Source of the DNA: Hyphomicrobium sp.
Lineage (GTDB): Bacteria > Pseudomonadota > Alphaproteobacteria > Rhizobiales > Hyphomicrobiaceae
DNA length: 64,000 bases
Direction of reading: 5' to 3'
NCBI GenBank assembly: GCA_030148425.1
Contig: JASBTM010000001.1
Coordinates: forward strand, 62,001 to 126,000
Shown here: positions 1 to 64,000 of the stretch, piece after piece
Numbering within the stretch: the first letter of the stretch is position 1
How the letters are laid out: each line of letters starts with the position of its first letter
The notes under the pieces: generated by a model
The model's input: the letters and a program-made list of their open reading frames with translations, nothing else
The model's database searches: none
What the model was told of the DNA's origin: nothing
Made by a program: the position numbers and the translations under genes

Positions 1-363
1 CAGAGACACGCCGGGCTTTTCATCTCCCTCCACCGACTTCGCCTTCGTCTGCTCGCTCTCGGGCGCCTCATAACGTTGGGCGAGAATGCCCGGTTTCAGA
101 TCAACGGTCGTCTTGGCATTCACCGCCCATATCAAAGTGCGGTTGGCACCTAGCGGCGCTGCACCGGCGTTTGAAAGACTGCCATTATATTCTTCTTCAA
201 GCCCGGTATTCTTGTTGCGGAAGACGCAGATCATGCCCGCCTTCGGGGAAGCATCGCCCACAGTACAAATCAAATCACCGATGTTTTCCTGCTTTGGAGA
301 TACCGCCAGACATTGCGTTGCGAAAAGCGACAGGGACAGCGTCAGTATCATCGCGGCTTTCAT
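1..363 (-). CDS. DUF992 family exported protein (3' end outside window)
   Basis: Starts MKAAMILTLSLSLFATQCLA, a clear Sec signal peptide, after an AAGGAG ribosome binding site. The mature part contains IGDLICTVGD, an EEYNGSLSN stretch and LIWAVNAKT, which fits the DUF992 pattern of a cysteine-containing beta-rich periplasmic domain with a WAV motif. DUF992 proteins are common, often multi-copy, in Rhizobiales; their function is unknown. 121 codons are visible and the frame is still open at base 1, so the C-terminus is missing from the window. Family assignment is by remembered motif pattern. Confidence 0.75.
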   Translation of the reverse strand, partial: MKAAMILTLSLSLFATQCLAVSPKQENIGDLICTVGDASPKAGMICVFRNKNTGLEEEYNGSLSNAGAAPLGANRTLIWAVNAKTTVDLKPGILAQRYEAPESEQTKAKSVEGDEKPGVSL

Positions 364-550
364 CTGTCCGGTCTCCTTGAGTAAACAGCTGTCTAACTGT
401 AATCGCTGCACCGCACGGGCGTTCCCCTCGGGTAGCAACTTGGCGATTTGTGCGACCGCTTATTCGCGCGGAATGGCCGGACGACCTGATCGTCCAGCCC
501 AAACACCACTGAGAATTTAAAACGGCGCTGATCGCGCGTTGGCTTCGAAA

Positions 551-811
551 CTATTGATTTGTCGGAACAGCCGGAAGTGGACGCGCGTGCTGCGTGTGAA
601 CCGGTTGATCAAGTGTGCGATCAGCCAACGTTGTCGGTCTCTCTGGATGGCCCAGACCGATCACAAGTCCCAAAAGCACGATACCGAATGCTGCGCCGGC
701 AAACATCAAAAAAGCCGGACCGATTCCGCCCTTATCAAAGGGGTCTTCTATCGGCTGCTTCTCAATGGGCTTTTCGGTGTCGGAAAAGCGCGGGTCTGAC
801 CACAGAGCCAT
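551..811 (-). CDS. small single-pass membrane protein
   Basis: An 86-residue protein beginning MALWSDPRFSDTEKP, chosen because a GGAGGAAAAC ribosome binding site sits just upstream; an in-frame ATG four codons earlier lies inside that site. Residues about 30-55 form one hydrophobic helix (IGPAFLMFAGAAFGIVLLG). The N-terminal segment is acidic and mixed-charge, and the C-terminus after the helix is polar (HPERPTTLADRTLDQPV). I do not recognise the family. A small inner-membrane protein of unknown function is the most that can be said. Confidence 0.55.
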   Translation of the reverse strand: MALWSDPRFSDTEKPIEKQPIEDPFDKGGIGPAFLMFAGAAFGIVLLGLVIGLGHPERPTTLADRTLDQPVHTQHARPLPAVPTNQ

Positions 812-1030
812 GTTTTCCTCCATTGTTGCTTGTGAAGGGTCAACGTCTCCTGGCGCGCTCGGTTCCTGATCTCCCGTTTGTGTGCAATGCAAAATCGACC
901 GCAATCCTCAGTATTCGAAGAAAACTTGATTGCCTCTCGCTATTTGAAATGCACGATCATTCGTGGACGGCATCCCGTGACGGATGATGCGTCGATATAA
1001 AAAACGTACTTAGAAACTAGGGAGATTTTC

Positions 1031-1279
1031 ATGCGTACTTGCTTTTTCATTTTCTCAGCTGCCGCTTTGTCTTTGGCAACCGCCGCGTGCGGACAGACTG
1101 CTTTGAGCGATAGCGATTGCGAAGCTACGTGGAAGGAAGCCGGGGGCGCCGATCTCACACCGGAAAAAGCGAAGCCCTTCATTGCCAATTTCGAGCAGGT
1201 GGATGTGGATCACAACGGCGCAATTAACTGGGAAGAATTCAAGGCCGGTTGCAAGAACGGACTGGTGAAGAAGAAGTAA
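1031..1279 (+). CDS. EF-hand lipoprotein
   Basis: An 82-residue protein with a lipoprotein signal: MRTCFFIFSAAALSLATAAC, lipobox LATAAC with Cys20 as the likely lipidation site. The C-terminal half holds one canonical EF-hand loop, DVDHNGAINWEEF (D-x-D-x-N-G-x-I-x-x-x-E), so it probably binds Ca2+ at the cell envelope. An AGGGAGA ribosome binding site precedes the ATG. Single-EF-hand small lipoproteins are frequent in Alphaproteobacteria; the physiological role is unknown. A strong inverted repeat follows the stop codon. Confidence 0.75.
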   Translation: MRTCFFIFSAAALSLATAACGQTALSDSDCEATWKEAGGADLTPEKAKPFIANFEQVDVDHNGAINWEEFKAGCKNGLVKKK

Positions 1280-1331
1280 TCGCCTAAGCAGTTCTTTCCG
1301 ATAGCTTCTGTGATGATTGCAAACTGAGGAA

Positions 1332-1358
1332 CCGCAACCAACGTCGCGTTGGTTGCGG
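1332..1358. terminator. inverted repeat between convergent genes, terminator-like
   Basis: Perfect 12-bp stem CCGCAACCAACG / CGTTGGTTGCGG with a 3-base loop, between the EF-hand gene (+) and a small minus-strand gene. No real T-run follows on the plus strand, so it may act as a transcript-end stabiliser rather than an efficient intrinsic terminator. Confidence 0.55.
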
Positions 1359-1367
1359 CTCGTTGGG

Positions 1368-1532
1368 CTAGCTTCTCATGACGTGAACGATCACGAGTAG
1401 CTCGACCATCGCGATCATGGCCAGCAACCAGATCAACAGCAGCCGGGCGCCAAGCTTTTCTTGTAGTTCTTGCTCCCTTTGAGAGATCGCAGATTGGCCC
1501 GCGTCGATGGTTTGTTCGATGTCATTGGTCAT
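1368..1532 (-). CDS. small membrane protein, 54 residues
   Basis: Begins MTNDIEQTIDAGQ, then a heptad-like helical segment rich in Gln and Glu (AISQREQELQEKLGARL) and a C-terminal transmembrane helix (LLLIWLLAMIAMVELLVIV). The layout of a short coiled coil followed by a tail anchor suggests a small inner-membrane protein. An alternative upstream start at 1565 (MSAAALKKWNP) has AGGA close to the ATG and cannot be excluded. No family is recognised. The next upstream minus-strand gene is more than 90 bases away. Confidence 0.45.
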   Translation of the reverse strand: MTNDIEQTIDAGQSAISQREQELQEKLGARLLLIWLLAMIAMVELLVIVHVMRS

Positions 1533-1623
1533 GGGGTTCCATTTCTTCAATGCAGCAGCGGACATCGTCCTAAGACGACGCCTGCGCATTGATGAGGTTA
1601 TGATTTCAGAAAGTTGTGGCCGT

Positions 1624-1983
1624 TCAGACCGCAGGCGGCGCGCGAGGCCCGTTCGACGATGTGTCGAGGTGCGGGAGGCTTCGTCCGGACGGCGGCCAAC
1701 ATCTTGCTGCAAGCGCGGAGGCAAACGTCAGGTCGCGCGTGCAGCCCTCGACAAATATTGCGGAAGCGTGCCGGCCGCTTCCAACCTCTGGCTTTACGGC
1801 ATGCTGAAAGGTCGAAACGACCTGAATGCGCGCCGGAGGAAAGAAGCCGTTGTCCTTCGTCTGCCAATTGGAGACCAGCCGCGGTCCGGCATCTGCTGGG
1901 GCGACGACAGTATCCGCCGCGTGGCTCGCGACGAGCGCGAAGCACGACCAAATCAGGAAGCGTATCAGCGACGGAAATGACAT
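1624..1983 (-). CDS. putative exported protein, doubtful
   Basis: 119 residues starting MSFPSLIRFLIWSCFALVASHA, a good Sec signal peptide predicted to be cut after SHA. The next part (about 30-90) looks protein-like, with one Cys. The last 25 residues (SLPHLDTSSNGPRAPPAV) look like non-coding translation, so the gene may be decayed or frameshifted near its 3' end. No clear ribosome binding site is visible. No family recognised. It lies between other small exported-protein genes. Confidence 0.35.
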   Translation of the reverse strand: MSFPSLIRFLIWSCFALVASHAADTVVAPADAGPRLVSNWQTKDNGFFPPARIQVVSTFQHAVKPEVGSGRHASAIFVEGCTRDLTFASALAARCWPPSGRSLPHLDTSSNGPRAPPAV

Positions 1984-2046
1984 CTGTAGCTTTTAGCAAA
2001 CGGTTCTGGGCTTATCCAGGCCGGTGGTGCAGCGCATAACTTGCAA

Positions 2047-2349
2047 TCACTTCGTGGTCTGGCCGCCGGAACTTTGAGGCTCAGCTGTTCCGGACGATCC
2101 CGCGCTTCCTCCCGAGTTTGGGGAAATTTCGGGCGGCGGTTGTTTATTTACCGGCAAATCTGGAGACGTCGGTGACGTCGTCGCGTTTTTCTCGCTGCCA
2201 GGACCCGTTGCGCCCGGAGAAGCTTGATCGGCCGGCGTCCCTGACTTCGGATATTCAGGCGTCACTCTTCCGGTTTGCGGAGCCTGCGCAGAGGCGACCG
2301 TTGCCGTAAACAGAAGGAGAGCTGCGCTTCCCAATAATCGCGTCTTCAT
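2047..2349 (-). CDS. short exported Pro/Ser/Gly-rich protein (paralogue of 6113-6430)
   Basis: 100 residues, beginning MKTRLLGSAALLLFTATVASA after an AGGGAGA ribosome binding site; the signal peptide is probably cut after ASA. The mature chain is disordered in character, dominated by P, S, G, T and Q. It contains GPGSEKNATTSPTSP followed by LPVNKQPPPEI. The same motif order (GPGSEKN-SPT-P-KQPP-EI) recurs in the protein at 6113-6430, so the two are paralogues. No domain is recognised; an envelope or extracellular role is inferred only from the signal peptide. Confidence 0.65.
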   Translation of the reverse strand: MKTRLLGSAALLLFTATVASAQAPQTGRVTPEYPKSGTPADQASPGATGPGSEKNATTSPTSPDLPVNKQPPPEISPNSGGSAGSSGTAEPQSSGGQTTK

Positions 2350-2449
2350 GGCCAATCTCCCTGAGACCGTCCAGGGAGAAACGCAGCCCACCTTTGTGCT
2401 GTTCCGCTCCAAAATGCCAAGGCGGATTGAGCTTTATCCGGGCAATCGC

Positions 2450-2794
2450 TCACCAGTCTGCATAATACGCATCGTACGGCCGTCCCACGTAAAAACGGGG
2501 GCCGTAGACCGCGGGGCCTGGGTAATAGCGTGGTCCGGGGTAATAGATGACGGGTGGAGCGTACGCGACGGGCGGCGGTCCGTAATAATAGGGCGCGTAG
2601 GCCGAATACGGGTAGTACGGATAATAATAGCCCTGTCGCCAATAGCGACGGTGGTTCACCGGTACGATCGCGCCTTCGACCTTTGGCAAAGGCGCCCGGA
2701 AATTTGCGGCCGTGGCCGAACTGCTCGAAGCCGAGTAACCGGAAGCCGCCAATGCGGCGACGATAAAACTCTGTACAAAGAACGCTTTCCGCAT
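2450..2794 (-). CDS. exported Tyr/Pro-rich protein
   Basis: About 114 residues, starting MRKAFFVQSFIVAALAAS after a GGAG box. Following the signal peptide, residues about 45-114 are extremely rich in Tyr and Pro (YYYPYYPYSAYAPYYYGPPP and similar). Such low-complexity secreted proteins are common near stress and envelope genes in Hyphomicrobiales and are of unknown function. Two more Tyr-rich exported proteins are nearby (4479-4841 and 4917-5186). No enzymatic motif is visible. Confidence 0.65.
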   Translation of the reverse strand: MRKAFFVQSFIVAALAASGYSASSSSATAANFRAPLPKVEGAIVPVNHRRYWRQGYYYPYYPYSAYAPYYYGPPPVAYAPPVIYYPGPRYYPGPAVYGPRFYVGRPYDAYYADW

Positions 2795-3285
2795 GGAACA
2801 CTCCAGACATTGTCCGGCCCCGTCCAGCGCCTCGCGACGTTCGGTCAATTGGGTTCGGCTGTCAAAGGAATTGCATTCGCTGCAGTCGGCGTGAGCGTCG
2901 ATCTCGGCAGGAAGGGCGGACCATCTACCTGTTCGCGCGCAGAAAATAGAGAAGGCCCTGCCATGTGACTGGCAGGGCCTACAGGATCATGCCGCCCTCG
3001 CGCCGAACGGTTTCGGTCCCGCTTGTCCGACCTGACCGGCAGCGACACTCTTCCCGCTGAGGCCAGCACCGATAGCTAATGCTGCTGTCATGAACAATTC
3101 ACAATAAATGTCAGAAACCGTAACAAATAGCTGAACGATCGACGCTGCTCATCGGCAGCGCGGGAGTGTTAAAGGTGCTCGCTCGCACGCCTGCAACGCG
3201 CGCCATTTTCATCGAAACGCAGCGCGATATCTTCGAAGAACGGCATGCCGTGCATCGATCCGATTATTCGCCGCGCAGGCGACGA
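2795..3285. other. intergenic stretch with one inverted repeat
   Basis: No convincing gene. It carries an 11-bp inverted repeat at 2953-2980. A weak open frame on the minus strand here lacks a ribosome binding site and protein-like composition. The part from 3070 to 3285 shows nothing I can name. Confidence 0.5.
2953..2980 (-). terminator. 11-bp inverted repeat, terminator-like
   Basis: AGGCCCTGCCA / TGGCAGGGCCT with a 6-base loop. Read on the minus strand it is followed by a T-rich tract (TTCTCTATTTTC), so it could end a minus-strand transcript coming from the gene at 3286-3471 or a small RNA between them. Confidence 0.45.
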
Positions 3286-3471
3286 TCAATATTCGTCTTC
3301 TTCTTCGACGCGATAGCTATAGGGGTGATCGCAGCAATATTCTGCGGCCGCCTTTTGCGCGTCTTCCCAAGATTCGTATGAGCTGCCGATCGTCTCGGTA
3401 CTACCGCCGAAGCAGCCTTCGGCATCGCTTCCGCAATGATCGCACCAAACGACAACTTTGAATTTTCGCAT
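3286..3471 (-). CDS. small Cys-rich cytosolic protein, 61 residues
   Basis: MRKFKVVVWCDHCGSDAEGC opens the protein; five cysteines are present (CDHC, a lone C, and a CC pair followed by DH). The CxxC and CC/H residues suggest metal binding, but no known zinc-ribbon arrangement is obvious. A strong AGGGAGAAG ribosome binding site lies 5-6 bases before the ATG. The tail is acidic (VEEEDEY). The family is not recognised; the strong start signal and biased composition support a real gene. Confidence 0.6.
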   Translation of the reverse strand: MRKFKVVVWCDHCGSDAEGCFGGSTETIGSSYESWEDAQKAAAEYCCDHPYSYRVEEEDEY

Positions 3472-3849
3472 TCGGCTTCTCCCTAAAGAAAAGCCCTCCG
3501 CGTTTGCTCCCAGTCGTGCACGCCAACGTCTTGTGCCGAACGCGGGAAAGAGGCGGCTTGGTGCGCCGTTCTCTTGAGTTTTGTGCAGTTCCCCGCGCTA
3601 CTCCGAACGACAGATTCGAGATAAAGCTAGCATTGGGTGGGGAGACAAAACGTGACGGCGACGTAACACCCCCGAGCAAAAATGGCGGACGCGATGCCCA
3701 GTACGCGCTGGGTGCCGCTTTTTGGGAAGTGGAAAATGGACGCAAAAGGTCACATTTGCCCATGCCGGAGGAAGTCTGCCACATTCTCTCCGATAGGGTT
3801 TGTATGCTCGCTATGAGCGCTGATTTTTTCTGCGGGGGAGCTAAACGCC
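3472..3849. other. intergenic stretch, nothing identified
   Basis: About 380 bases between divergent genes, expected to hold their promoters. I found no RNA gene, no strong hairpin and no convincing reading frame. Confidence 0.4.
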
Positions 3850-4356
3850 GTGAACTTGCGACTGACCTTTATCCTGGCTGCCGGCCTGTCTTTTTTTGCT
3901 GCGAAGGCCAGTGCCGAGTGCACGATGAATGAGATCGAGAAATCGAACACCCGGATCGGTATGTGCCGGCAGCAGGTCGGAATTGCTTCGGGATACGGAT
4001 GCACGTCGCTGTTGATGAAGGCACAGGTCGCCGACCAGTTTCAGCAGATCGAACTGGCGCGCCGCTGCGGTTTCAATGCTGAAGCCGACAAGCTTGAGAA
4101 ATTCTACAAGCAGACGACACCGTTGATCGTCAGCCTTTACGAGTGCGTCGACACCGCGGTTAACCGGGCCGACATCGAGAAAGAAGCTAAGGAAGAGGTC
4201 GAGAAGGTTCTCTCGGCTCTGCCAGCGGGTTGCTCCGCCGACCTTAAGTCCAAGATGGAGGCAAGGCTTCCGAAGCTCCTTGCGCTCGACGAGAAATCGC
4301 TCGCTCAGGTGAAAGAGATCGCGGGCCAAATCGGATTAAAGCCCGCACCGAACTGA
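3850..4356 (+). CDS. exported helical protein of unknown function
   Basis: 168 residues from a GTG start preceded by GGGGGAG. Residues 1-22 (MNLRLTFILAAGLSFFAAKA) form a Sec signal peptide. The mature protein is predicted mostly alpha-helical and charged, with cysteines at about CTMNE, MCRQQ, YGCTS, RRCGF, YECVD and AGCSAD, six in all, which could form three disulfides in the periplasm. The C-terminal half has KEAKEEVEKVLSAL, coiled-coil-like. No family is recognised. Confidence 0.65.
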   Translation: MNLRLTFILAAGLSFFAAKASAECTMNEIEKSNTRIGMCRQQVGIASGYGCTSLLMKAQVADQFQQIELARRCGFNAEADKLEKFYKQTTPLIVSLYECVDTAVNRADIEKEAKEEVEKVLSALPAGCSADLKSKMEARLPKLLALDEKSLAQVKEIAGQIGLKPAPN

Positions 4357-4478
4357 GGCACGGGGAGGCAAGCGACCGACTAAAGAGCTCGGCAAACTTT
4401 TGTTCACCCTAAGTTTGTCTGACAGTGAAGATATTAGGACTTGTCCCCTATCATCGTTCTGACCCGCCAGGGTAAGGA

Positions 4479-4841
4479 ATGGTTTGGGAGCGTCCCGTGT
4501 CTGTTTGTAAATCTGTCGTTGGCGCTTTGGCCGTCGCGTTGAGCCTCGCCACTTTCTCATCTGCTGCCGATGCAACGCATCGCCGCTGCGGTTTCGATCC
4601 GTATGGCTACAGTGCCCCGAGTTTCCGTGGCTGCCCGAAATATATTCGTCGCGCCTACCGCGATGGCTGGGGCTTTTACCCGGCATATGGTTTCTACCCC
4701 GCCGGCAGCTACTATGCCCCGCCGCGCTATCGGGTCTATCCGGTGCCGGTTCCGGTGTATCCGGCTTATCCCGCTGCTTATTGCTATTACGACAACGGCT
4801 GGGACATGCGTCCGCGCCAGATCTGCGTTCCGGCGTGGTGA
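4479..4841 (+). CDS. exported Tyr/Pro-rich protein
   Basis: 120 residues if the ATG at 4479 is used (GGTAAGGA overlaps it); a GTG at 4497 with GGGAGCG upstream is an equally good start and gives a cleaner signal peptide (VSVCKSVVGALAVALSLATF). The mature part alternates Tyr and Pro (YPVPVPVYPAYPAAYCYY) and ends DMRPRQICVPAW. It holds five cysteines including one in the leader. It resembles the proteins at 2450-2794 and 4917-5186 in composition rather than in alignable sequence. Function unknown. Confidence 0.6.
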   Translation: MVWERPVSVCKSVVGALAVALSLATFSSAADATHRRCGFDPYGYSAPSFRGCPKYIRRAYRDGWGFYPAYGFYPAGSYYAPPRYRVYPVPVPVYPAYPAAYCYYDNGWDMRPRQICVPAW

Positions 4842-4873
4842 TCGCTTCGGCTGACGTTCAGTACTGACGGTAA

Positions 4874-4899
4874 GGTGCCGGCGAAATTCTGCCGGCACC
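4874..4899. terminator. hairpin between convergent genes
   Basis: GGTGCCGGC / GCCGGCACC, 9-bp perfect stem with an 8-base AT-rich loop, between the stop codons of two convergent exported-protein genes. It probably serves as a bidirectional transcript end; no long T-run is present. Confidence 0.6.
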
Positions 4900-4916
4900 C
4901 TCGAAGGCCCATTATA

Positions 4917-5186
4917 TCAGCGCAGCCATTCGGTCGGGCGCGGTCCGCGGCAGAAGTCATGGCGGTGCAGGTAGTAGCAGCGGCGGCCGTCGAAGTAGTC
5001 GTCGCGGGCGAATGGATCGCCGGCGTAGGTCGCGAAGCCGAAGCGGTAGCCATACGGCGGCCCGGCGCGGTGATATCCCAGGCGGAATTGCTTGTCGTGG
5101 CGATGATGCCAGGAATGCGCTTCGGCTGCAGGTATGAACGCTAAAACGCCGAGGATCAGTCCCGCAACGCGTGGAAACTTCGACAT
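4917..5186 (-). CDS. exported His/Tyr/Arg-rich protein
   Basis: 89 residues starting MSKFPRVAGLILGVLAFIPA (signal peptide, cut near AEA-HS) after a GAGGCA box. The mature part begins HSWHHRHDKQFRLGYHRAG and ends YYLHRHDFCRGPRPTEWLR, so it is rich in His, Arg and Tyr with two cysteines. The His clusters could bind metal, but this is only a compositional inference. It belongs with the other short exported proteins in this region. Confidence 0.6.
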   Translation of the reverse strand: MSKFPRVAGLILGVLAFIPAAEAHSWHHRHDKQFRLGYHRAGPPYGYRFGFATYAGDPFARDDYFDGRRCYYLHRHDFCRGPRPTEWLR

Positions 5187-5384
5187 GTGTTGCCTCACGA
5201 TGATTGCTTTAACGTTCAGTCGCGCGTCGTCGCTCCAAACGCAATCAAGAACTCGCGCTTTGGCAAATGGCGGGGCGGCCAGGATCATTCGCTTTTAATC
5301 AAAATGCGAAATTCCGTTGGCAATTGGCTACGGCTGCGGTTTCGTGGTGCGATCAAGCGGGGCGTTATGCTGGGGACACTTCGT

Positions 5385-6101
5385 ATGCGGAGACTTTTGC
5401 CGTCGAACTCATTTGTGCGCTTGGTGTTCGCGAGCATTGCGGGATTGACTGCGGGCTCGTCTGGGGCAGGCGCGGCCGATGTTTGTGAAGCCCTCTGGCG
5501 GGCGCGCAATGCGATCTTCGCGAATAAGGGCTATTGCTTCGAAAGCAACGAGGGACAGGCGGCCTTCGGCAAAGGCTGCTTTCCTCCTTTCGGTAAGCTG
5601 ACGCCAATGGAGGAAGCCGACGTCCAGCGGATCAAGGATGTCGAGGCTCACCAACGGTGCGCGGCGGTGCCGACGCCTCCCGCTGGACAAACGGGCAGCC
5701 AGGATCAGGGCGGCGCACGTATCGTGCCGAAGTATGTCGTCCAGCTGACGCTCTCTCAGGCCGCGGCGAACAAGCTCTCGTCATCGGGGGAGACGGTCAG
5801 GATTTCGGCTTCCTATTACGGAACCGCCGCGCCGGGCACCGCTGCAGGCGATGACGGGGAGGTCGGTTTGGCGAACGAAACCATCGACCTGCCGAACGGT
5901 ACGCGAGCCGTAAATCTTGGCGGTGTTGCTATTCCGGAAAGCGACATCCGCAAGACCGCAGAGGGGCGGCCTCTACTGCTGATCAATGTCTATTCCAGCC
6001 GCAAGGTTTTTCAGGACAACCTACTCGATTGCGGCATCTATCAAGGCGACGCCGCCATGGCCGGACAGATCGAGATTAGCTGTAAGCTGATCGGCGAATA
6101 G
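5385..6101 (+). CDS. exported protein with N-terminal YARHG-type domain
   Basis: About 238 residues from the ATG chosen here, which gives a signal peptide (MRRLLPSNSFVRLVFASIAG) ending near AGA-AD. An ATG at 5367 is an alternative. The mature N-terminus, CEALWRARNAIFANKGYCF through FGKGCFPPFGKLTPMEEADV, matches the YARHG domain pattern (LWxxRNxIxAxxGxxF...FGxxxWY/F...LTxxE). A linker (about 100-130) rich in Thr, Pro and Gln follows, then a beta-rich C-terminal domain without a recognised family. YARHG domains are found in secreted or cell-surface proteins; their role is not established. Confidence 0.65.
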   Translation: MRRLLPSNSFVRLVFASIAGLTAGSSGAGAADVCEALWRARNAIFANKGYCFESNEGQAAFGKGCFPPFGKLTPMEEADVQRIKDVEAHQRCAAVPTPPAGQTGSQDQGGARIVPKYVVQLTLSQAAANKLSSSGETVRISASYYGTAAPGTAAGDDGEVGLANETIDLPNGTRAVNLGGVAIPESDIRKTAEGRPLLLINVYSSRKVFQDNLLDCGIYQGDAAMAGQIEISCKLIGE

Positions 6102-6112
6102 GTTTCGGCCGC

Positions 6113-6430
6113 TCACTGCAGGCCGGGCGAAGTTGGATTATGCGGCGGCGACGTTCCTTCGGGACCGCTGCCCTTTTCGCCGGAACTTCCGCCGGAACCG
6201 GCATTTGCGGGAAGATTGATTTCCGCTGGCGGTTGTTTGTCGATCGGGACGGACGGCGCCGTCGGAGATACTTGCGAATTTTTCTCGCTACCGGGTCCGA
6301 CCTTGCCGGGTTCGATCCCTTGCTCATCGCCCGGTTCGCGGCCGATAGCCGACGGATCGGCGCATGCGGGAAGCGCATTCACGAGAGCTGCCGCAGTAAC
6401 TGCGGCAGCCATGAGCGATTTCGTCCTCAT
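6113..6430 (-). CDS. short exported Pro/Ser/Gly-rich protein (paralogue of 2047-2349)
   Basis: 105 residues, beginning MRTKSLMAAAVTAAALVNAL with an AGGA box upstream. LPAC follows the hydrophobic core, not a standard lipobox because of Pro at -2, so ordinary signal cleavage is more likely. The mature part contains VGPGSEKNSQVSPTAPSVP then DKQPPAEI, matching the motif order of the protein at 2047-2349. The chain appears intrinsically disordered. It is convergent with the YARHG gene, with 11 bases between stops. No function is assigned. Confidence 0.65.
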   Translation of the reverse strand: MRTKSLMAAAVTAAALVNALPACADPSAIGREPGDEQGIEPGKVGPGSEKNSQVSPTAPSVPIDKQPPAEINLPANAGSGGSSGEKGSGPEGTSPPHNPTSPGLQ

Positions 6431-6509
6431 GGGGATATCGTCCTTCGCTGTTCCATAGTTGCGGAACGCTTGGCGCGAGGGCGTGTTCCCGTTAGCCGAA
6501 ATACTGTCG

Positions 6510-7727
6510 TCAGCCTTTATTCGGCTTCGTTGGCCCGACCGACGTCGAAGGAGCGTTAGCCGGGTTCGGCTTTTCCTTGACGTTCACTTTATCGCCGTTG
6601 GAGACGCCGTCCGGAGGGCTTTCGATGATGCGATCTTCGGGAGCAAGGCCAGACGCAACCTCGACCGTCGCGCCGCGATCGCGGCCGATCGTGATTGGCT
6701 TCAACGTAATTTTTTCCTCGGTGTCGACGGTCGCAACGCGCAGGCCCGATTTGTCGAACAGAATGGCGCTCGCCGGGATGACCAGAACGTCGTGCTTGTT
6801 GCCGACCGTCAGATGCACACTGGCGTATGCGCCCGGCATCAACTCTCCGGCGGCATTGTCGACGATCAGCTGCATCCGCGTTGTGCCAGATGCGACATCG
6901 ACCGCGCCGGAAGACGCTTCGACCTTCGCTGCGTACTTTTTACCCGGGCGCTCGGGCACAGTGAGGATGCCGACGGTCCCCGTCGGAATCATCGGGACGT
7001 AAATCTGAGGAACGTTGACGTAGAGCCGCAGCTTGTGGACGTCGGCGACGACGAACATTTCGGCGCCACTTGAGCTGCCGGTGTTGATCAGGTTGCCGAC
7101 GTCGGTGTTGCGGACCGTTACGATGCCGTCGAAGGGAGCGACGATGCGCTTGTATTCGGTCAGCGCCTTCAGGCGATCGAGGTTCGCCTGTCCCGATTTT
7201 ACGAGTGCGTTCTTGGCGTCAAGGTCGGCCTTCTTCTCGTCGGCTGCCTGATGCGTGACGTAGCTGCTTGGCAGCAGCGCCTGATAGCGCTGGTTGGTGA
7301 CGTCGGCGAGCGCGGCATTTGCCTTGGCGTTGGTTAGATCCGATTCCGCCTGCGAATACTGCTGATCGAGATCTGGGGCGTCGATCGTCGCCAGGACGTC
7401 GCCGGTCTTCACGTGCGAGCCGATGTCGACGTTGCGGGACGCGACGTAGCCGTTGACGCGTGCGAATAACGCGGCCTGGTAATAGGCATCGAGACGGCCG
7501 GGCAGGTCGAGGACGCCGACACTCTGTTCTACTGCCGGAGGCGCCACGGAAACAGTCGGGACGGCTCGCTCTGCAGCTTTGTTTTTCAGTTGTGCGACGC
7601 TCTGCTGGCGGCTTTCAATTCCAACAAACGCAAGAGCGGCGGCGCCGCCGATGAATATCACCGTCGCCAAAGGCATCTTCCAACGCGACCGCTGCCGCGG
7701 CTGGTCGGGTGGCGATTCAGGCAGCAT
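6510..7727 (-). CDS. RND efflux periplasmic adaptor (HlyD/MFP family)
   Basis: 405 residues. An N-terminal cytoplasmic basic stretch and one transmembrane anchor (ATVIFIGGAAALAFVGI) are followed by a barrel-sandwich lipoyl half (GRLDAYYQAALFARVNGYVA), a helical hairpin (about 115-185), the second lipoyl half (KRIVAPFDGIVTVRNTDVG), a beta-barrel and a membrane-proximal domain. This is the standard MexA/AcrA layout, bridging the RND pump to an outer-membrane channel. The ATG at 7727 has GGTGGAG upstream. It overlaps the pump gene by 11 bases, so the two are translationally coupled. No TolC-type gene is adjacent. Confidence 0.9.
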   Translation of the reverse strand: MLPESPPDQPRQRSRWKMPLATVIFIGGAAALAFVGIESRQQSVAQLKNKAAERAVPTVSVAPPAVEQSVGVLDLPGRLDAYYQAALFARVNGYVASRNVDIGSHVKTGDVLATIDAPDLDQQYSQAESDLTNAKANAALADVTNQRYQALLPSSYVTHQAADEKKADLDAKNALVKSGQANLDRLKALTEYKRIVAPFDGIVTVRNTDVGNLINTGSSSGAEMFVVADVHKLRLYVNVPQIYVPMIPTGTVGILTVPERPGKKYAAKVEASSGAVDVASGTTRMQLIVDNAAGELMPGAYASVHLTVGNKHDVLVIPASAILFDKSGLRVATVDTEEKITLKPITIGRDRGATVEVASGLAPEDRIIESPPDGVSNGDKVNVKEKPNPANAPSTSVGPTKPNKG

Positions 7728-10700
7728 GGAGTTCTCCACCAGGGATTGAACCTTTCGGCGTTGAAGATTTGGCAGCCTTACGCTTGTGCATCAGGCTGAA
7801 AATAACTGGCACGATGAAGAGCGTTGCTGTGGTTGCGAAAATCAGGCCGCCGATGACCGCCCGGCCGAGCGGGGCGTTCTGCTCGCCACCTTCGCCGAGA
7901 CCCAACGCCATCGGTCCCATACCGATGACCATCGCGAGAGCTGTCATCAAGACGGGGCGAATACGGACGAAGCCCGATTCAAGTGCTGCGAGAATGGGAT
8001 CACCGTGCTCGTCGAGCCGCTCACGGGCGAAGCTGACGACGAGCACCGCGTTGGCGGTCGCCACGCCCATACACATGATGGCACCAGTAAGCGCCGGGAC
8101 GGACAGCGTTGTTCCAGTGAGGAAAAGCATCCAAATGATCCCGACCAGCGCCGCGGGGAGCGCCATGATGATAACCAGCGGGTCGCCCCAGGATTGGAAG
8201 TTGACGACGATCAAAAGGTATATAAGCACGATTGCGCCGAGGAGCCCGAACAACATTCCGGCATAGGCGCTATTCATCGTCTTGACCTGACCCAAGAGGA
8301 CGGCACTTCCGCCCTTAGGAAGCTCGGACTTCGTGGCATCGACGATTTGCTGAATATCCGCTGCCACGGCGCCGATGTCGCGTCCTTCGGTCGTCGTCAG
8401 GATCTGCACCATCGACTGGATGTCATACTGCGAAATGACGGCGTTGGTGGTTGAACGATCGAAGTTGGCGACGGCGCCCAGGATTTGCGAGGCTGGCGCG
8501 CCGCTCGCGGTAATCGGCAGGTTTTGCAGGGCGGCAAGCGAATCCAGCCGGTATTGCGGGGTCTGGATGACGATGGGGTATGAAACCCCGTTCTTGGGGT
8601 TGAGCCAGTATGTCGGGTTTACCTGGCTGGTGCCCGCGAGACTCGTCGCGAGGCTCTGCGTCACGTCCTTTTCCGTCACGCCGACGTACTGAGCGCGGGA
8701 GCGGTCGACGTTGACCTTGAAGCCAGGATTGTTACGCGATTGCTGGATGCGCGCGTCGGCGACGCCTGGGATCAGTTTGATCTTTCGTAAAAGATTCTGG
8801 GCGTAGTCGAACGAGGCGTTGAGATTGGGTCCGCGAATCTGAAGATCGATTGGAGTCGGGGCGCCAAAATTCAAAATCTGGCTGACGATGTCCGCGGGTA
8901 GGAACGAGAACGTTGCGGATGGGAATTGCTTCGGCAGCTCGTCCCGCAGTTCCCGGACATATTCGGCCGTCGGCCGGTGGCCATGGTTAAGTGCGATTTG
9001 AATGTCGCCGTCCTGGGCGCCGATCGTGCCGGTGTTGTTATACGCGGTATTGATACCGCTGATCGGCAAGCCGATGTTGTCGACCATCGCGGACAGATCC
9101 TCAGGCGCGATGATATCGCGGATGACGTCTTGGATCTTCGCAAATTCGTTCGCGCTTTCCTCGACCCGCGTTCCAATCGCAAGGCGGACGTGCATCAGAA
9201 TCTGACCTGAATCGACGGCCGGAAAAAAGTTACGGCCGAGAAAGGGCGCAAGGCATGCGGATGCGGCGATGAAACCGAACGAGACAAAAAGGACGATTGC
9301 GCGGTGGTTCAGAGCGCTCTCGAGAATGTTGCGATAAGCAACGCGGAAACTCTCGAAGCCGTGCTCGAAGCCGCGCTGGAAGAGCACGAAGGGATTGCGC
9401 GTCGGCCGTTTGTGAGCGTCGTGATCGTGAGGCTTCAGAAGAAACATGGCCATCGTCGGGACCAGCGTCCGCGACAGGATGAACGACGAGACCATCGCGA
9501 ACATGACCGCTTCCGCCATCGGCACGAAGAGGAAACGGGCAATGCCAGTCAGGAAGAACATCGGGACGAACACGATGCAGATGCAGAGCATCGAAACGAA
9601 GGCGGGCGTCGCGATCTGATCGGCGCCGTCCAGGATCGCCGTTTCGACGTCTTTCCCCTGTTCCAGATGATAATTGATGTTCTCGATCGTAACGGTCGCT
9701 TCGTCCACGAGGATGCCGACAGCAAGCGCGAGGCCGCCAAGCGTCATGATGTTCAGGGTTTCGCCGAGCGCGGAGAGCATCGCGATCGACGACAACACGG
9801 CAAGCGGAATGGACGTTGCGATGATGATCGTCGAGCGCATGCTGCCGAGGAAGAGCAGGATCATCACGCTTGTCAGCGCCGCCGCGAGGACGCCTTCGTG
9901 GATGACGTTTTCAACTGCCGCCCGGACGAAGATCGACTGATCGCCAAGGAACGATATCGTCAGAGCATCAGGCAGGCCGGGCTTGATCTCGTCGACCTTG
10001 TCCTTGATGCCCTGAATGATGTCGAGTGTAGAAACCGCGCCATTTTTCAGCACGGATAGCAGCACAGAACGGTTGCCGTTGACGTGGACGATGTTCTGCT
10101 GCGGCGGGTTGCCGTCGCGAACATGAGCAACGTCGCGGATGTAGACCATCGCGCCGTTGACGGCCTTGATCGGCAGGTCTCCCAACGCGTCGATATCCGA
10201 CGGCGCGTTGTTGAGCTGCATCGTGTATTCGGTCGCGCCGATCTTCTGCGTGCCGACGGGATTGATCAGGTTCTGGGCGGCGAAGGCGTTCTGAACATCC
10301 TGCGCGGAAAGGCCTTTCGCGTGAAGCGCCGTTGTGTCGAGATCGATCTGAATCTGGCGGGTTTTGCCGCCATACGGATAAGGCACGGCGGCGCCCGGCA
10401 CGGTTACGAGGCGAACGCGGACCATGTTCATGCCGAGGTCGGACAGATTCTGTTCTGTCATACCGTCGCCGCTGAGTGCCAATTGCAGGATCGGCACCGT
10501 CGAAGCGCTGTAGTTCAGGATCAACGGCGGGGTCGCGCCCGGCGGCATCTGCTTCAGCAGTGTTTGCGAAATCGCCGTTACCTGAGCGTTCGCAACGCTG
10601 ATGTCGACCGACGGCTGGAAGAAGATCTTGACGACGCCGATGCCATTATAAGAGTTCGCTTCGATGTGCTCGATGTCGTTGACGGTCGTTGTCAGCGCGC

Positions 10701-10908
10701 GCTCGAAGGGCGTAACGATGCGGCCAGAAAGCTCATCGGGTGGGAGACCCGTGTACTGCCACACCGTTGCGATGACGGGGATGCGAATGTCGGGAAAGAT
10801 GTCGATCGGCGTCCTGACAGCAGCAAGGCCACCGGCAATAAGGATCAGCAGCGCAAGCACAACGAATGTGTACGGCAACCGCAGCGCGATGCGCACGAGT
10901 GCAGCCAT
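7717..10908 (-). CDS. RND-family efflux permease
   Basis: 1063 residues, full length for the AcrB-like family. TM1 lies near residues 13-30, a large periplasmic loop follows, then the TM2-TM6 block including LGGLALAVGILVDEATVTIE. The usual proton-relay pair of Asp residues in TM4 (DD in AcrB) is here D-E. A second periplasmic loop and TM8-TM12 end near residue 1045. The protein drives substrate efflux by proton antiport; the substrate cannot be read from sequence. It is first in an operon with the adaptor and is divergent from a LysR gene that probably controls it. Confidence 0.9.
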   Translation of the reverse strand: MAALVRIALRLPYTFVVLALLILIAGGLAAVRTPIDIFPDIRIPVIATVWQYTGLPPDELSGRIVTPFERALTTTVNDIEHIEANSYNGIGVVKIFFQPSVDISVANAQVTAISQTLLKQMPPGATPPLILNYSASTVPILQLALSGDGMTEQNLSDLGMNMVRVRLVTVPGAAVPYPYGGKTRQIQIDLDTTALHAKGLSAQDVQNAFAAQNLINPVGTQKIGATEYTMQLNNAPSDIDALGDLPIKAVNGAMVYIRDVAHVRDGNPPQQNIVHVNGNRSVLLSVLKNGAVSTLDIIQGIKDKVDEIKPGLPDALTISFLGDQSIFVRAAVENVIHEGVLAAALTSVMILLFLGSMRSTIIIATSIPLAVLSSIAMLSALGETLNIMTLGGLALAVGILVDEATVTIENINYHLEQGKDVETAILDGADQIATPAFVSMLCICIVFVPMFFLTGIARFLFVPMAEAVMFAMVSSFILSRTLVPTMAMFLLKPHDHDAHKRPTRNPFVLFQRGFEHGFESFRVAYRNILESALNHRAIVLFVSFGFIAASACLAPFLGRNFFPAVDSGQILMHVRLAIGTRVEESANEFAKIQDVIRDIIAPEDLSAMVDNIGLPISGINTAYNNTGTIGAQDGDIQIALNHGHRPTAEYVRELRDELPKQFPSATFSFLPADIVSQILNFGAPTPIDLQIRGPNLNASFDYAQNLLRKIKLIPGVADARIQQSRNNPGFKVNVDRSRAQYVGVTEKDVTQSLATSLAGTSQVNPTYWLNPKNGVSYPIVIQTPQYRLDSLAALQNLPITASGAPASQILGAVANFDRSTTNAVISQYDIQSMVQILTTTEGRDIGAVAADIQQIVDATKSELPKGGSAVLLGQVKTMNSAYAGMLFGLLGAIVLIYLLIVVNFQSWGDPLVIIMALPAALVGIIWMLFLTGTTLSVPALTGAIMCMGVATANAVLVVSFARERLDEHGDPILAALESGFVRIRPVLMTALAMVIGMGPMALGLGEGGEQNAPLGRAVIGGLIFATTATLFIVPVIFSLMHKRKAAKSSTPKGSIPGGELHAA

Positions 10909-11157
10909 AGTACTGAATTCTCCAGATCGCCGGTTCGAAACGAAAGCCAGCTACCACCCGTCGGATAACGCGCGACCCGACTGACATCCGTTTGCCGAAT
11001 TGCCTATTACCGATAGCGACGAAAACGCACGTCACGCACGGCGGCCACGTGTTGTCTTTCCCCGCGCCGCCGCCTTCCGAAACTCTGCGTCCGTTAGGTT
11101 TGCGGGAATGGTTTCGATCTGTCCAATAGGATGTTGGGATGCTATTATTCAGAGATG

Positions 11158-11169
11158 TCGATTAATCGA
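11158..11169. promoter_or_regulatory. candidate LysR-type operator
   Basis: Perfect 12-base palindrome TCGATTAATCGA; with the next base it fits T-N11-A, the LysR-family core. It lies 15 bases before the LysR start codon in the 276-base divergent region shared with the RND operon. This is a position- and symmetry-based inference. Confidence 0.45.
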
Positions 11170-11184
11170 ATGTGGTGATCAAGC

Positions 11185-12108
11185 ATGGATTTGAAGCAGC
11201 TTGAGCATTTCGTTGCAGCCGCGGAAGAACAGCATTTCACGCGTGCCGCACGGAAAATGAACATAGTTCAGTCTGGTTTGTCCGCGTCGATCCGCGCGCT
11301 GGAACAGGAAATGGGTGCGCCGCTGTTCGTGCGCACAACGCGCCGCGTAGAGCTCACCGTCGCGGGGCGCGTGCTTTTCGACAAAGCGCAAGACATCATC
11401 GCCGGCGTCAAGGAGGCGCGGCGCGCCGTTGCGGCGATCAATGGGCTGGAAAAGGGGACCCTCAGCATTGGGACATGCGGCAGTCTCCATGCGTTTTTTG
11501 ATCTTCCTCTGTTACTCGGTGAATTTCACAAGCTTCACGGCGCCGTCGAGATCAGGCTTTGTCACGGCACAGCGACGAAGCTGATGGATAAGGTGAAGGA
11601 TGGCTCCGTGGATCTGGCCTTCTTTCCTCTCTACGAGAAGAGCCGCGAGATCGTCACCATTCCGATCGCGTCCGACACGCTGATCATCGCCTGCCCTGCG
11701 GGGCACCCCCTCGAGGGACGGCAGAATGTAGCTCTTGAAAGCCTGGCAGACGAAACCTTCGTCGATTTCCAACCCGACAAGGGGACGCGGCGGATGGTCG
11801 ACCGGGCCTTCGGCGCCCTGAACATTTCGCGGCGGACCGTCCTTGAGGTTGGAGACGTCCAGGTGCTCCTCGACCTTGTCGCGCGGGGCTTCGGCATCGC
11901 TCTCGTTCCGAAGACATTCGCATGCGCGCGTTCGACCACTTCGGCATCGCCGAAAATGGGGACGGCGACGCTCAAAAGGCCGGCGATCCAGTGGGATCTC
12001 GTGGCGGCTTTGAATGGGCGTGTGGGCGCCGCGCAGTCGCGCAATCCGGCTGTCGCGGCATTTACAAAGCTTCTCGACACCATCCGGAGCGATATCGTCG
12101 CCGCGTGA
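11185..12108 (+). CDS. LysR-family transcriptional regulator
   Basis: 307 residues. Residues 1-60 form the winged helix-turn-helix (LKQLEHFVAAAEEQHFTRAA ... LFVRTTRRVELTVAG), followed by the linker helix and a type-2 periplasmic-binding effector domain (about 90-300). It is divergently arranged from the RND efflux operon, the classic position for a LysR activator or repressor of the neighbour. Its stop is 3 bases from the stop of the convergent channel gene. The effector is unknown. Confidence 0.9.
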   Translation: MDLKQLEHFVAAAEEQHFTRAARKMNIVQSGLSASIRALEQEMGAPLFVRTTRRVELTVAGRVLFDKAQDIIAGVKEARRAVAAINGLEKGTLSIGTCGSLHAFFDLPLLLGEFHKLHGAVEIRLCHGTATKLMDKVKDGSVDLAFFPLYEKSREIVTIPIASDTLIIACPAGHPLEGRQNVALESLADETFVDFQPDKGTRRMVDRAFGALNISRRTVLEVGDVQVLLDLVARGFGIALVPKTFACARSTTSASPKMGTATLKRPAIQWDLVAALNGRVGAAQSRNPAVAAFTKLLDTIRSDIVAA

Positions 12109-12111
12109 CCC

Positions 12112-14415
12112 TCAAGCGGTGCTTGCCAGATAGACGTAATACGCCATCACTCCAGCCATTGCGGGAACGAGCGCAATGTGCAGGAAGGCCAGCGATTTCC
12201 TGAGCCATCCAATCGGCTCGATGCGTCTGTTCACGCGTGCGATCGTGATCGCGATGATGATGCTCAATACGAGATAGGTGAAGAGGAACAACCTGTCGGA
12301 CAGCGTTTCGATATTGGCGTCGAGCTTTGGTAGTGCGAGATAGAGCGCGACGGCCGAGAGAAGCGCTGTCACCTGTATCGTCACGATCGCTTCGAAATGA
12401 TGCGTGGAGATAAAGATCGACAGATAGGCGATAAAGAGGATGAATCCCAACGGCACGACGACGCGAAGAAAGTAGTCGGTTGTTTGACGTTTCATGAGCC
12501 AGACGAAGCTTGCCTTGTAGAAGGGCACGACACTCGGTTCGAGTGTTTGGGCGTCCACGGTCCGGACGAAATCTTCGTCGAAGCTGACATATTGATCCTT
12601 CGGATCCCAGCCGTCGACGCTGACGGATTTATCGCGGAGGTTTCGGGGCGGCGGCTGCACGATGAATGCGGCGCTACCGTGCTTTGGCTGGATGTCGATC
12701 GAGAACCTTTGCGTATCGAACGGATAATTGCGCAGGTTGGGCGAATACAGGAATTTGCCTGTCACCTGATAGATTTTCATGTGGTCGGGATAGGCATCGC
12801 TTTTGCCGCCGTCGTGAATCGGCCTGATCGTGATCTCGCGACTATTCGAGCCTGGATCCAAGTAGGCGTTTGAGAATTCAATCTGATCGATCGACGCGCC
12901 GTTCTTGTCGTTCATCGATAGGTAGAAGTCGGCGAGGAACGTCTGGTCGTTGTCGTCGATGCGGTCGGCGTGGATCAGGTCGATGTCGGCGTAGAGCGTA
13001 TCTATTCGGCGGATAGCGTCGTTGCGAAGGCGTAGAAACTGCACCGGTGCGAGCTGCGGCTGGCCGACGCCGTGCGGCAGCGTCACGAGCAGCGGCGCAC
13101 GCGCGGCTGCGCGCGACGATGGGCGGAACGACCAGTCGCCGAAGCGGCCTTTGAACATGCCTTTGCCGGCGGCGTAGGTCGTGCCGAGTTCGGTCACGAT
13201 GAAATCGCGGAGGTCGGTGATGCTTGCGGATGCAGGAGCGGAGCGCGCGGCGTCAGCGATGAGACGGATCATGTCCGCGTAACGCATGCCAGTTTGCAGC
13301 GCTCGCATGTTGTCGGCGTTCAACGGGTCGGGTGGGACGTCGTCGTCGCGAACCTTGCAGGTGCCGTCCTTCCAGCCGGGCGCGGCATCGTTCTTCTCGC
13401 CCTGGAAAACCCAGTATTCGGGATGGATCGACGTCAGCAGCAAATCGCGTAGCCGTTCGCTGTAGACTTCGGGAAAGCCGTCCCAGGCAAGCTGATAGAC
13501 ATCGTTGGGATAGATGCTGCCGCCTGATTTCGAGACAAGCGTTTCGAGGCGTCCCGTTGCAAACATCGGCGGTGTGAAGCCCGCGGCCTTGAATTGGCTC
13601 AGGACGTCATTTCGGGCGTCGCCGCTGATGGAGAGAAAAACAATACCCGGGTTCTTCGCCTTCAAATCTTCGATCATCGCCGCGACGGCGGTTGCGTCGG
13701 GCTTGGAGTCCTTGAGTATGAGGCGATGATCCGCGACGATGGCGTTGGCGCCCAAGACCTGCTTAAGCGCATCCCCGAGGTTGCCGCTCGCAACATTGTC
13801 CTGCTCACCGACGAATGCCACATGGTCGAACTTCATTTCTTTGAGGAACGCGGCGATGACAGGCATCCGCTCTTCATCTTCCGAAGGGCGCGTCGTGAAA
13901 ACCGATGGGTAGTCCGCAATTATTTTCGAAACCGAAATGTCGGAAATAAAGGGGATGTTGGCCGCTTTGAGATTCTTGCTGCTTGCATCGAAGGCCGCTT
14001 TTGCGCGTGTTGCGTTCATCATTCCGACCATCGCGATCGTCTGCGGATCGGCGACGGCGGACGAAAGATTTGCAGCGGCTTTCTGCGGATCACGCTTGTC
14101 GTCGAGCACGTTGACTATGAGTTGTCGTCCGGCGATGCCGCCCGTGCGATTGATGAAATTCTGAGACAGCGACGCGATTCGCTTGATCGCCGTTATCAGT
14201 CCGCTGTCGTAGCAGTCATCGCTTTTCGAGGTGGCGAAAATGGGCAAGACGACGGGTGGCCTTTGTGCCGCTTCCGCGTCTTCTGCGGCCTGTACCGCAG
14301 CGGGCGCGCTTGGTCCAACGCACAGCACCGCCAGCGTTGTGGCAGCTGCCGCAAGGCGCCGCACCGCATTTCGCGAGAATAGCCCCGGCGAAAGTTTGAA
14401 CCCCGCAAATGTCAC
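12112..14415 (-). CDS. periplasmic binding protein fused to a pentameric ligand-gated ion channel
   Basis: 767 residues from a GTG start with GGGTGGGA upstream. Residues 1-44 are a signal peptide. Residues about 54-440 form a type-1 periplasmic binding fold of the Leu/Ile/Val-binding (ABC substrate-binding) class, e.g. IASLSQNFINRTGGIAGRQL and VAFVGEQDNVASGNLG. Residues about 455-645 match a pLGIC extracellular domain: IDLIHADRIDDNDQTFLADF and NYPFDTQRFSIDIQP (564-569 is the hallmark YPFDTQ of the Cys/Pro-loop). Four helices follow: M1 about 648-670 (VVVPLGFILFIAYLSIFIS, with the M1 Pro), M2 674-697, M3 706-727, M4 740-764, close in pattern to GLIC. It should be an inner-membrane cation or anion channel gated by a periplasmic small molecule sensed by the binding-protein module. 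Confidence 0.88.
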   Translation of the reverse strand: MTFAGFKLSPGLFSRNAVRRLAAAATTLAVLCVGPSAPAAVQAAEDAEAAQRPPVVLPIFATSKSDDCYDSGLITAIKRIASLSQNFINRTGGIAGRQLIVNVLDDKRDPQKAAANLSSAVADPQTIAMVGMMNATRAKAAFDASSKNLKAANIPFISDISVSKIIADYPSVFTTRPSEDEERMPVIAAFLKEMKFDHVAFVGEQDNVASGNLGDALKQVLGANAIVADHRLILKDSKPDATAVAAMIEDLKAKNPGIVFLSISGDARNDVLSQFKAAGFTPPMFATGRLETLVSKSGGSIYPNDVYQLAWDGFPEVYSERLRDLLLTSIHPEYWVFQGEKNDAAPGWKDGTCKVRDDDVPPDPLNADNMRALQTGMRYADMIRLIADAARSAPASASITDLRDFIVTELGTTYAAGKGMFKGRFGDWSFRPSSRAAARAPLLVTLPHGVGQPQLAPVQFLRLRNDAIRRIDTLYADIDLIHADRIDDNDQTFLADFYLSMNDKNGASIDQIEFSNAYLDPGSNSREITIRPIHDGGKSDAYPDHMKIYQVTGKFLYSPNLRNYPFDTQRFSIDIQPKHGSAAFIVQPPPRNLRDKSVSVDGWDPKDQYVSFDEDFVRTVDAQTLEPSVVPFYKASFVWLMKRQTTDYFLRVVVPLGFILFIAYLSIFISTHHFEAIVTIQVTALLSAVALYLALPKLDANIETLSDRLFLFTYLVLSIIIAITIARVNRRIEPIGWLRKSLAFLHIALVPAMAGVMAYYVYLASTA

Positions 14416-14564
14416 GTTATCCCACCCAATACCTATAGAATGGAGATACCGGAAATCGGGACGATGCCCGATTTTCGGCGATCCAAGCCTGTTGTGCCCG
14501 CGGCGACTTTTATAAGTCCGGACCAGAAAGCGAAAGATTTTGGTTTGTGTAGGGCGTAACCGGG

Positions 14565-15401
14565 CTAACCGGGCATCGATTTGGCGAGAAGTCCGGACAG
14601 GATCCAGCCTTGAAGGTGCTGGGCGGCACGCAACGGGGCAGTCTCAGGATCGTCGTAAACGGCGATAAGCTCGCAGAGACGGCCGAACGGGATGCCATTG
14701 GAGGCCTCGTTCCACATCATCGCCTCCTCGTCCGACATGCGGCGTACTTTTGGAACCGTCTCGTGGCGCCAGATGATCACGCATTCGGGCGCGGAGCGAA
14801 GTTCGACAGAAGGCGGGGGCTGCTCATTCTTAAGCGTGAGCCACAGGGCGTGCGCGTTCGTCGTAAAGGCCAGGCTATGCGCCGACGGATGAGCGTTGAA
14901 AACGAGGTCTGACCAACTTTGGGGAGGAATTGCGGCGAGATCCGATAATTCCAGGGCGGGGACGTCTGGAGCATCGAACGCGTCATTCAGCGCACGCTCC
15001 AGGGCGGCGAGTTCCGCGAGGTGCGGTGCTCCCTGTTGCGATTGCGATAGGTGGTCCGGCAAGCGATGTGCAAACCAGCGTGCGTTTGGGTGTCGGGAGG
15101 GCTCAGCGACAATATAAGCCTTCGCGAGTTCGGCAAACGCGTCGTCGCCCAAGTGCCGGTGCAGAAGAGGGTGTTCGCTGCGAACGACTTCGATGAGTCG
15201 CGCGACATAGGCATGGCGATAAACGCCGAAGAGCACGTTTCGATTGGTGCGCGAAGTGTCGAGGATGTCCTTGAGAACGGTATCGTCACCCAACAGGATC
15301 GCACGCTGAAACGCCGCCTGCATTGCGCTGAGGCCGAGAGCGGGACCTTCTCCGTTTGGCTCTTGCGAGACTGTTTCTTTAGGCGAGACGACGGTCGGCA
15401 T
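14565..15401 (-). CDS. bufC: DUF2063 partner protein of the MNIO enzyme (BufC-like)
   Basis: 278 residues from the ATG at 15401; the start is not backed by a strong ribosome binding site. Residues about 27-120 fit the DUF2063 domain (AMQAAFQRAILLGDD, NVLFGVYRHAYVARLIEVV, HRHLGDDAFAELAKAYI). A second alpha/beta C-terminal half follows. DUF2063 proteins accompany DUF692/MNIO enzymes and are thought to deliver the precursor peptide to the oxidase. It lies 19 bases downstream of the MNIO gene in the same operon and is its last gene; the ion-channel gene starts 149 bases further on. Confidence 0.82.
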   Translation of the reverse strand: MPTVVSPKETVSQEPNGEGPALGLSAMQAAFQRAILLGDDTVLKDILDTSRTNRNVLFGVYRHAYVARLIEVVRSEHPLLHRHLGDDAFAELAKAYIVAEPSRHPNARWFAHRLPDHLSQSQQGAPHLAELAALERALNDAFDAPDVPALELSDLAAIPPQSWSDLVFNAHPSAHSLAFTTNAHALWLTLKNEQPPPSVELRSAPECVIIWRHETVPKVRRMSDEEAMMWNEASNGIPFGRLCELIAVYDDPETAPLRAAQHLQGWILSGLLAKSMPG

Positions 15402-15420
15402 TTGTATATCGCTGTCCGGA

Positions 15421-16281
15421 TTAGGATTGCGAGAACAGGTCTTCGGCAAGTAGACGCGCTTTTTCAAGTTCTTCCAGCATCGTGGGCAACGGGGGAATAT
15501 CATCATCGCGCTCGATGATCGTAGAGACCGGGCCGAAGCGTTTCAGTGCGGCTTGATAGAGCGTCCAGACTTCATCGCAGACCATCGCATCATGCGTATC
15601 GATGATATGGGTCATGTTGTGTTCGTGTCCCGCGAGATGGAATTGGACGACGCGATCCGACGGTATGCCGGCGATGAATTCGTAAGGGTCGTATTCGTGG
15701 TTGAACGCGCTGACGAAGACGTTATTCACGTCGAAAACCAGCCAGCAGCCGGTCCGCTTTGTCATCTCGGCGATGAATTCCCACTCCGGCATTTCGGAAT
15801 TTCGGAATTGGACGTAGGTCGAGACGTTCTCGAGCGCCAACGGACGTTTGAGATGGTCTTGCACATGCTGGATGCGCGCAACGACATGGTCGAGCGCTTC
15901 GCGCGTGTAGGGGAAGGGCAGAAGGTCGTGCAGGTTTACGCCGTGAACTCCTGTCCAGCAGAGATGATCGGAGACGAAAACCGGATCGGTCCGATCTGCG
16001 AGCGTCTTTAAATCTTTGAGATAGTCGACATCAAACGGCGCGGTTGATGCGATCGACAGCGAGACGCCGTGCATCACGATTGGATAGCGCGCGCGGATCT
16101 GATCGAGAATGCGCAGTGGCTGGCCGCCCGGAACCATGTAGTTTTCGGAGATAACCTCAAACCACTCGATGTTGGGATTGCCATTTAGGATGTCGGCGTA
16201 ATGCTGCGCGCGCAATCCTAATCCAAACCCAAGGTAACGGGGCTTGCCATCAGGAAATTTCGCCTTCGTGTCCGCGAGCAT
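15421..16281 (-). CDS. bufB: MNIO (DUF692) multinuclear iron oxidase, peptide-modifying (BufB-like)
   Basis: 286 residues from an ATG with GAGGAG upstream (a TTG two codons earlier is less likely). TIM-barrel DUF692 motifs are intact: RYLGFGLGLRAQHY, WFEVISENYM, VMHGVSLSI, FVSDHLCWTG, LALENVSTYV, LVFDVNNVFVSAFNH, QFHLAGH and DTHDAMVCDEVW, which carry the His, Asp and Glu ligands of the iron centre. Family members (MbnB, BufB, TglH) oxidise cysteines of ribosomal peptides to thiazole, oxazolone or thiooxazole products. Its position below a Cys-rich precursor gene makes that peptide the likely substrate. Confidence 0.9.
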   Translation of the reverse strand: MLADTKAKFPDGKPRYLGFGLGLRAQHYADILNGNPNIEWFEVISENYMVPGGQPLRILDQIRARYPIVMHGVSLSIASTAPFDVDYLKDLKTLADRTDPVFVSDHLCWTGVHGVNLHDLLPFPYTREALDHVVARIQHVQDHLKRPLALENVSTYVQFRNSEMPEWEFIAEMTKRTGCWLVFDVNNVFVSAFNHEYDPYEFIAGIPSDRVVQFHLAGHEHNMTHIIDTHDAMVCDEVWTLYQAALKRFGPVSTIIERDDDIPPLPTMLEELEKARLLAEDLFSQS

Positions 16282-16296
16282 TGCCAACTCCTCGTT

Positions 16297-17016
16297 TCAA
16301 AATCGTGTGGTCAGCCCGGTCAGCCAAGCCGGTGAAATTGATACGATCTGCGTTTCGAGCGTCTTGTCGAAGCCGGTCAGAATAGCGAGACCCGTCAAGA
16401 TCAAAACGCCGCCGAGTACATATTTTCCGCCTGAGCCCGCCGACGCCAGCGTGTCCCGCCAGCGGTTTAAAATTTCGCGGGACAGGGCGCCGAGGATCAA
16501 AAGCGGCACGACGGCCCCAAGTCCGAATGACAGCATTGTCAATGCCACTTGGCCGAGATCTTTGCCCTGGGCCGCTAGCAGCGAGGCAGCGCCGAGCGTC
16601 GGGCCGACGCACGGGCTCCATACCGCTCCGAGGACGATGCCGACGCCGAATTGTCCAAGGACGCCAGGGCCTGCATACGTGCCGAGGGCTTGATCGGCCC
16701 AATTCGAAACCGGCCCTGCCGCAACGGCGAAACGTTGCTGTAAAGCAGGAACGACCAGGACGGTGCCGATCACGATCAAAAGCGACGCCGCGACGAAGCG
16801 GAAAAATCCACCATCGAGGCCCACGGCAAATCCGATGGTGGCGACGAACAGGCTCAATCCCACGAAGGATATTGCGACACCGGCAGACAAGGCGAACGGT
16901 CCGTATCGGTGCGCGGATGCGGCCGTCGCCATGACGATCGGGATGAGCGGAAGGACGCATGGCGACAATACGGAAAGGACGCCCGCAATGAATGCCAGTC
17001 CGGAAGATTCGAGCAT
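16297..17016 (-). CDS. ccdA: CcdA-family transmembrane thiol-reductant transporter
   Basis: 239 residues with six predicted transmembrane helices of the DsbD/CcdA type. The two conserved reactive cysteines are in SVLSPCVLPLIP (TM1) and VWSPCVGPTLG (TM4). CcdA moves electrons from cytoplasmic thioredoxin across the inner membrane to a periplasmic thioredoxin-like partner. The gene sits 11 bases after such a partner and 15 bases before the MNIO gene. In this operon it probably serves periplasmic thiol reduction linked to the Cys-rich peptide rather than cytochrome c maturation, which is an inference. Confidence 0.88.
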   Translation of the reverse strand: MLESSGLAFIAGVLSVLSPCVLPLIPIVMATAASAHRYGPFALSAGVAISFVGLSLFVATIGFAVGLDGGFFRFVAASLLIVIGTVLVVPALQQRFAVAAGPVSNWADQALGTYAGPGVLGQFGVGIVLGAVWSPCVGPTLGAASLLAAQGKDLGQVALTMLSFGLGAVVPLLILGALSREILNRWRDTLASAGSGGKYVLGGVLILTGLAILTGFDKTLETQIVSISPAWLTGLTTRF

Positions 17017-17027
17017 CGCCGCAATCC

Positions 17028-17423
17028 TTAGAGAGATTTTTCAAGCAGGCTCGCGATAGCACTTTCATTCGTGATGCCAACGGAGCGACCGGCTTCCTTG
17101 CTGCCCTTGAAGACGATCAACGTGCTTTGCAGTTGTGCGCCAAATTTTCTCAAGACGTCTTTGCGGCTATCGAAATCGACATCGAAAATTACGAGGTCCG
17201 TGAAATGAGGATCTGCCGAAAGCTTCTCTATGATGGGTTTCTGCGCCTGGCAGGTGGGGCACCACGATGCGGAAATATCGATAAGAATGGATTTTCCTTG
17301 GGATTGAGCTGCAGCAAAATCCTTGTCGTCAAACGCTTTGCGTTCGCCTGCTGCTGCGCCGACCGCCATCAAGGCGATGATCGCCATCGCCGCACTCGCC
17401 CGCGCCAAATATTTCATCATCAT
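17028..17423 (-). CDS. periplasmic thioredoxin-like protein
   Basis: 131 residues. Residues 1-25 (MMMKYLARASAAMAIIALMA) are a signal peptide; the mature part is a thioredoxin fold with active site SWCPTCQAQKP and the cis-Pro region FGAQLQSTLIVFKG. The latter lacks an obvious TP cis-proline, which is seen as STLIV here, so its disulfide chemistry may differ. AGGAGCG precedes the ATG. It likely receives electrons from CcdA encoded next, and acts on the cysteines of the bufferin-like peptide. Confidence 0.85.
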   Translation of the reverse strand: MMMKYLARASAAMAIIALMAVGAAAGERKAFDDKDFAAAQSQGKSILIDISASWCPTCQAQKPIIEKLSADPHFTDLVIFDVDFDSRKDVLRKFGAQLQSTLIVFKGSKEAGRSVGITNESAIASLLEKSL

Positions 17424-17482
17424 GGATTTGCTCGCTCCTGAAATCCGCTCTTGCAGCCCGGGATGCTACTGACGCCGGGGAA

Positions 17483-17509
17483 AAAACGCCGCGTGAAAGC
17501 GGCGTTTTT
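17483..17509 (-). terminator. intrinsic terminator/attenuator after the precursor gene
   Basis: AAAACGCCGC / GCGGCGTTTT around a 6-base loop; on the minus strand the stem is followed directly by T6. It is 13 bases after the precursor stop and before the thioredoxin-like gene. Partial read-through would yield far more precursor than enzyme, as seen in many RiPP operons. Confidence 0.8.
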
Positions 17510-17522
17510 ACCTTTGGCCTGC

Positions 17523-17780
17523 TTATTTCGCCGGTTCGAAATGACCCGTCGTGCAGCCTTCCTTCGTCGTCTCGGTAAAGCCCTGGCCCTTGCAAGCGTT
17601 CTGGCCCTTGCAAGCGTTCGACGCGCTCTTGCAGGCGCTCTGGCCCTTGCATGCGTTGGCGCCGACGCAGTGACCTGTCGCTTCGTCGGCGAAGGCAACC
17701 GTCGACATGACGGCGTTTGCGAGCATGAGCGAGGCGGCAGCGGCGGCGAGAGCCGATCCGGACTTTACGCTGATCTTCAT
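17523..17780 (-). CDS. bufA2: bufferin-type Cys-rich RiPP precursor (BufA2-like)
   Basis: 85 residues, start ATG preceded by AAAGGGAAC. Residues 1-31 are a signal peptide (ALAAAAASLMLANAVMS, cut near AFA-DE). The mature 54 residues contain six cysteines (38, 44, 50, 57, 63, 76) in a repeated NACKGQ/SACK motif: HCVGANACKGQSACK and NACKGQNACKGQGF. This matches the BufA2 family of periplasmic metal-binding peptides made by MNIO enzymes, as I remember it; the BufA1 (DUF2282) EGKCG motif is absent. The modified peptide is expected to bind copper or a similar soft metal in the periplasm. Confidence 0.82.
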   Translation of the reverse strand: MKISVKSGSALAAAAASLMLANAVMSTVAFADEATGHCVGANACKGQSACKSASNACKGQNACKGQGFTETTKEGCTTGHFEPAK

Positions 17781-17959
17781 GGTATGTTCCCTTTGTACGG
17801 TTGTCTTTTCCACGCGTCGTTCTGTGGTCCGGCTGACCGGGCCACGCAGTAGGTTACGGGCATCTTTGCCCGGACGTTTCGGTTACCCGAAAAAAAATTG
17901 CGCAATGCGAACGGGCAGCGGTTCGGGACGGAGATCCGACAAATTATTCAGCTCGCACT

Positions 17960-17985
17960 GTAACCCGCGAACGGGTCGCCTCGTA
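17960..17985 (+). promoter_or_regulatory. ECF sigma (SigF-like) promoter upstream of doxX
   Basis: GTAACC, 16 bases, CGTA. This matches in sequence and spacing the promoter I recall for Caulobacter SigF (GTAACC-N16-CGAA), which controls bufferin genes there. The predicted start would leave a leader of about 50 bases before the DoxX ATG. Two further GTAACC boxes on the minus strand (17851-17856 and 17881-17886) lack a matching -10. Confidence 0.5.
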
Positions 17986-18041
17986 ACACCCCTTCAGTTG
18001 GGCGGAACCATCCGCCTCATTCTTCAGCTGAGGGCTGCGCC

Positions 18042-18530
18042 ATGAAATTTCTGACACACTGGTTGGTCGACGTTCCGGAATCGCTTTCGCGCTATTTCAA
18101 CTGGCTGCCGCCACTTTTCGCACGCATTGTCGTCGGTTGGGTCTTCATGTGGAGCGGATGGGAAAAGCTGCACGCGCTACCGCAGATCACGCAAAACTTT
18201 GCCTCGTGGGGTATTCCATTTCCTGAGATCATGACGCCGTTCGTATCGGGTGTCGAATTCTTCGGTGGCCTCTTTCTACTGCTTGGACTGTTTACGCGCA
18301 TCGCTGCCGTGCCGCTGGTCGTGGTGATGATCGTTGCGATCATCAGTGCGAAGCTGGATCAGGTCGATTCATTCGAGACGCTCGCCGGATTCGAAGAAGT
18401 TTCATACATGGCGCTGTTCGGCTGGCTCGCCGTCGCCGGACCAGGGCCGATCTCGCTGGATTATCTTCTGCAGAAATTGCGTCCAAAGCCCGGTAAAGAG
18501 CCGTTCGCCACCGCTGCGAAGGCCATGTGA
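18042..18530 (+). CDS. DoxX-family membrane protein (BufD-like)
   Basis: 162 residues, ATG after GAGGG. Four transmembrane helices of the DoxX type are visible, with the family motif LPPLFARIVVGWVFMWSGWEKL, a second segment FVSGVEFFGGLFLLLGLFTR and a third VPLVVVMIVAIISAKL. DoxX proteins are frequent in bufferin clusters, where they are thought to handle quinone or thiol redox. It is divergent from the precursor operon with a 261-base promoter region between them. Confidence 0.85.
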   Translation: MKFLTHWLVDVPESLSRYFNWLPPLFARIVVGWVFMWSGWEKLHALPQITQNFASWGIPFPEIMTPFVSGVEFFGGLFLLLGLFTRIAAVPLVVVMIVAIISAKLDQVDSFETLAGFEEVSYMALFGWLAVAGPGPISLDYLLQKLRPKPGKEPFATAAKAM

Positions 18531-18634
18531 TCGGTGCCTCTCGATCCATGGCTGCCTCGTCGCCTTGCTAGCTTCGTCCGAGTTCCGTAACGTGTGCCGC
18601 GTTGTGAGTAGCTTCAGCGGATCGCACAGGGACG

Positions 18635-19519
18635 ATGCAGAACAAGGCGGCGGTCTGGCGGTTCTGGCGATATTCGAACGATGACGTTGCCGTGCAGAAA
18701 GCGCGGCAAGACGTGGCGGGCCTAGCGCCCGCCGTTGTCGTAACAGGGGGATCGCGCGGTATCGGGCTGGCGCTCGCGCGGCGCTTTCTCGAAAGTGGGC
18801 ACAAGACAGTCATCGTCGCTCGAGATGCCGTTCGGTTGGAGGAGGCCGCGGCGGACCTCAAGGCGGCCACCGGCTCGGACGTCACTTCCATTTTATGTGA
18901 CGTCAGTGAACCCAACGCTTTCGAGGTCATTACGGGTGGCCTCAATCGAGCCGGACTTTATCTCGACGTCCTCGTCAATAACGCCGGCATCGGCCTTGCG
19001 GGGCCGTTCGTCGAACATTCCGAGGCCGATTTGTCGCGTCTCGTCGGGCTGAACGTCGAGGCCATGACGCGGCTCAATCGGAGCGTTCTTCCTGCCATGC
19101 TTGGCCGCCGGCGCGGAGGCATTTTGAATGTGGCGTCGTTGGGCGGTGTCATCCCGGGTCCGAATCAAGCCGCTTACTATGCGAGCAAGGCGTACGTCGT
19201 GTCGCTGACAGAAGCCATCGCGAGCGAGGTTTCCGGGTCTGGCGTTCGGGTGTCTGCGCTTTTACCCGGACCGATCAACACGGGTTTTCACGACGCGATG
19301 GGAGCGGACAACTCCCTTTATCGTTACGTTTTGCCGCCGATGTCAGCGGAAAGCGTGGCCCGCAGCGCCTATCGCGGATTTATGTTGGGAAATAGGGTGA
19401 TCGTTCCTGGAATCTCGAATCTCTTCTTCTTCCTTGTGCTCAGATTTTTGCCACACATGGTCACTGTGCCGATCATGTATTGGCTGTTGCGTCGTCCCGG
19501 AAGCCTAACCAAGACTTAA
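18635..19519 (+). CDS. short-chain dehydrogenase/reductase
   Basis: 294 residues. The Rossmann fold begins around residue 33 (VVVTGGSRGIGLALARRF, TGxxxGIG cofactor motif). NNAG is at about 112, the catalytic Ser in NVASLGGV and the YxxxK motif in YYASKAYV. The TG3xGIG motif with R at the end of beta-2 (VARD) suggests NADP. A C-terminal hydrophobic segment (NLFFFLVLRFLPHMVTVPI) suggests membrane association. A GTG at 18692 is an alternative start. It faces an alpha/beta hydrolase and is followed by a ketoacyl synthase-like gene, suggesting lipid-related chemistry; substrate unknown. Confidence 0.85.
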   Translation: MQNKAAVWRFWRYSNDDVAVQKARQDVAGLAPAVVVTGGSRGIGLALARRFLESGHKTVIVARDAVRLEEAAADLKAATGSDVTSILCDVSEPNAFEVITGGLNRAGLYLDVLVNNAGIGLAGPFVEHSEADLSRLVGLNVEAMTRLNRSVLPAMLGRRRGGILNVASLGGVIPGPNQAAYYASKAYVVSLTEAIASEVSGSGVRVSALLPGPINTGFHDAMGADNSLYRYVLPPMSAESVARSAYRGFMLGNRVIVPGISNLFFFLVLRFLPHMVTVPIMYWLLRRPGSLTKT

Positions 19520-19756
19520 GGACATTGAGCCCTTTTACGATAATTGCCGATGTTTGCATTATAGCAACCATTTCCGGTTAGGTTCGCGAGGGCTCCGGAA
19601 TAAAGGTTTTGCGTATCCGGAGTTTCCCGACGCGGCTGCGCCCTTACGGGCTCTACGGACTCCTTCGAGTTCGGTAAATCCGGTGCGTGGCCGCGCTGCA
19701 TTGGTCGTGACGCCAGCGTAGCGATTTCGCTTTTTGCTGCCGTCGCGCCTTTTCGG

Positions 19757-20641
19757 CTACGCTGCTGCGATGGGCAAAGGCGCAGCGCTGGTTTGCTGGA
19801 CGTCGATCTTAACGCTTGCGGCCAGGCGCGCGATGAAGGTCCGCGTTTTTTCGACCACGACGTGGCGCTGCTTATCGAGCGTGACCATGTGATAACTGTC
19901 GTCGAGTACGAGCATGTCGACGGGTGCGGAAAGTTTGTTCTGCAAATAAACTGCGTTGTCGAGGCTCGCATAATCGTCTTCGCGCGAATGAATGATCAGC
20001 GTCGGCTGACGAATCTTCCCAAGCAACTTCTTTGCGACTGAGGCTAGACGCCGGTGCTCGAGAACCATGGCGCCCGGCGTGCCAACGGTGCCCAAATCTG
20101 ATCCGTCCGAGCAGGCGAGCGCGGCGCGAACGAATTCCCGAACGCGCGGGCATTTGATGCCAAGCGATTCCGCATCGGGAAATTGCATCAGGCTTGCGAT
20201 CCAGCGGCTCCGCACGAGCGAGAACAGCTTTGTGTACCAGGGCATCGCCCAGCCATCGATCCAGATTGTCGGGGAAAAGAGCGCGACGCCCTGAACTTTC
20301 TCGGGGTTTTTGGCTGCGAGATGCAACCCGATGAGGCTTCCGAGGCAGAGGCCGCCGACGATGACGGTATCGCATTCCTGACGAAGCTCCTCGAGGGCGG
20401 CTTCGGCGCTTCGATACCAATCCTGCCACGTCGTTCCGACGATATCGGCGCGGCTGCCGCCGTGACCTGCCAGCGTCGGGCAGTGCACCGTATAGCCGGC
20501 GCGCGCCAATCCCATCGCGACGAAGCGCATTTCTGCGGGCGTTCCGCACAGACCGTGGATGAGAAGCACACCGGTTTTGCCGCCCGCGATTCGGAACGTC
20601 TTGTTCGAAGCATTGGTGAGCTTGGTGATGTCGGCGGACAT
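19757..20641 (-). CDS. alpha/beta hydrolase with Cys in the nucleophile elbow
   Basis: 294 residues; the ATG at 20641 has GAGGAGA upstream, better than two in-frame starts further up. VLLIHGLCGTPAEM is the oxyanion region and GGLCLGS (Cys99) the nucleophile elbow, where most carboxylesterases of this type have Ser. An acid (HSREDDYAS) and a His (DDSYHMVTLD) complete a triad. The layout matches the Est30/monoacylglycerol-lipase group. A Cys nucleophile suggests acyl transfer or thioester chemistry. The gene is divergent from a ketoacyl-ACP synthase III-like gene. Confidence 0.8.
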   Translation of the reverse strand: MSADITKLTNASNKTFRIAGGKTGVLLIHGLCGTPAEMRFVAMGLARAGYTVHCPTLAGHGGSRADIVGTTWQDWYRSAEAALEELRQECDTVIVGGLCLGSLIGLHLAAKNPEKVQGVALFSPTIWIDGWAMPWYTKLFSLVRSRWIASLMQFPDAESLGIKCPRVREFVRAALACSDGSDLGTVGTPGAMVLEHRRLASVAKKLLGKIRQPTLIIHSREDDYASLDNAVYLQNKLSAPVDMLVLDDSYHMVTLDKQRHVVVEKTRTFIARLAASVKIDVQQTSAAPLPIAAA

Positions 20642-20972
20642 GGCGTCGTCTCCTCGTGAACCCGCGACGACCCTCGGGCTTTTGCTCATGTGCGGCTGTT
20701 CCGCCCGCGACAGGGGAATGGCTGTTGCGCGCTGATTTCGTTCGAAGAGTTCCGCACGGAACACTTTCGCGGAGGAGAACCGTTCGAGTTCCCGGTTGTC
20801 GGCAATTGGCGGCGGCGCGGAGCTGCGCTATGGGAGGCGGCGAGAGACCAGGACGACCTCATAGCTGGAGGGCACCGATAAAGTTCGTGTGCTTCCGGTT
20901 TGCGGAGAGAAGCGGTCTCGAAGCGGAAAACAACGGGTGTGCGGATCAACGCACCTCAATTCGGAAACGCTC

Positions 20973-22088
20973 GTGCCACAGCCAGTCATTGCCGCGACGG
21001 GGCTTTACATCCCGCCCCACCAGATTTCGAACGAGGAGCTCGTCTCCGCTTTCAATACTTACGTGACCCGCTTTAACGCCGCGAATGCGGAAGCGATAGC
21101 GGCAGGCGAGCTTGTGCCTCTCTTGCCATCGTCTGCAGAGTTCATAGAGAAAGCATCTGGCATCAAGTCGCGCTACGTTGTCGACAAAGCTGGCGTCCTC
21201 GATCCCGAGGTGATGCGCCCCAATATTCCCGAGCGATCGAATGACGATATTTCCGTTCTAGCAGAGATGGCGGTTTGGGCCGCGAAGGACGCGCTGACGA
21301 ACTGGGGCGGCGACATCGGAGAGATCGGCGCAGTCATCTGCGCGGCGTCCAACATGCAACGCCCTTATCCGGCCATCGCTATCGAGGTGCAGAACGCGCT
21401 CGGGATTTCCGGCTTTGCGTTCGATATGAATGTCGCGTGCTCGTCGGCGACGTTCGGCATTAAGACGGCGGCTGACTTCGTATCGGGGGGATCAGTCAAG
21501 GCGGTGCTTGTCGTGAACCCTGAGATCTGTTCGGGGCATCTCAACTTTGGCGACCGAGACAGCCATTTTATTTTCGGCGATGTTGCGACTGCCATCGTCG
21601 TAACGGATGAGACGCTCGCGAATGGCGGCTGGGATATTCTTGGCACTCGCCTCAAGACGCAATTCTCGAACAACATTCGCAACAACTTCGGCTTTCTCAA
21701 TCGCTGTGCTCCGGAAGGCATCGGGGCGGCGGACAAGCTCTTCGTGCAGGAAGGCCGCAAAGTTTTTCGCGAGGTGGTGCCGATGGTCATCGAGATGATC
21801 GTTGATCACGCACAGGATGTCGGCGTCGATCCGAAATTGTTAAAGCGGCTATGGCTGCATCAAGCGAATATCAACATGAACGACATGATCGGCCGGAAGG
21901 TTCTGGACCGAGTGCCGACGCCTGAGGAGAACGTCATCATTCTCGATGCGTTCGCGAATACCAGCTCGGCGGGATCGATTATCGCGTTCCATTCGTCGAG
22001 CCGGGATTTCGCGCCAGGGGAAACGGGTCTCATCTGTTCTTTCGGCGCTGGATATTCGGCAGGCACCGTTTTTGTCCGAAAGCGTTGA
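20973..22088 (+). CDS. beta-ketoacyl-ACP synthase III-like enzyme (FabH family)
   Basis: 371 residues from GTG at 20973 (GGAAAC upstream); a GTG at 20889 would extend it by 28 residues without a ribosome binding site. Thiolase-fold motifs are intact: catalytic Cys156 in NVACSSATFG, His in LWLHQANINMND and Asn in FANTSSAGS. FabH-like enzymes condense acyl-CoA with malonyl-ACP; divergent members make ketones, olefins or secondary metabolites. It is longer than FabH (about 320), with an insertion around residues 55-90. The SDR and Cys-hydrolase neighbours suggest a small lipid-modifying set. Confidence 0.85.
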   Translation: MPQPVIAATGLYIPPHQISNEELVSAFNTYVTRFNAANAEAIAAGELVPLLPSSAEFIEKASGIKSRYVVDKAGVLDPEVMRPNIPERSNDDISVLAEMAVWAAKDALTNWGGDIGEIGAVICAASNMQRPYPAIAIEVQNALGISGFAFDMNVACSSATFGIKTAADFVSGGSVKAVLVVNPEICSGHLNFGDRDSHFIFGDVATAIVVTDETLANGGWDILGTRLKTQFSNNIRNNFGFLNRCAPEGIGAADKLFVQEGRKVFREVVPMVIEMIVDHAQDVGVDPKLLKRLWLHQANINMNDMIGRKVLDRVPTPEENVIILDAFANTSSAGSIIAFHSSSRDFAPGETGLICSFGAGYSAGTVFVRKR

Positions 22089-22100
22089 CCGGCCCAGCGA

Positions 22101-22841
22101 TCACGTGGCCAGGCTCGCGGCGAGATTGATCGTCAGAGCCAGCACCATCGTGTTGAAGAAGAACGACACGATGGCGTGAAGCGTCGTCAAGCGCCGCAAC
22201 GACTTGCTGTTGATAAGGACGTCTGATGTTTGGGACGCGGCGCCAAACGATGTCGCGAAATAGAAAAAATCCCAATAATCCGGCGCCGAATCGCCGGGAA
22301 ACGTCAGAGCCTGCAGAGCACCTGCGCCCGACGGCTTTTCCGATGAACGCGCTGGCGCATAGAATTCATGCGCGTAATGCAGCGTGAACGCGACCTGCGT
22401 AACGAGCCAGGAAATGACGATGGTCGAAGCGGCAAGACCGACAAAAAGCAGCTTGCCTTCGTTCGATGCGCCCTTGGCCGCGCCGAGCAGTCCGAAAATC
22501 GCAGCGAAGCTTGAGAACATCGCTGTCAGCACCAGCACGAGAATGACGATGCCGCTGTCGTCCTGGCGGGCGGCGCGGGTGCGGATTCTATCCGAGCCAC
22601 AACCGTACATCGTTCGGAACGTCATGACGAGGTAGGCGGCTCCGCCGGCGCACCATGCCAAGGCTTCGCGAACTGCGCCGTGGATCGACGATGGCAGCAG
22701 GAGCAACATCGCCACCACGACAATCGCCGAGATGATGACGCGAGGCCGTAACACCAGCGAGCGGCCGATGGATCGTGGATTATACCAGCGGGCTCTCCGC
22801 AGCGTGGATTCGGGCATTCCGGTTTTTACGGTATTGGCCAT
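22101..22841 (-). CDS. DUF1345 membrane protein
   Basis: 246 residues from MANTVKTGMP; an ATG twelve codons earlier also exists. Five or six hydrophobic helices: VIISAIVVVAMLLLLPSSI, WCAGGAAYLVMTFRTMY, IVILVLVLTAMFSSFAAIFG, LFVGLAASTIVISWLVTQVA and a C-terminal pair. DYWDFFYFATSFGAASQTSDV is the family's pore-like motif, resembling the P-loop of ion channels. DUF1345 proteins are of unknown function. It is convergent with the ketoacyl synthase gene (12 bases between stops). Confidence 0.8.
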   Translation of the reverse strand: MANTVKTGMPESTLRRARWYNPRSIGRSLVLRPRVIISAIVVVAMLLLLPSSIHGAVREALAWCAGGAAYLVMTFRTMYGCGSDRIRTRAARQDDSGIVILVLVLTAMFSSFAAIFGLLGAAKGASNEGKLLFVGLAASTIVISWLVTQVAFTLHYAHEFYAPARSSEKPSGAGALQALTFPGDSAPDYWDFFYFATSFGAASQTSDVLINSKSLRRLTTLHAIVSFFFNTMVLALTINLAASLAT

Positions 22842-23051
22842 ATCTTGCGTTGTTTCCAAAATCGCTCTTGCGCGCATGAGCGTACCATACGCTTACGCGG
22901 CTTCCAGCTTGTCATCGTTGGCATTTTTGCGCGCGAGAAATCTTCTCGGCTTCGCATAGTCCGACAAGCCTATGGCCTCCCGCTGAATGGCGACGGCAGC
23001 GCGAAACCCCTCACATTGCAACGTAAGATCGATAAACGAGGAGGCTGCTCG

Positions 23052-23483
23052 ATGACCACTCCAAGTCCGGCGATGGCAGTTGATTGTGCCCCGCTGGCTT
23101 CGGCGGTGCCGACGCGTCCGTTGATCGTCGTGATCGAGGACGACTATCGGTCGTCGATGGCGTTGACGATGCTGATCGATGACTGGGGATATTCGTGCGT
23201 GGCGGCGCGGTCGTCACGAGAGGCGGTGCGGACGCTTGGCCATCGCCTGAGTAGCGTTGCGGCGATCATTACTGATATCGAGATCGACGGACAGATGCGC
23301 GGTATTCGAGACGCGCTCGCAATCGTGGCGACGATCGGTCATTCGGTTCCGACCATCATCATGACCGGCCACTCGGAATATGCGGCGGTCGCTTCGCCCT
23401 TTCCGGTTATTGGCAAGCCGTTCGATCCGGACGTGCTGCACAGCTGGCTTTTGCATAGACTCGGACCCGCAGCGGCGTCTTGA
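23052..23483 (+). CDS. stand-alone response-regulator receiver
   Basis: 143 residues, ATG preceded by GAGGAGG. After about 25 residues a complete receiver domain begins (LIVVIEDDYRSSMALTML): acidic pair ED-D, phospho-acceptor Asp in IITDIEIDG, Thr in IIMTGHSE and Lys in VIGKPF. There is no output domain. It is convergent with the response regulator/kinase pair at 23510-26555, which could be its kinase partner or phosphate source. Confidence 0.85.
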   Translation: MTTPSPAMAVDCAPLASAVPTRPLIVVIEDDYRSSMALTMLIDDWGYSCVAARSSREAVRTLGHRLSSVAAIITDIEIDGQMRGIRDALAIVATIGHSVPTIIMTGHSEYAAVASPFPVIGKPFDPDVLHSWLLHRLGPAAAS

Positions 23484-23499
23484 TCCGAAGCCATGCTCG

Positions 23500-23520
23500 C
23501 CCGGAGCGGTCAGCTCCGGG
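23500..23520. terminator. hairpin between convergent regulators
   Basis: CCCGGAGC / GCTCCGGG with a 5-base loop. It overlaps the stop codon of the minus-strand response regulator. No T-run, so termination strength is uncertain. Confidence 0.4.
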
Positions 23521-24202
23521 TTGCGAGTTCGGTGCGATTGCGAGCGCCGAAATGCGAGAAGAGAGCCGCGAGATGGATCTTCACCGTGCCCTCGGCGATA
23601 TCCAGTTCACGAGCGATCTCCTTGTTTGAAAGGCCCCGGCGGACGCAGTCCAAGACATCGCGCTGGCGCGGTGAAATGGATTTGTAGGTGGCTCCACCGC
23701 CGGGGTCCCCCTTGCTCGCTGGTGCAGTCTCGGAGTTCGAGATCCGTGCCGGTTGAGCGGCGGCGCCCGAGGTCATGAAGCGGGGTACAAAAACGCGGCC
23801 ATCGAGAATATCCTGCAGGGCGCCGACAATTTCGTCGTCGGCCAAGGATTTCGGCACGTATCCGTTGAGGCCCATCGCAACCGCCTTCACAACGTCATTG
23901 CGCTCTTCGGAACCGGAAACGATTGCGACCCGGATGCCGGGGTATGTTTCCTTCACCACGCACAGCCCTTCAGGGCCAGAAACCCCGGGCATCGCAAGAT
24001 CGAAAAGCGCGAGCTCGACGTTCGGATTCTCGGCGAGGCGATCCAAAGCGGCATCGAACGTTGCGGCTTCGATTACAGATCGAAAGCCCATGCGGTCGCG
24101 AAGCAGGAAGCCGAAACCAGATCGATAGAGGCCGTGATCGTCCGCGACCAAAACCGTCTCATGCTGATTATTTTCCATGGGTTTCTCTGTATTAGCCGGC
24201 AT
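23510..24202 (-). CDS. NarL/LuxR-family response regulator
   Basis: 230 residues (an ATG at 24178 is an alternative start). Residues about 15-130 form the receiver (VLVADDHGLYRSGF, phospho-Asp in ALFDLAMPG, Lys in YVPKSLADDE). A Ser/Gly/Pro linker leads to a C-terminal LuxR-type helix-turn-helix (SPRQRDVLDCVRRGLSNKEI). It overlaps the histidine kinase stop by 11 bases, so it is translationally coupled and almost certainly the cognate regulator. Confidence 0.92.
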   Translation of the reverse strand: MPANTEKPMENNQHETVLVADDHGLYRSGFGFLLRDRMGFRSVIEAATFDAALDRLAENPNVELALFDLAMPGVSGPEGLCVVKETYPGIRVAIVSGSEERNDVVKAVAMGLNGYVPKSLADDEIVGALQDILDGRVFVPRFMTSGAAAQPARISNSETAPASKGDPGGGATYKSISPRQRDVLDCVRRGLSNKEIARELDIAEGTVKIHLAALFSHFGARNRTELATRS

Positions 24203-26555
24203 TTAGGTTCGCTCCGAAATCCGCATTGGCGGCGCGTTGTGAAAATTTGTGAGTTTTCATAATCGCGCCGAGCGTCGCGGCGATAAGCTCAGGATCGGCA
24301 GGTTTCGTTAGCCACGGAAGCCCCGACTTTGCAAGGACCGCCAGAGTCGCGGAGTCGGTGCCCCCGGACAGGAGAATGCAAGGAATATCACTTTCCGATT
24401 TTGCCGCTATCCGCTTTATGAATTCAAGGCCCGTTTCAGACCCGCGCAGGTCGAAATCCAGGACCGCGGCGTCGATCACGAGTCCTTTGTCGAAGGCTGC
24501 TCCCGCCTCGACGGAGTTCTGATAACCGAAAGCGACGTTGCCGCGATCCTCCAAGTCTTGCGTTAGGGCGGAGACGATCAGCGGGTCGTCGTCGAGTATT
24601 AGGATTCGCATGCCGCGGACGCCGGTTTCGAGCGGTTTCGGCAGCGCTGGCCGGAGCATCTGCGAGACGAACGCGCTTTCGGGAAGCACGATCGTGAAGC
24701 GCGATCCAAACCCCGGCCGAGACGATACGACGATTTGCATGTCGAGCAGTTCGGCATAGCGGCGTGCGATCGAGAGGCCGAGACCGAGCCCGTCGTTGAC
24801 GCCATACGCGCGCTGATCGGCGCGAGAGAATTCTTCGAAGATCTGCTCGCGTCTGTCGGAAGAGAGGCCCGGTCCGGTATCGTAAACGTCGATGACGCGC
24901 TGGCCGCAACGGGTGCGCGCCGCGAGAATGACGCCGCCGTGTTTCGTAAATTTCAACGCGTTCGAGACGAGATTGCGAATGATCGTCTCAAGAAGCGCGG
25001 CATCCGTCACGATAAACCAGTCGCGCTTGTAGTTCAGAAATTTCAGGCCGTTCTGTTCCGCTTCGACGCGCGATCCGACGGATATGCGCTCGATGATCTC
25101 GGAGATCGAAACCGGTATCTTCGTCGGCTCGATGAGCTTTGCATCGAGACGAGAGACATTCAGAAGCGCATCGAACATGCCCTTCAGACCGCGCAGACCC
25201 TCCTCCATTTGCGCGACCAGCGTCGTCGCCTCATTGCCGTTGACGCGGCGAGACAGCGCGCGGGCGAACAAAGTCAACGCGTGGAGGGGTTGGCGCAGGT
25301 CATGGCTGGCGGCGGCAAGAAAGCGGGACTTGGCTTCGGTTGCGCTTTCGGCGGCAGCTTTCGCGCGCTCGAGGCCGACGTTTTGTTCGGCGAGACGCTG
25401 GGTGCGCTCGCGAACCTGACTTTCGAGAGATTGGTTGGCCGATGCGAGCGAGGCGCGCTGCGCGTCGAGCTCTTTCACGAGGGAACGCAGCGATTGCGAG
25501 AGGACACGCGCTTCCTGGTAGCCGCTGACCTGGGGAAATTCGAGTTTTTGGCCACGTCGCAAGCGCTCGGCAACGTCGGCGAGCTGTAGCAAGGGCTGGG
25601 AGAGCTTGCCTGCGAGTATCCATGCAAGGAGAGCCGCGAGCGCCGCGAAGATCATGCCGGAGATCAATATGTTGTTCTGTAGGCTGCGGACCGGCGCAAA
25701 CGCCTGGCGTTGGTTCTCGCGCACGAGCACGATCCAATTCAGGCCGGAATAAGAGCGATAGCCGTCGCTCTTGGAAAATCCGGTGACGTAGGCTTTTCCA
25801 TCTGGCCAATGCTCGACGGCGAAACCGGCATTGCCCGGCCGGGCAGCACGCGTGCTCGGAAGATCTAGCGTTTTGCCGGTAATGTCATCGGGACCGAACA
25901 GCACTTGCCGTTCTTCGTTCAGGACGATGACGTCCGCCGGAATTGCGTCCTTCATGCTGCCAAGCAGGGTGTCGCGGACTTCTTCGGCCCAATCCGAACT
26001 TAGCGTCGCGCCCAATACGCCCATGATCTCCTTGCCGTCGGAGACGGGCACGGCGAGATCTATGAAATCCGAAGCTCCATTGTTTCCTTGCGGGACGCGG
26101 GGAACGCTTTTCGTGTTCGGCAGTCTGACATCGCCGACGTAGGGATCCTTGAGGCCTTTCTTAAACCAGGCTTCGGCTTTGACGTTGCGGCCTTCGTATT
26201 CGCCGCCGGTGGCGTTCAAGATGTTGCCGTTCTTATCGGCAAATCCGATCCAGGAATAATCGGAATAGGCACTCTGAAATCTTTCGAGCGAGGTGCGCAG
26301 CGATTCCGGCGAATCCGCCTTCTGCAGTATTCTGCCGAGTGCAGCCATATTGTCGAGTGACTGCAGCCGCTCGAACATTGCGCGATCAAGCTTGTCTTGC
26401 ATTTCATCGGCAAGAAGCGCGAGAGACTGCCCGATCTCTTGCTCCAAGCGGCTCACGGCGTCGTGTCCGATGACGTAGGAAACAGCAATGGTAAGCAGGA
26501 GCGAGACGACCGAAATCGCCGCTGCTATCAGGACCTTTAACGAAATTCGACGCAT
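24192..26555 (-). CDS. hybrid sensor histidine kinase with periplasmic dCache domain
   Basis: 787 residues. TM1 about 7-29, an extracytoplasmic double-Cache sensor domain about 35-285, TM2 about 297-316, HAMP to about 365, coiled coil 365-405. HisKA has SRFLAAASHDLRQPLHAL with phospho-His418; HATPase_c has NALKFTKHG, DTGPGLS and GLGLSIARR. The C-terminal receiver (650-766) has ILDDDP, an AVLDFDLRG acceptor (D700) and WLTKPAD. The HDLRQPLHAL motif is typical of an alphaproteobacterial hybrid-kinase group. It senses an unknown periplasmic small molecule and signals through the coupled LuxR-type regulator. Confidence 0.92.
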   Translation of the reverse strand: MRRISLKVLIAAAISVVSLLLTIAVSYVIGHDAVSRLEQEIGQSLALLADEMQDKLDRAMFERLQSLDNMAALGRILQKADSPESLRTSLERFQSAYSDYSWIGFADKNGNILNATGGEYEGRNVKAEAWFKKGLKDPYVGDVRLPNTKSVPRVPQGNNGASDFIDLAVPVSDGKEIMGVLGATLSSDWAEEVRDTLLGSMKDAIPADVIVLNEERQVLFGPDDITGKTLDLPSTRAARPGNAGFAVEHWPDGKAYVTGFSKSDGYRSYSGLNWIVLVRENQRQAFAPVRSLQNNILISGMIFAALAALLAWILAGKLSQPLLQLADVAERLRRGQKLEFPQVSGYQEARVLSQSLRSLVKELDAQRASLASANQSLESQVRERTQRLAEQNVGLERAKAAAESATEAKSRFLAAASHDLRQPLHALTLFARALSRRVNGNEATTLVAQMEEGLRGLKGMFDALLNVSRLDAKLIEPTKIPVSISEIIERISVGSRVEAEQNGLKFLNYKRDWFIVTDAALLETIIRNLVSNALKFTKHGGVILAARTRCGQRVIDVYDTGPGLSSDRREQIFEEFSRADQRAYGVNDGLGLGLSIARRYAELLDMQIVVSSRPGFGSRFTIVLPESAFVSQMLRPALPKPLETGVRGMRILILDDDPLIVSALTQDLEDRGNVAFGYQNSVEAGAAFDKGLVIDAAVLDFDLRGSETGLEFIKRIAAKSESDIPCILLSGGTDSATLAVLAKSGLPWLTKPADPELIAATLGAIMKTHKFSQRAANADFGANLNAG

Positions 26556-27080
26556 TCGGGTCGCGCTTTTTGACGTTGACCGAAGGCACCCTCAAGCCGA
26601 AAGACGGCAGATATCAAGGCCGGAATTCTTAAAGTCCTGTCAGGGACGCCATAACGCAGCTGAGCGGCGGATTAGGCCAAGTGGTTGCCATAGGCCGTTC
26701 GACCTATAGGACTGCTATTGACTTAGGTCGGCGGGCTGAGTGGTTTCGCCAATTCAAGAAGCGCAATCATGGGGGTGCCGGCGGATCCAAAGCCCTATCG
26801 GCATGGTCTCTCACGTTAGGCGGGTCCGCTCTGTAAGGAAGCGCGCGTCGTCCCTCACCCCACCAAAAAGCGCCGCTTTCATTGTCGGGGCCCGGCTTAC
26901 CCCCCCAAGCCGGGCCCCCTTCTGTCTTTCCAAGGTCAAGAAATTGTTCGCACAATCCGGTGTGCAGCCCTGCCGTGCATCCGCGCGTCTGGGATGGCAA
27001 GCCGGTGGCTTTATGATCCGTGGCCATGAGCGGACGCAGTGTTCGTTCTAGCTTCGCACGACATCCTGGGGAGACTTCGT
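26556..27080. other. intergenic stretch with a long GC-rich hairpin
   Basis: About 525 bases without a convincing gene. It holds the histidine kinase promoter side and a 12-bp hairpin at 26887-26918. I searched by eye for tRNA features (T-loop GTTCGA and acceptor pairing) and found none. Confidence 0.45.
26887..26918. repeat. 12-bp inverted repeat
   Basis: GGGGCCCGGCTT / AAGCCGGGCCCC around an 8-base, nearly all-C loop. The plus strand continues CCTTCTGTCTTTCC, moderately T-rich. It could end an unannotated short plus-strand transcript. Confidence 0.45.
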
Positions 27081-27569
27081 TTGGAACGCCGCTCATTCCT
27101 TCTGTCCTCGGCCATGGCTTTGGCCGCAGGCGGAGTTCAAGCTTCGCCGATCGATCCGAAACAAACGTTCGTCCTGCAGCACGGCGACATCAAATTCGAG
27201 CCATGGACCGGCCTGCCGCCGGGCAGCGGCGAGATGGCGAAACTCTACGGCGATTTCAACGCGCCTGGGCCTTATCTCGTCATCATGAAGTGGAATCCGG
27301 GCTGGTTCAGCGCCCCCCACAGCTATGCGACCGATCGCATCCAGATGGTTCTGTCGGGGACGTGGTGGGTGAACAGCGGGGCGGATTTCGCGCCTCAAGA
27401 TTGCGTGCAGGTTCCGGCAGGCGGCTTCGTCAAGAGGACGGCCAGAACTATGCATTACGACGGAGTGCCTGCCGGCATCAAAGAGCCCGTCGTCGTCGCG
27501 GTCTTTGGCATCGGGCCGGTCGACATCGAGCTTGCCGATCCGTCAAAGCCGAATTGGCGTCAAGTCTAG
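27081..27569 (+). CDS. exported cupin-domain protein
   Basis: 162 residues from a TTG start that has GGGGAGA six bases upstream; a GTG at 27039 has no such site. The N-terminus LERRSFLLSSAMALAAGG reads as a signal peptide, perhaps Tat-like (RRSFL). The mature part is a single cupin barrel: PGWFSAPHSYATDRIQMVLSG, VPAGGFVKRTARTMHYDG. The H-x(n)-D...H residues may bind a metal. The family resembles DUF4437-type cupins; reaction unknown. A hairpin follows the stop. Confidence 0.65.
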   Translation: MERRSFLLSSAMALAAGGVQASPIDPKQTFVLQHGDIKFEPWTGLPPGSGEMAKLYGDFNAPGPYLVIMKWNPGWFSAPHSYATDRIQMVLSGTWWVNSGADFAPQDCVQVPAGGFVKRTARTMHYDGVPAGIKEPVVVAVFGIGPVDIELADPSKPNWRQV

Positions 27570-27579
27570 CGCACAGTTT

Positions 27580-27613
27580 CAAAGGGCGGCGGACTTCGCC
27601 GCCAGTCCCTTTG
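27580..27613 (+). terminator. terminator-like hairpin between convergent genes
   Basis: Outer stem CAAAGGG / CCCTTTG encloses an inner GGCGG / CCGCC stem. A T6 tract lies about 8 bases beyond on the plus strand. It probably ends the cupin transcript. Confidence 0.6.
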
Positions 27614-27624
27614 GCACGCTTTTT

Positions 27625-27837
27625 TCAGGCGTCCTGGGCGAGAAGCTTTTGAACCGGGATGTTGTGGTCGCTCATCAAGGCGCGCCAGTCCGCGACATGC
27701 TTTTCGAGCGTTGCAATAACCGCTTCCGTGATTTCGTCGTCAGAAGCAGGACCGTTGAACACGCGTGCGACGCCACCTCTCCAGAACGCCAACTGACCCT
27801 CGAGGGTCGATAATTCACGATTGGCCCATTCGATCAT
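27625..27837 (-). CDS. small helical protein, 70 residues
   Basis: MIEWANRELSTLEGQLAFW starts the protein, with GGGGAGAC upstream. It is predicted all alpha-helical with a central acidic stretch (GPASDDEITEAVIATLEKH) and no signal peptide or cysteines. The upstream in-frame extension to 27936 lacks protein character, so the start at 27837 is preferred. Family not recognised. It lies downstream of oxyR on the same strand. Confidence 0.6.
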   Translation of the reverse strand: MIEWANRELSTLEGQLAFWRGGVARVFNGPASDDEITEAVIATLEKHVADWRALMSDHNIPVQKLLAQDA

Positions 27838-27981
27838 CGACACGTCTCCCCAGACTGAGTTGCCGAGAGCAACACTAAGACGAGTCCCAGAGGACAGGAA
27901 TCGGGTGCAGGCGGTCGAGACGCTAAAGCTGTGCAAGTGTTGCCGGGAAGCACAGAGATGCTTGCCGACGGGCTGCGCCCA

Positions 27982-28908
27982 TCAGGATGCGAGCTTCCGC
28001 TGTGAAGGACGGCGCAGAACCTCCTCGACGCAGGCTCGAAAGAACTCTGCCAGGCTCAGAAACAGCGGCTCACGCGCCGAGCTTTTGCGCCAGCACATGG
28101 CGATCTGGCGGCTTGGCTCGGAATCGCTGAAGCTTATGAGGTGTACGCCGCTTGCCTGCGCGCCCTGATTGAGGGTCGCAAGCTCCGGAAGCAACGTTAT
28201 TCCAACCTCGGCGCTCACCATCTGCCGCAGCGTCTCGAGGCTTGTCGCACGGAAGGACGAGCGCTCGTTGGCGCCGGAAAAGCCACAGACTTCGAGCGCT
28301 TGATCGCGAAGGCAATGGCCGTCTTCGAGCAGCATCAGGTCATGGTCGACAAGTTCGCCGATGCCTATCGACGTTCGCCGTGCAAAGGGGTGACTCTCCG
28401 GCACCGCTAGGAGAAAGCGTTCCTCAAACAGAAATTCGGTACGCAGCTGACTGTCGTTGACGGGGAGTGCCAGGATGGCGGCGTCGATTTCGCCGTCGCG
28501 GAGACGCGAGAGCAAGCTCGTGCTTTTTTCCTCGATCAGCAGCAGTTCGAGATTGGGGAAACGCTTGCGGGCGGGCGAGACGACGTGCGGAAGAAGGTAG
28601 GGGCCGAGGGTCGGGAAGATCCCTAGGCGGATCGTGCCGGCCTCCGGGTTCTGATTCTGCTGAACGCTATCCTTCAGCTCCTGGATCTCGTGCAGAATGC
28701 GCCGCGCCCGGGATGCGGCTTCGTGGCCGTAGGACGTCAGGATGACGCCGCGCGAATCCCGTTCGACGAGAGCGACGCCGAGTTCGTCCTCAAGTTTCTT
28801 GATTTGCGCAGAGAGCGTCGGCTGGCTGACCTGACACGCCTCGGCGGCGCGGCCGAAATGGCGGTACTTCGCGAGCGCAACCAGATACTCGAGCTCGCGA
28901 AGTGTCAT
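27982..28908 (-). CDS. oxyR: hydrogen-peroxide-sensing LysR regulator OxyR
   Basis: 308 residues. N-terminal LysR helix-turn-helix (FGRAAEACQVSQPTLSAQI), then the effector domain with GHCLRDQALEVCGF. That motif carries the two redox cysteines of OxyR (C199/C208 in E. coli) with the family's GHCLRDQA context. H2O2 forms the disulfide and activates ahp and related genes. It lies 24 bases downstream of ahpF on the same strand, and an OxyR-type site precedes ahpC, so autoregulation through the ahp promoter is likely. Confidence 0.93.
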   Translation of the reverse strand: MTLRELEYLVALAKYRHFGRAAEACQVSQPTLSAQIKKLEDELGVALVERDSRGVILTSYGHEAASRARRILHEIQELKDSVQQNQNPEAGTIRLGIFPTLGPYLLPHVVSPARKRFPNLELLLIEEKSTSLLSRLRDGEIDAAILALPVNDSQLRTEFLFEERFLLAVPESHPFARRTSIGIGELVDHDLMLLEDGHCLRDQALEVCGFSGANERSSFRATSLETLRQMVSAEVGITLLPELATLNQGAQASGVHLISFSDSEPSRQIAMCWRKSSAREPLFLSLAEFFRACVEEVLRRPSQRKLAS

Positions 28909-28932
28909 ACTCAGTTCTGGGCCTCGGTCAGC

Positions 28933-30513
28933 TTAGGCGGCTTTGACCTCTTTTTCGTCTGGGGCCGAGATGCGGATAAGGTGGTCAAAGGCCGCAAGCG
29001 ACGCTTTCGCGCCCTCGCCGAGGGCGATGACGATCTGCTTATACGGTGCGGTTGTGCAGTCGCCTGCCGCGAAGACGCCCGGCATCGAGGTGCGGCCGTG
29101 GGAATCGACGACGATTTCGCCGTGCGGCGTCAGCTCGAGCGTTCCCTTCAGCCATTCGGTGTTGGGCAGCAGGCCGATCTGCACGAAGATGCCGTCCACG
29201 GGAAGCACGCGCTTCTCGGACGTCGTGCGGCTTTCGTAAGCGACGCCCACGACCTTCTGGCCGTCGCCTTCGACTTCGGTGGTTTTGACGCCGGTTAGGA
29301 TATCGACGTTCGGAAGGCTGCGGAGTTTACGCTGCAGAACCTCGTCGGCGCGGAGCTTGAAGTCGAGTTCGATCAAGGTGACGTGAGCCACAATACCCGC
29401 GAGGTCGATAGCGGCTTCGACGCCGGAATTGCCGCCTCCGACCACCGCGACACGCTTGCCCTTGAACAGCGGACCGTCGCAGTGAGGGCAATACGTGACG
29501 CCCTTGTTGCGATAGTCCTGCTCGCCCGGAACGCCGAGCTGACGCCAGCGGGCGCCCGTCGAGAGGATGATGGATTTCGACTTGAGAGATGCGCCGCCTG
29601 CGAGTTCGACCTGGAGATAATCGCCCTTGCGGACGAGCTTCTCGGCGCGCTGAAGGTTCATGATCTCGACGCCATATTCCTTGACGTGCTCTTCAAGTGC
29701 TGCGGCGAGAGCCGGACCTTCCGTATGACGGATCGAAATGAAGTTTTCGATTGCCGCCGTGTCGAGAACCTGGCCGCCGAAGCGTTCGGTCGCAATGCCG
29801 GTGCGGATGCCTTTGCGCGCGGCATAGATTGCGGCCGCAGCACCTGCCGGACCGCCGCCGACAACGAGGACGTCGAATGGCTCTTGGGCTTTTATCTTCT
29901 CGGCTGTGCGTGCAGCCGCGCCGATGTCTATCTTGGCGAGGATCTGCTCGACGTCCATCCGGCCCTGGCCGAAGACTTCGCCGTTCATATAGATCGTTGG
30001 CACCGACATGATCTGACGGGCTTCGACTTCCTTCGGGAAAACGCCGCCATCGATGGCGACGTGCTTGATCCGCGGGTTGAGCACGGCCATCAGGTTCAGA
30101 GCCTGCACGACGTCCGGGCAGTTCTGGCAGGACAGCGAGAAATACGTCTCGAAGCTGAAGTCGCCGTCGAGATCGCGGATCTGGTCGATGATGGCCTGCT
30201 CGACGCGTGGCGGATGACCGCCAACTTGCAGAAGAGCCAAGACAAGAGACGTGAATTCATGGCCGAGCGGAATGCCGGCGAAGCGGAGGGAGATATCCTC
30301 GCCGGGAGTCGTCAGGGCGAAGGAGGGGGCGCGTTCCGTCGAGTCCCGCTCTTCGACGAGCGTGATCTTGTCGGAGAGGTTGGCGACGTCGGTCAGCAGG
30401 TTCACCATCTCGACGGACTTCGCGCTCGAGTCGATCGCTGCACGAATCTCGATCGGGCGAACGACCTTTTCGAGATACGCTTTGAGCTGGGATTTGAGTG
30501 CGTCGTCGAGCAT
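28933..30513 (-). CDS. ahpF: alkyl hydroperoxide reductase subunit F
   Basis: 526 residues from [20 protein letters not shown], close to E. coli AhpF (521). The N-terminal double thioredoxin-like domain has CQNC ([10 protein letters not shown]). The FAD domain opens [19 protein letters not shown]; the redox CPHC pair lies in [19 protein letters not shown](P)-binding [20 protein letters not shown]-terminal [15 protein letters not shown]. It reduces AhpC with NADH. The frame is open further upstream but that part is a shadow of ahpC. Confidence 0.95.
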
Positions 30514-30551
30514 GGGAATGTCCTGTTCGAGGTCCGTTGGATTGGGCGTGA

Positions 30552-30579
30552 ATGGCCTCCCCGCTTGTGGGGAGGCCAT
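30552..30579 (-). terminator. hairpin between ahpC and ahpF
   Basis: ATGGCCTCCCC / GGGGAGGCCAT, 11-bp perfect stem, 6-base loop. No T-run follows on the minus strand, so it more likely stabilises the ahpC mRNA or attenuates read-through into ahpF than stops transcription fully. Confidence 0.6.
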
Positions 30580-30590
30580 GAAAAGACGGG

Positions 30591-31154
30591 TTAGATCTTG
30601 CCGACGAGCTGGAGCGAGGGAGCGAGCGTCTTCTGTCCCTCTTCCCACTTCGCCGGGCAAACCTCGCCCGGATGCGCGGCGACGTATTGCGCTGCCTTGA
30701 CCTTGCGGAGAAGGTCGGCGGCGTTGCGGCCGATGCCTTCGGCCGTCACTTCCATCGCCTGGATGACGCCGGCCGGATCGACAACGAAGGTGCCGCGGTC
30801 GGCGAGGCCTTCGCCTTCGCGCATGACTTCGAAGTTGCGCGTGATCGTGCCCGTCGGGTCGCCGATCATCGCGTACTTGATCTTGCCGATCGTCTCGGAG
30901 CTGTCGTGCCACGCCTTGTGCGTGAAGTGGGTGTCGGTCGAGACCGAGAAGACCTCGACGCCAAGCTTCTGCAACTCGGCGTGGTGGTCGGCGAGGTCTC
31001 CGAGCTCGGTCGGGCACACGAAGGTGAAGTCGGCCGGATAGAAGAAGAAGATGGCCCACTTGCCTTTGATGTCGGCTTCGGAGACTTCGACGAATTTGCC
31101 CTGCTTGAACGCCTGCGCTTTGAACGGCTTAATCGCGGTATTGATGAGAGACAT
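30591..31154 (-). CDS. ahpC: alkyl hydroperoxide reductase subunit C (peroxiredoxin)
   Basis: 187 residues, the exact usual length. Starts [16 protein letters not shown]. Peroxidatic Cys47 is in [15 protein letters not shown] and resolving Cys166 in [10 protein letters not shown]. The typical 2-Cys AhpC1 reduces H2O2 and organic peroxides with AhpF. It is first in ahpC-ahpF-oxyR, with an OxyR site about 100 bases upstream of its ATG. Confidence 0.97.
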
Positions 31155-31474
31155 TTGTGGTCCTGGTCGAGGTTGCAGCGAAGAAAGAAGTTTCGCATCG
31201 CAATATAGCGTTCTCGCCTCGATAGAAAATTTGGATAAATGTCGCAACTTCAATAGGTTCAGCCTATCGCCGTGATAGGGCTGACGGGACGCAGAATTGG
31301 CGCTCGAAGTTGGACTTTTTGCCGCGCAATATATCAGCAGCTGGGGGCTGTGATCCGGACTTTTCACAAGCGCGGTCGATCCAAACGATCAGAGAGATCT
31401 GTTGGACGGACGCCATAGATCTCCGTTTGATGGCGAAGCATTTTTCGTTCGATTTTTCTCGTGGGAGATCGCCA
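31155..31474. other. divergent ahpC / sulfite dehydrogenase promoter region
   Basis: 320 bases without a gene. Contains the OxyR-type site (31253-31278) and presumably both divergent promoters. No other structure recognised. Confidence 0.6.
31253..31278. promoter_or_regulatory. OxyR-type operator
   Basis: ATAG-N7-CTAT-N7-ATAG, three consecutive exact elements of the OxyR tetramer consensus ATAGN7CTATN7ATAGN7CTAT; the fourth (expected at 31286-31289) is GGGA. It is about 99 bases before the ahpC ATG, in the position expected of an activator site. Confidence 0.75.
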
Positions 31475-32713
31475 ATGAACCCATTCAATTTTGAGAAGTG
31501 CGGTCTGACGCGCAGGACGCTGCTCGGAGGCGCTGCGCTCGGCGGCGCTACGATCCTGTCGGCTCCCGCGTGGGCGGGGATGGTCGACCTCCCGCTTTAT
31601 GGCGGTGGAGGTGAGCGCGAGACCACGACGTCTTTTCCGCAGAAGGGAGAGATGATCCTGCAGCGGACGCGACCGCCGCTGTTGGAGACGCCGTGGGAAA
31701 CGTTCGACAAGGGCGTCTTCACACCGAATGATCAGTTCTATGTGCGATGGCATTGGGCGGGAATTCCCGACAGCGTCAACGTGGATACGTTCCGGCTCAA
31801 GGTGCACGGCAACGTCCAGCAGGAGCTATCGCTCTCGCTTTCTGAACTCATCCAAAAGCTACCGAAAATTGAACTCGCGGCGGTCAACCAGTGCTCGGGG
31901 AATTCACGCGGCTTTTTCAATCCCCGCGTGCCGGGCGCCCAATGGGCGAACGGCGCAATGGGCAATGCGAAGTGGACCGGTGTTCGGCTGAGAGATTTGC
32001 TGGACAGCGCGGGCGTGAAGGCTGGCAGCGTGCAAGTGCGCTTCGCAGGACTTGAGAAGCCCGTTATCGACGGCGGTCCTCACTTCATGAAGTCGCTCTC
32101 GATTGATCATGCACGGGATGATGATGTGATCGTCGCCTACGCCATGAACGGGGAAGCTCTGCCATTCCTGAACGGTTTTCCGCTGCGGCTTATCGTGCCC
32201 GGCTGGTACGCGACATACTGGGTAAAGATGCTCGCGGATATCGAAGTTCTCGATAAGCCCGACGATAACTTCTGGACGAAGAAAGCTTACCTCATTCCCG
32301 ATACGCCCGGCGCAAATATCAAACCGGGTGAGAAGGACGTGAAGATGGTCCCGATCAATCGCATGGTGCCGCGATCGTTCTTCACCAATCTCGTTTCCGG
32401 CGCCCACATCAAGGCGTCGGCGTCCAATGAGGTTCGCGGTATCGCATTCGGCGGAGACTGTGGCGTTGCGAAAGTTGAGACATCCATCGACGGCGGCGGC
32501 AACTGGCAGGTCGCTCAACTCGGTCCCGACGAAGGCAAGTTCGGTTTTCGGCGATGGAGCACCGCAATTACTCCGTCAAAGGTCGGTGATGGAGTGAGCG
32601 TCAAGGTTCGTTGCACCAACACAAATGGTGAGGTGCAGTCCGATACGCCAAACTGGAATCCGTCCGGCTTCATGCGCAATGTCATCGAAGTCATTGATCT
32701 CGTCGCGGCGTGA
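31475..32713 (+). CDS. sulfite:cytochrome c oxidoreductase, molybdopterin subunit (SorA-like)
   Basis: 412 residues from ATG with GGGAGA upstream. The N-terminus has a Tat signal (LTRRTLLGGAALGGATI). The sulfite oxidase Mo domain has the Mo-ligand Cys140 (VNQCSGNSRGFFNP) and Mo-pterin contacts in PGWYATYWVKML; the C-terminal dimerisation domain is at about 280-410. It oxidises sulfite to sulfate in the periplasm and passes electrons to the cytochrome encoded next. The Tat signal and the downstream cytochrome favour SorAB over YedY, but substrate is inferred. Confidence 0.85.
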   Translation: MNPFNFEKCGLTRRTLLGGAALGGATILSAPAWAGMVDLPLYGGGGERETTTSFPQKGEMILQRTRPPLLETPWETFDKGVFTPNDQFYVRWHWAGIPDSVNVDTFRLKVHGNVQQELSLSLSELIQKLPKIELAAVNQCSGNSRGFFNPRVPGAQWANGAMGNAKWTGVRLRDLLDSAGVKAGSVQVRFAGLEKPVIDGGPHFMKSLSIDHARDDDVIVAYAMNGEALPFLNGFPLRLIVPGWYATYWVKMLADIEVLDKPDDNFWTKKAYLIPDTPGANIKPGEKDVKMVPINRMVPRSFFTNLVSGAHIKASASNEVRGIAFGGDCGVAKVETSIDGGGNWQVAQLGPDEGKFGFRRWSTAITPSKVGDGVSVKVRCTNTNGEVQSDTPNWNPSGFMRNVIEVIDLVAA

Positions 32714-32724
32714 GGAGGACCGAC

Positions 32725-33057
32725 ATGCAACGCTTTGCGCAATCCCTCACCATTCTTTGTGCCGTTACGCTTCTGACGGGAACGGCAGATGCCAAAGACG
32801 CTTTCGACCTCAAATCAGAAAGTTTTGATCTACCGACTGGGGATCGGACATTCATCGGTGCCGGAGCGGATCCTGTGAACAATAACTGTCTCACCTGCCA
32901 CTCGGCGGAAATGGTGATGGTCCAGCCGAAGCTCTCAAAGGCAAACTGGGAAGGTATCGTGAAGAAGATGATCAACGTCTACAAGGCGCCAGTACCCGAT
33001 GAAGATGTCGGGCCGATCATCGAATATTTGAGCAATCATCCGACTGCCGGCCGATAA
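32725..33057 (+). CDS. periplasmic cytochrome c (SorB-like)
   Basis: 110 residues, ATG preceded by GAGGAGG. Signal peptide MQRFAQSLTILCAVTLLTGT, mature part with a single heme site NNCLTCHSAEMVMVQPKL (CxxCH; the Met in EMVMV is a possible distal ligand). It follows the Mo subunit by 11 bases, so it is its electron acceptor and passes electrons to the respiratory chain. Confidence 0.88.
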   Translation: MQRFAQSLTILCAVTLLTGTADAKDAFDLKSESFDLPTGDRTFIGAGADPVNNNCLTCHSAEMVMVQPKLSKANWEGIVKKMINVYKAPVPDEDVGPIIEYLSNHPTAGR

Positions 33058-33064
33058 CGTATCA

Positions 33065-34306
33065 TCATTTCGAAAGGGATTGATCGTAGGCGAGCACGGC
33101 ATCGAGCAGCACTTGCGCTCCGGCCGCGCACTCTTCGGGCTTTGTCGATTCCGCTTCGTTGTGGCTGAGGCCGCCTTCGCAGGGAACGAAGATCATCGTG
33201 GTCGGGGCAACGCGGGCGATGTAGGCCGCGTCGTGTCCGGCGCCGGAGACCATGTCGCGCATGGGGAAGCCGGATTTCGTCGCGGCGCCGCGCACGCATT
33301 CGATCAGTTCGGGTGCGAATTTCACAGCGGGCGATGACCAGATCTTCCTTTCTTCGTATGTCAGCGTAAGCGCCGGAACTGCCGCTTCGATTGCGGTGCG
33401 CAATTCCGTTTCCATGATGTCGAGCGCGTTTTCGTCGGGATGGCGCAGATCGACGGTCAGAAAGACTTCGCCCGGCACGACGTTGCGGCTGTTCGGCTTG
33501 TTTTCGATCAGGCCGACGGTCGCGACGCCCGGCTGATGTTTCTGGCCAATGGCGTCCACCGCTTCGATGATACGCGCCGCTCCGAGAAGCGCATTCTTGC
33601 GCAAATACATGGGCGTTGCGCCGGTGTGGGCGTCTTGGCCTCTGACGGTGATTTCGTACCAGCGCATTCCCTGCACGCCGGTCACGACGCCAATCTTTTT
33701 CTCTTCGTCTTCGAGGATAGGTCCTTGTTCGATATGAAGCTCGAACATGGCGGAAAACTTGTGATCGCCGGCCTTCATGTTTCCGCGATAACCGATGCGC
33801 TCAAGCTCGGCCAAGAAGGTAATGCCGTCGCGGTCCACACGGTCATAGGCGTATTGCGGAGGAAAGATGCCGGCGAAAACGCCCGACGCCAGCATCGCGG
33901 GCGGGAAGCGCGAGCCTTCCTCGTTCGTCCAGTTGACGATCTCGACCGGGGCGTTCGTCTCGTAGTCGCGCTCGTGGAGCGTGCGCATGACTTCGAGCGC
34001 GGCCAAGACGCCGAGGATGCCGTCGAATTTGCCGCCGGTCGGCTGCGTGTCGAGGTGCGAGCCCATGGCAATCGGCGGCAGGCTATTGTCGCGGCCGCCC
34101 CTCGTCGCGAACATGTTGCCGACTTCGTCGATGCTGACCGTGCATCCCAACACTTCGCATTGGGCCTTGAACCAGTCGCGAACCAGCTTGTCCTCATCGG
34201 AGAGCGTCAGCCGCCTGATGCCGCCTTTTTCGGTGCCGCCGAACCTGGCGGTCTCCAACAGGCTGTCCCAGAGACGTTGCGAATTGATTTGAAGATTGGT
34301 CAGCAT
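33065..34306 (-). CDS. N-carbamoyl-amino-acid hydrolase / allantoate amidohydrolase family (M20)
   Basis: 413 residues. Metal-binding residues of the M20 carbamoylase group are intact: GSHLDTQPTGGKFDG (His and Asp), NWTNEEGSRFPPAM (Glu), and the late SGAGHDAAY and LSHNEAE residues. The dimerisation lid is about 215-330. Family members split N-carbamoyl amino acids, beta-ureidopropionate or allantoate; the group cannot be separated by eye. Divergent from the exported deaminase gene, which hints at purine or pyrimidine nitrogen salvage. Confidence 0.85.
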   Translation of the reverse strand: MLTNLQINSQRLWDSLLETARFGGTEKGGIRRLTLSDEDKLVRDWFKAQCEVLGCTVSIDEVGNMFATRGGRDNSLPPIAMGSHLDTQPTGGKFDGILGVLAALEVMRTLHERDYETNAPVEIVNWTNEEGSRFPPAMLASGVFAGIFPPQYAYDRVDRDGITFLAELERIGYRGNMKAGDHKFSAMFELHIEQGPILEDEEKKIGVVTGVQGMRWYEITVRGQDAHTGATPMYLRKNALLGAARIIEAVDAIGQKHQPGVATVGLIENKPNSRNVVPGEVFLTVDLRHPDENALDIMETELRTAIEAAVPALTLTYEERKIWSSPAVKFAPELIECVRGAATKSGFPMRDMVSGAGHDAAYIARVAPTTMIFVPCEGGLSHNEAESTKPEECAAGAQVLLDAVLAYDQSLSK

Positions 34307-34625
34307 GGCAGTCCAAAAGAGATGTGCGAGGACGCTAGCGGGACCGCGGGACGCCGCAAGCGAAAAAGATCTCCGGTCGGTTCAAGCCAAACTTGCGCTG
34401 CGGCCGGATTCGGTGGCTAGGAAATACCGGCATCGGCTGCCGGGGCCAAAGCGAATTTGGCGGGCGCTTCCATATGTCCGGCCCTCCGATATCGCGGGCA
34501 TTTCCATCTTGCGCCTTCATATTCTGTTTGCCGTGCGTTCCCAGGGTGCTCGACGGCAATTGTTTATTGCGCAGAATGCCGGATCACGCTCAGGCTTCAG
34601 GATTGGATTCGGACGAGGGATTCCC
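34307..34625. other. divergent intergenic region
   Basis: About 320 bases between the amidohydrolase and deaminase genes, expected to hold both promoters. No defined hairpin, RNA or operator repeat seen. Confidence 0.4.
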
Positions 34626-35147
34626 ATGCATCGACGGACACTTCTCAAAGGCGGGGCCACACTCGCGGCATCGACGCTGGTGCTCTCGAGCGATGCCAGC
34701 GCTCGCCTATCGGCTGCTCAGCCAGGGGACGAAACTTTCATGAAGCTGGCGTTGACGGAAGCCGCGGAGGCCGCTTTTCCGTTCGGTGCAGTCATCGTCA
34801 AGAACGGTCAGGTGCTGGCGCGCGGTCACAACCGGACCGGTATCGACCACGATCCTACTGCGCACGGCGAAATGGTGGCGATACGTGCGTTTCTTGCCGC
34901 GCACGGGCCGGAAGCGCTTAAGGGTACGACGCTCTATACATCGGGAGAGCCGTGCTGCATGTGCATGGGCGCGATCATCTGGTGCGGAATTTCGCGGCTC
35001 GTCTTCGCCGCGTCGGTCACCCAGATCACAACCAAGCTCGATCAGATCGCGATCTCGTCCGAGGAGGTCGCGAACAAGGCGCTATTTTCGCCCATCGAGA
35101 TCACCGGGGGTGTCATGGCTGACGACGCCATGCGACTTTTTAAGTGA
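34626..35147 (+). CDS. cytidine/guanine-deaminase-family protein with export signal
   Basis: 173 residues. The catalytic domain is complete: His80 and Glu82 in TAHGEMVAIR, Cys110 and Cys113 in SGEPCCMCMGAI (the zinc site HAE..PCxxC). It resembles the GuaD/TadA group of purine and pyrimidine deaminases. Unusually, the N-terminus is MHRRTLLKGGATLAASTLVL, a Tat-type signal peptide, so the enzyme may act in the periplasm. A start further down at MKLALTEAAEA would give a cytosolic form and should be considered. Confidence 0.75.
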   Translation: MHRRTLLKGGATLAASTLVLSSDASARLSAAQPGDETFMKLALTEAAEAAFPFGAVIVKNGQVLARGHNRTGIDHDPTAHGEMVAIRAFLAAHGPEALKGTTLYTSGEPCCMCMGAIIWCGISRLVFAASVTQITTKLDQIAISSEEVANKALFSPIEITGGVMADDAMRLFK

Positions 35148-35201
35148 ATCCGAGGTGTCGCGAATTATTCGAGAGACGAAAGCCAGCTCTCGTCGGAAAT
35201 C

Positions 35202-35879
35202 TTAGTCGCGGCGGGTAGGCGACAGAGATTGGTCGTCCTGCCAATTGAACATGTCCACGCCTGCGATCACGAGGAGCGCTTTGGCCTCCTCGCCTCCCAG
35301 ATTACGAAGGGCGTGGTTCTGGTTGGCGCAGAAAATGATTGCGTCTCCACCTGAGAGCGTCACGGAAGGCTTATCATCAATTTCAATTCCCAGCGTTCCC
35401 GCAGTGACGATCAAACTCTTTTTGATCCCCTCGGACGCAGGCGCAAAGGCTTTGCTTCCTCCGTGCGCGAGGGAAATCTCATGAACCTCCGCACCGGAGA
35501 AATCGCGCCACGTCGCAATGACCCGCGAAGGAAATGGTTGTTCGGTCGCTCCGACGGCTTCCGATACCCTCGACATATCGTGCAGTTTCACGACGGTCGT
35601 CAGGGGCATTTCGGCGGTCAGAAGCGTCGAGATCGATACTTTGAGCGCATGGGCTATGAGCCCCACGGTGTTGATGGTCGGTGCGCTTCTGCCAGTCTCG
35701 ATCTGACCGAGCATGGCGCGGCTGACCTGCGAGAGCTTGGCAAGGCGCTCAAGCGAAAATCCGCGCATTTGTCGTAGCTGACGCAGGTTTCTGGCGAGCG
35801 TTACCGACAGCGCGATTTTTGGATTCTCTTCGTAGTGACCGATCTCTATGTCTGGTGCAAAGCGAGCTCTGGAGGCCAT
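35202..35879 (-). CDS. XRE-cupin transcriptional regulator
   Basis: 225 residues. A lambda-repressor-like helix-turn-helix occupies about 28-85 (LRQMRGFSLERLAKLSQVSR, then ETGRSAPTINTVGLIAHAL), followed by a C-terminal cupin sensor domain (about 140-215). Such regulators (PuuR type) commonly control catabolic genes and sense a small acid or amine. It starts 6 bases after the stop of the first frc gene, so they form one operon and it may sense a related metabolite. Confidence 0.85.
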   Translation of the reverse strand: MASRARFAPDIEIGHYEENPKIALSVTLARNLRQLRQMRGFSLERLAKLSQVSRAMLGQIETGRSAPTINTVGLIAHALKVSISTLLTAEMPLTTVVKLHDMSRVSEAVGATEQPFPSRVIATWRDFSGAEVHEISLAHGGSKAFAPASEGIKKSLIVTAGTLGIEIDDKPSVTLSGGDAIIFCANQNHALRNLGGEEAKALLVIAGVDMFNWQDDQSLSPTRRD

Positions 35880-35885
35880 GGCTGG

Positions 35886-37160
35886 TTACTCCGCCGCGAT
35901 GGGAAACCGCTCGCCGAGCGCGCCGCTCATCTCGATATTGCGGATGCGCGGCTCATCGAGCTTGAGCAAATCGCGAAGGATTTCGCCGGTGTGCTCGCCG
36001 AGGAGAGGCGAGCGTTCGACGACAGTTGGGCTGTCGGATAGCTTGATGGGATTGCCGACAGTCAGGTAGCTGCCGCGAACCGGATGGTCGATTTCAACGA
36101 TCGTGCCCGATTTTCGCAGGGACGGATCCTCGGCAATCTCCTTCATCGATAAAATCGGACCGCACGGGATGTTGTGAGCGCTGAGGATCGCGGTCGCTTC
36201 GAACTTGGTTTTGCTCGCCGTCCATTCTTCTATTGTCGCGAAAATAGCCTTGAGCCTAGGCAAGCGCGCGGCGGGAGTCGCATAATCAGGATCTGTGATC
36301 CACTCGTTTTTGCCGATGACGTTGCAAATGGCATCCCATACCGGCGCCTGAGCGACGAAGTAGATGTACGCGTTGGGATCGGTCTCCCAGTTCTTGCATT
36401 TCAAAATCCACCCGGGCTGACCGCCGCCGGACGCATTTCCTGCGCGCGGTACGCTGTCGCCGAACGTGCCATGCGGATATTGCGGATATTCTTTCAACGG
36501 GCCTTGCTGAATGCGCTGCTGGTCGCGCAGCTTCACGCGGCAGAGGTTGAGGACAGCGTCTTGCATGGCGGCATCGACGCGTTGTCCGCGCCCAGAGACG
36601 GTTCGTTGAAACAGCGCCGTGACGATGCCGAGCGCGAGGTGGACGCCGGTGCCGGAGTCTCCGATCTGGGCTCCCGTGATCAGAGGCGGGCCATCATCGA
36701 AGCCCGTGGTCGAAGCCGCGCCGCCGACGCACTGGGCGACGTTTTCGTAGACTTTGTGATCCTGATACGGCCCGGGTCCGAACCCCTTGATGGAAGCCAC
36801 AATCATTCGCGGATTGAGTTCTTGGATGCGCGTCCATGAAAATCCCATGCGATCGAGTGCGCCAGGCGCAAAATTCTCGACCAGCACGTCACAGCTTTTG
36901 ATGAGCTCCTCGAGGACAGCCTTGCCTTCGGGGTTCTTGGTATCGAGCGTGATTGAGCGCTTGTTGGAGTTCAGCATCGTAAAGTAGAGGCTGTCTGCAT
37001 TGGCGACATCGCGCAGCTGCGCGCGCGTTACGTCACCGACGCCCGGCTTCTCGACCTTGATAACGTCGGCGCCGAACCAAGCCAGGAGCTGGGTGCACGT
37101 CGGGCCGGACTGGACATGCGTGAAATCCAGGATGCGAATGCCCTCGAGCGCTTTGCCCAT
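35886..37160 (-). CDS. frc: formyl-CoA:oxalate CoA-transferase, copy 1
   Basis: 424 residues from the ATG at 37160, with GGAGGAAAC upstream (a GTG lies one codon before). Class III CoA-transferase; catalytic Asp168 in GDSGTGVH, and the glycine loop SGGGQPGW. Opening [19 protein letters not shown] is typical of FRC. The enzyme swaps CoA from formyl-CoA to oxalate. Residue 48 is Gln (VTRAQLRD) where Oxalobacter FRC, as I recall it, has Trp48. It is transcribed away from oxlT; two operators lie 264-412 bases upstream of its start. Confidence 0.88.
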
Positions 37161-37423
37161 CACGTTTCCTCCATGCTTTTTCTTTTTTTAAGTGAGCCGT
37201 CGCACACCCGCGGGGCGAACTCGTCTTTCAATTCGAGGACGTAACCTCCCCAATCACGCAGGCCGGGCTTGTAGGAGCTGTCGCGCCCCTGGACCGAATT
37301 CTCGGAACCGAGAGCCGCGAACGAAAATGGGTCTCGTGCTCTGCCATCAAAGGCCTCGGTGTTGCTTGGCGCGCTGACATCGCGGCGGCGGCAAAAAACG
37401 TGCAAATATCCGATGATCGAGTT

Positions 37424-37442
37424 CTGGCATACGTAATACCAG
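37424..37442. promoter_or_regulatory. oxalate-regulon operator 1
   Basis: CTGGCAT-ACGTA-ATACCAG, a 7-5-7 inverted repeat, nearest to the first frc gene. Same spacing as four other sites in this region. Confidence 0.75.
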
Positions 37443-37553
37443 AATGTCAATCGTCCCTGAGGCGTTAAGCCATACGCATTTTGCACGCTGCGGCGCGAAA
37501 GCTATGCATTTCGTGCACTTCGGCAATGCAGCAAATCGGCTGGTTTCAGGCAT

Positions 37554-37572
37554 GTGGTATGTTAAATACCAG
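37554..37572. promoter_or_regulatory. oxalate-regulon operator 2
   Basis: GTGGTAT-GTTAA-ATACCAG, 7-5-7, about 57 bases before the small ORF start at 37629. Confidence 0.7.
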
Positions 37573-37628
37573 TAAGCATCAATGAACTTTCCAGGCGCCT
37601 GGCGCCGAGGTTCGAAGGAGGACTGAAA

Positions 37629-37766
37629 ATGAATGCAACCGTGATGGCCCGCCGCGTTGGGCACCGTTCGCTTTCTTCTCGCGCTTGGGCTTTCATCTCG
37701 GCGTTGCTTACGAAGATTGCCGAGCTTGATATTCGCCAGGGCAAGAGCGAACCGTTTGGCCTCTAA
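37629..37766 (+). CDS. 45-residue ORF in the oxalate region
   Basis: MNATVMARRVGHRSLSSRAW starts the product, which ends KSEPFGL. An AAGGAGG ribosome binding site is 7-9 bases before the ATG, and an oxalate-regulon operator lies just upstream. A hydrophobic, possibly amphipathic stretch (AWAFISALLTKIAEL) follows a basic N-terminus. I do not recognise it. It could be a leader, a small regulator or membrane-associated peptide. The strong start signal and its own operator support expression. Confidence 0.6.
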   Translation: MNATVMARRVGHRSLSSRAWAFISALLTKIAELDIRQGKSEPFGL

Positions 37767-38171
37767 GCCTGGGTTGATTGAAACTGGATGGCCAAATGCC
37801 CGCCCTAGGTCGGAGCTGTTTGGCCATTCGGTGTGTTAGGTCCGTTTAAAACCAGCCATTTTCTTTAGTTTAAGCGATCGTATTGAAGGCTTCGGCTGCG
37901 TCTCGCGGCCTTAACGGAGCATCGCAGACAGCGTGTTGTGATTTTTTTTTGCAACGACGCTCGTCGTTTCTCTCCGACAAATAATCCTTGTCCGTGAAGT
38001 TATTGGCTAGGTCAGCGCATCTTGCGACTGGCCTTGCTGTGTTGTCTTTCGAGCCCTTCAATGCGCAAGGCGTCTTGACCATCTGGTATTCAATATACCA
38101 GAATGCCCCTGTGACAAACTTGACTTAAACAACCCTCAGCTACCTCCAACAACAGAAAAAGGGGGAAGTGC
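37767..38171. other. oxlT upstream region
   Basis: About 400 bases, holding operator 3 near its end. A minus-strand open frame at 37870-38082 begins in the operator and has no ribosome binding site, so it is not counted as a gene. Confidence 0.5.
38083..38101. promoter_or_regulatory. oxalate-regulon operator 3 (oxlT)
   Basis: CTGGTAT-TCAAT-ATACCAG, a perfect 7-5-7 inverted repeat, 71 bases before the oxlT ATG; TTGACC lies immediately upstream as a possible -35 element. Confidence 0.8.
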
Positions 38172-39473
38172 ATGGCAGGAACTCCAGGAGCAGTCAGCGA
38201 TCAGCGCGTTTCCGACGGCTTTCGCTGGCGACAACTCGCGATCGGCGTCGTCTGTATGGTGATGATCGCGAACTTGCAGTACGGCTGGACATTCTTCGTT
38301 CCAGACATACAGCACAAGTTCGGATGGGATCGCTCAGCGATCCAATGGGCTTTCACGTTATTCGTTCTATTTGAAACTTGGCTCGTGCCCGTCGAAGCCT
38401 GGTTCGTCGACAAATACGGTCCTCAACGCGTGGTGATCCTCAGCGGCATTCTTTGTGCGCTGGGCTGGGTAATCAATTCCTACGCCGACTCGCTCGGCAT
38501 GTTCTATCTCGGCCAAATCCTTGCAGGTATCGGTGCGGGCGGCGTCTACGGCACTTGCGTCGGCAACGCCCTAAAGTGGTTTCCCGACAAGCGTGGTCTC
38601 GCAGCCGGCATCACTGCTGCTGGTTTCGGTGCCGGTGCCGCACTTACCGTTGCGCCGATCCAATGGATGATCGGTACGCACGGATTCCAGTCCGCATTCT
38701 TTTATTTCGGTCTGGGCCAGGGCATCATCGTCGTCATCTTCGCACTTCTGATGGCGTCGCCGAAGCCGGGACAGGTTCCTGCAGGGAACACCAACCAGAA
38801 CGTCATCCAGACAAGCCGGAACTACGCGCCGACGGAAGTGCTGCGGCAGCCGATATTCTGGCTCATGTATGCGATGTTCGTTATGGTCGGCGCTGGCGGT
38901 CTCATGGCAACTGCGAACCTCAAGCCTATCGCGGCCGACTGGGGCATCGACAACGTTCCAGTGTCGCTCATGGGCCTGAGCATGACCGCGATCACGTTCG
39001 CGGCGACGCTCGATCGTGTTCTTAACGGTCTTACTCGGCCATTCTTCGGTTGGGTGTCCGACAGGATCGGCCGAGAGAACACAATGTTCGTCGCCTTCGG
39101 GTTGGAAGGTCTCGGCATCTACCTGCTTCACATCTGGGGCCACGATCCGGTTTGGTTCGTGATCCTGAGCGGGTGCGTATTCTTTGCGTGGGGCGAGATC
39201 TACAGTCTCTTCCCGTCGACGTGCACGGATACGTTCGGCTCTAAGTTCGCCGCGACGAATGCCGGGTTGCTTTATACCGCCAAGGGAACAGCAGCTTTGA
39301 TCGTTCCCTTCGCCAACACTCTTCAGCAGCAGACCGGATCGTGGGACATGGTTCTGATGATCGCGGCTGCGGCGAATGTTGTGGCGTCTGTCCTGGCCAT
39401 CGGGGTGCTCAAACCCTGGCGGGCCGGAGTTGTGCGCCAGAACGGTCTCCAGGGCGACCGCGTGCTCGCCTGA
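38172..39473 (+). CDS. oxlT: oxalate:formate antiporter OxlT
   Basis: 433 residues, 12 transmembrane helices of the major facilitator superfamily, ATG after GGGGGAAG. OxlT signatures are present: Arg289 in LNGLTRPFFGW and Lys371 in LLYTAKGTAA, corresponding to Arg272 and Lys355 of the Oxalobacter carrier that bind oxalate. It exchanges oxalate for formate across the inner membrane. It sits between frc copy 1 and a GntR regulator. Confidence 0.88.
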   Translation: MAGTPGAVSDQRVSDGFRWRQLAIGVVCMVMIANLQYGWTFFVPDIQHKFGWDRSAIQWAFTLFVLFETWLVPVEAWFVDKYGPQRVVILSGILCALGWVINSYADSLGMFYLGQILAGIGAGGVYGTCVGNALKWFPDKRGLAAGITAAGFGAGAALTVAPIQWMIGTHGFQSAFFYFGLGQGIIVVIFALLMASPKPGQVPAGNTNQNVIQTSRNYAPTEVLRQPIFWLMYAMFVMVGAGGLMATANLKPIAADWGIDNVPVSLMGLSMTAITFAATLDRVLNGLTRPFFGWVSDRIGRENTMFVAFGLEGLGIYLLHIWGHDPVWFVILSGCVFFAWGEIYSLFPSTCTDTFGSKFAATNAGLLYTAKGTAALIVPFANTLQQQTGSWDMVLMIAAAANVVASVLAIGVLKPWRAGVVRQNGLQGDRVLA

Positions 39474-39491
39474 GCGCGGATCACAAGAAAC

Positions 39492-39516
39492 ATGGACGGC
39501 GGCTGCCGCCGTCCAT
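39492..39516 (+). terminator. hairpin after oxlT
   Basis: ATGGACGGCGGC / GCCGCCGTCCAT, 12-bp stem with a single central base (effectively a small GC loop). 18 bases after the oxlT stop. No T-run, so a Rho-independent end is uncertain. Confidence 0.55.
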
Positions 39517-39656
39517 CGACATGTCCTCGGACTTACGAACAGCCCGAGGTAAGGCCTTAGCCAAGAACGCGATTTGCGGCCAGCCGCAGGTCGCCGTTGC
39601 TGCGATACTCGGCCGCTCCGAAGCCGCCGCCGAACCGATTGGGAAATCACTGCTTT

Positions 39657-39675
39657 CTGGCCTATAGTATACCAG
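39657..39675. promoter_or_regulatory. oxalate-regulon operator 4 (gntR)
   Basis: CTGGCCT-ATAGT-ATACCAG, 7-5-7 with two mismatches in the left arm, 35 bases before the regulator's own start. Its position implies autoregulation. Confidence 0.7.
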
Positions 39676-39710
39676 TAGACTAAGCGGTGATTTCTGGAGG
39701 TTGGACTGTC

Positions 39711-40451
39711 GTGGCCGATAAAGCGCAAGCTCAAACAATCTGGCCCAGCTCCGAAACCTCGACGCCGGATATCGTCTTGAAGCCGTTCGCGCCGGAAGAG
39801 ACGTTCAAGGCGAAAGCTTATCGGGCTCTGAAACGAGCCATCATCGATATGGACATCTACAGCACGCCCGAGCAGACCTGGATCGACGAGCGGCAATTGT
39901 CGGAACAACTCGGTGTGAGCCGGACGCCGGTGCGTGAAGCTATCCTCATGCTCGAGCAGCAAGGCTTCGTGAAGTCGATCCCGCGCCGCGGCATCATGGT
40001 GATCAAGAAGACCAAACGCGAAGTCATCGAAATGATTCAGGTGTGGGCCGCGCTGGAGAGCATGGCCGCGCGCCTTGTCACGCAGAACGCCAGCGATGCC
40101 GATATCGCCCGGCTGAGGCTGCTCTTCCGGGAATTCAATTCGAGCCATAAGCCCGAAGATTTTCTCAGCGAGTATTCGACGGCCAATATTCGTTTTCACC
40201 AAACGATCATTGAATTATCGGGGTCTGCGCTGATCGCGGAGATGTCGGAGAATCTGCTTCTGCATGTCCGCGGCATCAGGCAGATCACGATCGGACGCGA
40301 CGATCGCGCGGCGCGGTCGATCGAAGACCATTTGCAGATCATCGAGGCCCTCGAAAAGCGCGATACCGAACTCGCAGAGAGGCTTTCACGCGATCATGCC
40401 CTTGGGCTCGCAAAGTACGTCGAGGAGCACGGCGAGGGCATCTTCGACTAA
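39711..40451 (+). CDS. GntR-family (FCD) transcriptional regulator of oxalate genes
   Basis: 246 residues from a GTG with TGGAGG 9-10 bases upstream. N-terminal winged helix (about 40-100): DERQLSEQLGVSRTPVREAI, typical GntR. C-terminal FCD all-helical domain (about 120-235) with NIRFHQTIIELSG and DHLQIIEALEKRD, which normally hold a metal and bind a small carboxylate. The position between oxlT and oxc, and five matching inverted repeats around it, make it the likely oxalate-responsive regulator. Confidence 0.88.
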   Translation: MADKAQAQTIWPSSETSTPDIVLKPFAPEETFKAKAYRALKRAIIDMDIYSTPEQTWIDERQLSEQLGVSRTPVREAILMLEQQGFVKSIPRRGIMVIKKTKREVIEMIQVWAALESMAARLVTQNASDADIARLRLLFREFNSSHKPEDFLSEYSTANIRFHQTIIELSGSALIAEMSENLLLHVRGIRQITIGRDDRAARSIEDHLQIIEALEKRDTELAERLSRDHALGLAKYVEEHGEGIFD

Positions 40452-40868
40452 ACGTCGGCCATCGGTTTCCCGATTACGCATTGAAGACGGTACCGTTCGC
40501 GTATCCCCACATCGGTGCGCGCCGAATTAGTCGTAGGTCGCTCAAAAAAAATTGATCGAATGCTGGAGCGCATTCCGTCGCCGAGGATGTCCGGCAACGC
40601 GCCGCACTTCGCGCCCGATATTTCAAAACCTTGTGTCGTTGCACGCAGCCGCCGCTAGAGCGGGGCCTGCCTGATTTCGACGCCGTCTCCAGCCCGGCAA
40701 TTCGCTTTTTTCGCCTGGAAGTGACCGCGACAACTTGTGCGCCTCTTGTGTCTGGTATATCGTATGCCAGAATTCAAAAAGCGCGGATAAAAGCGCCGCC
40801 GATGAGGACAAGCCAAACGACCGCAAGTCCGACGGGCAGAACCAGGAAACCAAAAAAGGAGGAATGCC
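40452..40868. other. oxc promoter region
   Basis: 417 bases with operator 5 at 40752-40770 and a strong AAGGAGGA ribosome binding site at its end. No gene seen. Confidence 0.6.
40752..40770. promoter_or_regulatory. oxalate-regulon operator 5 (oxc)
   Basis: CTGGTAT-ATCGT-ATGCCAG, 7-5-7, 98 bases before the oxc start codon. Confidence 0.78.
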
Positions 40869-42773
40869 GTGAACATTCTCGCGAAGAGCAGGCCGGTTCC
40901 AGCAGCCGCGCAGGATGGAACTCCATCTCAGCCAATCGCATCGGCGTATGTTGCGGCATCCTACCCCCTCGGCATCTCAAAGCCTGCCTCCGGCGGCCAA
41001 GCTCCGGTTTTCGTTCCCGCAGCCTATCCCCTCGGGATATCGGCGAAGCCCGCGAGCCAAGCGAAGCAGGTTGTGTCCGAGGCGACAGAACTCACGGACG
41101 GCTTCCACCTCGTCACCGATGCGCTGAAGCTCAACGGCATCGACACGATCTATGGCGTGCCGGGCATTCCGATCACCGATCTCGGCCGTCTTGCGCAGGC
41201 GGAAGGCATGCGCGTGATTTCATTCCGCCACGAGCAGAACGCCGGCAATGCCGCTGCGATCGCTGGCTATCTGACCAAGAAGCCGGGCATCTGCCTGACT
41301 GTTTCGGCGCCGGGCTTTCTCAACGGCCTTACGGCGCTGGCCAATGCCACCACCAACTGTTTCCCGATGATCCTGATCTCCGGCTCGTCCGAACGCGAGA
41401 TCGTCGACCTGCAGCAGGGCGACTACGAGGAGATGGATCAGCTTGCGATCGCCAAGCCGCTCTGCAAAGCGGCATTTCGGGTGCTGCACGCGGCGGACAT
41501 CGGCATCGGCGTCGCTCGTGCGATCCGTGCAGCTGTCTCGGGCCGTCCGGGCGGTGTCTATCTGGATCTACCTGCGAAGCTTTTCGGACAGACGATTGCT
41601 GCAGCGACTGGGCAGAAGTCGCTCGTCAAAGTCATCGACGCCGCCCCGGCGCAAATTCCGGGCAAGGATGCCATCAACCGCGCGCTCGACGTTTTGAAGA
41701 GCGCCAAGCGTCCGTTGATCATTCTCGGTAAGGGCGCGTCCTACGCTCAGGCTGACGAAACGATCCGCGCGCTCGTCGAAAAGAGCGGCATTCCGTTTCT
41801 ACCGATGAGCATGGCGAAGGGACTGTTGCCCGATACGCATCCACAATGCGCGGGCGCTGCGCGCTCGACGGCACTCAAGGATAGCGACGTTGTGCTGCTC
41901 GTCGGGGCCCGCCTCAACTGGCTTCTGTCGCATGGCAAAGGCAAGTCTTGGGGCGACGCGCCGAAGAAGTTCATTCAAGTCGATATCGAACCGAGAGAAA
42001 TGGACTCGAACGTCGAGATCGCTGCGCCAATCGTCGGCGACATCGGTTCTGTCGCCGCGGCTCTCCTTGATGGCATGGGCAGCAACTGGCAGCCACCGCC
42101 ATCCGAATGGACGAGCGCGCTCAAGGCCAAAAAAGAAGAAAACATCGCCAAGATGGCGCCTAAGCTCGTCGCGACTCCGTCGCCGATGGATTTTCACAGT
42201 GCGCTTGGCGCGCTCCGTACCGTCATCAAAGAAAGGCCGGACGCGATCTTCGTCAACGAGGGCGCCAACACGCTCGACCTCGCGCGCGGCGTCATCGATA
42301 TGTATCAGCCGAGAAAGCGTCTCGACGTCGGGACTTGGGGCGTCATGGGCATCGGCATGGGCTTCGCCGTTGCGGCCGCAATTGAAACCGGCAAGCCGGT
42401 TCTCGCGCTCGAAGGCGATAGCGCTTTCGGTTTCTGCGGCATGGAAGTCGAGACCATCTGCCGGTACGAGCTGCCGGTTTGCGTCGTAATCTTCAATAAC
42501 GACGGCATTTATCGCGGCACCGACGTCGATCCGACAGGCCGCGATCCCGGCACGACCGTCTTCGTCAAAGGTTCTCGCTACGACAAGATGATGGAAGCGT
42601 TCGGCGGCGTCGGCGTCGTCGCGACGACGCCTGCGGAACTGAAGCGCGCTGTTGATACCGCGATGGATAGCGGCAAGCCGACCCTCATCAACGCCATCAT
42701 CGACCCGAAGGCTGGCACCGAAAGCGGCCGGATCGGCAATCTCAATCCTAAGAGCGCACTGAAAGCAAAGTAG
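40869..42773 (+). CDS. oxc: oxalyl-CoA decarboxylase with repeat-bearing N-terminal extension
   Basis: 634 residues from GTG with AAGGAGGA at optimal distance. Homology to Oxalobacter OXC starts near residue 72 ([13 protein letters not shown]). Intact features: cofactor Glu in [13 protein letters not shown], substrate loop [41 protein letters not shown] motif [19 protein letters not shown]. It decarboxylates oxalyl-CoA to formyl-CoA in the cytosol. The first 70 residues hold two near-copies of [10 protein letters not shown] (residues 32-41 and 53-63), rich in Ala, Pro and Ser; the family normally has about 568 residues and no such extension. Operon partner: frc copy 2, 58 bases downstream. 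Confidence 0.95.
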
Positions 42774-42831
42774 GCCGGACCCACGGGTTCCGGTCGATCA
42801 AAGAAACGTTCGAGCAAGGAGATACGCGCCA

Positions 42832-44082
42832 ATGACGAAAGCTCTGGAAGGCATCAAGATCATCGATTTCACGCATGTGCAGGCTGGCCCTGCATGCACG
42901 CAGCTTCTCGCATGGTATGGGGCCGACGTCATAAAGGTCGAGCGTCCAGGTTCTGGCGACGTGACGCGCAACCAGCTTCGCGACATCCCCGATGCAGATG
43001 CGCTCTATTTCACGATGCTGAATTCCAACAAGCGTTCGCTGACGCTCGACACGAAGAAGCCTGAGGGGAAGGAAGTCCTTGAGAAGTTGATCAAGGTCTC
43101 CGACGTGATGGTCGAGAACTTCGGTCCCGGCGCGCTCGATCGTATGGGCTTTTCGTGGAAGCGCATCCTGGAGCTTAATCCGAAAATGATCCTCGCCTCG
43201 GTGAAGGGTTTCTCCGACGGGCATCACTATGACGACCTCAAGGTCTACGAGAACGTGGCGCAGTGCGCCGGTGGCGCGGCATCGACGACGGGTTTCTGGG
43301 ATGGACCGCCGGTCATCAGCGCCGCTGCGCTCGGCGACAGCAATACCGGCATGCATCTCGCCATCGGAATTCTCACGGCACTGCGCCAGCGCGATAAGAC
43401 CGGCGCCGGGCAGAAGGTTGCCGTTTCGATGCAGGACAGCGTGCTGAACCTTTGCCGCGTGAAGCTGCGCGACCAGCAGCGCCTCGATCGCGTCGGCTAT
43501 CTCGAAGAATATCCGCAGTATCCGCACGGCTCGTTTTCGGACGTCGTGCCGCGCGGCGGGAATGCCGGCGGCGGCGGACAGCCGGGTTGGATTTTGAAAT
43601 GCAAGGGCTGGCAGACAGATCCCAACGCCTACATTTATTTCACCATCCAGGGTCACGCCTGGGAGCCGATCTGCGATGCCATCGGCAAACCGGAATGGAA
43701 GACCGATCCGGCTTACACCACAGCGAGAGCCCGCCAGCCGCATATCGTCGAAATCTTCGGGACGATCGAAGCTTGGCTCGCCGACAAGACGAAGTTCGAA
43801 GCGGTCGATATCCTGCGCAAGCACGATATCCCGTGCGCGCCGGTTCTCTCGATGAAGGAACTGGCCGACGATCCGTCTTTGCGCGAGAGCGGTACGATTA
43901 CCGAAGTCGAGCACAAAGTCCGCGGCAAGTACCTGACCGTCGGCAGCCCGATCAAGTTCTCTGACATGAAGGTCGAGATCACCGGATCTCCGCTGCTCGG
44001 CGAGCACACCGAAGAGGTGTTGGCCGAACTCGGATACTCACGCGACGGCATTCAGCAGCTCCACGCGGCAAACGCAGTCTAG
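42832..44082 (+). CDS. frc: formyl-CoA:oxalate CoA-transferase, copy 2
   Basis: 416 residues with GAGCAAGGAG upstream. Catalytic Asp169 in LGDSNTGMH and glycine loop [10 protein letters not shown] agree with Oxalobacter FRC, to which it is closer than copy 1. Residue 48 is Gln (VTRNQLRD) instead of the Trp I recall in Oxalobacter FRC. Together with Oxc it forms the oxalate cycle: oxalate + formyl-CoA gives oxalyl-CoA + formate, then decarboxylation regenerates formyl-CoA. Terminator follows 40 bases after the stop. Confidence 0.93.
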
Positions 44083-44122
44083 ACCATATTACCCCACGTC
44101 CACTTTCCTCCTCCTAACAACT

Positions 44123-44153
44123 GGCAACGTCCCGCGAGGGCGTTGCCTTTTTT
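44123..44153 (+). terminator. intrinsic terminator of the oxc-frc operon
   Basis: GGCAACG / CGTTGCC stem with an inner CCC/GGG pair, followed by T6. Clear Rho-independent terminator separating the oxalate genes from the PAS gene. Confidence 0.9.
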
Positions 44154-44180
44154 GCAAAGGTTCGATTGAGGAGACCGGCT

Positions 44181-44654
44181 ATGCAGACGTCAACAGATCT
44201 CACCGATCTCGTTTCGGCCGTAGGCGATGCAATCGTCGTGTCCGATGCTTCCGGCGCGATCACGTTATGGAACAAGGCCGCGGAACGACTATTCGGATAT
44301 ACGGAGGCCGAGGCGCTGGGCGGATCGCTGGACCTCATAATTCCAGAGCGCCAGCGCGAGCGGCACTGGTATGGATACGCAAAGACGATAGAGACCGGCG
44401 TGACACGCTATGGAAGCGATGTGCTGCAGGTGCCAGCGATCGACAAGTCCGGCCGTCAATTCTCGATCGCGTTCACGGTCGCGTTGCTTCATTCGGCCGA
44501 CAACAAAGTCTCCGGGATCGCCGCAGTCATCCGCGATGATACGCGGCGCTTCGAGAAGGAGCGGGCACAGCGCAAGCGGATTGCCGAGCTCGAAGCGATG
44601 TTGGCCCACGCGGCCAAGTTGGCGGCGGCCAATTCACCAAGCCGTCAAACGTGA
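44181..44654 (+). CDS. PAS-domain protein
   Basis: 157 residues, ATG after GAGGAGACC. One PAS domain covers about 8-125 (DAIVVSDASGAITLWNKAAE, PAIDKSGRQFSIAFTVALL), followed by a short helical tail (FEKERAQRKRIAELEAMLAH). There is no kinase, GGDEF or DNA-binding domain. It probably works as a small-molecule or redox sensor for another protein. Its start is within 30 bases of the oxc-frc terminator, so partial read-through is possible. Confidence 0.8.
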   Translation: MQTSTDLTDLVSAVGDAIVVSDASGAITLWNKAAERLFGYTEAEALGGSLDLIIPERQRERHWYGYAKTIETGVTRYGSDVLQVPAIDKSGRQFSIAFTVALLHSADNKVSGIAAVIRDDTRRFEKERAQRKRIAELEAMLAHAAKLAAANSPSRQT

Positions 44655-44675
44655 ATCCAGCAGAAGGCAAGCGTC

Positions 44676-45068
44676 ATGGAGACAGGCATCTTCGAAAGTT
44701 CGACACGAACATCCGGTGACCTCGCAGCCATCTTCGAATGCGACGAGGATGGAGGCTACTTCTACCTTTTCGATCTGACGAAAGCGAAGGGACAGCAGGC
44801 GCGGGCCGTGATTGCGGTCAGCGAACGCGGCGTCGCCTTCGAAGGATCAGATGTCACGGTCGGTTGGAATGCTTCCGAAGACATCGCCGGTCTTTGTATT
44901 CGCGGCGATTTATGGGCTGCCTTCGATCAACATGGCCACTGCTACGGGGGTAGCTATGGCATGCAAGCGTCGCCGGGCATTTCATCCGAAGTGAGCAGGA
45001 GGTTCTATTCGGACGCCGGGCTCGGGCTTCCTCCGGACGGAAGAGATGTCCATGCGGCGAGCCGGTAG
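44676..45068 (+). CDS. hypothetical protein, possibly DUF2251-like
   Basis: 130 residues, 21 bases after the PAS gene. The core AAIFECDEDGGYFYLFDL and LWAAFDQHGHCYGGSY resemble what I remember of the DUF2251 family (FEDDGxTGYFYA...), which is uncharacterised; this link is weak. No signal peptide or membrane segment. Co-directional with the PAS gene, so probably in one transcript. Confidence 0.5.
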   Translation: METGIFESSTRTSGDLAAIFECDEDGGYFYLFDLTKAKGQQARAVIAVSERGVAFEGSDVTVGWNASEDIAGLCIRGDLWAAFDQHGHCYGGSYGMQASPGISSEVSRRFYSDAGLGLPPDGRDVHAASR

Positions 45069-45383
45069 GGGTCGATGGCTGTTGTCAAATCGTAACGTTG
45101 CCATTTTAACCGCGAACGGGCGGCAGGTATCCGTAGGTTCGTAGCCTCGGTCTTTGGGTGAGGGCGCTGCACGGCAATTATGTCCCGCCATTGGTTCACA
45201 CTCTTGCCATAGGCCGGAGTGCGATGGCGAGCGTTCGCATTGTCAGCGGGAGTAATCACACGGAGACACGGTTTCAGAGGCATTCCGCCCAGAGGGCAAG
45301 TGTCGTTTTGGCGTTGGCTCTCTTACTCGATTTGGTTGCCATCGATATGGCCCGCTCGCAGCCGAAAGAACTCAGTCGGAAAT
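45069..45383. other. intergenic stretch between convergent genes
   Basis: About 315 bases between the DUF2251-like gene and the end of the second RND gene. No hairpin, repeat or RNA gene is apparent. Confidence 0.4.
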
Positions 45384-48300
45384 TCATTTCTGGCTTTCCG
45401 ATATTTCAGGACGCGTCTGTATTACCTTGGCGCTCGGCCGGGTGGATGGCCTCAACCATTCTCGGAGTGCTTGGAAGGTCACGTAAAGCGGCGGGATTGC
45501 AAATATCCCGATGAATGACGCGAAAATCATTCCGCCGAACACTGGTGTGCCGACATTCCGGCGTGCAAGCTCTGCGGCTCCAACCGCAACGACAAGCGGG
45601 AGCAAACCGAGAATAAAAGCGAACGAAGTCATCATGACCGGCCGGAATCTCAGTCGGCTACCTTCGATCGCCGCTTCTCGCAATTCCACGCCGCGCTCAC
45701 GCTGCTCTTTGGCGAACTCGACAATGAGAATGCCGTTCTTCGCGGCAAGTCCGATCAGCACGATCATGCCGATTTGACCGTAGAGGTCGAGCGTCAGGCC
45801 GCCCATCACGATGGCAGCGAATGCGCCGAACACGCCCACGCTAACCGACAGCAAGACAGGAACCGGAATAGTCCAGCTTTCATAGAGCGCGACGAGGAAG
45901 AGATAGGCGAAAAGCAACGCAAATCCCAAGATGATCGCTGTCTTGCCTTCAGCGCGCTTCTCCTGGAAGGCCGTATCTGTCCATTCGCCTGCGTAACCGT
46001 CAGGCAGCGTACGCGCAGCGACGGCTTGCATCGCGTTGAGAGCTTGGCCTGAAGATACGCCAGCCGCCGGGCTTCCTTGAACGGTCACGGCGCGAAGATT
46101 GTTATAGCGAATGATCGCCGATGGACCGATGACCGGACGCACCTCGACTAAGCTGCGCAAGGCAATCATCTCACCTTTCTCGTTTCGCACGTTGATTCGA
46201 TAAATGTCGTCGATGCTTGTGCGATCGGCAGCATCGGCCTGCACCTGAACCTGCCATGTCCGACCAAAGAGGTTCATATTGTTGACGAAGTATCCGCCGA
46301 GCGACGCCTGCAACGCTTGGAAGACGTCGCTGAGCTTCACGCCGAGAACCTGAACTTTGTCACGATCGATATCGAGATAGATCGAAGGGTTCGTCGCGGA
46401 ATATGTGCTGAAGACGCGCGACAGCTTCGGATCCTGGTTCGCTGCAACGAGTAATCCTCGCAGCACCTGCGCCAACGCTTTCGGATCGCCGCCGCGCAGA
46501 TCTTTCAGAACATAGGCGAAGCCGCCGCCCGAGCCGAGGCCGATGATCGGTGGGGGCGCCAACGGTACAACGGTTCCGCCTGCGATCTCACGAAACTTAG
46601 GCCCCAGTCGCGCGATCAGCGCATTGACACCTTGCGAGCGATCCTTCCGCTCCGCAAACGGCTTGAGCGTCACGACCATGAAAGCGCCGTTAGCCTGGGA
46701 ATAATTGTCGATGAAGTTAAGACCGATGACCGAAGTAACATCTTGAACTGCAGACTCACCCTTCAGAATTTCCTCGGCCTGCTTGACGACATTGGTGGTG
46801 CGCACAACCGATGCGCCTCCTGGAAGCTGCGCGATGACGAACAGCGCGCCCTGGTCATCTTCTGGGAGGAAGCCCGTTGGTGTGACTCTCGACAGAGCGT
46901 AGATCCCGATGCCGGAGATCGCCACGAGCGCAAGACCGATAAGCGAAAACCGAAGCGTGCGTGCGACTGCGGCGCCATAGGCATCTCGGATGTAATCGAT
47001 GCCCCTCATAATTGCGCCGATCGGACCTCTCCGCGGTCCGTGATGCGGCTTTATGAAAATGCCGCACAGCGCCGGCGAAAGCGTGAGCGCGTTGATGGCG
47101 GACAGGAACATCGATACCGCAATTGTGACGGCGAACTGTCGAAATAGTTCGCCCGAAATTCCGGGAATGAACGCGACCGGCACGAACACGGAAAGAAGTA
47201 CGAGCGTAATGGCGATGATCGGCGCGGTAATTTCCTGCATGGCGAGCTTGGTCGCTTCAGCAGGCGATAGCTCAGGGCGCTCCTCCATGACGCGCTCGAC
47301 ATTCTCAACAACGACGATGGCATCGTCGACGACGATGCCTATCGCCAAGACAATCGCGAGCAAGGACACGGTATTTGCCGAATAGCCGATGGCGAGCAGG
47401 ACAATGAACGTGCCGATGAGGCTCACCGGCACTGCGAGCGTCGGAATCAACGTTGCGCGAACGCTGCCGAGGAAGAGATAAACAACAAGGACGACGAGAA
47501 TGAATGCTTCAATGAGCGTCTTCTGGACTTCGTGAATGGTGTCGGTGACGAACTCCGTCGGATCGTAAGTCACTTTCCAGGCGAGATCCGCCGGAAATCG
47601 CTCCTTCGCAGCCTCAAGTTTGGCCTTGACTTCCTTCAACGTCGCAATGGCGTTGGCACCAGGCGCTTGGTAGATGGCGATAACTGCAGCAGGGCCGCCA
47701 TTGAAAAGCGTCTCGCGGTCGAGATTGGCGGCGCCAAGTTCGAGACGCGCTACGTCTCCTAGCCGCAGAACGGATCCGTCAGCGTTCGTTCGTAGCACGA
47801 TCTTTTCGAAATCGGCGACGCTGTTGAGACGCCCCTTCGTTTGCAGATTGAGTTGAAGCTGCTGCTCGTTCGATATCGGGCGTGCGCCGATGCGTCCGAC
47901 CGCTGCTTGAATATTCTGCGCCTGGATCGCATTGATGATGTCGCCAGTCGTGAGGTTAAGCCCGGAGATCCTGTCGGTCCGTATCCAGGCACGCATGGCA
48001 TAATCCTGCGGCCCCCATAGCGTTGCGTCGCCGACGCCCGGCGTGCTTTTGATCTGATCGAGCAGGTTGATCGTAACGTAATTGGAGAGAAAAAGCGGAT
48101 CGTATGTATGCTTCGGGGAGTAGACCGCGATGACCCCCAAAAGTGCCGATGACTTCTTTTTCACCGACACGCCCTGGCGCTGCACTTCGGGTGGCAGGCT
48201 GGACAAAGCGACCTGCACTCGATTGTTGACATTGACGGTATTGATGTCGGGATTGGTGCCGAGTTCAAACGAGCAGATGAGCGTATAGCTGCCGTCGTCG

Positions 48301-48551
48301 CCGCTGACGCTCTTCATATAAATCATCTTGTCGACGCCGACGACCTGCGCCTCAATGGGTTGCGCCACGGTCGCGTCGACGACACCAGAATTAGCACCGG
48401 GATAGGACGTCGTGACCTGCACCTGCGGAGGAACGATATCTGGGTATTGCGCCAAAGGTATCGCATAGAGCGCGAGCGCACCGGCAATCGTAGTGACGAT
48501 TGCGATGACAATTGCCAATCGAGGGCGATCGACGAAAATGGCGGAGAGCAT
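45384..48551 (-). CDS. RND-family efflux permease (HAE1 type)
   Basis: 1055 residues, full length. Starts [19 protein letters not shown]. The TM4 proton relay is intact ([18 protein letters not shown], two Asp). The [20 protein letters not shown] motif and C-terminal [20 protein letters not shown] match AcrB/MexB. It exports hydrophobic or cationic compounds by proton antiport. The adaptor precedes it by 3 bases on the same strand. No outer membrane factor is encoded next to it. Confidence 0.94.
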
Positions 48552-48554
48552 CTA

Positions 48555-49661
48555 TCAACTCCGGTCTGTCATTCGCGGAACCGGCGTTGCAATCACTGGG
48601 GAGCCGGATCGAACTCCCTGTAAGCCTTCGACGATGACCTCTTCGCCTCCGGAAAGGCCGCCCTCAACGACGATGCCATTCCCCATCTCTCCACCTGTTT
48701 TAATTCTACGAACCGCCGCCTTGCCATCGTCGACGATAAAGACATAAACGCCTTCCTGATCGGCAATGAGCGCCGCTTGGGGAACGACGACCTTATCTAT
48801 CGGCTTTCCAGTTTCGACTCCGACGCGTACAAATTGCCCATCGATCAAAGCGCCATTCGGATTTGGAAAGCTCGCGCGTACAAGGACAGTGTCCGTCGAT
48901 CTATTAACGGTGACATCGACGAAATTGATGGTGCCGATTTGATCGTACGTGCTCTGATCCGCGAACCGAAGCGTAGCCTTAAGCTTAGTTGCGTCCGGCG
49001 CTTCGCCACTTTTCTGAAAGCGCAGGAATTCACGCTGACTGACAGGAAATGTCACGTACATCGGATCTTGACTGACGATAACTGTCAACGCTCCGGTATC
49101 GGGCCCGACGACATTTCCTTTCGTCACAGCCGATCGCCCAATCTTTCCGGCAACGGGCGCCGTGATGATAGTGTATCCGAGGTTGATCTGCGCTGTCTGC
49201 AGGTTGGCCTCGTTGACCAATATCGTACCTTTGGCCTGCTCGTCTGCGGCTAGAGCCTGATCGCGAGCGACTACGGTTCCAACGTCGCGCGCCAACAGAT
49301 CTTTCGCGCGATCGAGCTGGACTTCTGTCAGCACTTTAGCAGATTTACTTCGCTCAAGCGCGCCCTCGGCCTCGCTGACGGCCGCTTTAAAAAGGCCGTC
49401 TTCTATTCGAAAGAGAGACGCGCCGGCAGCGACCATTTCTCCTTCTTTGAATTCGATTGCATCCAGAAATCCCGTCACACGGGCGCGCACGTCGACCCGT
49501 TCGATCGCCTCTACGCGACCGACGAAGTCGAGCGCATTAGAAACCGGTTTAAGCTCGGCACGAACAACGCCGACGGAAATTTTCGGCGCATCACCCTGCT
49601 GTGCGAGCGTTGGAGCCGATGCAGTGAAGAGCGCGAATATGGCGAGTGTAGCAAGTCGCAT
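48555..49661 (-). CDS. RND efflux periplasmic adaptor (AcrA/MexA type)
   Basis: 368 residues, ATG after GGAGGCCGG. Signal peptide MRLATLAIFALFTASAPTLA. Lipoyl half 1 near FVGRVEAIERVDVRARVTGF, helical hairpin about 95-150, lipoyl half 2 with ITAPVAGKIGRSAVTKGNVV, then beta-barrel (TFPVSQREFLRFQ) and membrane-proximal domains (about 280-360). It joins the inner-membrane pump to an outer-membrane channel. First gene of this pump operon. Confidence 0.93.
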   Translation of the reverse strand: MRLATLAIFALFTASAPTLAQQGDAPKISVGVVRAELKPVSNALDFVGRVEAIERVDVRARVTGFLDAIEFKEGEMVAAGASLFRIEDGLFKAAVSEAEGALERSKSAKVLTEVQLDRAKDLLARDVGTVVARDQALAADEQAKGTILVNEANLQTAQINLGYTIITAPVAGKIGRSAVTKGNVVGPDTGALTVIVSQDPMYVTFPVSQREFLRFQKSGEAPDATKLKATLRFADQSTYDQIGTINFVDVTVNRSTDTVLVRASFPNPNGALIDGQFVRVGVETGKPIDKVVVPQAALIADQEGVYVFIVDDGKAAVRRIKTGGEMGNGIVVEGGLSGGEEVIVEGLQGVRSGSPVIATPVPRMTDRS

Positions 49662-49865
49662 TCCGGCCTCCCAACATTGTTTGGGGCTGCCGAGTTCCGG
49701 CCGCCATTAACATGCCTTCCCGGGTCGAGCATAAAATCTCATGATAATCGCACGAGACCATTCGGTCACTCCGTCATCGGATTAAAAGCCTAACATTGGC
49801 CCATTCGCTTATAACTTCACCTGAGTTGCTGTTTTCACTACGTCCATAGATGCGGTGCTCTATAT

Positions 49866-50930
49866 TCAAGCCGTTACGCTTCCGTCCTGTGATAGTGCGA
49901 CGGCGACCCATCTCCAGTTCGGGATGTGTGCGCAAACAATGATGATAATCACGAGAATGGGCACGCTCAGGAACATACCGGCGATTCCCCAAATCAGGCC
50001 CCAGAACGAAAGTGAGAGGATGATCGCGAAAGGGCTCATGTTAAGGCCTTTTCCCATGAGCATGGGCTCAAGAACGCTTCCGATTGCAACTTGTATGGCC
50101 GTGAGGCTGACGACCAGTATGATGAATGGCGTCAGAGAATCGAACTGCACGAGAGCCAGCAAACACGGAAATGCGACGGCGATGATCGAACCAATATTTG
50201 GTATATAGTTTAAAACAAATATGAGGAGAGCCCAGGTTTCGGCAAAGTCGACGCCCTCGAAACGCAACACCGCATAACATGCAACACCGGTAAGAACGCT
50301 GACGATCGTCTTGAACCAGATGTAGCGCCGGACGCTCCGAGAGATCTCTTTAAGGAGCGTGTTCGCGTCGGCCGCCTGAAGCGGATTCGAAAACATCGCA
50401 GAAATCTTGGCGCCCACATGCTCGCGCTCCACAAACAGGAATGCGACGTATGCGATGATGAGGAGCGTCGTGACGATCATTGACTGCGTCGAAGCCAAGA
50501 GCGTCGGCAGCCTTCCCATGACATCGAAGTCCGCGATAGCAGATCTGACTTTTGCAGAGCGATCCGGACCGAGCCACTCGGTGAGATCGCCAGCTATCGT
50601 CTCGAAACGCGCCAAGTATCGAGGCAACGTGGCACTTATCGCGTCAACTTGGCCGAGCAAAACGGTGAATATCAGATAGCCGCCTAGGCCGACGGTCGCC
50701 AACCCAAGCAAGGTGCCAAGCCATCGCGGCACGCGATAATCTCCAAACTTGATGCTAGAGAAACCCTGGACCATCGCCTCCATGATGTTCCAGAGGAATA
50801 TCGCCAGAGCCAACGGCAATAGAAACGGCCGGCCATAGATCAACCCGACGACCACGACGCCGAAAGCGATGATAAATAGGGCGACGCCCGACGCATGGGG
50901 GCTACTTCGCTCATCCGGGCTTCGGTTCAT
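49866..50930 (-). CDS. AI-2E (PerM/YdiK) family permease
   Basis: 354 residues from the ATG at 50930 (a TTG at 50954 would overlap the PPK2 gene). About eight transmembrane helices, with the family core PNIGSIIAVAFPCLLALVQF and a long soluble segment between helices 3 and 4 (about 70-150). The C-terminal part is GIAGMFLSVPILVIIIIV. This family exports or imports signal molecules or osmolytes; the ligand is unknown. It starts 4 bases after the PPK2 stop. Confidence 0.85.
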   Translation of the reverse strand: MNRSPDERSSPHASGVALFIIAFGVVVVGLIYGRPFLLPLALAIFLWNIMEAMVQGFSSIKFGDYRVPRWLGTLLGLATVGLGGYLIFTVLLGQVDAISATLPRYLARFETIAGDLTEWLGPDRSAKVRSAIADFDVMGRLPTLLASTQSMIVTTLLIIAYVAFLFVEREHVGAKISAMFSNPLQAADANTLLKEISRSVRRYIWFKTIVSVLTGVACYAVLRFEGVDFAETWALLIFVLNYIPNIGSIIAVAFPCLLALVQFDSLTPFIILVVSLTAIQVAIGSVLEPMLMGKGLNMSPFAIILSLSFWGLIWGIAGMFLSVPILVIIIIVCAHIPNWRWVAVALSQDGSVTA

Positions 50931-50934
50931 TTCA

Positions 50935-51768
50935 TCAATGTCGTTCAGGAACAAGCTTGAACGAGGGAGATTCGTGTTTCTTGGGTTTGCTGACGTCCCT
51001 CTTCGGCAGCTTTACCTTGTCGCGCTTGATTTCCTCGTATGGAATGAGACTCAGAAGATGCTCGATGATGTCGAGCCGCGCTTTCCTCTTGTCGTCCGAA
51101 TGCGCCACGTACCAGGGCGCCCACGCTGTGTCCGTCGCTCCAAACATGTCATCGCGCGCGTGCGTATATTCATCCCAGCGTGTGTAGGATTTCAGATCCA
51201 TATTCGACAGCTTCCAGATCTTGCGGCCATCGTCGATGCGCGCCTCGAGTCGGTGCGTTTGCTCGTCGGGACTGACCTCTAGCCAGTACTTAATCAGGAT
51301 GACGCCGGAATCGATGATTGCTTTCTCGACGGCAGGAACGATCCTCAAAAACCGTTCGACTTGCTTTTCCGAGCAGAAGCCCATGACGCGCTCGACGCCA
51401 GCGCGATTGTACCAGCTGCGATCGAAGATCACGATCTCGCCGCCCGCCGGAAGGTGGGGAAGATAGCGCTGAATGTACATTTGAGATTTTTCGCGCTCAG
51501 TCGGCGCCGGAAGCGCCACGACGCGAAAGACGCGCGGACTGACCCTTGCCGTAATAGCTTTTATCGTGCCGCCCTTCCCGGCACCGTCTCTACCTTCGAA
51601 GACAATACAAATCTTTTTCTGCTCGTGGCGAACCCATTCCTGCAATTTTACGAGTTCGGCATGCAGCCGCTTGAGCTCGCGTTCGTAATCCTTTCGCTTC
51701 AGTTTGAGATTACCAGAGGGTCGTTCGTCCTCGAGCGTGGGAGCATGAGTGCTCTTGCTGTCTTCCAT
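50935..51768 (-). CDS. ppk2: polyphosphate kinase 2 (PPK2)
   Basis: 277 residues from MEDSKST, with GAGGTAACGAC upstream. Walker A GRDGAGKGGT, lid motif DRSWYNRAGVERVMGFC and LPAPTEREKSQMYIQRYLPH are class I PPK2 signatures. It transfers phosphate from polyphosphate to ADP or GDP, and the reverse. The tail is Lys/Pro-rich (PKRDVSKPKKHESPS). It is the first gene before the AI-2E permease in a run of minus-strand genes that also includes Ca2+ and sulfate transporters. Confidence 0.92.
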   Translation of the reverse strand: MEDSKSTHAPTLEDERPSGNLKLKRKDYERELKRLHAELVKLQEWVRHEQKKICIVFEGRDGAGKGGTIKAITARVSPRVFRVVALPAPTEREKSQMYIQRYLPHLPAGGEIVIFDRSWYNRAGVERVMGFCSEKQVERFLRIVPAVEKAIIDSGVILIKYWLEVSPDEQTHRLEARIDDGRKIWKLSNMDLKSYTRWDEYTHARDDMFGATDTAWAPWYVAHSDDKRKARLDIIEHLLSLIPYEEIKRDKVKLPKRDVSKPKKHESPSFKLVPERH

Positions 51769-51921
51769 GTCGTTACCTCGGCTGACCGCGTGCCCCGCCG
51801 CCGCCACTCGCAACAATTCTATACTCGCTGCCGATATTCTTCGCATCAGAAAGATCCGACAACGGTCTATCTATCGAATTCGATATTGCGACGCGAAGAG
51901 CAGGCACTTCTGAAACGGAAA

Positions 51922-52983
51922 CTAGACTTGCGGAGTCAGGAAGAAAGCAATTCCGAGTATGAGGTAGACAGCCAAAAGTTGAACGCCCTTCAACCAATCT
52001 GACCGGCCGTCGCCGGCAACTTGTCCCGTTATGGCGACGGCGAGAAACACCGCAAGCACCAGTCCCTTCCCAAACAATAAGTCCATGGGAGTGGGGCCTA
52101 TAACATAGCTCGCGAGTACCAGAACGGGCGCAACGAACAACGCGACCTGAACACTCGACCCGATCGCAATCGACAAGCTGAGATCCATCCGGTCCTTCAT
52201 GGCGGCCGTAACCGCGGTCGCGTGTTCGGCGGCATTGCCGAGAATGGCGACGACGAATACACCGACAAAAAGATCGCTAAGACCGAAGACCTGCGCCGTC
52301 GGCTTGATCGCACCGACAAGGATTTCGCTGAGCCAGGCGATCGCCACCGTACATGCTGCGAGCACGCCTATCGCTTGGCCAATCGATCCGTTGCGCGGGT
52401 GTTCGTCGCCGTTCGGAGTGGCCAAAGCCAGAAAAAAGTTGGGGTGTGTCCGCAGGGAAAATATAAGAAACAGCCCATAGAGAACCAACAGCACAACGGA
52501 AATGGCGACGCTCAGACTGCTTTCGCCGCCGATAAAACGTTCCCCGACCAGCTCGCCGTAAGCGGCGGGAATGACGAGCGCAATCGCCGCCAACGTCAGC
52601 ATGGTTGCTTGAGCTCGAGCTCCTGCCGCGTTGAAGTGCTGTTCGCGACGTCTTAGGCCGCCAGCCAGCATGGCGGCACCGAGCACGAAAAGAATATTTC
52701 CGACGATCGAGCCAACGATGGTGGCTTTCACGATGTCGTGCAGTCCGGCGCGCAATGCGGCAATCGCAATGATGAGTTCCGCCGCGTTGCCGAACGTTGC
52801 ATTGAGAAGACCACCGACGCCTTCTCCGGCATGGTCGGCGAGTTGTTCGGTTGCCCGCCCGAGCCACGCTGCCAGCGGCAATATCGCGAGCGCGGATGCG
52901 AAGAATATCAGCGTGTGACGGGTGGGAGCGAAATACTCGAGCGCAACCGCGATAGGCGCGAAACATAACAGCCAATTCCACAT
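51922..52983 (-). CDS. Ca2+/H+ antiporter (CaCA family, Cax/ChaA type)
   Basis: 353 residues, about 11 hydrophobic helices. The two inverted alpha-repeats are clear: LLNATFGNAAELIIAIAAL (about 59-77) and VAILGNAAEHATAVTAAM (about 240-258), with the GNAAE selectivity motif in each. It exports Ca2+ or Mn2+ in exchange for protons. ATG with GGAGC upstream. It is 24 bases after the SulP gene in the same orientation. Confidence 0.9.
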   Translation of the reverse strand: MWNWLLCFAPIAVALEYFAPTRHTLIFFASALAILPLAAWLGRATEQLADHAGEGVGGLLNATFGNAAELIIAIAALRAGLHDIVKATIVGSIVGNILFVLGAAMLAGGLRRREQHFNAAGARAQATMLTLAAIALVIPAAYGELVGERFIGGESSLSVAISVVLLVLYGLFLIFSLRTHPNFFLALATPNGDEHPRNGSIGQAIGVLAACTVAIAWLSEILVGAIKPTAQVFGLSDLFVGVFVVAILGNAAEHATAVTAAMKDRMDLSLSIAIGSSVQVALFVAPVLVLASYVIGPTPMDLLFGKGLVLAVFLAVAITGQVAGDGRSDWLKGVQLLAVYLILGIAFFLTPQV

Positions 52984-53007
52984 CTCTTGCTCCTCATGCT
53001 CCGCGCG

Positions 53008-54798
53008 CTATGGAAGCCTGTCTTCCCAGTCCACCCAATCGACCGGGATTTCCTTGAGATAGGCGCCTACCGCTGCACCAATCGTTGGAAAAAACGATTG
53101 TTCACCGAATTGCTTTGCGAGACCAAACCGGTTCAACTTGTCTTTGACTGGGTCTTTCAATTCAGCAAAGCACAGCACGATGCCTGCTTTCTTCAGCGTG
53201 CTGTGGAGCTCGGACACCGTATCGGACGCGGTCACGTCGATATTCGTTATGGGTTCGGAGGCGATCACAATCCGTCGCGCGGGCGTCGGTGCAGTTTCCA
53301 CCGCCGTAATCACGCAGTCCTGGAATAATTCTGCGTTCGCGAAAAAGAGAGGCGCGTCCCAGCGGAACAGGACAAGCCCAGGAATGCGGCGTGCATCGGG
53401 ATATCGGCTGATGTCGTGATAGCCCTTGACACCTTCCGCGCGACCGAGAACGGCATAATGCGGCCGCCATGCGTCCCAGAGAAATTGCACGAGGGCGATG
53501 ATGACGGCGAGCGCGATGCCCTGAATTGCACCAAATACTGCAACGCCCGCAAAGCAGACGACGGACAGCCAGAATTCCCACTTCTGCATCCGATAGATGC
53601 GCAGAAGATCATGGATTTCAAACAGCCCAATAGCAGAGGCGATAACGACGGCCGCAAGCGCGCTCATAGGTAGGTTCTGCAACAGGTTGGGCGCGGCGAC
53701 GATGAGCAAAGCCACCGTCAGCGCCCCGATGATGCCCGTCATCTGCGTCTTTGCGCCCGCGGCCTCTGCGACAGGTGTGCGCGATGAGCTGCTGCTGATC
53801 GGGAAGCCCTGAAAAAATCCCGCTGCGAGATTGGCCGCTCCCAAACCGACAAGCTCCTGGTTGGGATCGACATATGTCCCGGTGCGGGCCGCGTAGGCGC
53901 GAGAGAGAACGCTGGTGTCAGCGAAGGAGATCAGGGCGACGGCGAGGCCGCCAGACAAGACCGTCGCGAAATCCGCTGTCGAAATCCAAGGAAATCGCAA
54001 CGACGGCAAACCCTGGGGGAGCGGCCCAAGGACAGAGATACCGGCGCTCTTCGCTAACCCGAGCACACCAACGAAAGCGGTCGCTCCGATGACTGCTATC
54101 AAGATTCCTGGAACAACCTTGCTGCGTTTGAGAAGCAAGATGACGGCCAGCGTTGCTGCGCCTATCGCGAACGCGGTCCAATTCGTCCTGCCACTCGTGA
54201 CGCCATTCCCGATCGCGATGATGTCCCGCAGCGGGCCCTGGCTTTCGATCGAAAATCCGAGCAGTTTTGGCACTTGGCTCAGCAATACCGTCAGTGCGAT
54301 GCCGTTCATGTAGCCATAGCGGATAGGTTTCGACAAAAGCTCGGTGACGAAGCCCAACTTCGCGAGCCCTGCCGCGATGCAGACGAGGCCCGATATGATC
54401 GCCATTGCTCCTGCGAGCGCTATCGCCCGCATCGGATCACCGCCTGAGAGCGGCAGCACCACGGCAAGAATAACTGCGGCAAGTGAAGAATCCGGACCAA
54501 GCACAAGAATGCGACTCGGACCCAAAAGGGCGTACACGATCAGCGGCACAATCGTCGCGTAAAGCCCATAAATTCCGGGCAAACCTGATGCTACGGCATA
54601 CGCGATGCCAACCGGGACAAGCATCGTCGCAAGAACCAAACCCGCTACGATGTCGTGCTGGATCCAACCGGGCTGATATTGCTTGAGCGTATCCAGACCT
54701 GGAAGCCAACGCTCCACTGTGCCGCGATCAGCCAGCATTTTGGGCCGCAAGATCTGGCCGTGGTTCGAGTCTCGTGTCGCCGTGGGGTTAACGGTCAT
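53008..54798 (-). CDS. SulP-family anion transporter with STAS domain
   Basis: 596 residues. A transmembrane domain of about 12-14 helices (about 40-450) with typical SulP motifs (LVPVGIAYAVASGLPGIYGL and FPISSSSSRTPVAEAAGAKT), followed by a cytoplasmic STAS domain (about 470-590; IDVTASDTVSELHSTLKKAG). SulP proteins import sulfate, bicarbonate or C4-dicarboxylates; the exact anion is unknown. It is the first gene of the minus-strand run ending at 45384. Confidence 0.92.
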   Translation of the reverse strand: MTVNPTATRDSNHGQILRPKMLADRGTVERWLPGLDTLKQYQPGWIQHDIVAGLVLATMLVPVGIAYAVASGLPGIYGLYATIVPLIVYALLGPSRILVLGPDSSLAAVILAVVLPLSGGDPMRAIALAGAMAIISGLVCIAAGLAKLGFVTELLSKPIRYGYMNGIALTVLLSQVPKLLGFSIESQGPLRDIIAIGNGVTSGRTNWTAFAIGAATLAVILLLKRSKVVPGILIAVIGATAFVGVLGLAKSAGISVLGPLPQGLPSLRFPWISTADFATVLSGGLAVALISFADTSVLSRAYAARTGTYVDPNQELVGLGAANLAAGFFQGFPISSSSSRTPVAEAAGAKTQMTGIIGALTVALLIVAAPNLLQNLPMSALAAVVIASAIGLFEIHDLLRIYRMQKWEFWLSVVCFAGVAVFGAIQGIALAVIIALVQFLWDAWRPHYAVLGRAEGVKGYHDISRYPDARRIPGLVLFRWDAPLFFANAELFQDCVITAVETAPTPARRIVIASEPITNIDVTASDTVSELHSTLKKAGIVLCFAELKDPVKDKLNRFGLAKQFGEQSFFPTIGAAVGAYLKEIPVDWVDWEDRLP

Positions 54799-55052
54799 TC
54801 AAGACCCCGTGTGCGGATCGCGCGAGCATTCCACGCCACGGTACGCCCCTGGAGTTTTGCTGCAATAGGGCCATTACGCCGTTGCGAACACTCTTGTTCG
54901 TCTCAGCCCGGAACAGCTCCATTTAGTTGGTGGGCTCATGCAGGGAGCCTCCATTCCATATGATTTGCGGTTTTCAACCTTGATATTCATTCGTCATCGG
55001 AATACCGTCCGCCAGATAATACGCAGGCGGATATTTTTGCGAGTTGCCGCAA

Positions 55053-57311
55053 ATGCCTGATAGTTCTGTAACTAATATTTCAATCACCCAGCCGTGCGCC
55101 TTATCGCCGTTCGATTTGGCCCATGATGCCTGGGAATATTCGCTCGATGCCTGGCAGCGAGGCGTCTTGCTTCTCGACGTTCTCAATCAGAGAAGTGCTC
55201 GGCATCGCGAGCATGAATCCAAGTCGGCGCCGAATGTTTTAAAGTTCGCATGGGAACTTGAGGTTGACGGCCGCAAGCTGCCCAAACCGGTGAACTACGC
55301 GCTCGTGCGCATCATGTCTCCGGACGGCGCTCGACCAGACAAGTACAGGCGCCCTTTCGTCGTCGTCGATCCGCGGGCCGGACACGGTCCGGGAATTGGC
55401 GGCTTCAAGCCGATGAGCGAGATCGGCGTTGCTATGAAAGCAGGACATCCCTGCTACTTCATCGGATTTCTGCCTCAGCCTGTTCCCGGTCAGACGATCG
55501 AGGACGTGGCGCGCGCGGAAGCGATTTTTCTTCAACACGTCATCGATCTTCATCCTGAGGCCGAGGGCAAGCCGGCCGTTATCGGAAACTGTCAGGCCGG
55601 CTGGGCCGTCATGATGTTGGCAGCAGCACGGCCGGAACTCTTCGGTCCCATCATCATTGCGGGCTCGCCTCTGTCCTACTGGGCAGGCGCATCAAAGCAG
55701 AATCCGATGCGTTACACTGGTGGCGTGCTCGGAGGCACCTGGTTGACGGCTTTCCTCGGCGACGCAGGCAACGGAAAGTTCGATGGCGCATGGCTCGTCT
55801 CAAATTTCGAGAATCTCAATCCGGCAAACACGTTGTGGTCCAAGCACTATAACCTGTACGCGAATATTGACACCGAAGCACCGCGCTATCTCGAATTCGA
55901 ACAATGGTGGGGAGGGCACGTGCTTCTCAACGCCGAGGAGATGCAATACATCGCCGATCAGCTGTTTGTCGGAAACAAGCTTTCATCGGCGCAGATGACC
56001 TCTTCGGACGGCGCGCGCCTTGACCTCAGAAACATTCGCACGCCCATCGTCGTTTTCTGTTCGAAGGCGGACAATATTACCCCGCCGCAGCAGGCGCTGG
56101 ACTGGATCTTAGATCTGTACAGCAGCGTCGATGATATCAGGGCGCATGGCCAGACGATTGTGTATTCGGTGCACGAGTCTATCGGGCACCTCGGCATATT
56201 CGTCTCGGGTTCGGTGGCCAAAAAGGAGCACGATCAATTCGCAAGCAATATTGATTTGATCGATGTTTTGCCCCCCGGACTATACGAAGCGGTGTTGACG
56301 CCGAAAGATCTGACGGACCCCGCCGCGGAATTCGTCACCGGCAACTATCTCCTACGCTTCGAAGAGCGCAATTTGGATGATATCCGCGCTCTTGGCGTAA
56401 ACAGCGAAGCGGATGACCGCGAGTTCGCAACCGTCGCGCGGATTTCGGAGATTAACCTCGGCCTATATCGCACATTCATGCAGCCTTGGGTGCGTGCTTG
56501 GACCAGCGAGAGCGCCGCCGAAGCAATGCGCAAGCTTCATCCGCTCAGAATGCAGTACGACATCTTCTCGAGCGCAAATCCGTTCCTTCAGCCCTATTTC
56601 TCCATGGTGGAGAATTCGCGCAACCACCGGCAGCCGGTTTCCAATGACAATACGTTCTGGAAATTGCAGCAGCAATGGAGTGATTGGATCATCGGCGCGC
56701 TCGACGGCTATCGTGATAGCCGCGACAACGCGATCGAGGCCTGGTTTCACGCTGTCTACGGTTCACCGCTATTGCAGGCGCTCGTCGGTCTTAGGGCATC
56801 GGACGCCAAATCATCCCATCGTCCAGGGGATGACGCCATGCACCGCACGCTGGTCGTGCATAAAATCTCCGAGCTCAAGTCACGGATATCGGAAGGTGAT
56901 CCGCGCGAAGCTGTCATTCGCGCACTTCTATATATCCGCATGCCGGACGGCGTGGTCGATGAACGCGGGTTTAATCTGCTTCGGCGAATGCGCGAAGAGA
57001 CGGGCAAGGGCCTTACGCTCTCGACGTTCAAGAAGTTGCTGCGTGAGCAGTACCTGATGTTGCTCATCGACGAGCGTTCGGCCGTCAATGCGATTCCTGA
57101 GATGCTGGCGAAGAACCCAGATCTCGCGTCACGTATGAAAGGAAAGCTAGATCGCATGATCGAATTGGTGGGCGTTTACAGCAAGGACGCGAGAGCACGC
57201 CTTGAGGAAATCGACGCCCTATTCGAGAACAGCGAGACGCGGATGCTTGCTGAAAAGGCTTTGGGGGCGAATTCCACAGGACAGGCAGTCAGGAGTTCGA
57301 AACATCACTGA
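55053..57311 (+). CDS. DUF3141 protein, PhaC-like alpha/beta hydrolase
   Basis: About 752 residues from ATG at 55053 (a TTG at 55044 is possible). Residues about 60-400 are an alpha/beta hydrolase with nucleophile Cys near residue 180 in VIGNCQAGWAVMMLA, Asp in CSKADNITPPQQALDW and His in SIGHLGIFVSG. This triad context is that of PHA synthases (PhaC). The C-terminal half is a helical domain specific to DUF3141. The family is uncharacterised but regularly accompanies pta, ackA and fabI; that neighbourhood is present here. Confidence 0.88.
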   Translation: MPDSSVTNISITQPCALSPFDLAHDAWEYSLDAWQRGVLLLDVLNQRSARHREHESKSAPNVLKFAWELEVDGRKLPKPVNYALVRIMSPDGARPDKYRRPFVVVDPRAGHGPGIGGFKPMSEIGVAMKAGHPCYFIGFLPQPVPGQTIEDVARAEAIFLQHVIDLHPEAEGKPAVIGNCQAGWAVMMLAAARPELFGPIIIAGSPLSYWAGASKQNPMRYTGGVLGGTWLTAFLGDAGNGKFDGAWLVSNFENLNPANTLWSKHYNLYANIDTEAPRYLEFEQWWGGHVLLNAEEMQYIADQLFVGNKLSSAQMTSSDGARLDLRNIRTPIVVFCSKADNITPPQQALDWILDLYSSVDDIRAHGQTIVYSVHESIGHLGIFVSGSVAKKEHDQFASNIDLIDVLPPGLYEAVLTPKDLTDPAAEFVTGNYLLRFEERNLDDIRALGVNSEADDREFATVARISEINLGLYRTFMQPWVRAWTSESAAEAMRKLHPLRMQYDIFSSANPFLQPYFSMVENSRNHRQPVSNDNTFWKLQQQWSDWIIGALDGYRDSRDNAIEAWFHAVYGSPLLQALVGLRASDAKSSHRPGDDAMHRTLVVHKISELKSRISEGDPREAVIRALLYIRMPDGVVDERGFNLLRRMREETGKGLTLSTFKKLLREQYLMLLIDERSAVNAIPEMLAKNPDLASRMKGKLDRMIELVGVYSKDARARLEEIDALFENSETRMLAEKALGANSTGQAVRSSKHH

Positions 57312-57353
57312 ACGGATCGGGGGTGACAGTCGGAGGATCAAAGGAGATAAGCA

Positions 57354-57788
57354 ATGCCTGGGCTTTTGCGACCTGAAGATCTGAAAATGATCTCACTCGA
57401 TGCAGAGACGGAAGAATATAAGCGCGAGCGGGAACAAAAAAAGAAGAAATCCGAGCACGATAAGGAACTGCGCGAAGCGTTCATGTCGCGGAAGGTCGCG
57501 GAAAAAGCGTTGGCAATCGAGCGCGTCAACAATGCTATCCGAATTGCCGCTCAAAATGGTCAGCACCATCTACAGGTCTTCACCTTCCCGTCGAGCTACT
57601 GCAGTGACGGCGGCCGCCGCATCAATATCGCCGATCCCGAATGGCCGACGACACTCACGGGCTTCGCAAAAGATGCTTACGAATTTTACCAAACGGAGCT
57701 GCGCCCTCTTGGATACAAGCTTCGTGCGGAAATCATAAATTTTCCTGGTGGAATGCCAGGAGAAATCGCGATGTCTTTGGCGTGGTAG
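57354..57788 (+). CDS. small conserved partner of the DUF3141-pta-ackA cluster
   Basis: 144 residues, ATG after AAAGGAGATAAGC. An N-terminal charged helix rich in Lys and Glu (YKREREQKKKKSEHDKEL, about 22-40, coiled-coil-like) is followed by a compact domain (about 60-144) with HLQVFTFPSSYCSDGGRRIN. Cytosolic. I do not recognise the domain. It lies between the PhaC-like gene and pta, 42 and 21 bases away, so it is part of the same operon. Confidence 0.7.
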   Translation: MPGLLRPEDLKMISLDAETEEYKREREQKKKKSEHDKELREAFMSRKVAEKALAIERVNNAIRIAAQNGQHHLQVFTFPSSYCSDGGRRINIADPEWPTTLTGFAKDAYEFYQTELRPLGYKLRAEIINFPGGMPGEIAMSLAW

Positions 57789-57809
57789 GCGCTCAGAAGG
57801 AGAGACGTT

Positions 57810-58769
57810 ATGGCAGCGGCGGCCGTCTCCGAACTCCACGCGCATCAAAAATACGAGCGCCTCATCGCAGCGGCTCAGAACCTTGAAGCGCTTCCGACGG
57901 CCGTTGCTCATCCATGCGATGACACGTCTCTTGCCGGGGCGATTGAAGCTGCTGAGGCGGGCCTTATCGTTCCGATACTTGTCGGCCCGCGAGGCCGATT
58001 GCAGGCTTTAGCAACGACACTAGGACTCGGCATCTCTCGTTTTGAGCTGATCGATGTACCTCACAGTCGGGCAGCTGCCGAGAAGGCGGTCGAACTCGTT
58101 CGAGCGGGCCGAGCCGAGTTGTTGATGAAGGGCAGTCTTCATTCCGACGAGCTTTTGGGCGCGGTGACCAAGAAGGACATAGGTCTTCGAACTGGACGGA
58201 GGATCAGCCACGTCTTTGTCATGGACGTGCCAACCCATCCGCAGACGCTGTTTATCACCGATGCCGCTGTGAACATTGCGCCAGATCTCGTTGCAAAGCG
58301 CGATATCGTACAGAATGCGATAGATCTTTTTGTCGGGTTGGGCCTCGGAAAGCCGAAGGTCGCCATTCTATCCGCGGTGGAAACGGTTACGCCCGCCATT
58401 CCGTCCACAATTGAAGCCGCCGCTTTGTGCAAGATGGCAGACCGAGGCCAGATCACGGGTGGAGAATTGGACGGGCCACTCGCTTTCGACAACGCGATAA
58501 GTTCCGATGCCGCGCGCATCAAAGGCATAAAATCGGCGGTCGCGGGCCAAGCACAGATCCTTGTGGTGCCCGATCTCGAAGCCGGCAACATGTTGGCCAA
58601 GAACCTGACCTTCATCTCGCACGCAGACGCGGCCGGCATCGTTCTTGGCGCAAGAGTACCAGTTATTTTAACGTCCCGGGCCGACAACGTGCGCACACGC
58701 ATGGCATCCTGCGCTGTTGCGATGCTGTTCGCCCATAGCAGGCGAGCCAACGCCCCAATCTGGGCCTAA
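57810..58769 (+). CDS. pta: phosphate acetyl/butyryltransferase
   Basis: 319 residues. The single PTA_PTB domain is complete: AAEAGLIVPILVGPRGRLQA, LLMKGSLHSDELLGAV, GRRISHVFVMDVP and the late GADAAGIVLGARVPVILTSR-like segment. It interconverts acetyl-CoA and acetyl phosphate (or the butyryl pair). It lacks the long N-terminal DRTGG half of enteric Pta, as in the short class. It feeds the acetate kinase gene 3 bases downstream. Confidence 0.9.
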   Translation: MAAAAVSELHAHQKYERLIAAAQNLEALPTAVAHPCDDTSLAGAIEAAEAGLIVPILVGPRGRLQALATTLGLGISRFELIDVPHSRAAAEKAVELVRAGRAELLMKGSLHSDELLGAVTKKDIGLRTGRRISHVFVMDVPTHPQTLFITDAAVNIAPDLVAKRDIVQNAIDLFVGLGLGKPKVAILSAVETVTPAIPSTIEAAALCKMADRGQITGGELDGPLAFDNAISSDAARIKGIKSAVAGQAQILVVPDLEAGNMLAKNLTFISHADAAGIVLGARVPVILTSRADNVRTRMASCAVAMLFAHSRRANAPIWA

Positions 58770-58772
58770 GCG

Positions 58773-59987
58773 ATGTCCGAAACAATCCTGGTGGTGAACG
58801 CCGGCAGCTCAAGCATCAAGTTTCAGCTATTCGCTATCGTATCACCCGATCGGCTGGAACGTCGTCTCAAAGGACAGATTGATGGAATAGGCACGCGACC
58901 GCGCTTGGTAGCGAAAGACGCAAACGGTTCGCGCGTAGTCGATAAATCGTGGAGCACGGAAAAGGTCGGCGAGCTGCCGGATGCGCTCGACCAACTCGTC
59001 CTGTTTTTGCGGGAATACGTCGGTGCGCTACCGGTTGCCATCGGCCATAGGGTCGTGCACGGCGGCCCAAACTTCGCCGCGCCGACGGTCGCCACATCAA
59101 ATGTCGTCCAGCAGTTAGAGCGCTTCATTCCGCTGGCGCCGCTGCACCAGCCCAACAATCTCGCGCCGATCAAAATTGTCCTGGAACGCCAACCGCAATT
59201 GCTGCAAGTGGCTTGCTTTGACACCGCGTTCCATCGAAGCCACCCCGACGTCGCAGACCGTTACGCGATCCCAGAACCTCTTTTTGCCGAAGGCGTTCGC
59301 CGCTACGGCTTTCACGGTTTATCTTACGAATACATTGCGGAGAAGCTCTGCGAAGTTGCCCCGAAAATTGCCCACGGTCGCGTCATCGTTGCTCACCTCG
59401 GCAGTGGCGCCTCGATGTGTGCCCTGGCGGAAGGAAAAAGCGTCGAGAGCAGCATGGGTTTTACTGCACTCGACGGCTTGCCCATGGGAACGCGACCCGG
59501 TCAGCTCGACCCGGGCGTCGTCCTTTATCTCATCAGCGAAAAGCGCATGAGCGCAAAAGAGACTGAGCACTTTCTTTACCACGACTGCGGTCTCAAGGGC
59601 CTTTCTGGATTAAGCAACGACGTACGCGAACTTCTTGCAAGTTCGGATCCGCACGCAAAGTTCGCGCTGGACTTCTTCGCATATCGCATAGCCCTCTTCA
59701 CCGGCATGCTGGCGGCCGCTTTGGGCGGAATAGATGGTTTCGTGTTCACAGCAGGCATCGGTGAAAACGCCCCGCTAATTAGAGGGATCGTCGCAGAACG
59801 TTTGTCGTGGCTTGGTGTCGAACTATCCGATGAGGCTAATGAGAAAGGCGAAACGCGCATCTCGCGGGAGAGATCACCTGTCGCCTGCTACGTTATCCCG
59901 ACCGACGAAGAACTGATGATTGCGCGACATACGCTCCAAATTTTGCGGAAGAACGCTTCCATTGAGCTCATGGAGAAGCGCGCATGA
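58773..59987 (+). CDS. ackA: acetate kinase
   Basis: 404 residues, typical length. Signature TILVVNAGSSSIKFQLF, catalytic Asp/Arg region VACFDTAFHRSHP, GHRVVHGG, HLGSGASMCAL, GLPMGTRPGQLDPG and TAGIGENAPLIRGIV. ASKHA fold. It turns acetyl phosphate and ADP into acetate and ATP or the reverse. Its stop overlaps the fabI start by 4 bases (ATGA). Confidence 0.96.
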   Translation: MSETILVVNAGSSSIKFQLFAIVSPDRLERRLKGQIDGIGTRPRLVAKDANGSRVVDKSWSTEKVGELPDALDQLVLFLREYVGALPVAIGHRVVHGGPNFAAPTVATSNVVQQLERFIPLAPLHQPNNLAPIKIVLERQPQLLQVACFDTAFHRSHPDVADRYAIPEPLFAEGVRRYGFHGLSYEYIAEKLCEVAPKIAHGRVIVAHLGSGASMCALAEGKSVESSMGFTALDGLPMGTRPGQLDPGVVLYLISEKRMSAKETEHFLYHDCGLKGLSGLSNDVRELLASSDPHAKFALDFFAYRIALFTGMLAAALGGIDGFVFTAGIGENAPLIRGIVAERLSWLGVELSDEANEKGETRISRERSPVACYVIPTDEELMIARHTLQILRKNASIELMEKRA

Positions 59988-60766
59988 ATGACGTTTCGTC
60001 TCTCAGTCTGCTCAAAGGAAAGAAGGCGCTCGTCACCGGTGTTGCCAACGATCAGTCGATTGCGTGGGGATGTGCAAAGGCCTTCAAGGCACTCGGTGCC
60101 GATGTCGCGATGACGTATCTCAACGAAAAAGCCAAGCCCTATGTCGAGCCTCTCGCCAAGGAGATCGAGGCTCCGCTTTTGATGCCCCTCGATCTCCAAA
60201 ACGAGGGTCAACTTGAGGCTGTCTTTGACGAAATCGGAAAGAAATGGGGCAAGCTCGACCTCTGCCTTCATTCCATTGCGTTCGCACCTAAGGACGACTT
60301 GCAAGGTCGCGTCGTCGATTGCTCAAAAGGCGGGTTTCTTCGCGCAATGGAAATTTCATGCTGGTCGTTCATCAGAATGGCCAAGCTTGCAGAACCACTG
60401 ATGCCCAATGGCGGCGCGCTTTTCACGATGACGTATTACGGTTCGCAGATGGTCGTCGAACATTACAACATCATGGGACCCGTCAAGGCGGCGCTCGAAT
60501 CCGCTACGCGTTACATGGCCGCCGAGCTCGGGCCCAAGGGAATCCGGGTGCATGCCATATCGCCTGGCCCGTTGAAGACACGGGCTGCGTCCGGCATCAG
60601 CGAATTCGACAAGTTGCTACAGAAAGCTCAGTCAAAGGCGCCCACGCGCAGTCTCGTGTCGATCGATGACGTTGGTATCGCGGTGGCGTTTCTCGGTATG
60701 GATGGAGCGAAGCTGATTACCGGCGAAACGCTGTATATCGACGGTGGCTATCACATCATCGATTGA
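59984..60766 (+). CDS. fabI: enoyl-ACP reductase (FabI family)
   Basis: 260 residues. Cofactor motif VTGVANDQSIAWGCA, HSIAFAPKDDLQGRVVD, and catalytic Tyr-x6-Lys in HYNIMGPVKAALE fit FabI. NADH-dependent reduction of the enoyl-ACP double bond, last step of each fatty-acid elongation cycle. FabI in a pta-ackA-DUF3141 operon is a second-copy type in many proteobacteria and may act on an alternative substrate. Essentiality is unknown. Confidence 0.9.
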   Translation: MNDVSSLSLLKGKKALVTGVANDQSIAWGCAKAFKALGADVAMTYLNEKAKPYVEPLAKEIEAPLLMPLDLQNEGQLEAVFDEIGKKWGKLDLCLHSIAFAPKDDLQGRVVDCSKGGFLRAMEISCWSFIRMAKLAEPLMPNGGALFTMTYYGSQMVVEHYNIMGPVKAALESATRYMAAELGPKGIRVHAISPGPLKTRAASGISEFDKLLQKAQSKAPTRSLVSIDDVGIAVAFLGMDGAKLITGETLYIDGGYHIID

Positions 60767-60819
60767 AGGTGTTTTCGAGATCGTCGTCGACCGTGCACGT
60801 ACATTTTGGATATCGACGC

Positions 60820-62322
60820 ATGAAAACGATAAAAACCAGAAATTCATACGCACTTGCGGTTATTGCCGCTGGGCTCGTCGTCCTGTTTTCCACCGAGCTG
60901 ATTTTGCAACTTGCGCATGCGCAGGACGCTCAGACGGAGCCAAGCGCGCAATCCGATCAATCACCTGCTATCAGCAAAGAAAAGCTCGAACAGCTCGTTG
61001 CGCCGATCGCCCTCTATCCCGATCCCCTGCTTACGCAAGTCTTGATGGCATCGACATATCCTCTGGAAGTCGTCCAAGCCGCTCGGTGGGCGCAAGCCAA
61101 CCCAGGCGTGAAAGGCAAGATGCTCGAGAATGCGATGCAAAAGCAGTCGTGGGATGCGAGCGTCAAATCATTGACAGCGTTCCCGACGGTTCTGGCTATG
61201 ATGAACGAGAAGCTGGACTGGACGCAGGAACTCGGCAACGCATTTCTTGCGCAGCAACAGGATATCCTCTCCTCCGTTCAGACTTTGCGTCAACGAGCTG
61301 ACGACGCCGGCAAACTGAAGTCGACGAAGCAACAGACGGTCAGCCGGGATACCAGTGGCTCACAATCCTACATCACGATCGCGCCCGCAAATCCTGACGT
61401 CGTGTACGTCCCATCCTACGATCCCAACGTCGTGTATGGGACTTGGCCTTACCCGTCGTATCCGCCCTACTATTGGTATCCGCCCGGATATATCGCCGGA
61501 CCGGGCATATGGTGGGGTAGCGGTATTGCGGCCGGCGCGGTTCTTTGGGGCATTGCGAATTGGAATAGGGGCGATCTCTCGCTCAACGTGAATCGATATA
61601 ATCGCTGGAATAGGACTAACATCGTCAACGGCAATTGGCAGCACAATGTAGCCCACCGAAAGGGCGTTCCGTACGCGAACCGCCGTCTCAACGATCAGTT
61701 TCGCCGGCCTTATCAGGGAAATTTCTCTGCTGCGCGGGAGCAGTTCCGAGGGCGGGCTGATGCCGGCCGAGCAGCTTTGGCGGGCGCAGCGGGTGGCGCA
61801 TTGGCAGGGCAGGCTCTCAAAAATCGCCCTGCGCAACAACCTGCCCGAGTGAACCGCCAAGCGCGTCAAAGGCCAACTGCCTTCGATCGCCCAGGAGGCG
61901 GGCAAAATATTCGGCGCGCCAGCGACCGTGGCAGGGCAAGTCGTGCAGCCTCATTCAATCGCGGCGGATTCCGTGGAGGCAACTTCAGAGGTGGCGGAGG
62001 TTTTAGAGGCGGCGGTGGTGGCTTTAGAGGCGGCGGAGGTTTCCGCGGCGGGCGACGCTCCGACATCAGAGTGAAGCACGACATCATCTTGATCGGCCGG
62101 CTTTCGAATGGAATGGGCTTCTACCGCTTTGCATATAACGGCAGCTCGAAACTCTATGTCGGCGTCATTGCGCAGGAAGCCAAGGAAATTGCGCCTCAGG
62201 CCGTGGCACGTGATCGCCAGGGCTATCTGAATGTCGATTACGATCGGCTCGGCGTGCCATTTGAAACCTATGAACAATGGCTCGCATCGGGTGCCAAAGT
62301 TCCTAAGCTTGATCCGCGCTAG
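60820..62322 (+). CDS. DUF3300 protein with a C-terminal S74-like chaperone domain
   Basis: 500 residues. Signal peptide MKTIKTRNSYALAVIAAG to about 36. DUF3300 about 50-240: LVAPIALYPDPLLTQVLMAS, VYVPSYDPNVVYGTWPYPSY. A low-complexity region about 290-420 ends in RGG-type repeats (GGFRGGNFRGGGGFRGG). The C-terminal 75 residues (SDIRVKHDIILIGRL, LYVGVIAQEAKEIAPQAV, GYLNVDYDRLG) match the tail-fibre intramolecular chaperone/peptidase S74 motif: SDxRxKxxI ... GVIAQE ... VDY. In S74 proteins this domain helps trimerise and then cuts itself off. An extracellular or envelope protein. Confidence 0.8.
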   Translation: MKTIKTRNSYALAVIAAGLVVLFSTELILQLAHAQDAQTEPSAQSDQSPAISKEKLEQLVAPIALYPDPLLTQVLMASTYPLEVVQAARWAQANPGVKGKMLENAMQKQSWDASVKSLTAFPTVLAMMNEKLDWTQELGNAFLAQQQDILSSVQTLRQRADDAGKLKSTKQQTVSRDTSGSQSYITIAPANPDVVYVPSYDPNVVYGTWPYPSYPPYYWYPPGYIAGPGIWWGSGIAAGAVLWGIANWNRGDLSLNVNRYNRWNRTNIVNGNWQHNVAHRKGVPYANRRLNDQFRRPYQGNFSAAREQFRGRADAGRAALAGAAGGALAGQALKNRPAQQPARVNRQARQRPTAFDRPGGGQNIRRASDRGRASRAASFNRGGFRGGNFRGGGGFRGGGGGFRGGGGFRGGRRSDIRVKHDIILIGRLSNGMGFYRFAYNGSSKLYVGVIAQEAKEIAPQAVARDRQGYLNVDYDRLGVPFETYEQWLASGAKVPKLDPR

Positions 62323-62339
62323 TCTGCGAGGAGCTAGAC

Positions 62340-63296
62340 ATGCTTGTATCGCACGATCTTCGAAAGTTTCTGACGACTCTTTATGCGGCGTCGCTCGTGC
62401 TGCTAACCGCACCGGTCCCCGTTGCTTTCAGTGCTGATGCACTCAAGACCTTCGCCACACCTGAGGAGGCGGCGAAGGCGCTCGTCGAAGCAGCCAAGTC
62501 CGACGATGAAAAAGAGCTTCTGGCGATACTCGGGCCATCGCTGAAACAATGGATCCAGTCGGGAGACCCCGTCGCGGATCGTGCAGCGAAAGAGAAATTT
62601 GTGAAGGATTACGAACAGAAGCAGTCCATCGATACGGACGAGAAGGGAAAAGCTATCCTTGTTATTGGCGATGATGATTTTCCGTTCCCACTTCCTATCG
62701 TCAAAACTGGCAACGAGTGGTCTTTCGATCCGGAGCAAGGCAAGCAGGAGATCATAGACCGTCGCGTCGGCACCAACGAGCTTGATACGATTCAAACGCT
62801 TCTCGCGATCGCAGACGCTCAAAACGATTACGTCGAGCTCGATCCTCAGGGCCAAGGTGCACCCGCTTACGCGCGCCGCTTTATTAGCTCACCTGACAAG
62901 CACGACGGGCTCTATTGGCCTTCAGGCGGGTCGGAACCGCAAAGCCCTTTGGGTCTCCTCGTCGCCGACGCCGTTAGCGCCGGCTACAAGCCATCTTCCG
63001 AAGGCGGCGATACATCGAAAAATCCCTATCATGGCTACTATTTCCGCATGCTTACAGCGCAAGGCGCTCATGCTCCCGGAGGTGCCTATTCCTATTTAGT
63101 CAATGGCCGGATGATAGGCGGCTTCGCAGTGATCGCGTGGCCTGCAAAATACGGAACTTCTGGCTTTAAGACCTTCATGATCAATCAGGACCAGATAGTC
63201 TACGAGGCCGATCTCGGACCAGATACTGCGGCAGAGGTTCAGACTATCCGCACTTTCGATCCCGACGAGGATTGGAAGAAGGTCGATGCGAATTAG
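62340..63296 (+). CDS. DUF2950 exported protein
   Basis: 318 residues starting MLVSHDLRKFLTTLYAASLV, a signal peptide cut near AFSAD. The mature part fits DUF2950: FATPEEAAKALVEAAKSDD, RRVGTNELDTIQTLLAIADA, YHGYYFRMLTAQGAHAPGGA, FAVIAWPAKYGTSGFKTFM. Function unknown. DUF2950 genes often follow DUF3300 genes, as here (18 bases apart), so the two proteins probably act together in the envelope. Confidence 0.85.
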   Translation: MLVSHDLRKFLTTLYAASLVLLTAPVPVAFSADALKTFATPEEAAKALVEAAKSDDEKELLAILGPSLKQWIQSGDPVADRAAKEKFVKDYEQKQSIDTDEKGKAILVIGDDDFPFPLPIVKTGNEWSFDPEQGKQEIIDRRVGTNELDTIQTLLAIADAQNDYVELDPQGQGAPAYARRFISSPDKHDGLYWPSGGSEPQSPLGLLVADAVSAGYKPSSEGGDTSKNPYHGYYFRMLTAQGAHAPGGAYSYLVNGRMIGGFAVIAWPAKYGTSGFKTFMINQDQIVYEADLGPDTAAEVQTIRTFDPDEDWKKVDAN

Positions 63297-63325
63297 GCTA
63301 CGATAGGGCGTGAGAGTCTTTCCTG

Positions 63326-63607
63326 ATGCATGAGCTGCCGAGTAAAAGTGCGAACAAGAGCACCATCAAACGAGTTACATTGACGGCGTCGGGCGCGATC
63401 CTTTTCGCATTGGCTATCTTCTTATGGACGTACGCCACAGGCACCATGACCTCTCTGGTCGAGCATTTTTGGTGCAGCATGGTTGCTGCGGAGACCTGCC
63501 GGTTTCGCGGGTATCAGCATTTTCTCATCTGGACGGTTCTCGGAATTGCCAACCTCCTTATCCTGGGATTACTCCTTGAGTACGCTCGTGGTCGGCTGCG
63601 TCGCTAG
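63326..63607 (+). CDS. small two-helix membrane protein
   Basis: 93 residues. Two hydrophobic helices (ASGAILFALAIFLWTYATG and LIWTVLGIANLLILGLLL) with a loop containing two cysteines (HFWCSMVAAETCRF). N-terminal Lys/Ser-rich stretch. ATG without a strong ribosome binding site; 30 bases after the DUF2950 stop, so possibly in the same transcript. No family recognised. Confidence 0.55.
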   Translation: MHELPSKSANKSTIKRVTLTASGAILFALAIFLWTYATGTMTSLVEHFWCSMVAAETCRFRGYQHFLIWTVLGIANLLILGLLLEYARGRLRR

Positions 63608-63761
63608 CCGTAGAGCTTCATAGTGGGGCGAGAATAAAACGGGAACTCGCTTTATGTTACGAAGCTTTCCTGTCGCTTCGGCCAGTGTCTGAGACGACGG
63701 GAACGAGGCACACTGATTGCACGTTCAGTTGAGATACCGCGTGCTTTTAGAGTTGCGTGCC

Positions 63762-63959
63762 ATGTTTCGAGACAACGTCATTTGGATCGACTTCCGCCTG
63801 TCGAAGGATATTCGTGACAAGCAGGTTTTGTCTTTCGCGCAGCGGATGAAGGACAGCTCAGCGCGAACGCGGCGTCATCTTCAGGCTTCTCAAACCGCGC
63901 TCGAAGTCATCAGGTTGATGTTGGATAAAGAGCCTTTGATCCCCGGACGAGGGCGATAA
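63762..63959 (+). CDS. small hypothetical protein
   Basis: 65 residues from the ATG at 63762 (a TTG at 63717 gives 80 residues). Begins MFRDNVIWIDFRLSKDIRDK and ends KEPLIPGRGR. Predicted helical and charged, no signal peptide, no recognised motif. The region before it has no clear ribosome binding site, so this is a weak call. Confidence 0.35.
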   Translation: MFRDNVIWIDFRLSKDIRDKQVLSFAQRMKDSSARTRRHLQASQTALEVIRLMLDKEPLIPGRGR

Positions 63960-64000
63960 TCCGCAAAGTTATCGGTTTGCGTTTCGTGGCCGGGGTAGAC

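Follow-up and report, generated by a model that had tools for sequence, protein, structure and literature searches.

A relative of nerve-receptor ion channels with a solute-binding protein on its outer end in Hyphomicrobium

Introduction

What bacterial pentameric ligand-gated ion channels (pLGICs) do for the cells that own them is, to our knowledge, largely open. One gene in the window (the whole stretch of 64,000 nucleotides of Hyphomicrobium DNA analysed here) poses the question in a specific form: it joins a type I periplasmic binding protein (PBP) to such a channel, and the question is what the binding domain may sense and what the channel may pass.

Fusions of this kind have been known since 2004, as the preliminary description of the locus had rightly noted: passages in Tasneem et al. 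(2004; PMC549065) report pLGICs with a fused PBP-I domain from two alphaproteobacteria and suggest that they serve as chemotaxis receptors. The PBP-I/ART-LGIC proteins of Magnetospirillum magnetotacticum and Bradyrhizobium japonicum, compared here by their description in those passages, resemble the window protein in carrying PBP-I, extracellular domain (ECD) and four transmembrane helices in one chain. Parts of Jaiteh et al. (2016) give such associations as known from genomes alone, and among the matches listed in our literature search, judged by title and the start of the abstract and with most subscription journals outside its reach, none was a characterised PBP-pLGIC. New here is a divergent clade that Pfam misses, near-universal in its genus, with a fixed pore of predicted cation type and a pocket that argues against an amino-acid ligand.

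Results

A binding protein and a channel in one chain

The fusion gene and its parts are as follows.

12112..14415, minus strand: PBP-I/pLGIC fusion gene, 767 aa, GTG start, stop codon at 12112-12114
14284..14415, minus strand: predicted signal peptide, residues 1-44, hydrophobic at 23-41 and then alanines (hydropathy and sequence)
13096..14256, minus strand: type I PBP domain, residues about 54-440 (Pfam match 88-300)
12481..13020, minus strand: pLGIC ECD, residues 466-645, YPFDTQ Pro-loop at 564-569 (profiles and sequence)
12115..12474, minus strand: membrane helices M1-M4, residues 648-767 (hydropathy and profile alignment)
12328..12396, minus strand: M2 pore helix, residues 674-696, with E675 at -2', T683 at 6' and L686 at 9'

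A single 767-residue protein had been claimed for 12112-14415, and the reading frame was confirmed and assigned to the minus strand, where all 767 codons are open; read on the plus strand, this frame is interrupted by stops. The sequence GGTGGGA lies four bases 5' of the GTG start. A Kyte-Doolittle scan of the protein (19-residue window, mean 1.3 or more) yields five hydrophobic segments, at 23-41, 652-670, 677-695, 710-728 and 741-759, which correspond to the predicted signal peptide, delimited from hydropathy and sequence rather than by a cleavage-site tool, and to M1-M4. Four membrane helices are thus predicted, in agreement with the preliminary description, with M2 aligning with that of GLIC, and the YPFDTQ loop sits at 564-569 as claimed.

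The N-terminal half had been described as a Leu/Ile/Val-type binding domain spanning about 54-440. Its identity as a PBP is borne out by a Pfam match to Peripla_BP_6 above the gathering score (E 4.2e-18; 66.6 bits against a cut-off of 31.7), although at residues 88-300 the match is narrower than the span proposed. The Cys-loop cysteines are absent from the ECD by sequence. The protein is a relative of the nerve-receptor ion channels with a solute-binding protein on its outer end, and the two modules share one chain, as had been suggested, the first recognised by Peripla_BP_6 and the second by the profile comparisons below.

Assignment of the C-terminal half to the pLGICs

The expectation that the C-terminal half would match pLGIC profiles held for phmmer, a 20-sequence profile and hhalign, and failed for the Pfam Neur_chan models. 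A Pfam scan of the fusion protein returns neither Neur_chan_LBD nor Neur_chan_memb at E ≤ 1, so the half lies below the Pfam cut-offs, and the NCBIfam LIC model reaches E 0.0083 (14.9 bits, cut-off 280.2). A search for PF02932 found no match in the window's own genome, nor in 14 control genomes, and is hence uninformative. A Pfam cut-off reflects how the database sets its thresholds, not the structure of a protein, and the miss is not decisive for the class.

Searched against PDB chains with phmmer, the fusion protein matches 4yeu (E 7.4e-6), whose name gives it as a Cys-loop channel combined with the proton-gated channel, and GLIC 4lmk (E 2.3e-4). The 20-sequence profile of the C-terminal half matches 4yeu (E 1.9e-7), GLIC 9lbe (E 1.1e-6; aligned over query 9-295, nearly the whole length) and 6v4a (E 1.3e-6), which we take to be DeCLIC. 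In a single hhalign comparison, the C-terminal half of the window clade matches four PBP-less pLGICs with probability 98.3 and E 1.3e-14; the one of the four that was scanned (L059) contains Neur_chan_memb at 34.7 bits against a Pfam cut-off of 28.1. Because these more sensitive profile comparisons reach GLIC and Pfam-recognised bacterial pLGICs, the assignment stands despite the Pfam miss. P565, F566 and D567 of the xPFD Pro-loop motif and P655 of M1 are each present in 31 of 31 homologues of the window clade.

Structure prediction added little. The AlphaFold model of the whole chain has a mean pLDDT of 43.9, with 90 of 767 residues at 70-90 and none higher; that of residues 466-767 has a mean of 44.1 and shows strands followed by four long helices. 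The low values of both models are probably due to a shallow input alignment (the window and seven loci, 64-84% identical). We give little weight to the Foldseek result for the second, low-pLDDT model, in which the best 50 of 526 matches (E ≤ 10) are all pLGICs at TM about 0.3, the first of them at E 3.7e-4 and TM 0.32. Because the models are unusable, our statements on cleft, pore and contacts are drawn from sequence.

A fixed pore, predicted to pass cations

The 31 homologues consist of the 24 sequences of our alignment A1 and seven more, and alignments A3 and A4 are likewise subsets. A1 holds the window and 23 of the 30 loci whose neighbourhoods were compared, omitting near-duplicates (L031, L034, L038, L039, L040) and cases at contig ends (L050, L057).

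The pore signature is conserved throughout this set. In M2, E at -2', Q at 4', T at 6', A at 7', L at 8', L at 9', A at 13', L at 14' and Y at 15' each occur in 31/31; position 2' is T in 24, A in five and G in two. E675 aligns with the Glu of the YEAN motif of GLIC by both phmmer and the profile, and the residue after it is Ala in 24/31 and Ser in 7/31, never basic; in GLIC it is Ala. GLIC (Gloeobacter, proton-gated) also has in common with the window protein the Pro-loop, the M1 proline, Glu-Ala before M2 and a short M3-M4 link. Unlike the window protein, GLIC presumably has no N-terminal accessory domain.

Since Glu stands at -2' in every homologue, a cation-selective pore is predicted. Passages in Tasneem et al. 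(2004; PMC549065) tie Glu just before M2, in the form Glu-Arg/Lys, to cation channels; the Ala or Ser that follows Glu in the window clade departs from this motif and would count against the cation-pore reading.

The gene is retained and constrained

Outside the window's own genome, 19 of the 21 genomes sampled from its genus have a homologue of full length, including that of Hyphomicrobium facile DSM 1565 (L025, G001); in one of the 19 (G013) a contig end divides it. Of the remaining two, G004 has a fragment and G005 no homologue; their completeness, 84% and 71%, is the lowest among the 21. Beyond the genus, homologues occur in 8 of 14 genomes from other genera of the family (two at contig ends) and in 3 of 24 from other families of the order. 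An order-wide sample, whose genomes partly overlap the earlier one, contains places above 400 bits in 20 of 397 genomes, the window's own included, and in a class-wide sample of 337 the own genome alone matches at E ≤ 1e-6. That genome gave a single match in the homologue search, and a search of a plasmid collection gave none.

The gene is under purifying selection. Compared with three relatives (84, 78 and 77% identical), whole-gene dN/dS is 0.066, 0.100 and 0.096, with 0.077, 0.142 and 0.127 for the PBP part, 0.020, 0.035 and 0.027 for the ECD and 0.009, 0.035 and 0.012 for M1-M3, all rough figures since dS is mostly above 1. By its sequence, the fusion gene is intact and constrained, not a chance ORF. 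Averaged over 23 relatives, identity to the window protein is 47% for the PBP, 61% for the ECD, 73% for M1-M3 and 90% for M2, a gradient by module that points to a fixed output and a faster-changing sensor. A non-conducting or degenerate receptor, to which the failure of the Pfam pLGIC models might point, is very improbable given its intact retention across the genus and an M2 that is the most conserved of the stretches measured.

Sister-type PBP-pLGICs

Searching the phylum with the pLGIC half gave matches at E ≤ 1e-6 in 23 of 349 genomes; 21 of these belong to other orders. Eight translated relatives of 707-772 aa align as PBP-pLGICs, and Pfam confirms the PBP in the three that were scanned. 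In a single hhalign comparison, this distant group aligns with the window clade in the same order from the PBP across the junction into the channel (E 3e-30). The sister set (A6) comprised 8 of the 24 places outside the order, namely those on the plus strand minus L114 and L094; 13 minus-strand places were added later, and L101, with its short frame, and L094, which carries an in-frame TGA, were left out of the sister sets throughout. L094 (G793:C198:13104-13685) is the strongest match outside the order, at E 9.6e-21.

One sister-type PBP-pLGIC lies in the same order (L139:791-4180). The gene before it on the same strand is of the NMT1_3 family, an arrangement that by analogy recalls the PBP-II neighbourhoods in passages of Tasneem et al. 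(2004; PMC549065).

Several members of the wider group vary in the channel. Ser-Arg or Pro-Arg, not Glu-Ala, precedes M2 in eight (L096, L100, L103, L105, L106, L110, L113, L117), whose selectivity may differ from that of the window clade; L095, also sister-type, has Glu there. L108 (712 aa) and L109 (651 aa) match in PBP and ECD and do not have the M2-M3 motif typical of most of the group. The PBP-less pLGICs mentioned above (L058-L061, in G033, G006, G021 and G019) are second pLGICs of 365-397 aa in four related genomes, and the gene beside them reads as what we take to be ketol-acid reductoisomerase (ilvC).

The binding cleft seems to depart from the amino-acid type

The preliminary description had proposed that an amino acid or similar ligand gates the channel. 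We compared the cleft with E. coli LivJ and LivK, which belong like the window PBP to the type I family and are soluble transporter subunits; in LivJ, S79, T102 and E226 are, we assume, the positions that hold the amino-acid head group. Two alignments were used, both with LivJ, LivK and the 31 window-clade homologues: the first added 9 sister-type sequences and 6 relatives bearing an MscS channel (last section), the second 22 and 16.

The column of S79 holds Ser in 21/31 of the window clade and Ala in 8/31, the window's A135 included; in the sister type it is Ser in 20/22. At T102 the window clade has Val in 25/31 (V162 in the window) and Thr in 1/31, set against Thr in 19/22 of the sister type and 2/16 of the MscS relatives. 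At E226 it has Gly in 29/31 (window G288) and Glu in none, against Glu in 17/22 and 0/16, respectively; the MscS relatives are thus also without the amino-acid motif of LivJ. The column of LivJ S81 is Arg in 30/31 of the window clade (window R137), and S161 occupies a cleft-equivalent column in 28/31. Window-clade counts at the S79, T102, E226 and S81 columns are identical in both alignments. The Y18 and F276 columns shifted between them, and none of the three groups keeps Y202 at its column, although Tyr stands one column later in most of the sister type.

The sister-group pocket thus looks like an amino-acid pocket and that of the window clade does not. The same difference separates L139, the same-order protein of the architecture described in 2004, which is near the amino-acid type with Ser, Thr and Asp at the three positions. 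The preliminary proposal fares badly at T102 and E226, neither of which is kept in the window clade; because the window protein is just 14.5% identical to LivJ over 330 columns (window-clade mean 14%, sister-type mean 23%), the altered columns weaken the case for an amino acid as ligand rather than exclude it. Channel opening by a Leu/Ile/Val-like amino acid bound to the PBP would fit the Peripla_BP_6 match, the Ser found in most of the clade at the S79 column and the PDB chains that the PBP half matches, mostly named Leu/Ile/Val or branched-chain binding proteins. In view of A135, V162 and G288 in the window protein itself, we judge this ligand improbable. The near-invariant R137 hints at an anionic one.

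Relative to LivJ, and unlike L139, the window-clade PBP has an extra Cys-bearing segment at about 330-370. C68 and C353 are both missing in 3/31 (L053, L056, L141); in L054 and L055 C68 is kept and column 353 is not Cys, but by eye a Cys lies one or two positions away. A C68-C353 disulfide is suggestive only.

Proposed mechanism

The reading that we favour, with a probability of roughly 0.57, is of a homopentameric cation channel in the inner membrane that a solute in the PBP cleft gates or modulates. On the predicted topology, five identical subunits would form the channel, each presenting to the periplasm a PBP-I domain of the Venus-flytrap type fused to the pLGIC ECD. The solute bound in the cleft would be small, perhaps anionic and probably something other than an alpha-amino acid; closure of the PBP lobes would act on the ECD and open or modulate the pore, and cations would then enter. 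Any physiological role is likewise a proposal.

Alternatively, the PBP may be a structural, docking or gating-speed accessory that binds no small ligand, with gating at the pLGIC domain, for example by protons or Ca2+ as in GLIC or DeCLIC. The loss of the amino-acid motif from the cleft columns and the faster change of the PBP would suit such a part. So would DeCLIC (Desulfofustis, Ca2+-sensitive), a pLGIC whose N-terminal domain is, as in the window protein, large and periplasmic, and in parts of PMC9897478 and PMC12664993 is said to affect kinetics and to bind Ca2+. However, that domain consists of two jelly-roll lobes, where the window has a PBP; passages in the former, a 2022 paper, name DeCLIC as the sole member with an extra N-terminal domain of determined structure. 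Moreover, R137 and S161 suggest a pocket that is kept but different. We regard an accessory PBP as unlikely, though worth keeping in view.

For the favoured solute-gated cation channel, retention across the genus, Hyphomicrobium facile DSM 1565 included, makes the role of a PBP-capped pLGIC testable, and the PBP domain can be produced alone and hence screened for ligands.

Gene neighbourhood

Four neighbouring features were considered.

11185..12108, plus strand: LysR-type regulator, convergent with the fusion gene; 10/13 syntenic relatives
7717..10908, minus strand: AcrB/AcrD/AcrF-family (RND) efflux pump; 13/13 syntenic relatives
6510..7739, minus strand: membrane fusion protein adjoining the RND pump; 13/13 syntenic relatives
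14565-17813, minus strand: bufferin-like set of DUF2063, MbnB/TglH/ChrH-family, DsbD-like, thioredoxin and small Cys-rich proteins

The syntenic relatives are L028-L040, 13 of the 30 neighbourhoods compared. The RND pump and the LysR regulator, considered as functional partners, are kept at 13/13 and 10/13 of these Hyphomicrobium-clade loci and at 0/17 of the others, and the association is positional only. The tested neighbours of the window are absent from those 17 neighbourhoods, several of them short contigs, where a few ORFs are common to pairs of loci (e.g. L048 and L050), one ORF of L045 resembles ORFs in seven loci, and no common partner adjoins the fusion gene. The gene set at 14565-17813, presumably a bufferin-like operon, lies just upstream on the same strand and was rejected as a partner, occupying the same place in just 3 of the 13 syntenic relatives besides the window. 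None of the neighbours points to a ligand.

The same outer domains on an MscS channel

At L114 (97-3195, plus strand, 1033 aa), a PBP and a pLGIC-type ECD are followed by an MscS channel in place of M1-M4. Such proteins, of about 900-1140 aa, occur in another class of Pseudomonadota (L114, L119, L120, L121, L123, L125, L127, L136, L137, L148-L154). Pfam finds Peripla_BP_6 and MS_channel_2nd in 9/9 and a Neur_chan domain in none of these nine. The MscS pore is a heptamer.

The middle domain matches the ECDs of the sister group, the window clade and the PBP-less pLGICs with probabilities of 98.5, 96.8 and 96.3, over 102-125 of 218 columns, all within the first two thirds. The domain has a degenerate Pro-loop, reading PFG, PYG or YGT, and matched nothing in the PDB at E ≤ 1. 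In a literature search by titles only, no mention of a PBP-ECD-MscS protein was found among the matches listed.

That the MscS relatives carry the same type of PBP and ECD suggests a portable sensing cassette on two unrelated pores, pLGIC and MscS. We tentatively extend this to a scheme, possible but short of probable, in which the cassette was re-tuned to a non-amino-acid solute in the window clade and PBP closure, not the classical inter-subunit site, would be the main input that opens the cation channel. With a second pore behind a like sensor, the MscS relatives amount to a domain swap made by nature, in which the opening of a channel by its outer domain could be studied.

In that class, 35 of 48 genomes match the middle domain at E ≤ 1e-5, with pLGIC and MscS forms mixed. 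Among nine further loci from seven families, one (L156) meets a contig end before the MscS part, and eight match all three parts by BLASTP, including L155, which at a contig start holds just the end of the PBP.
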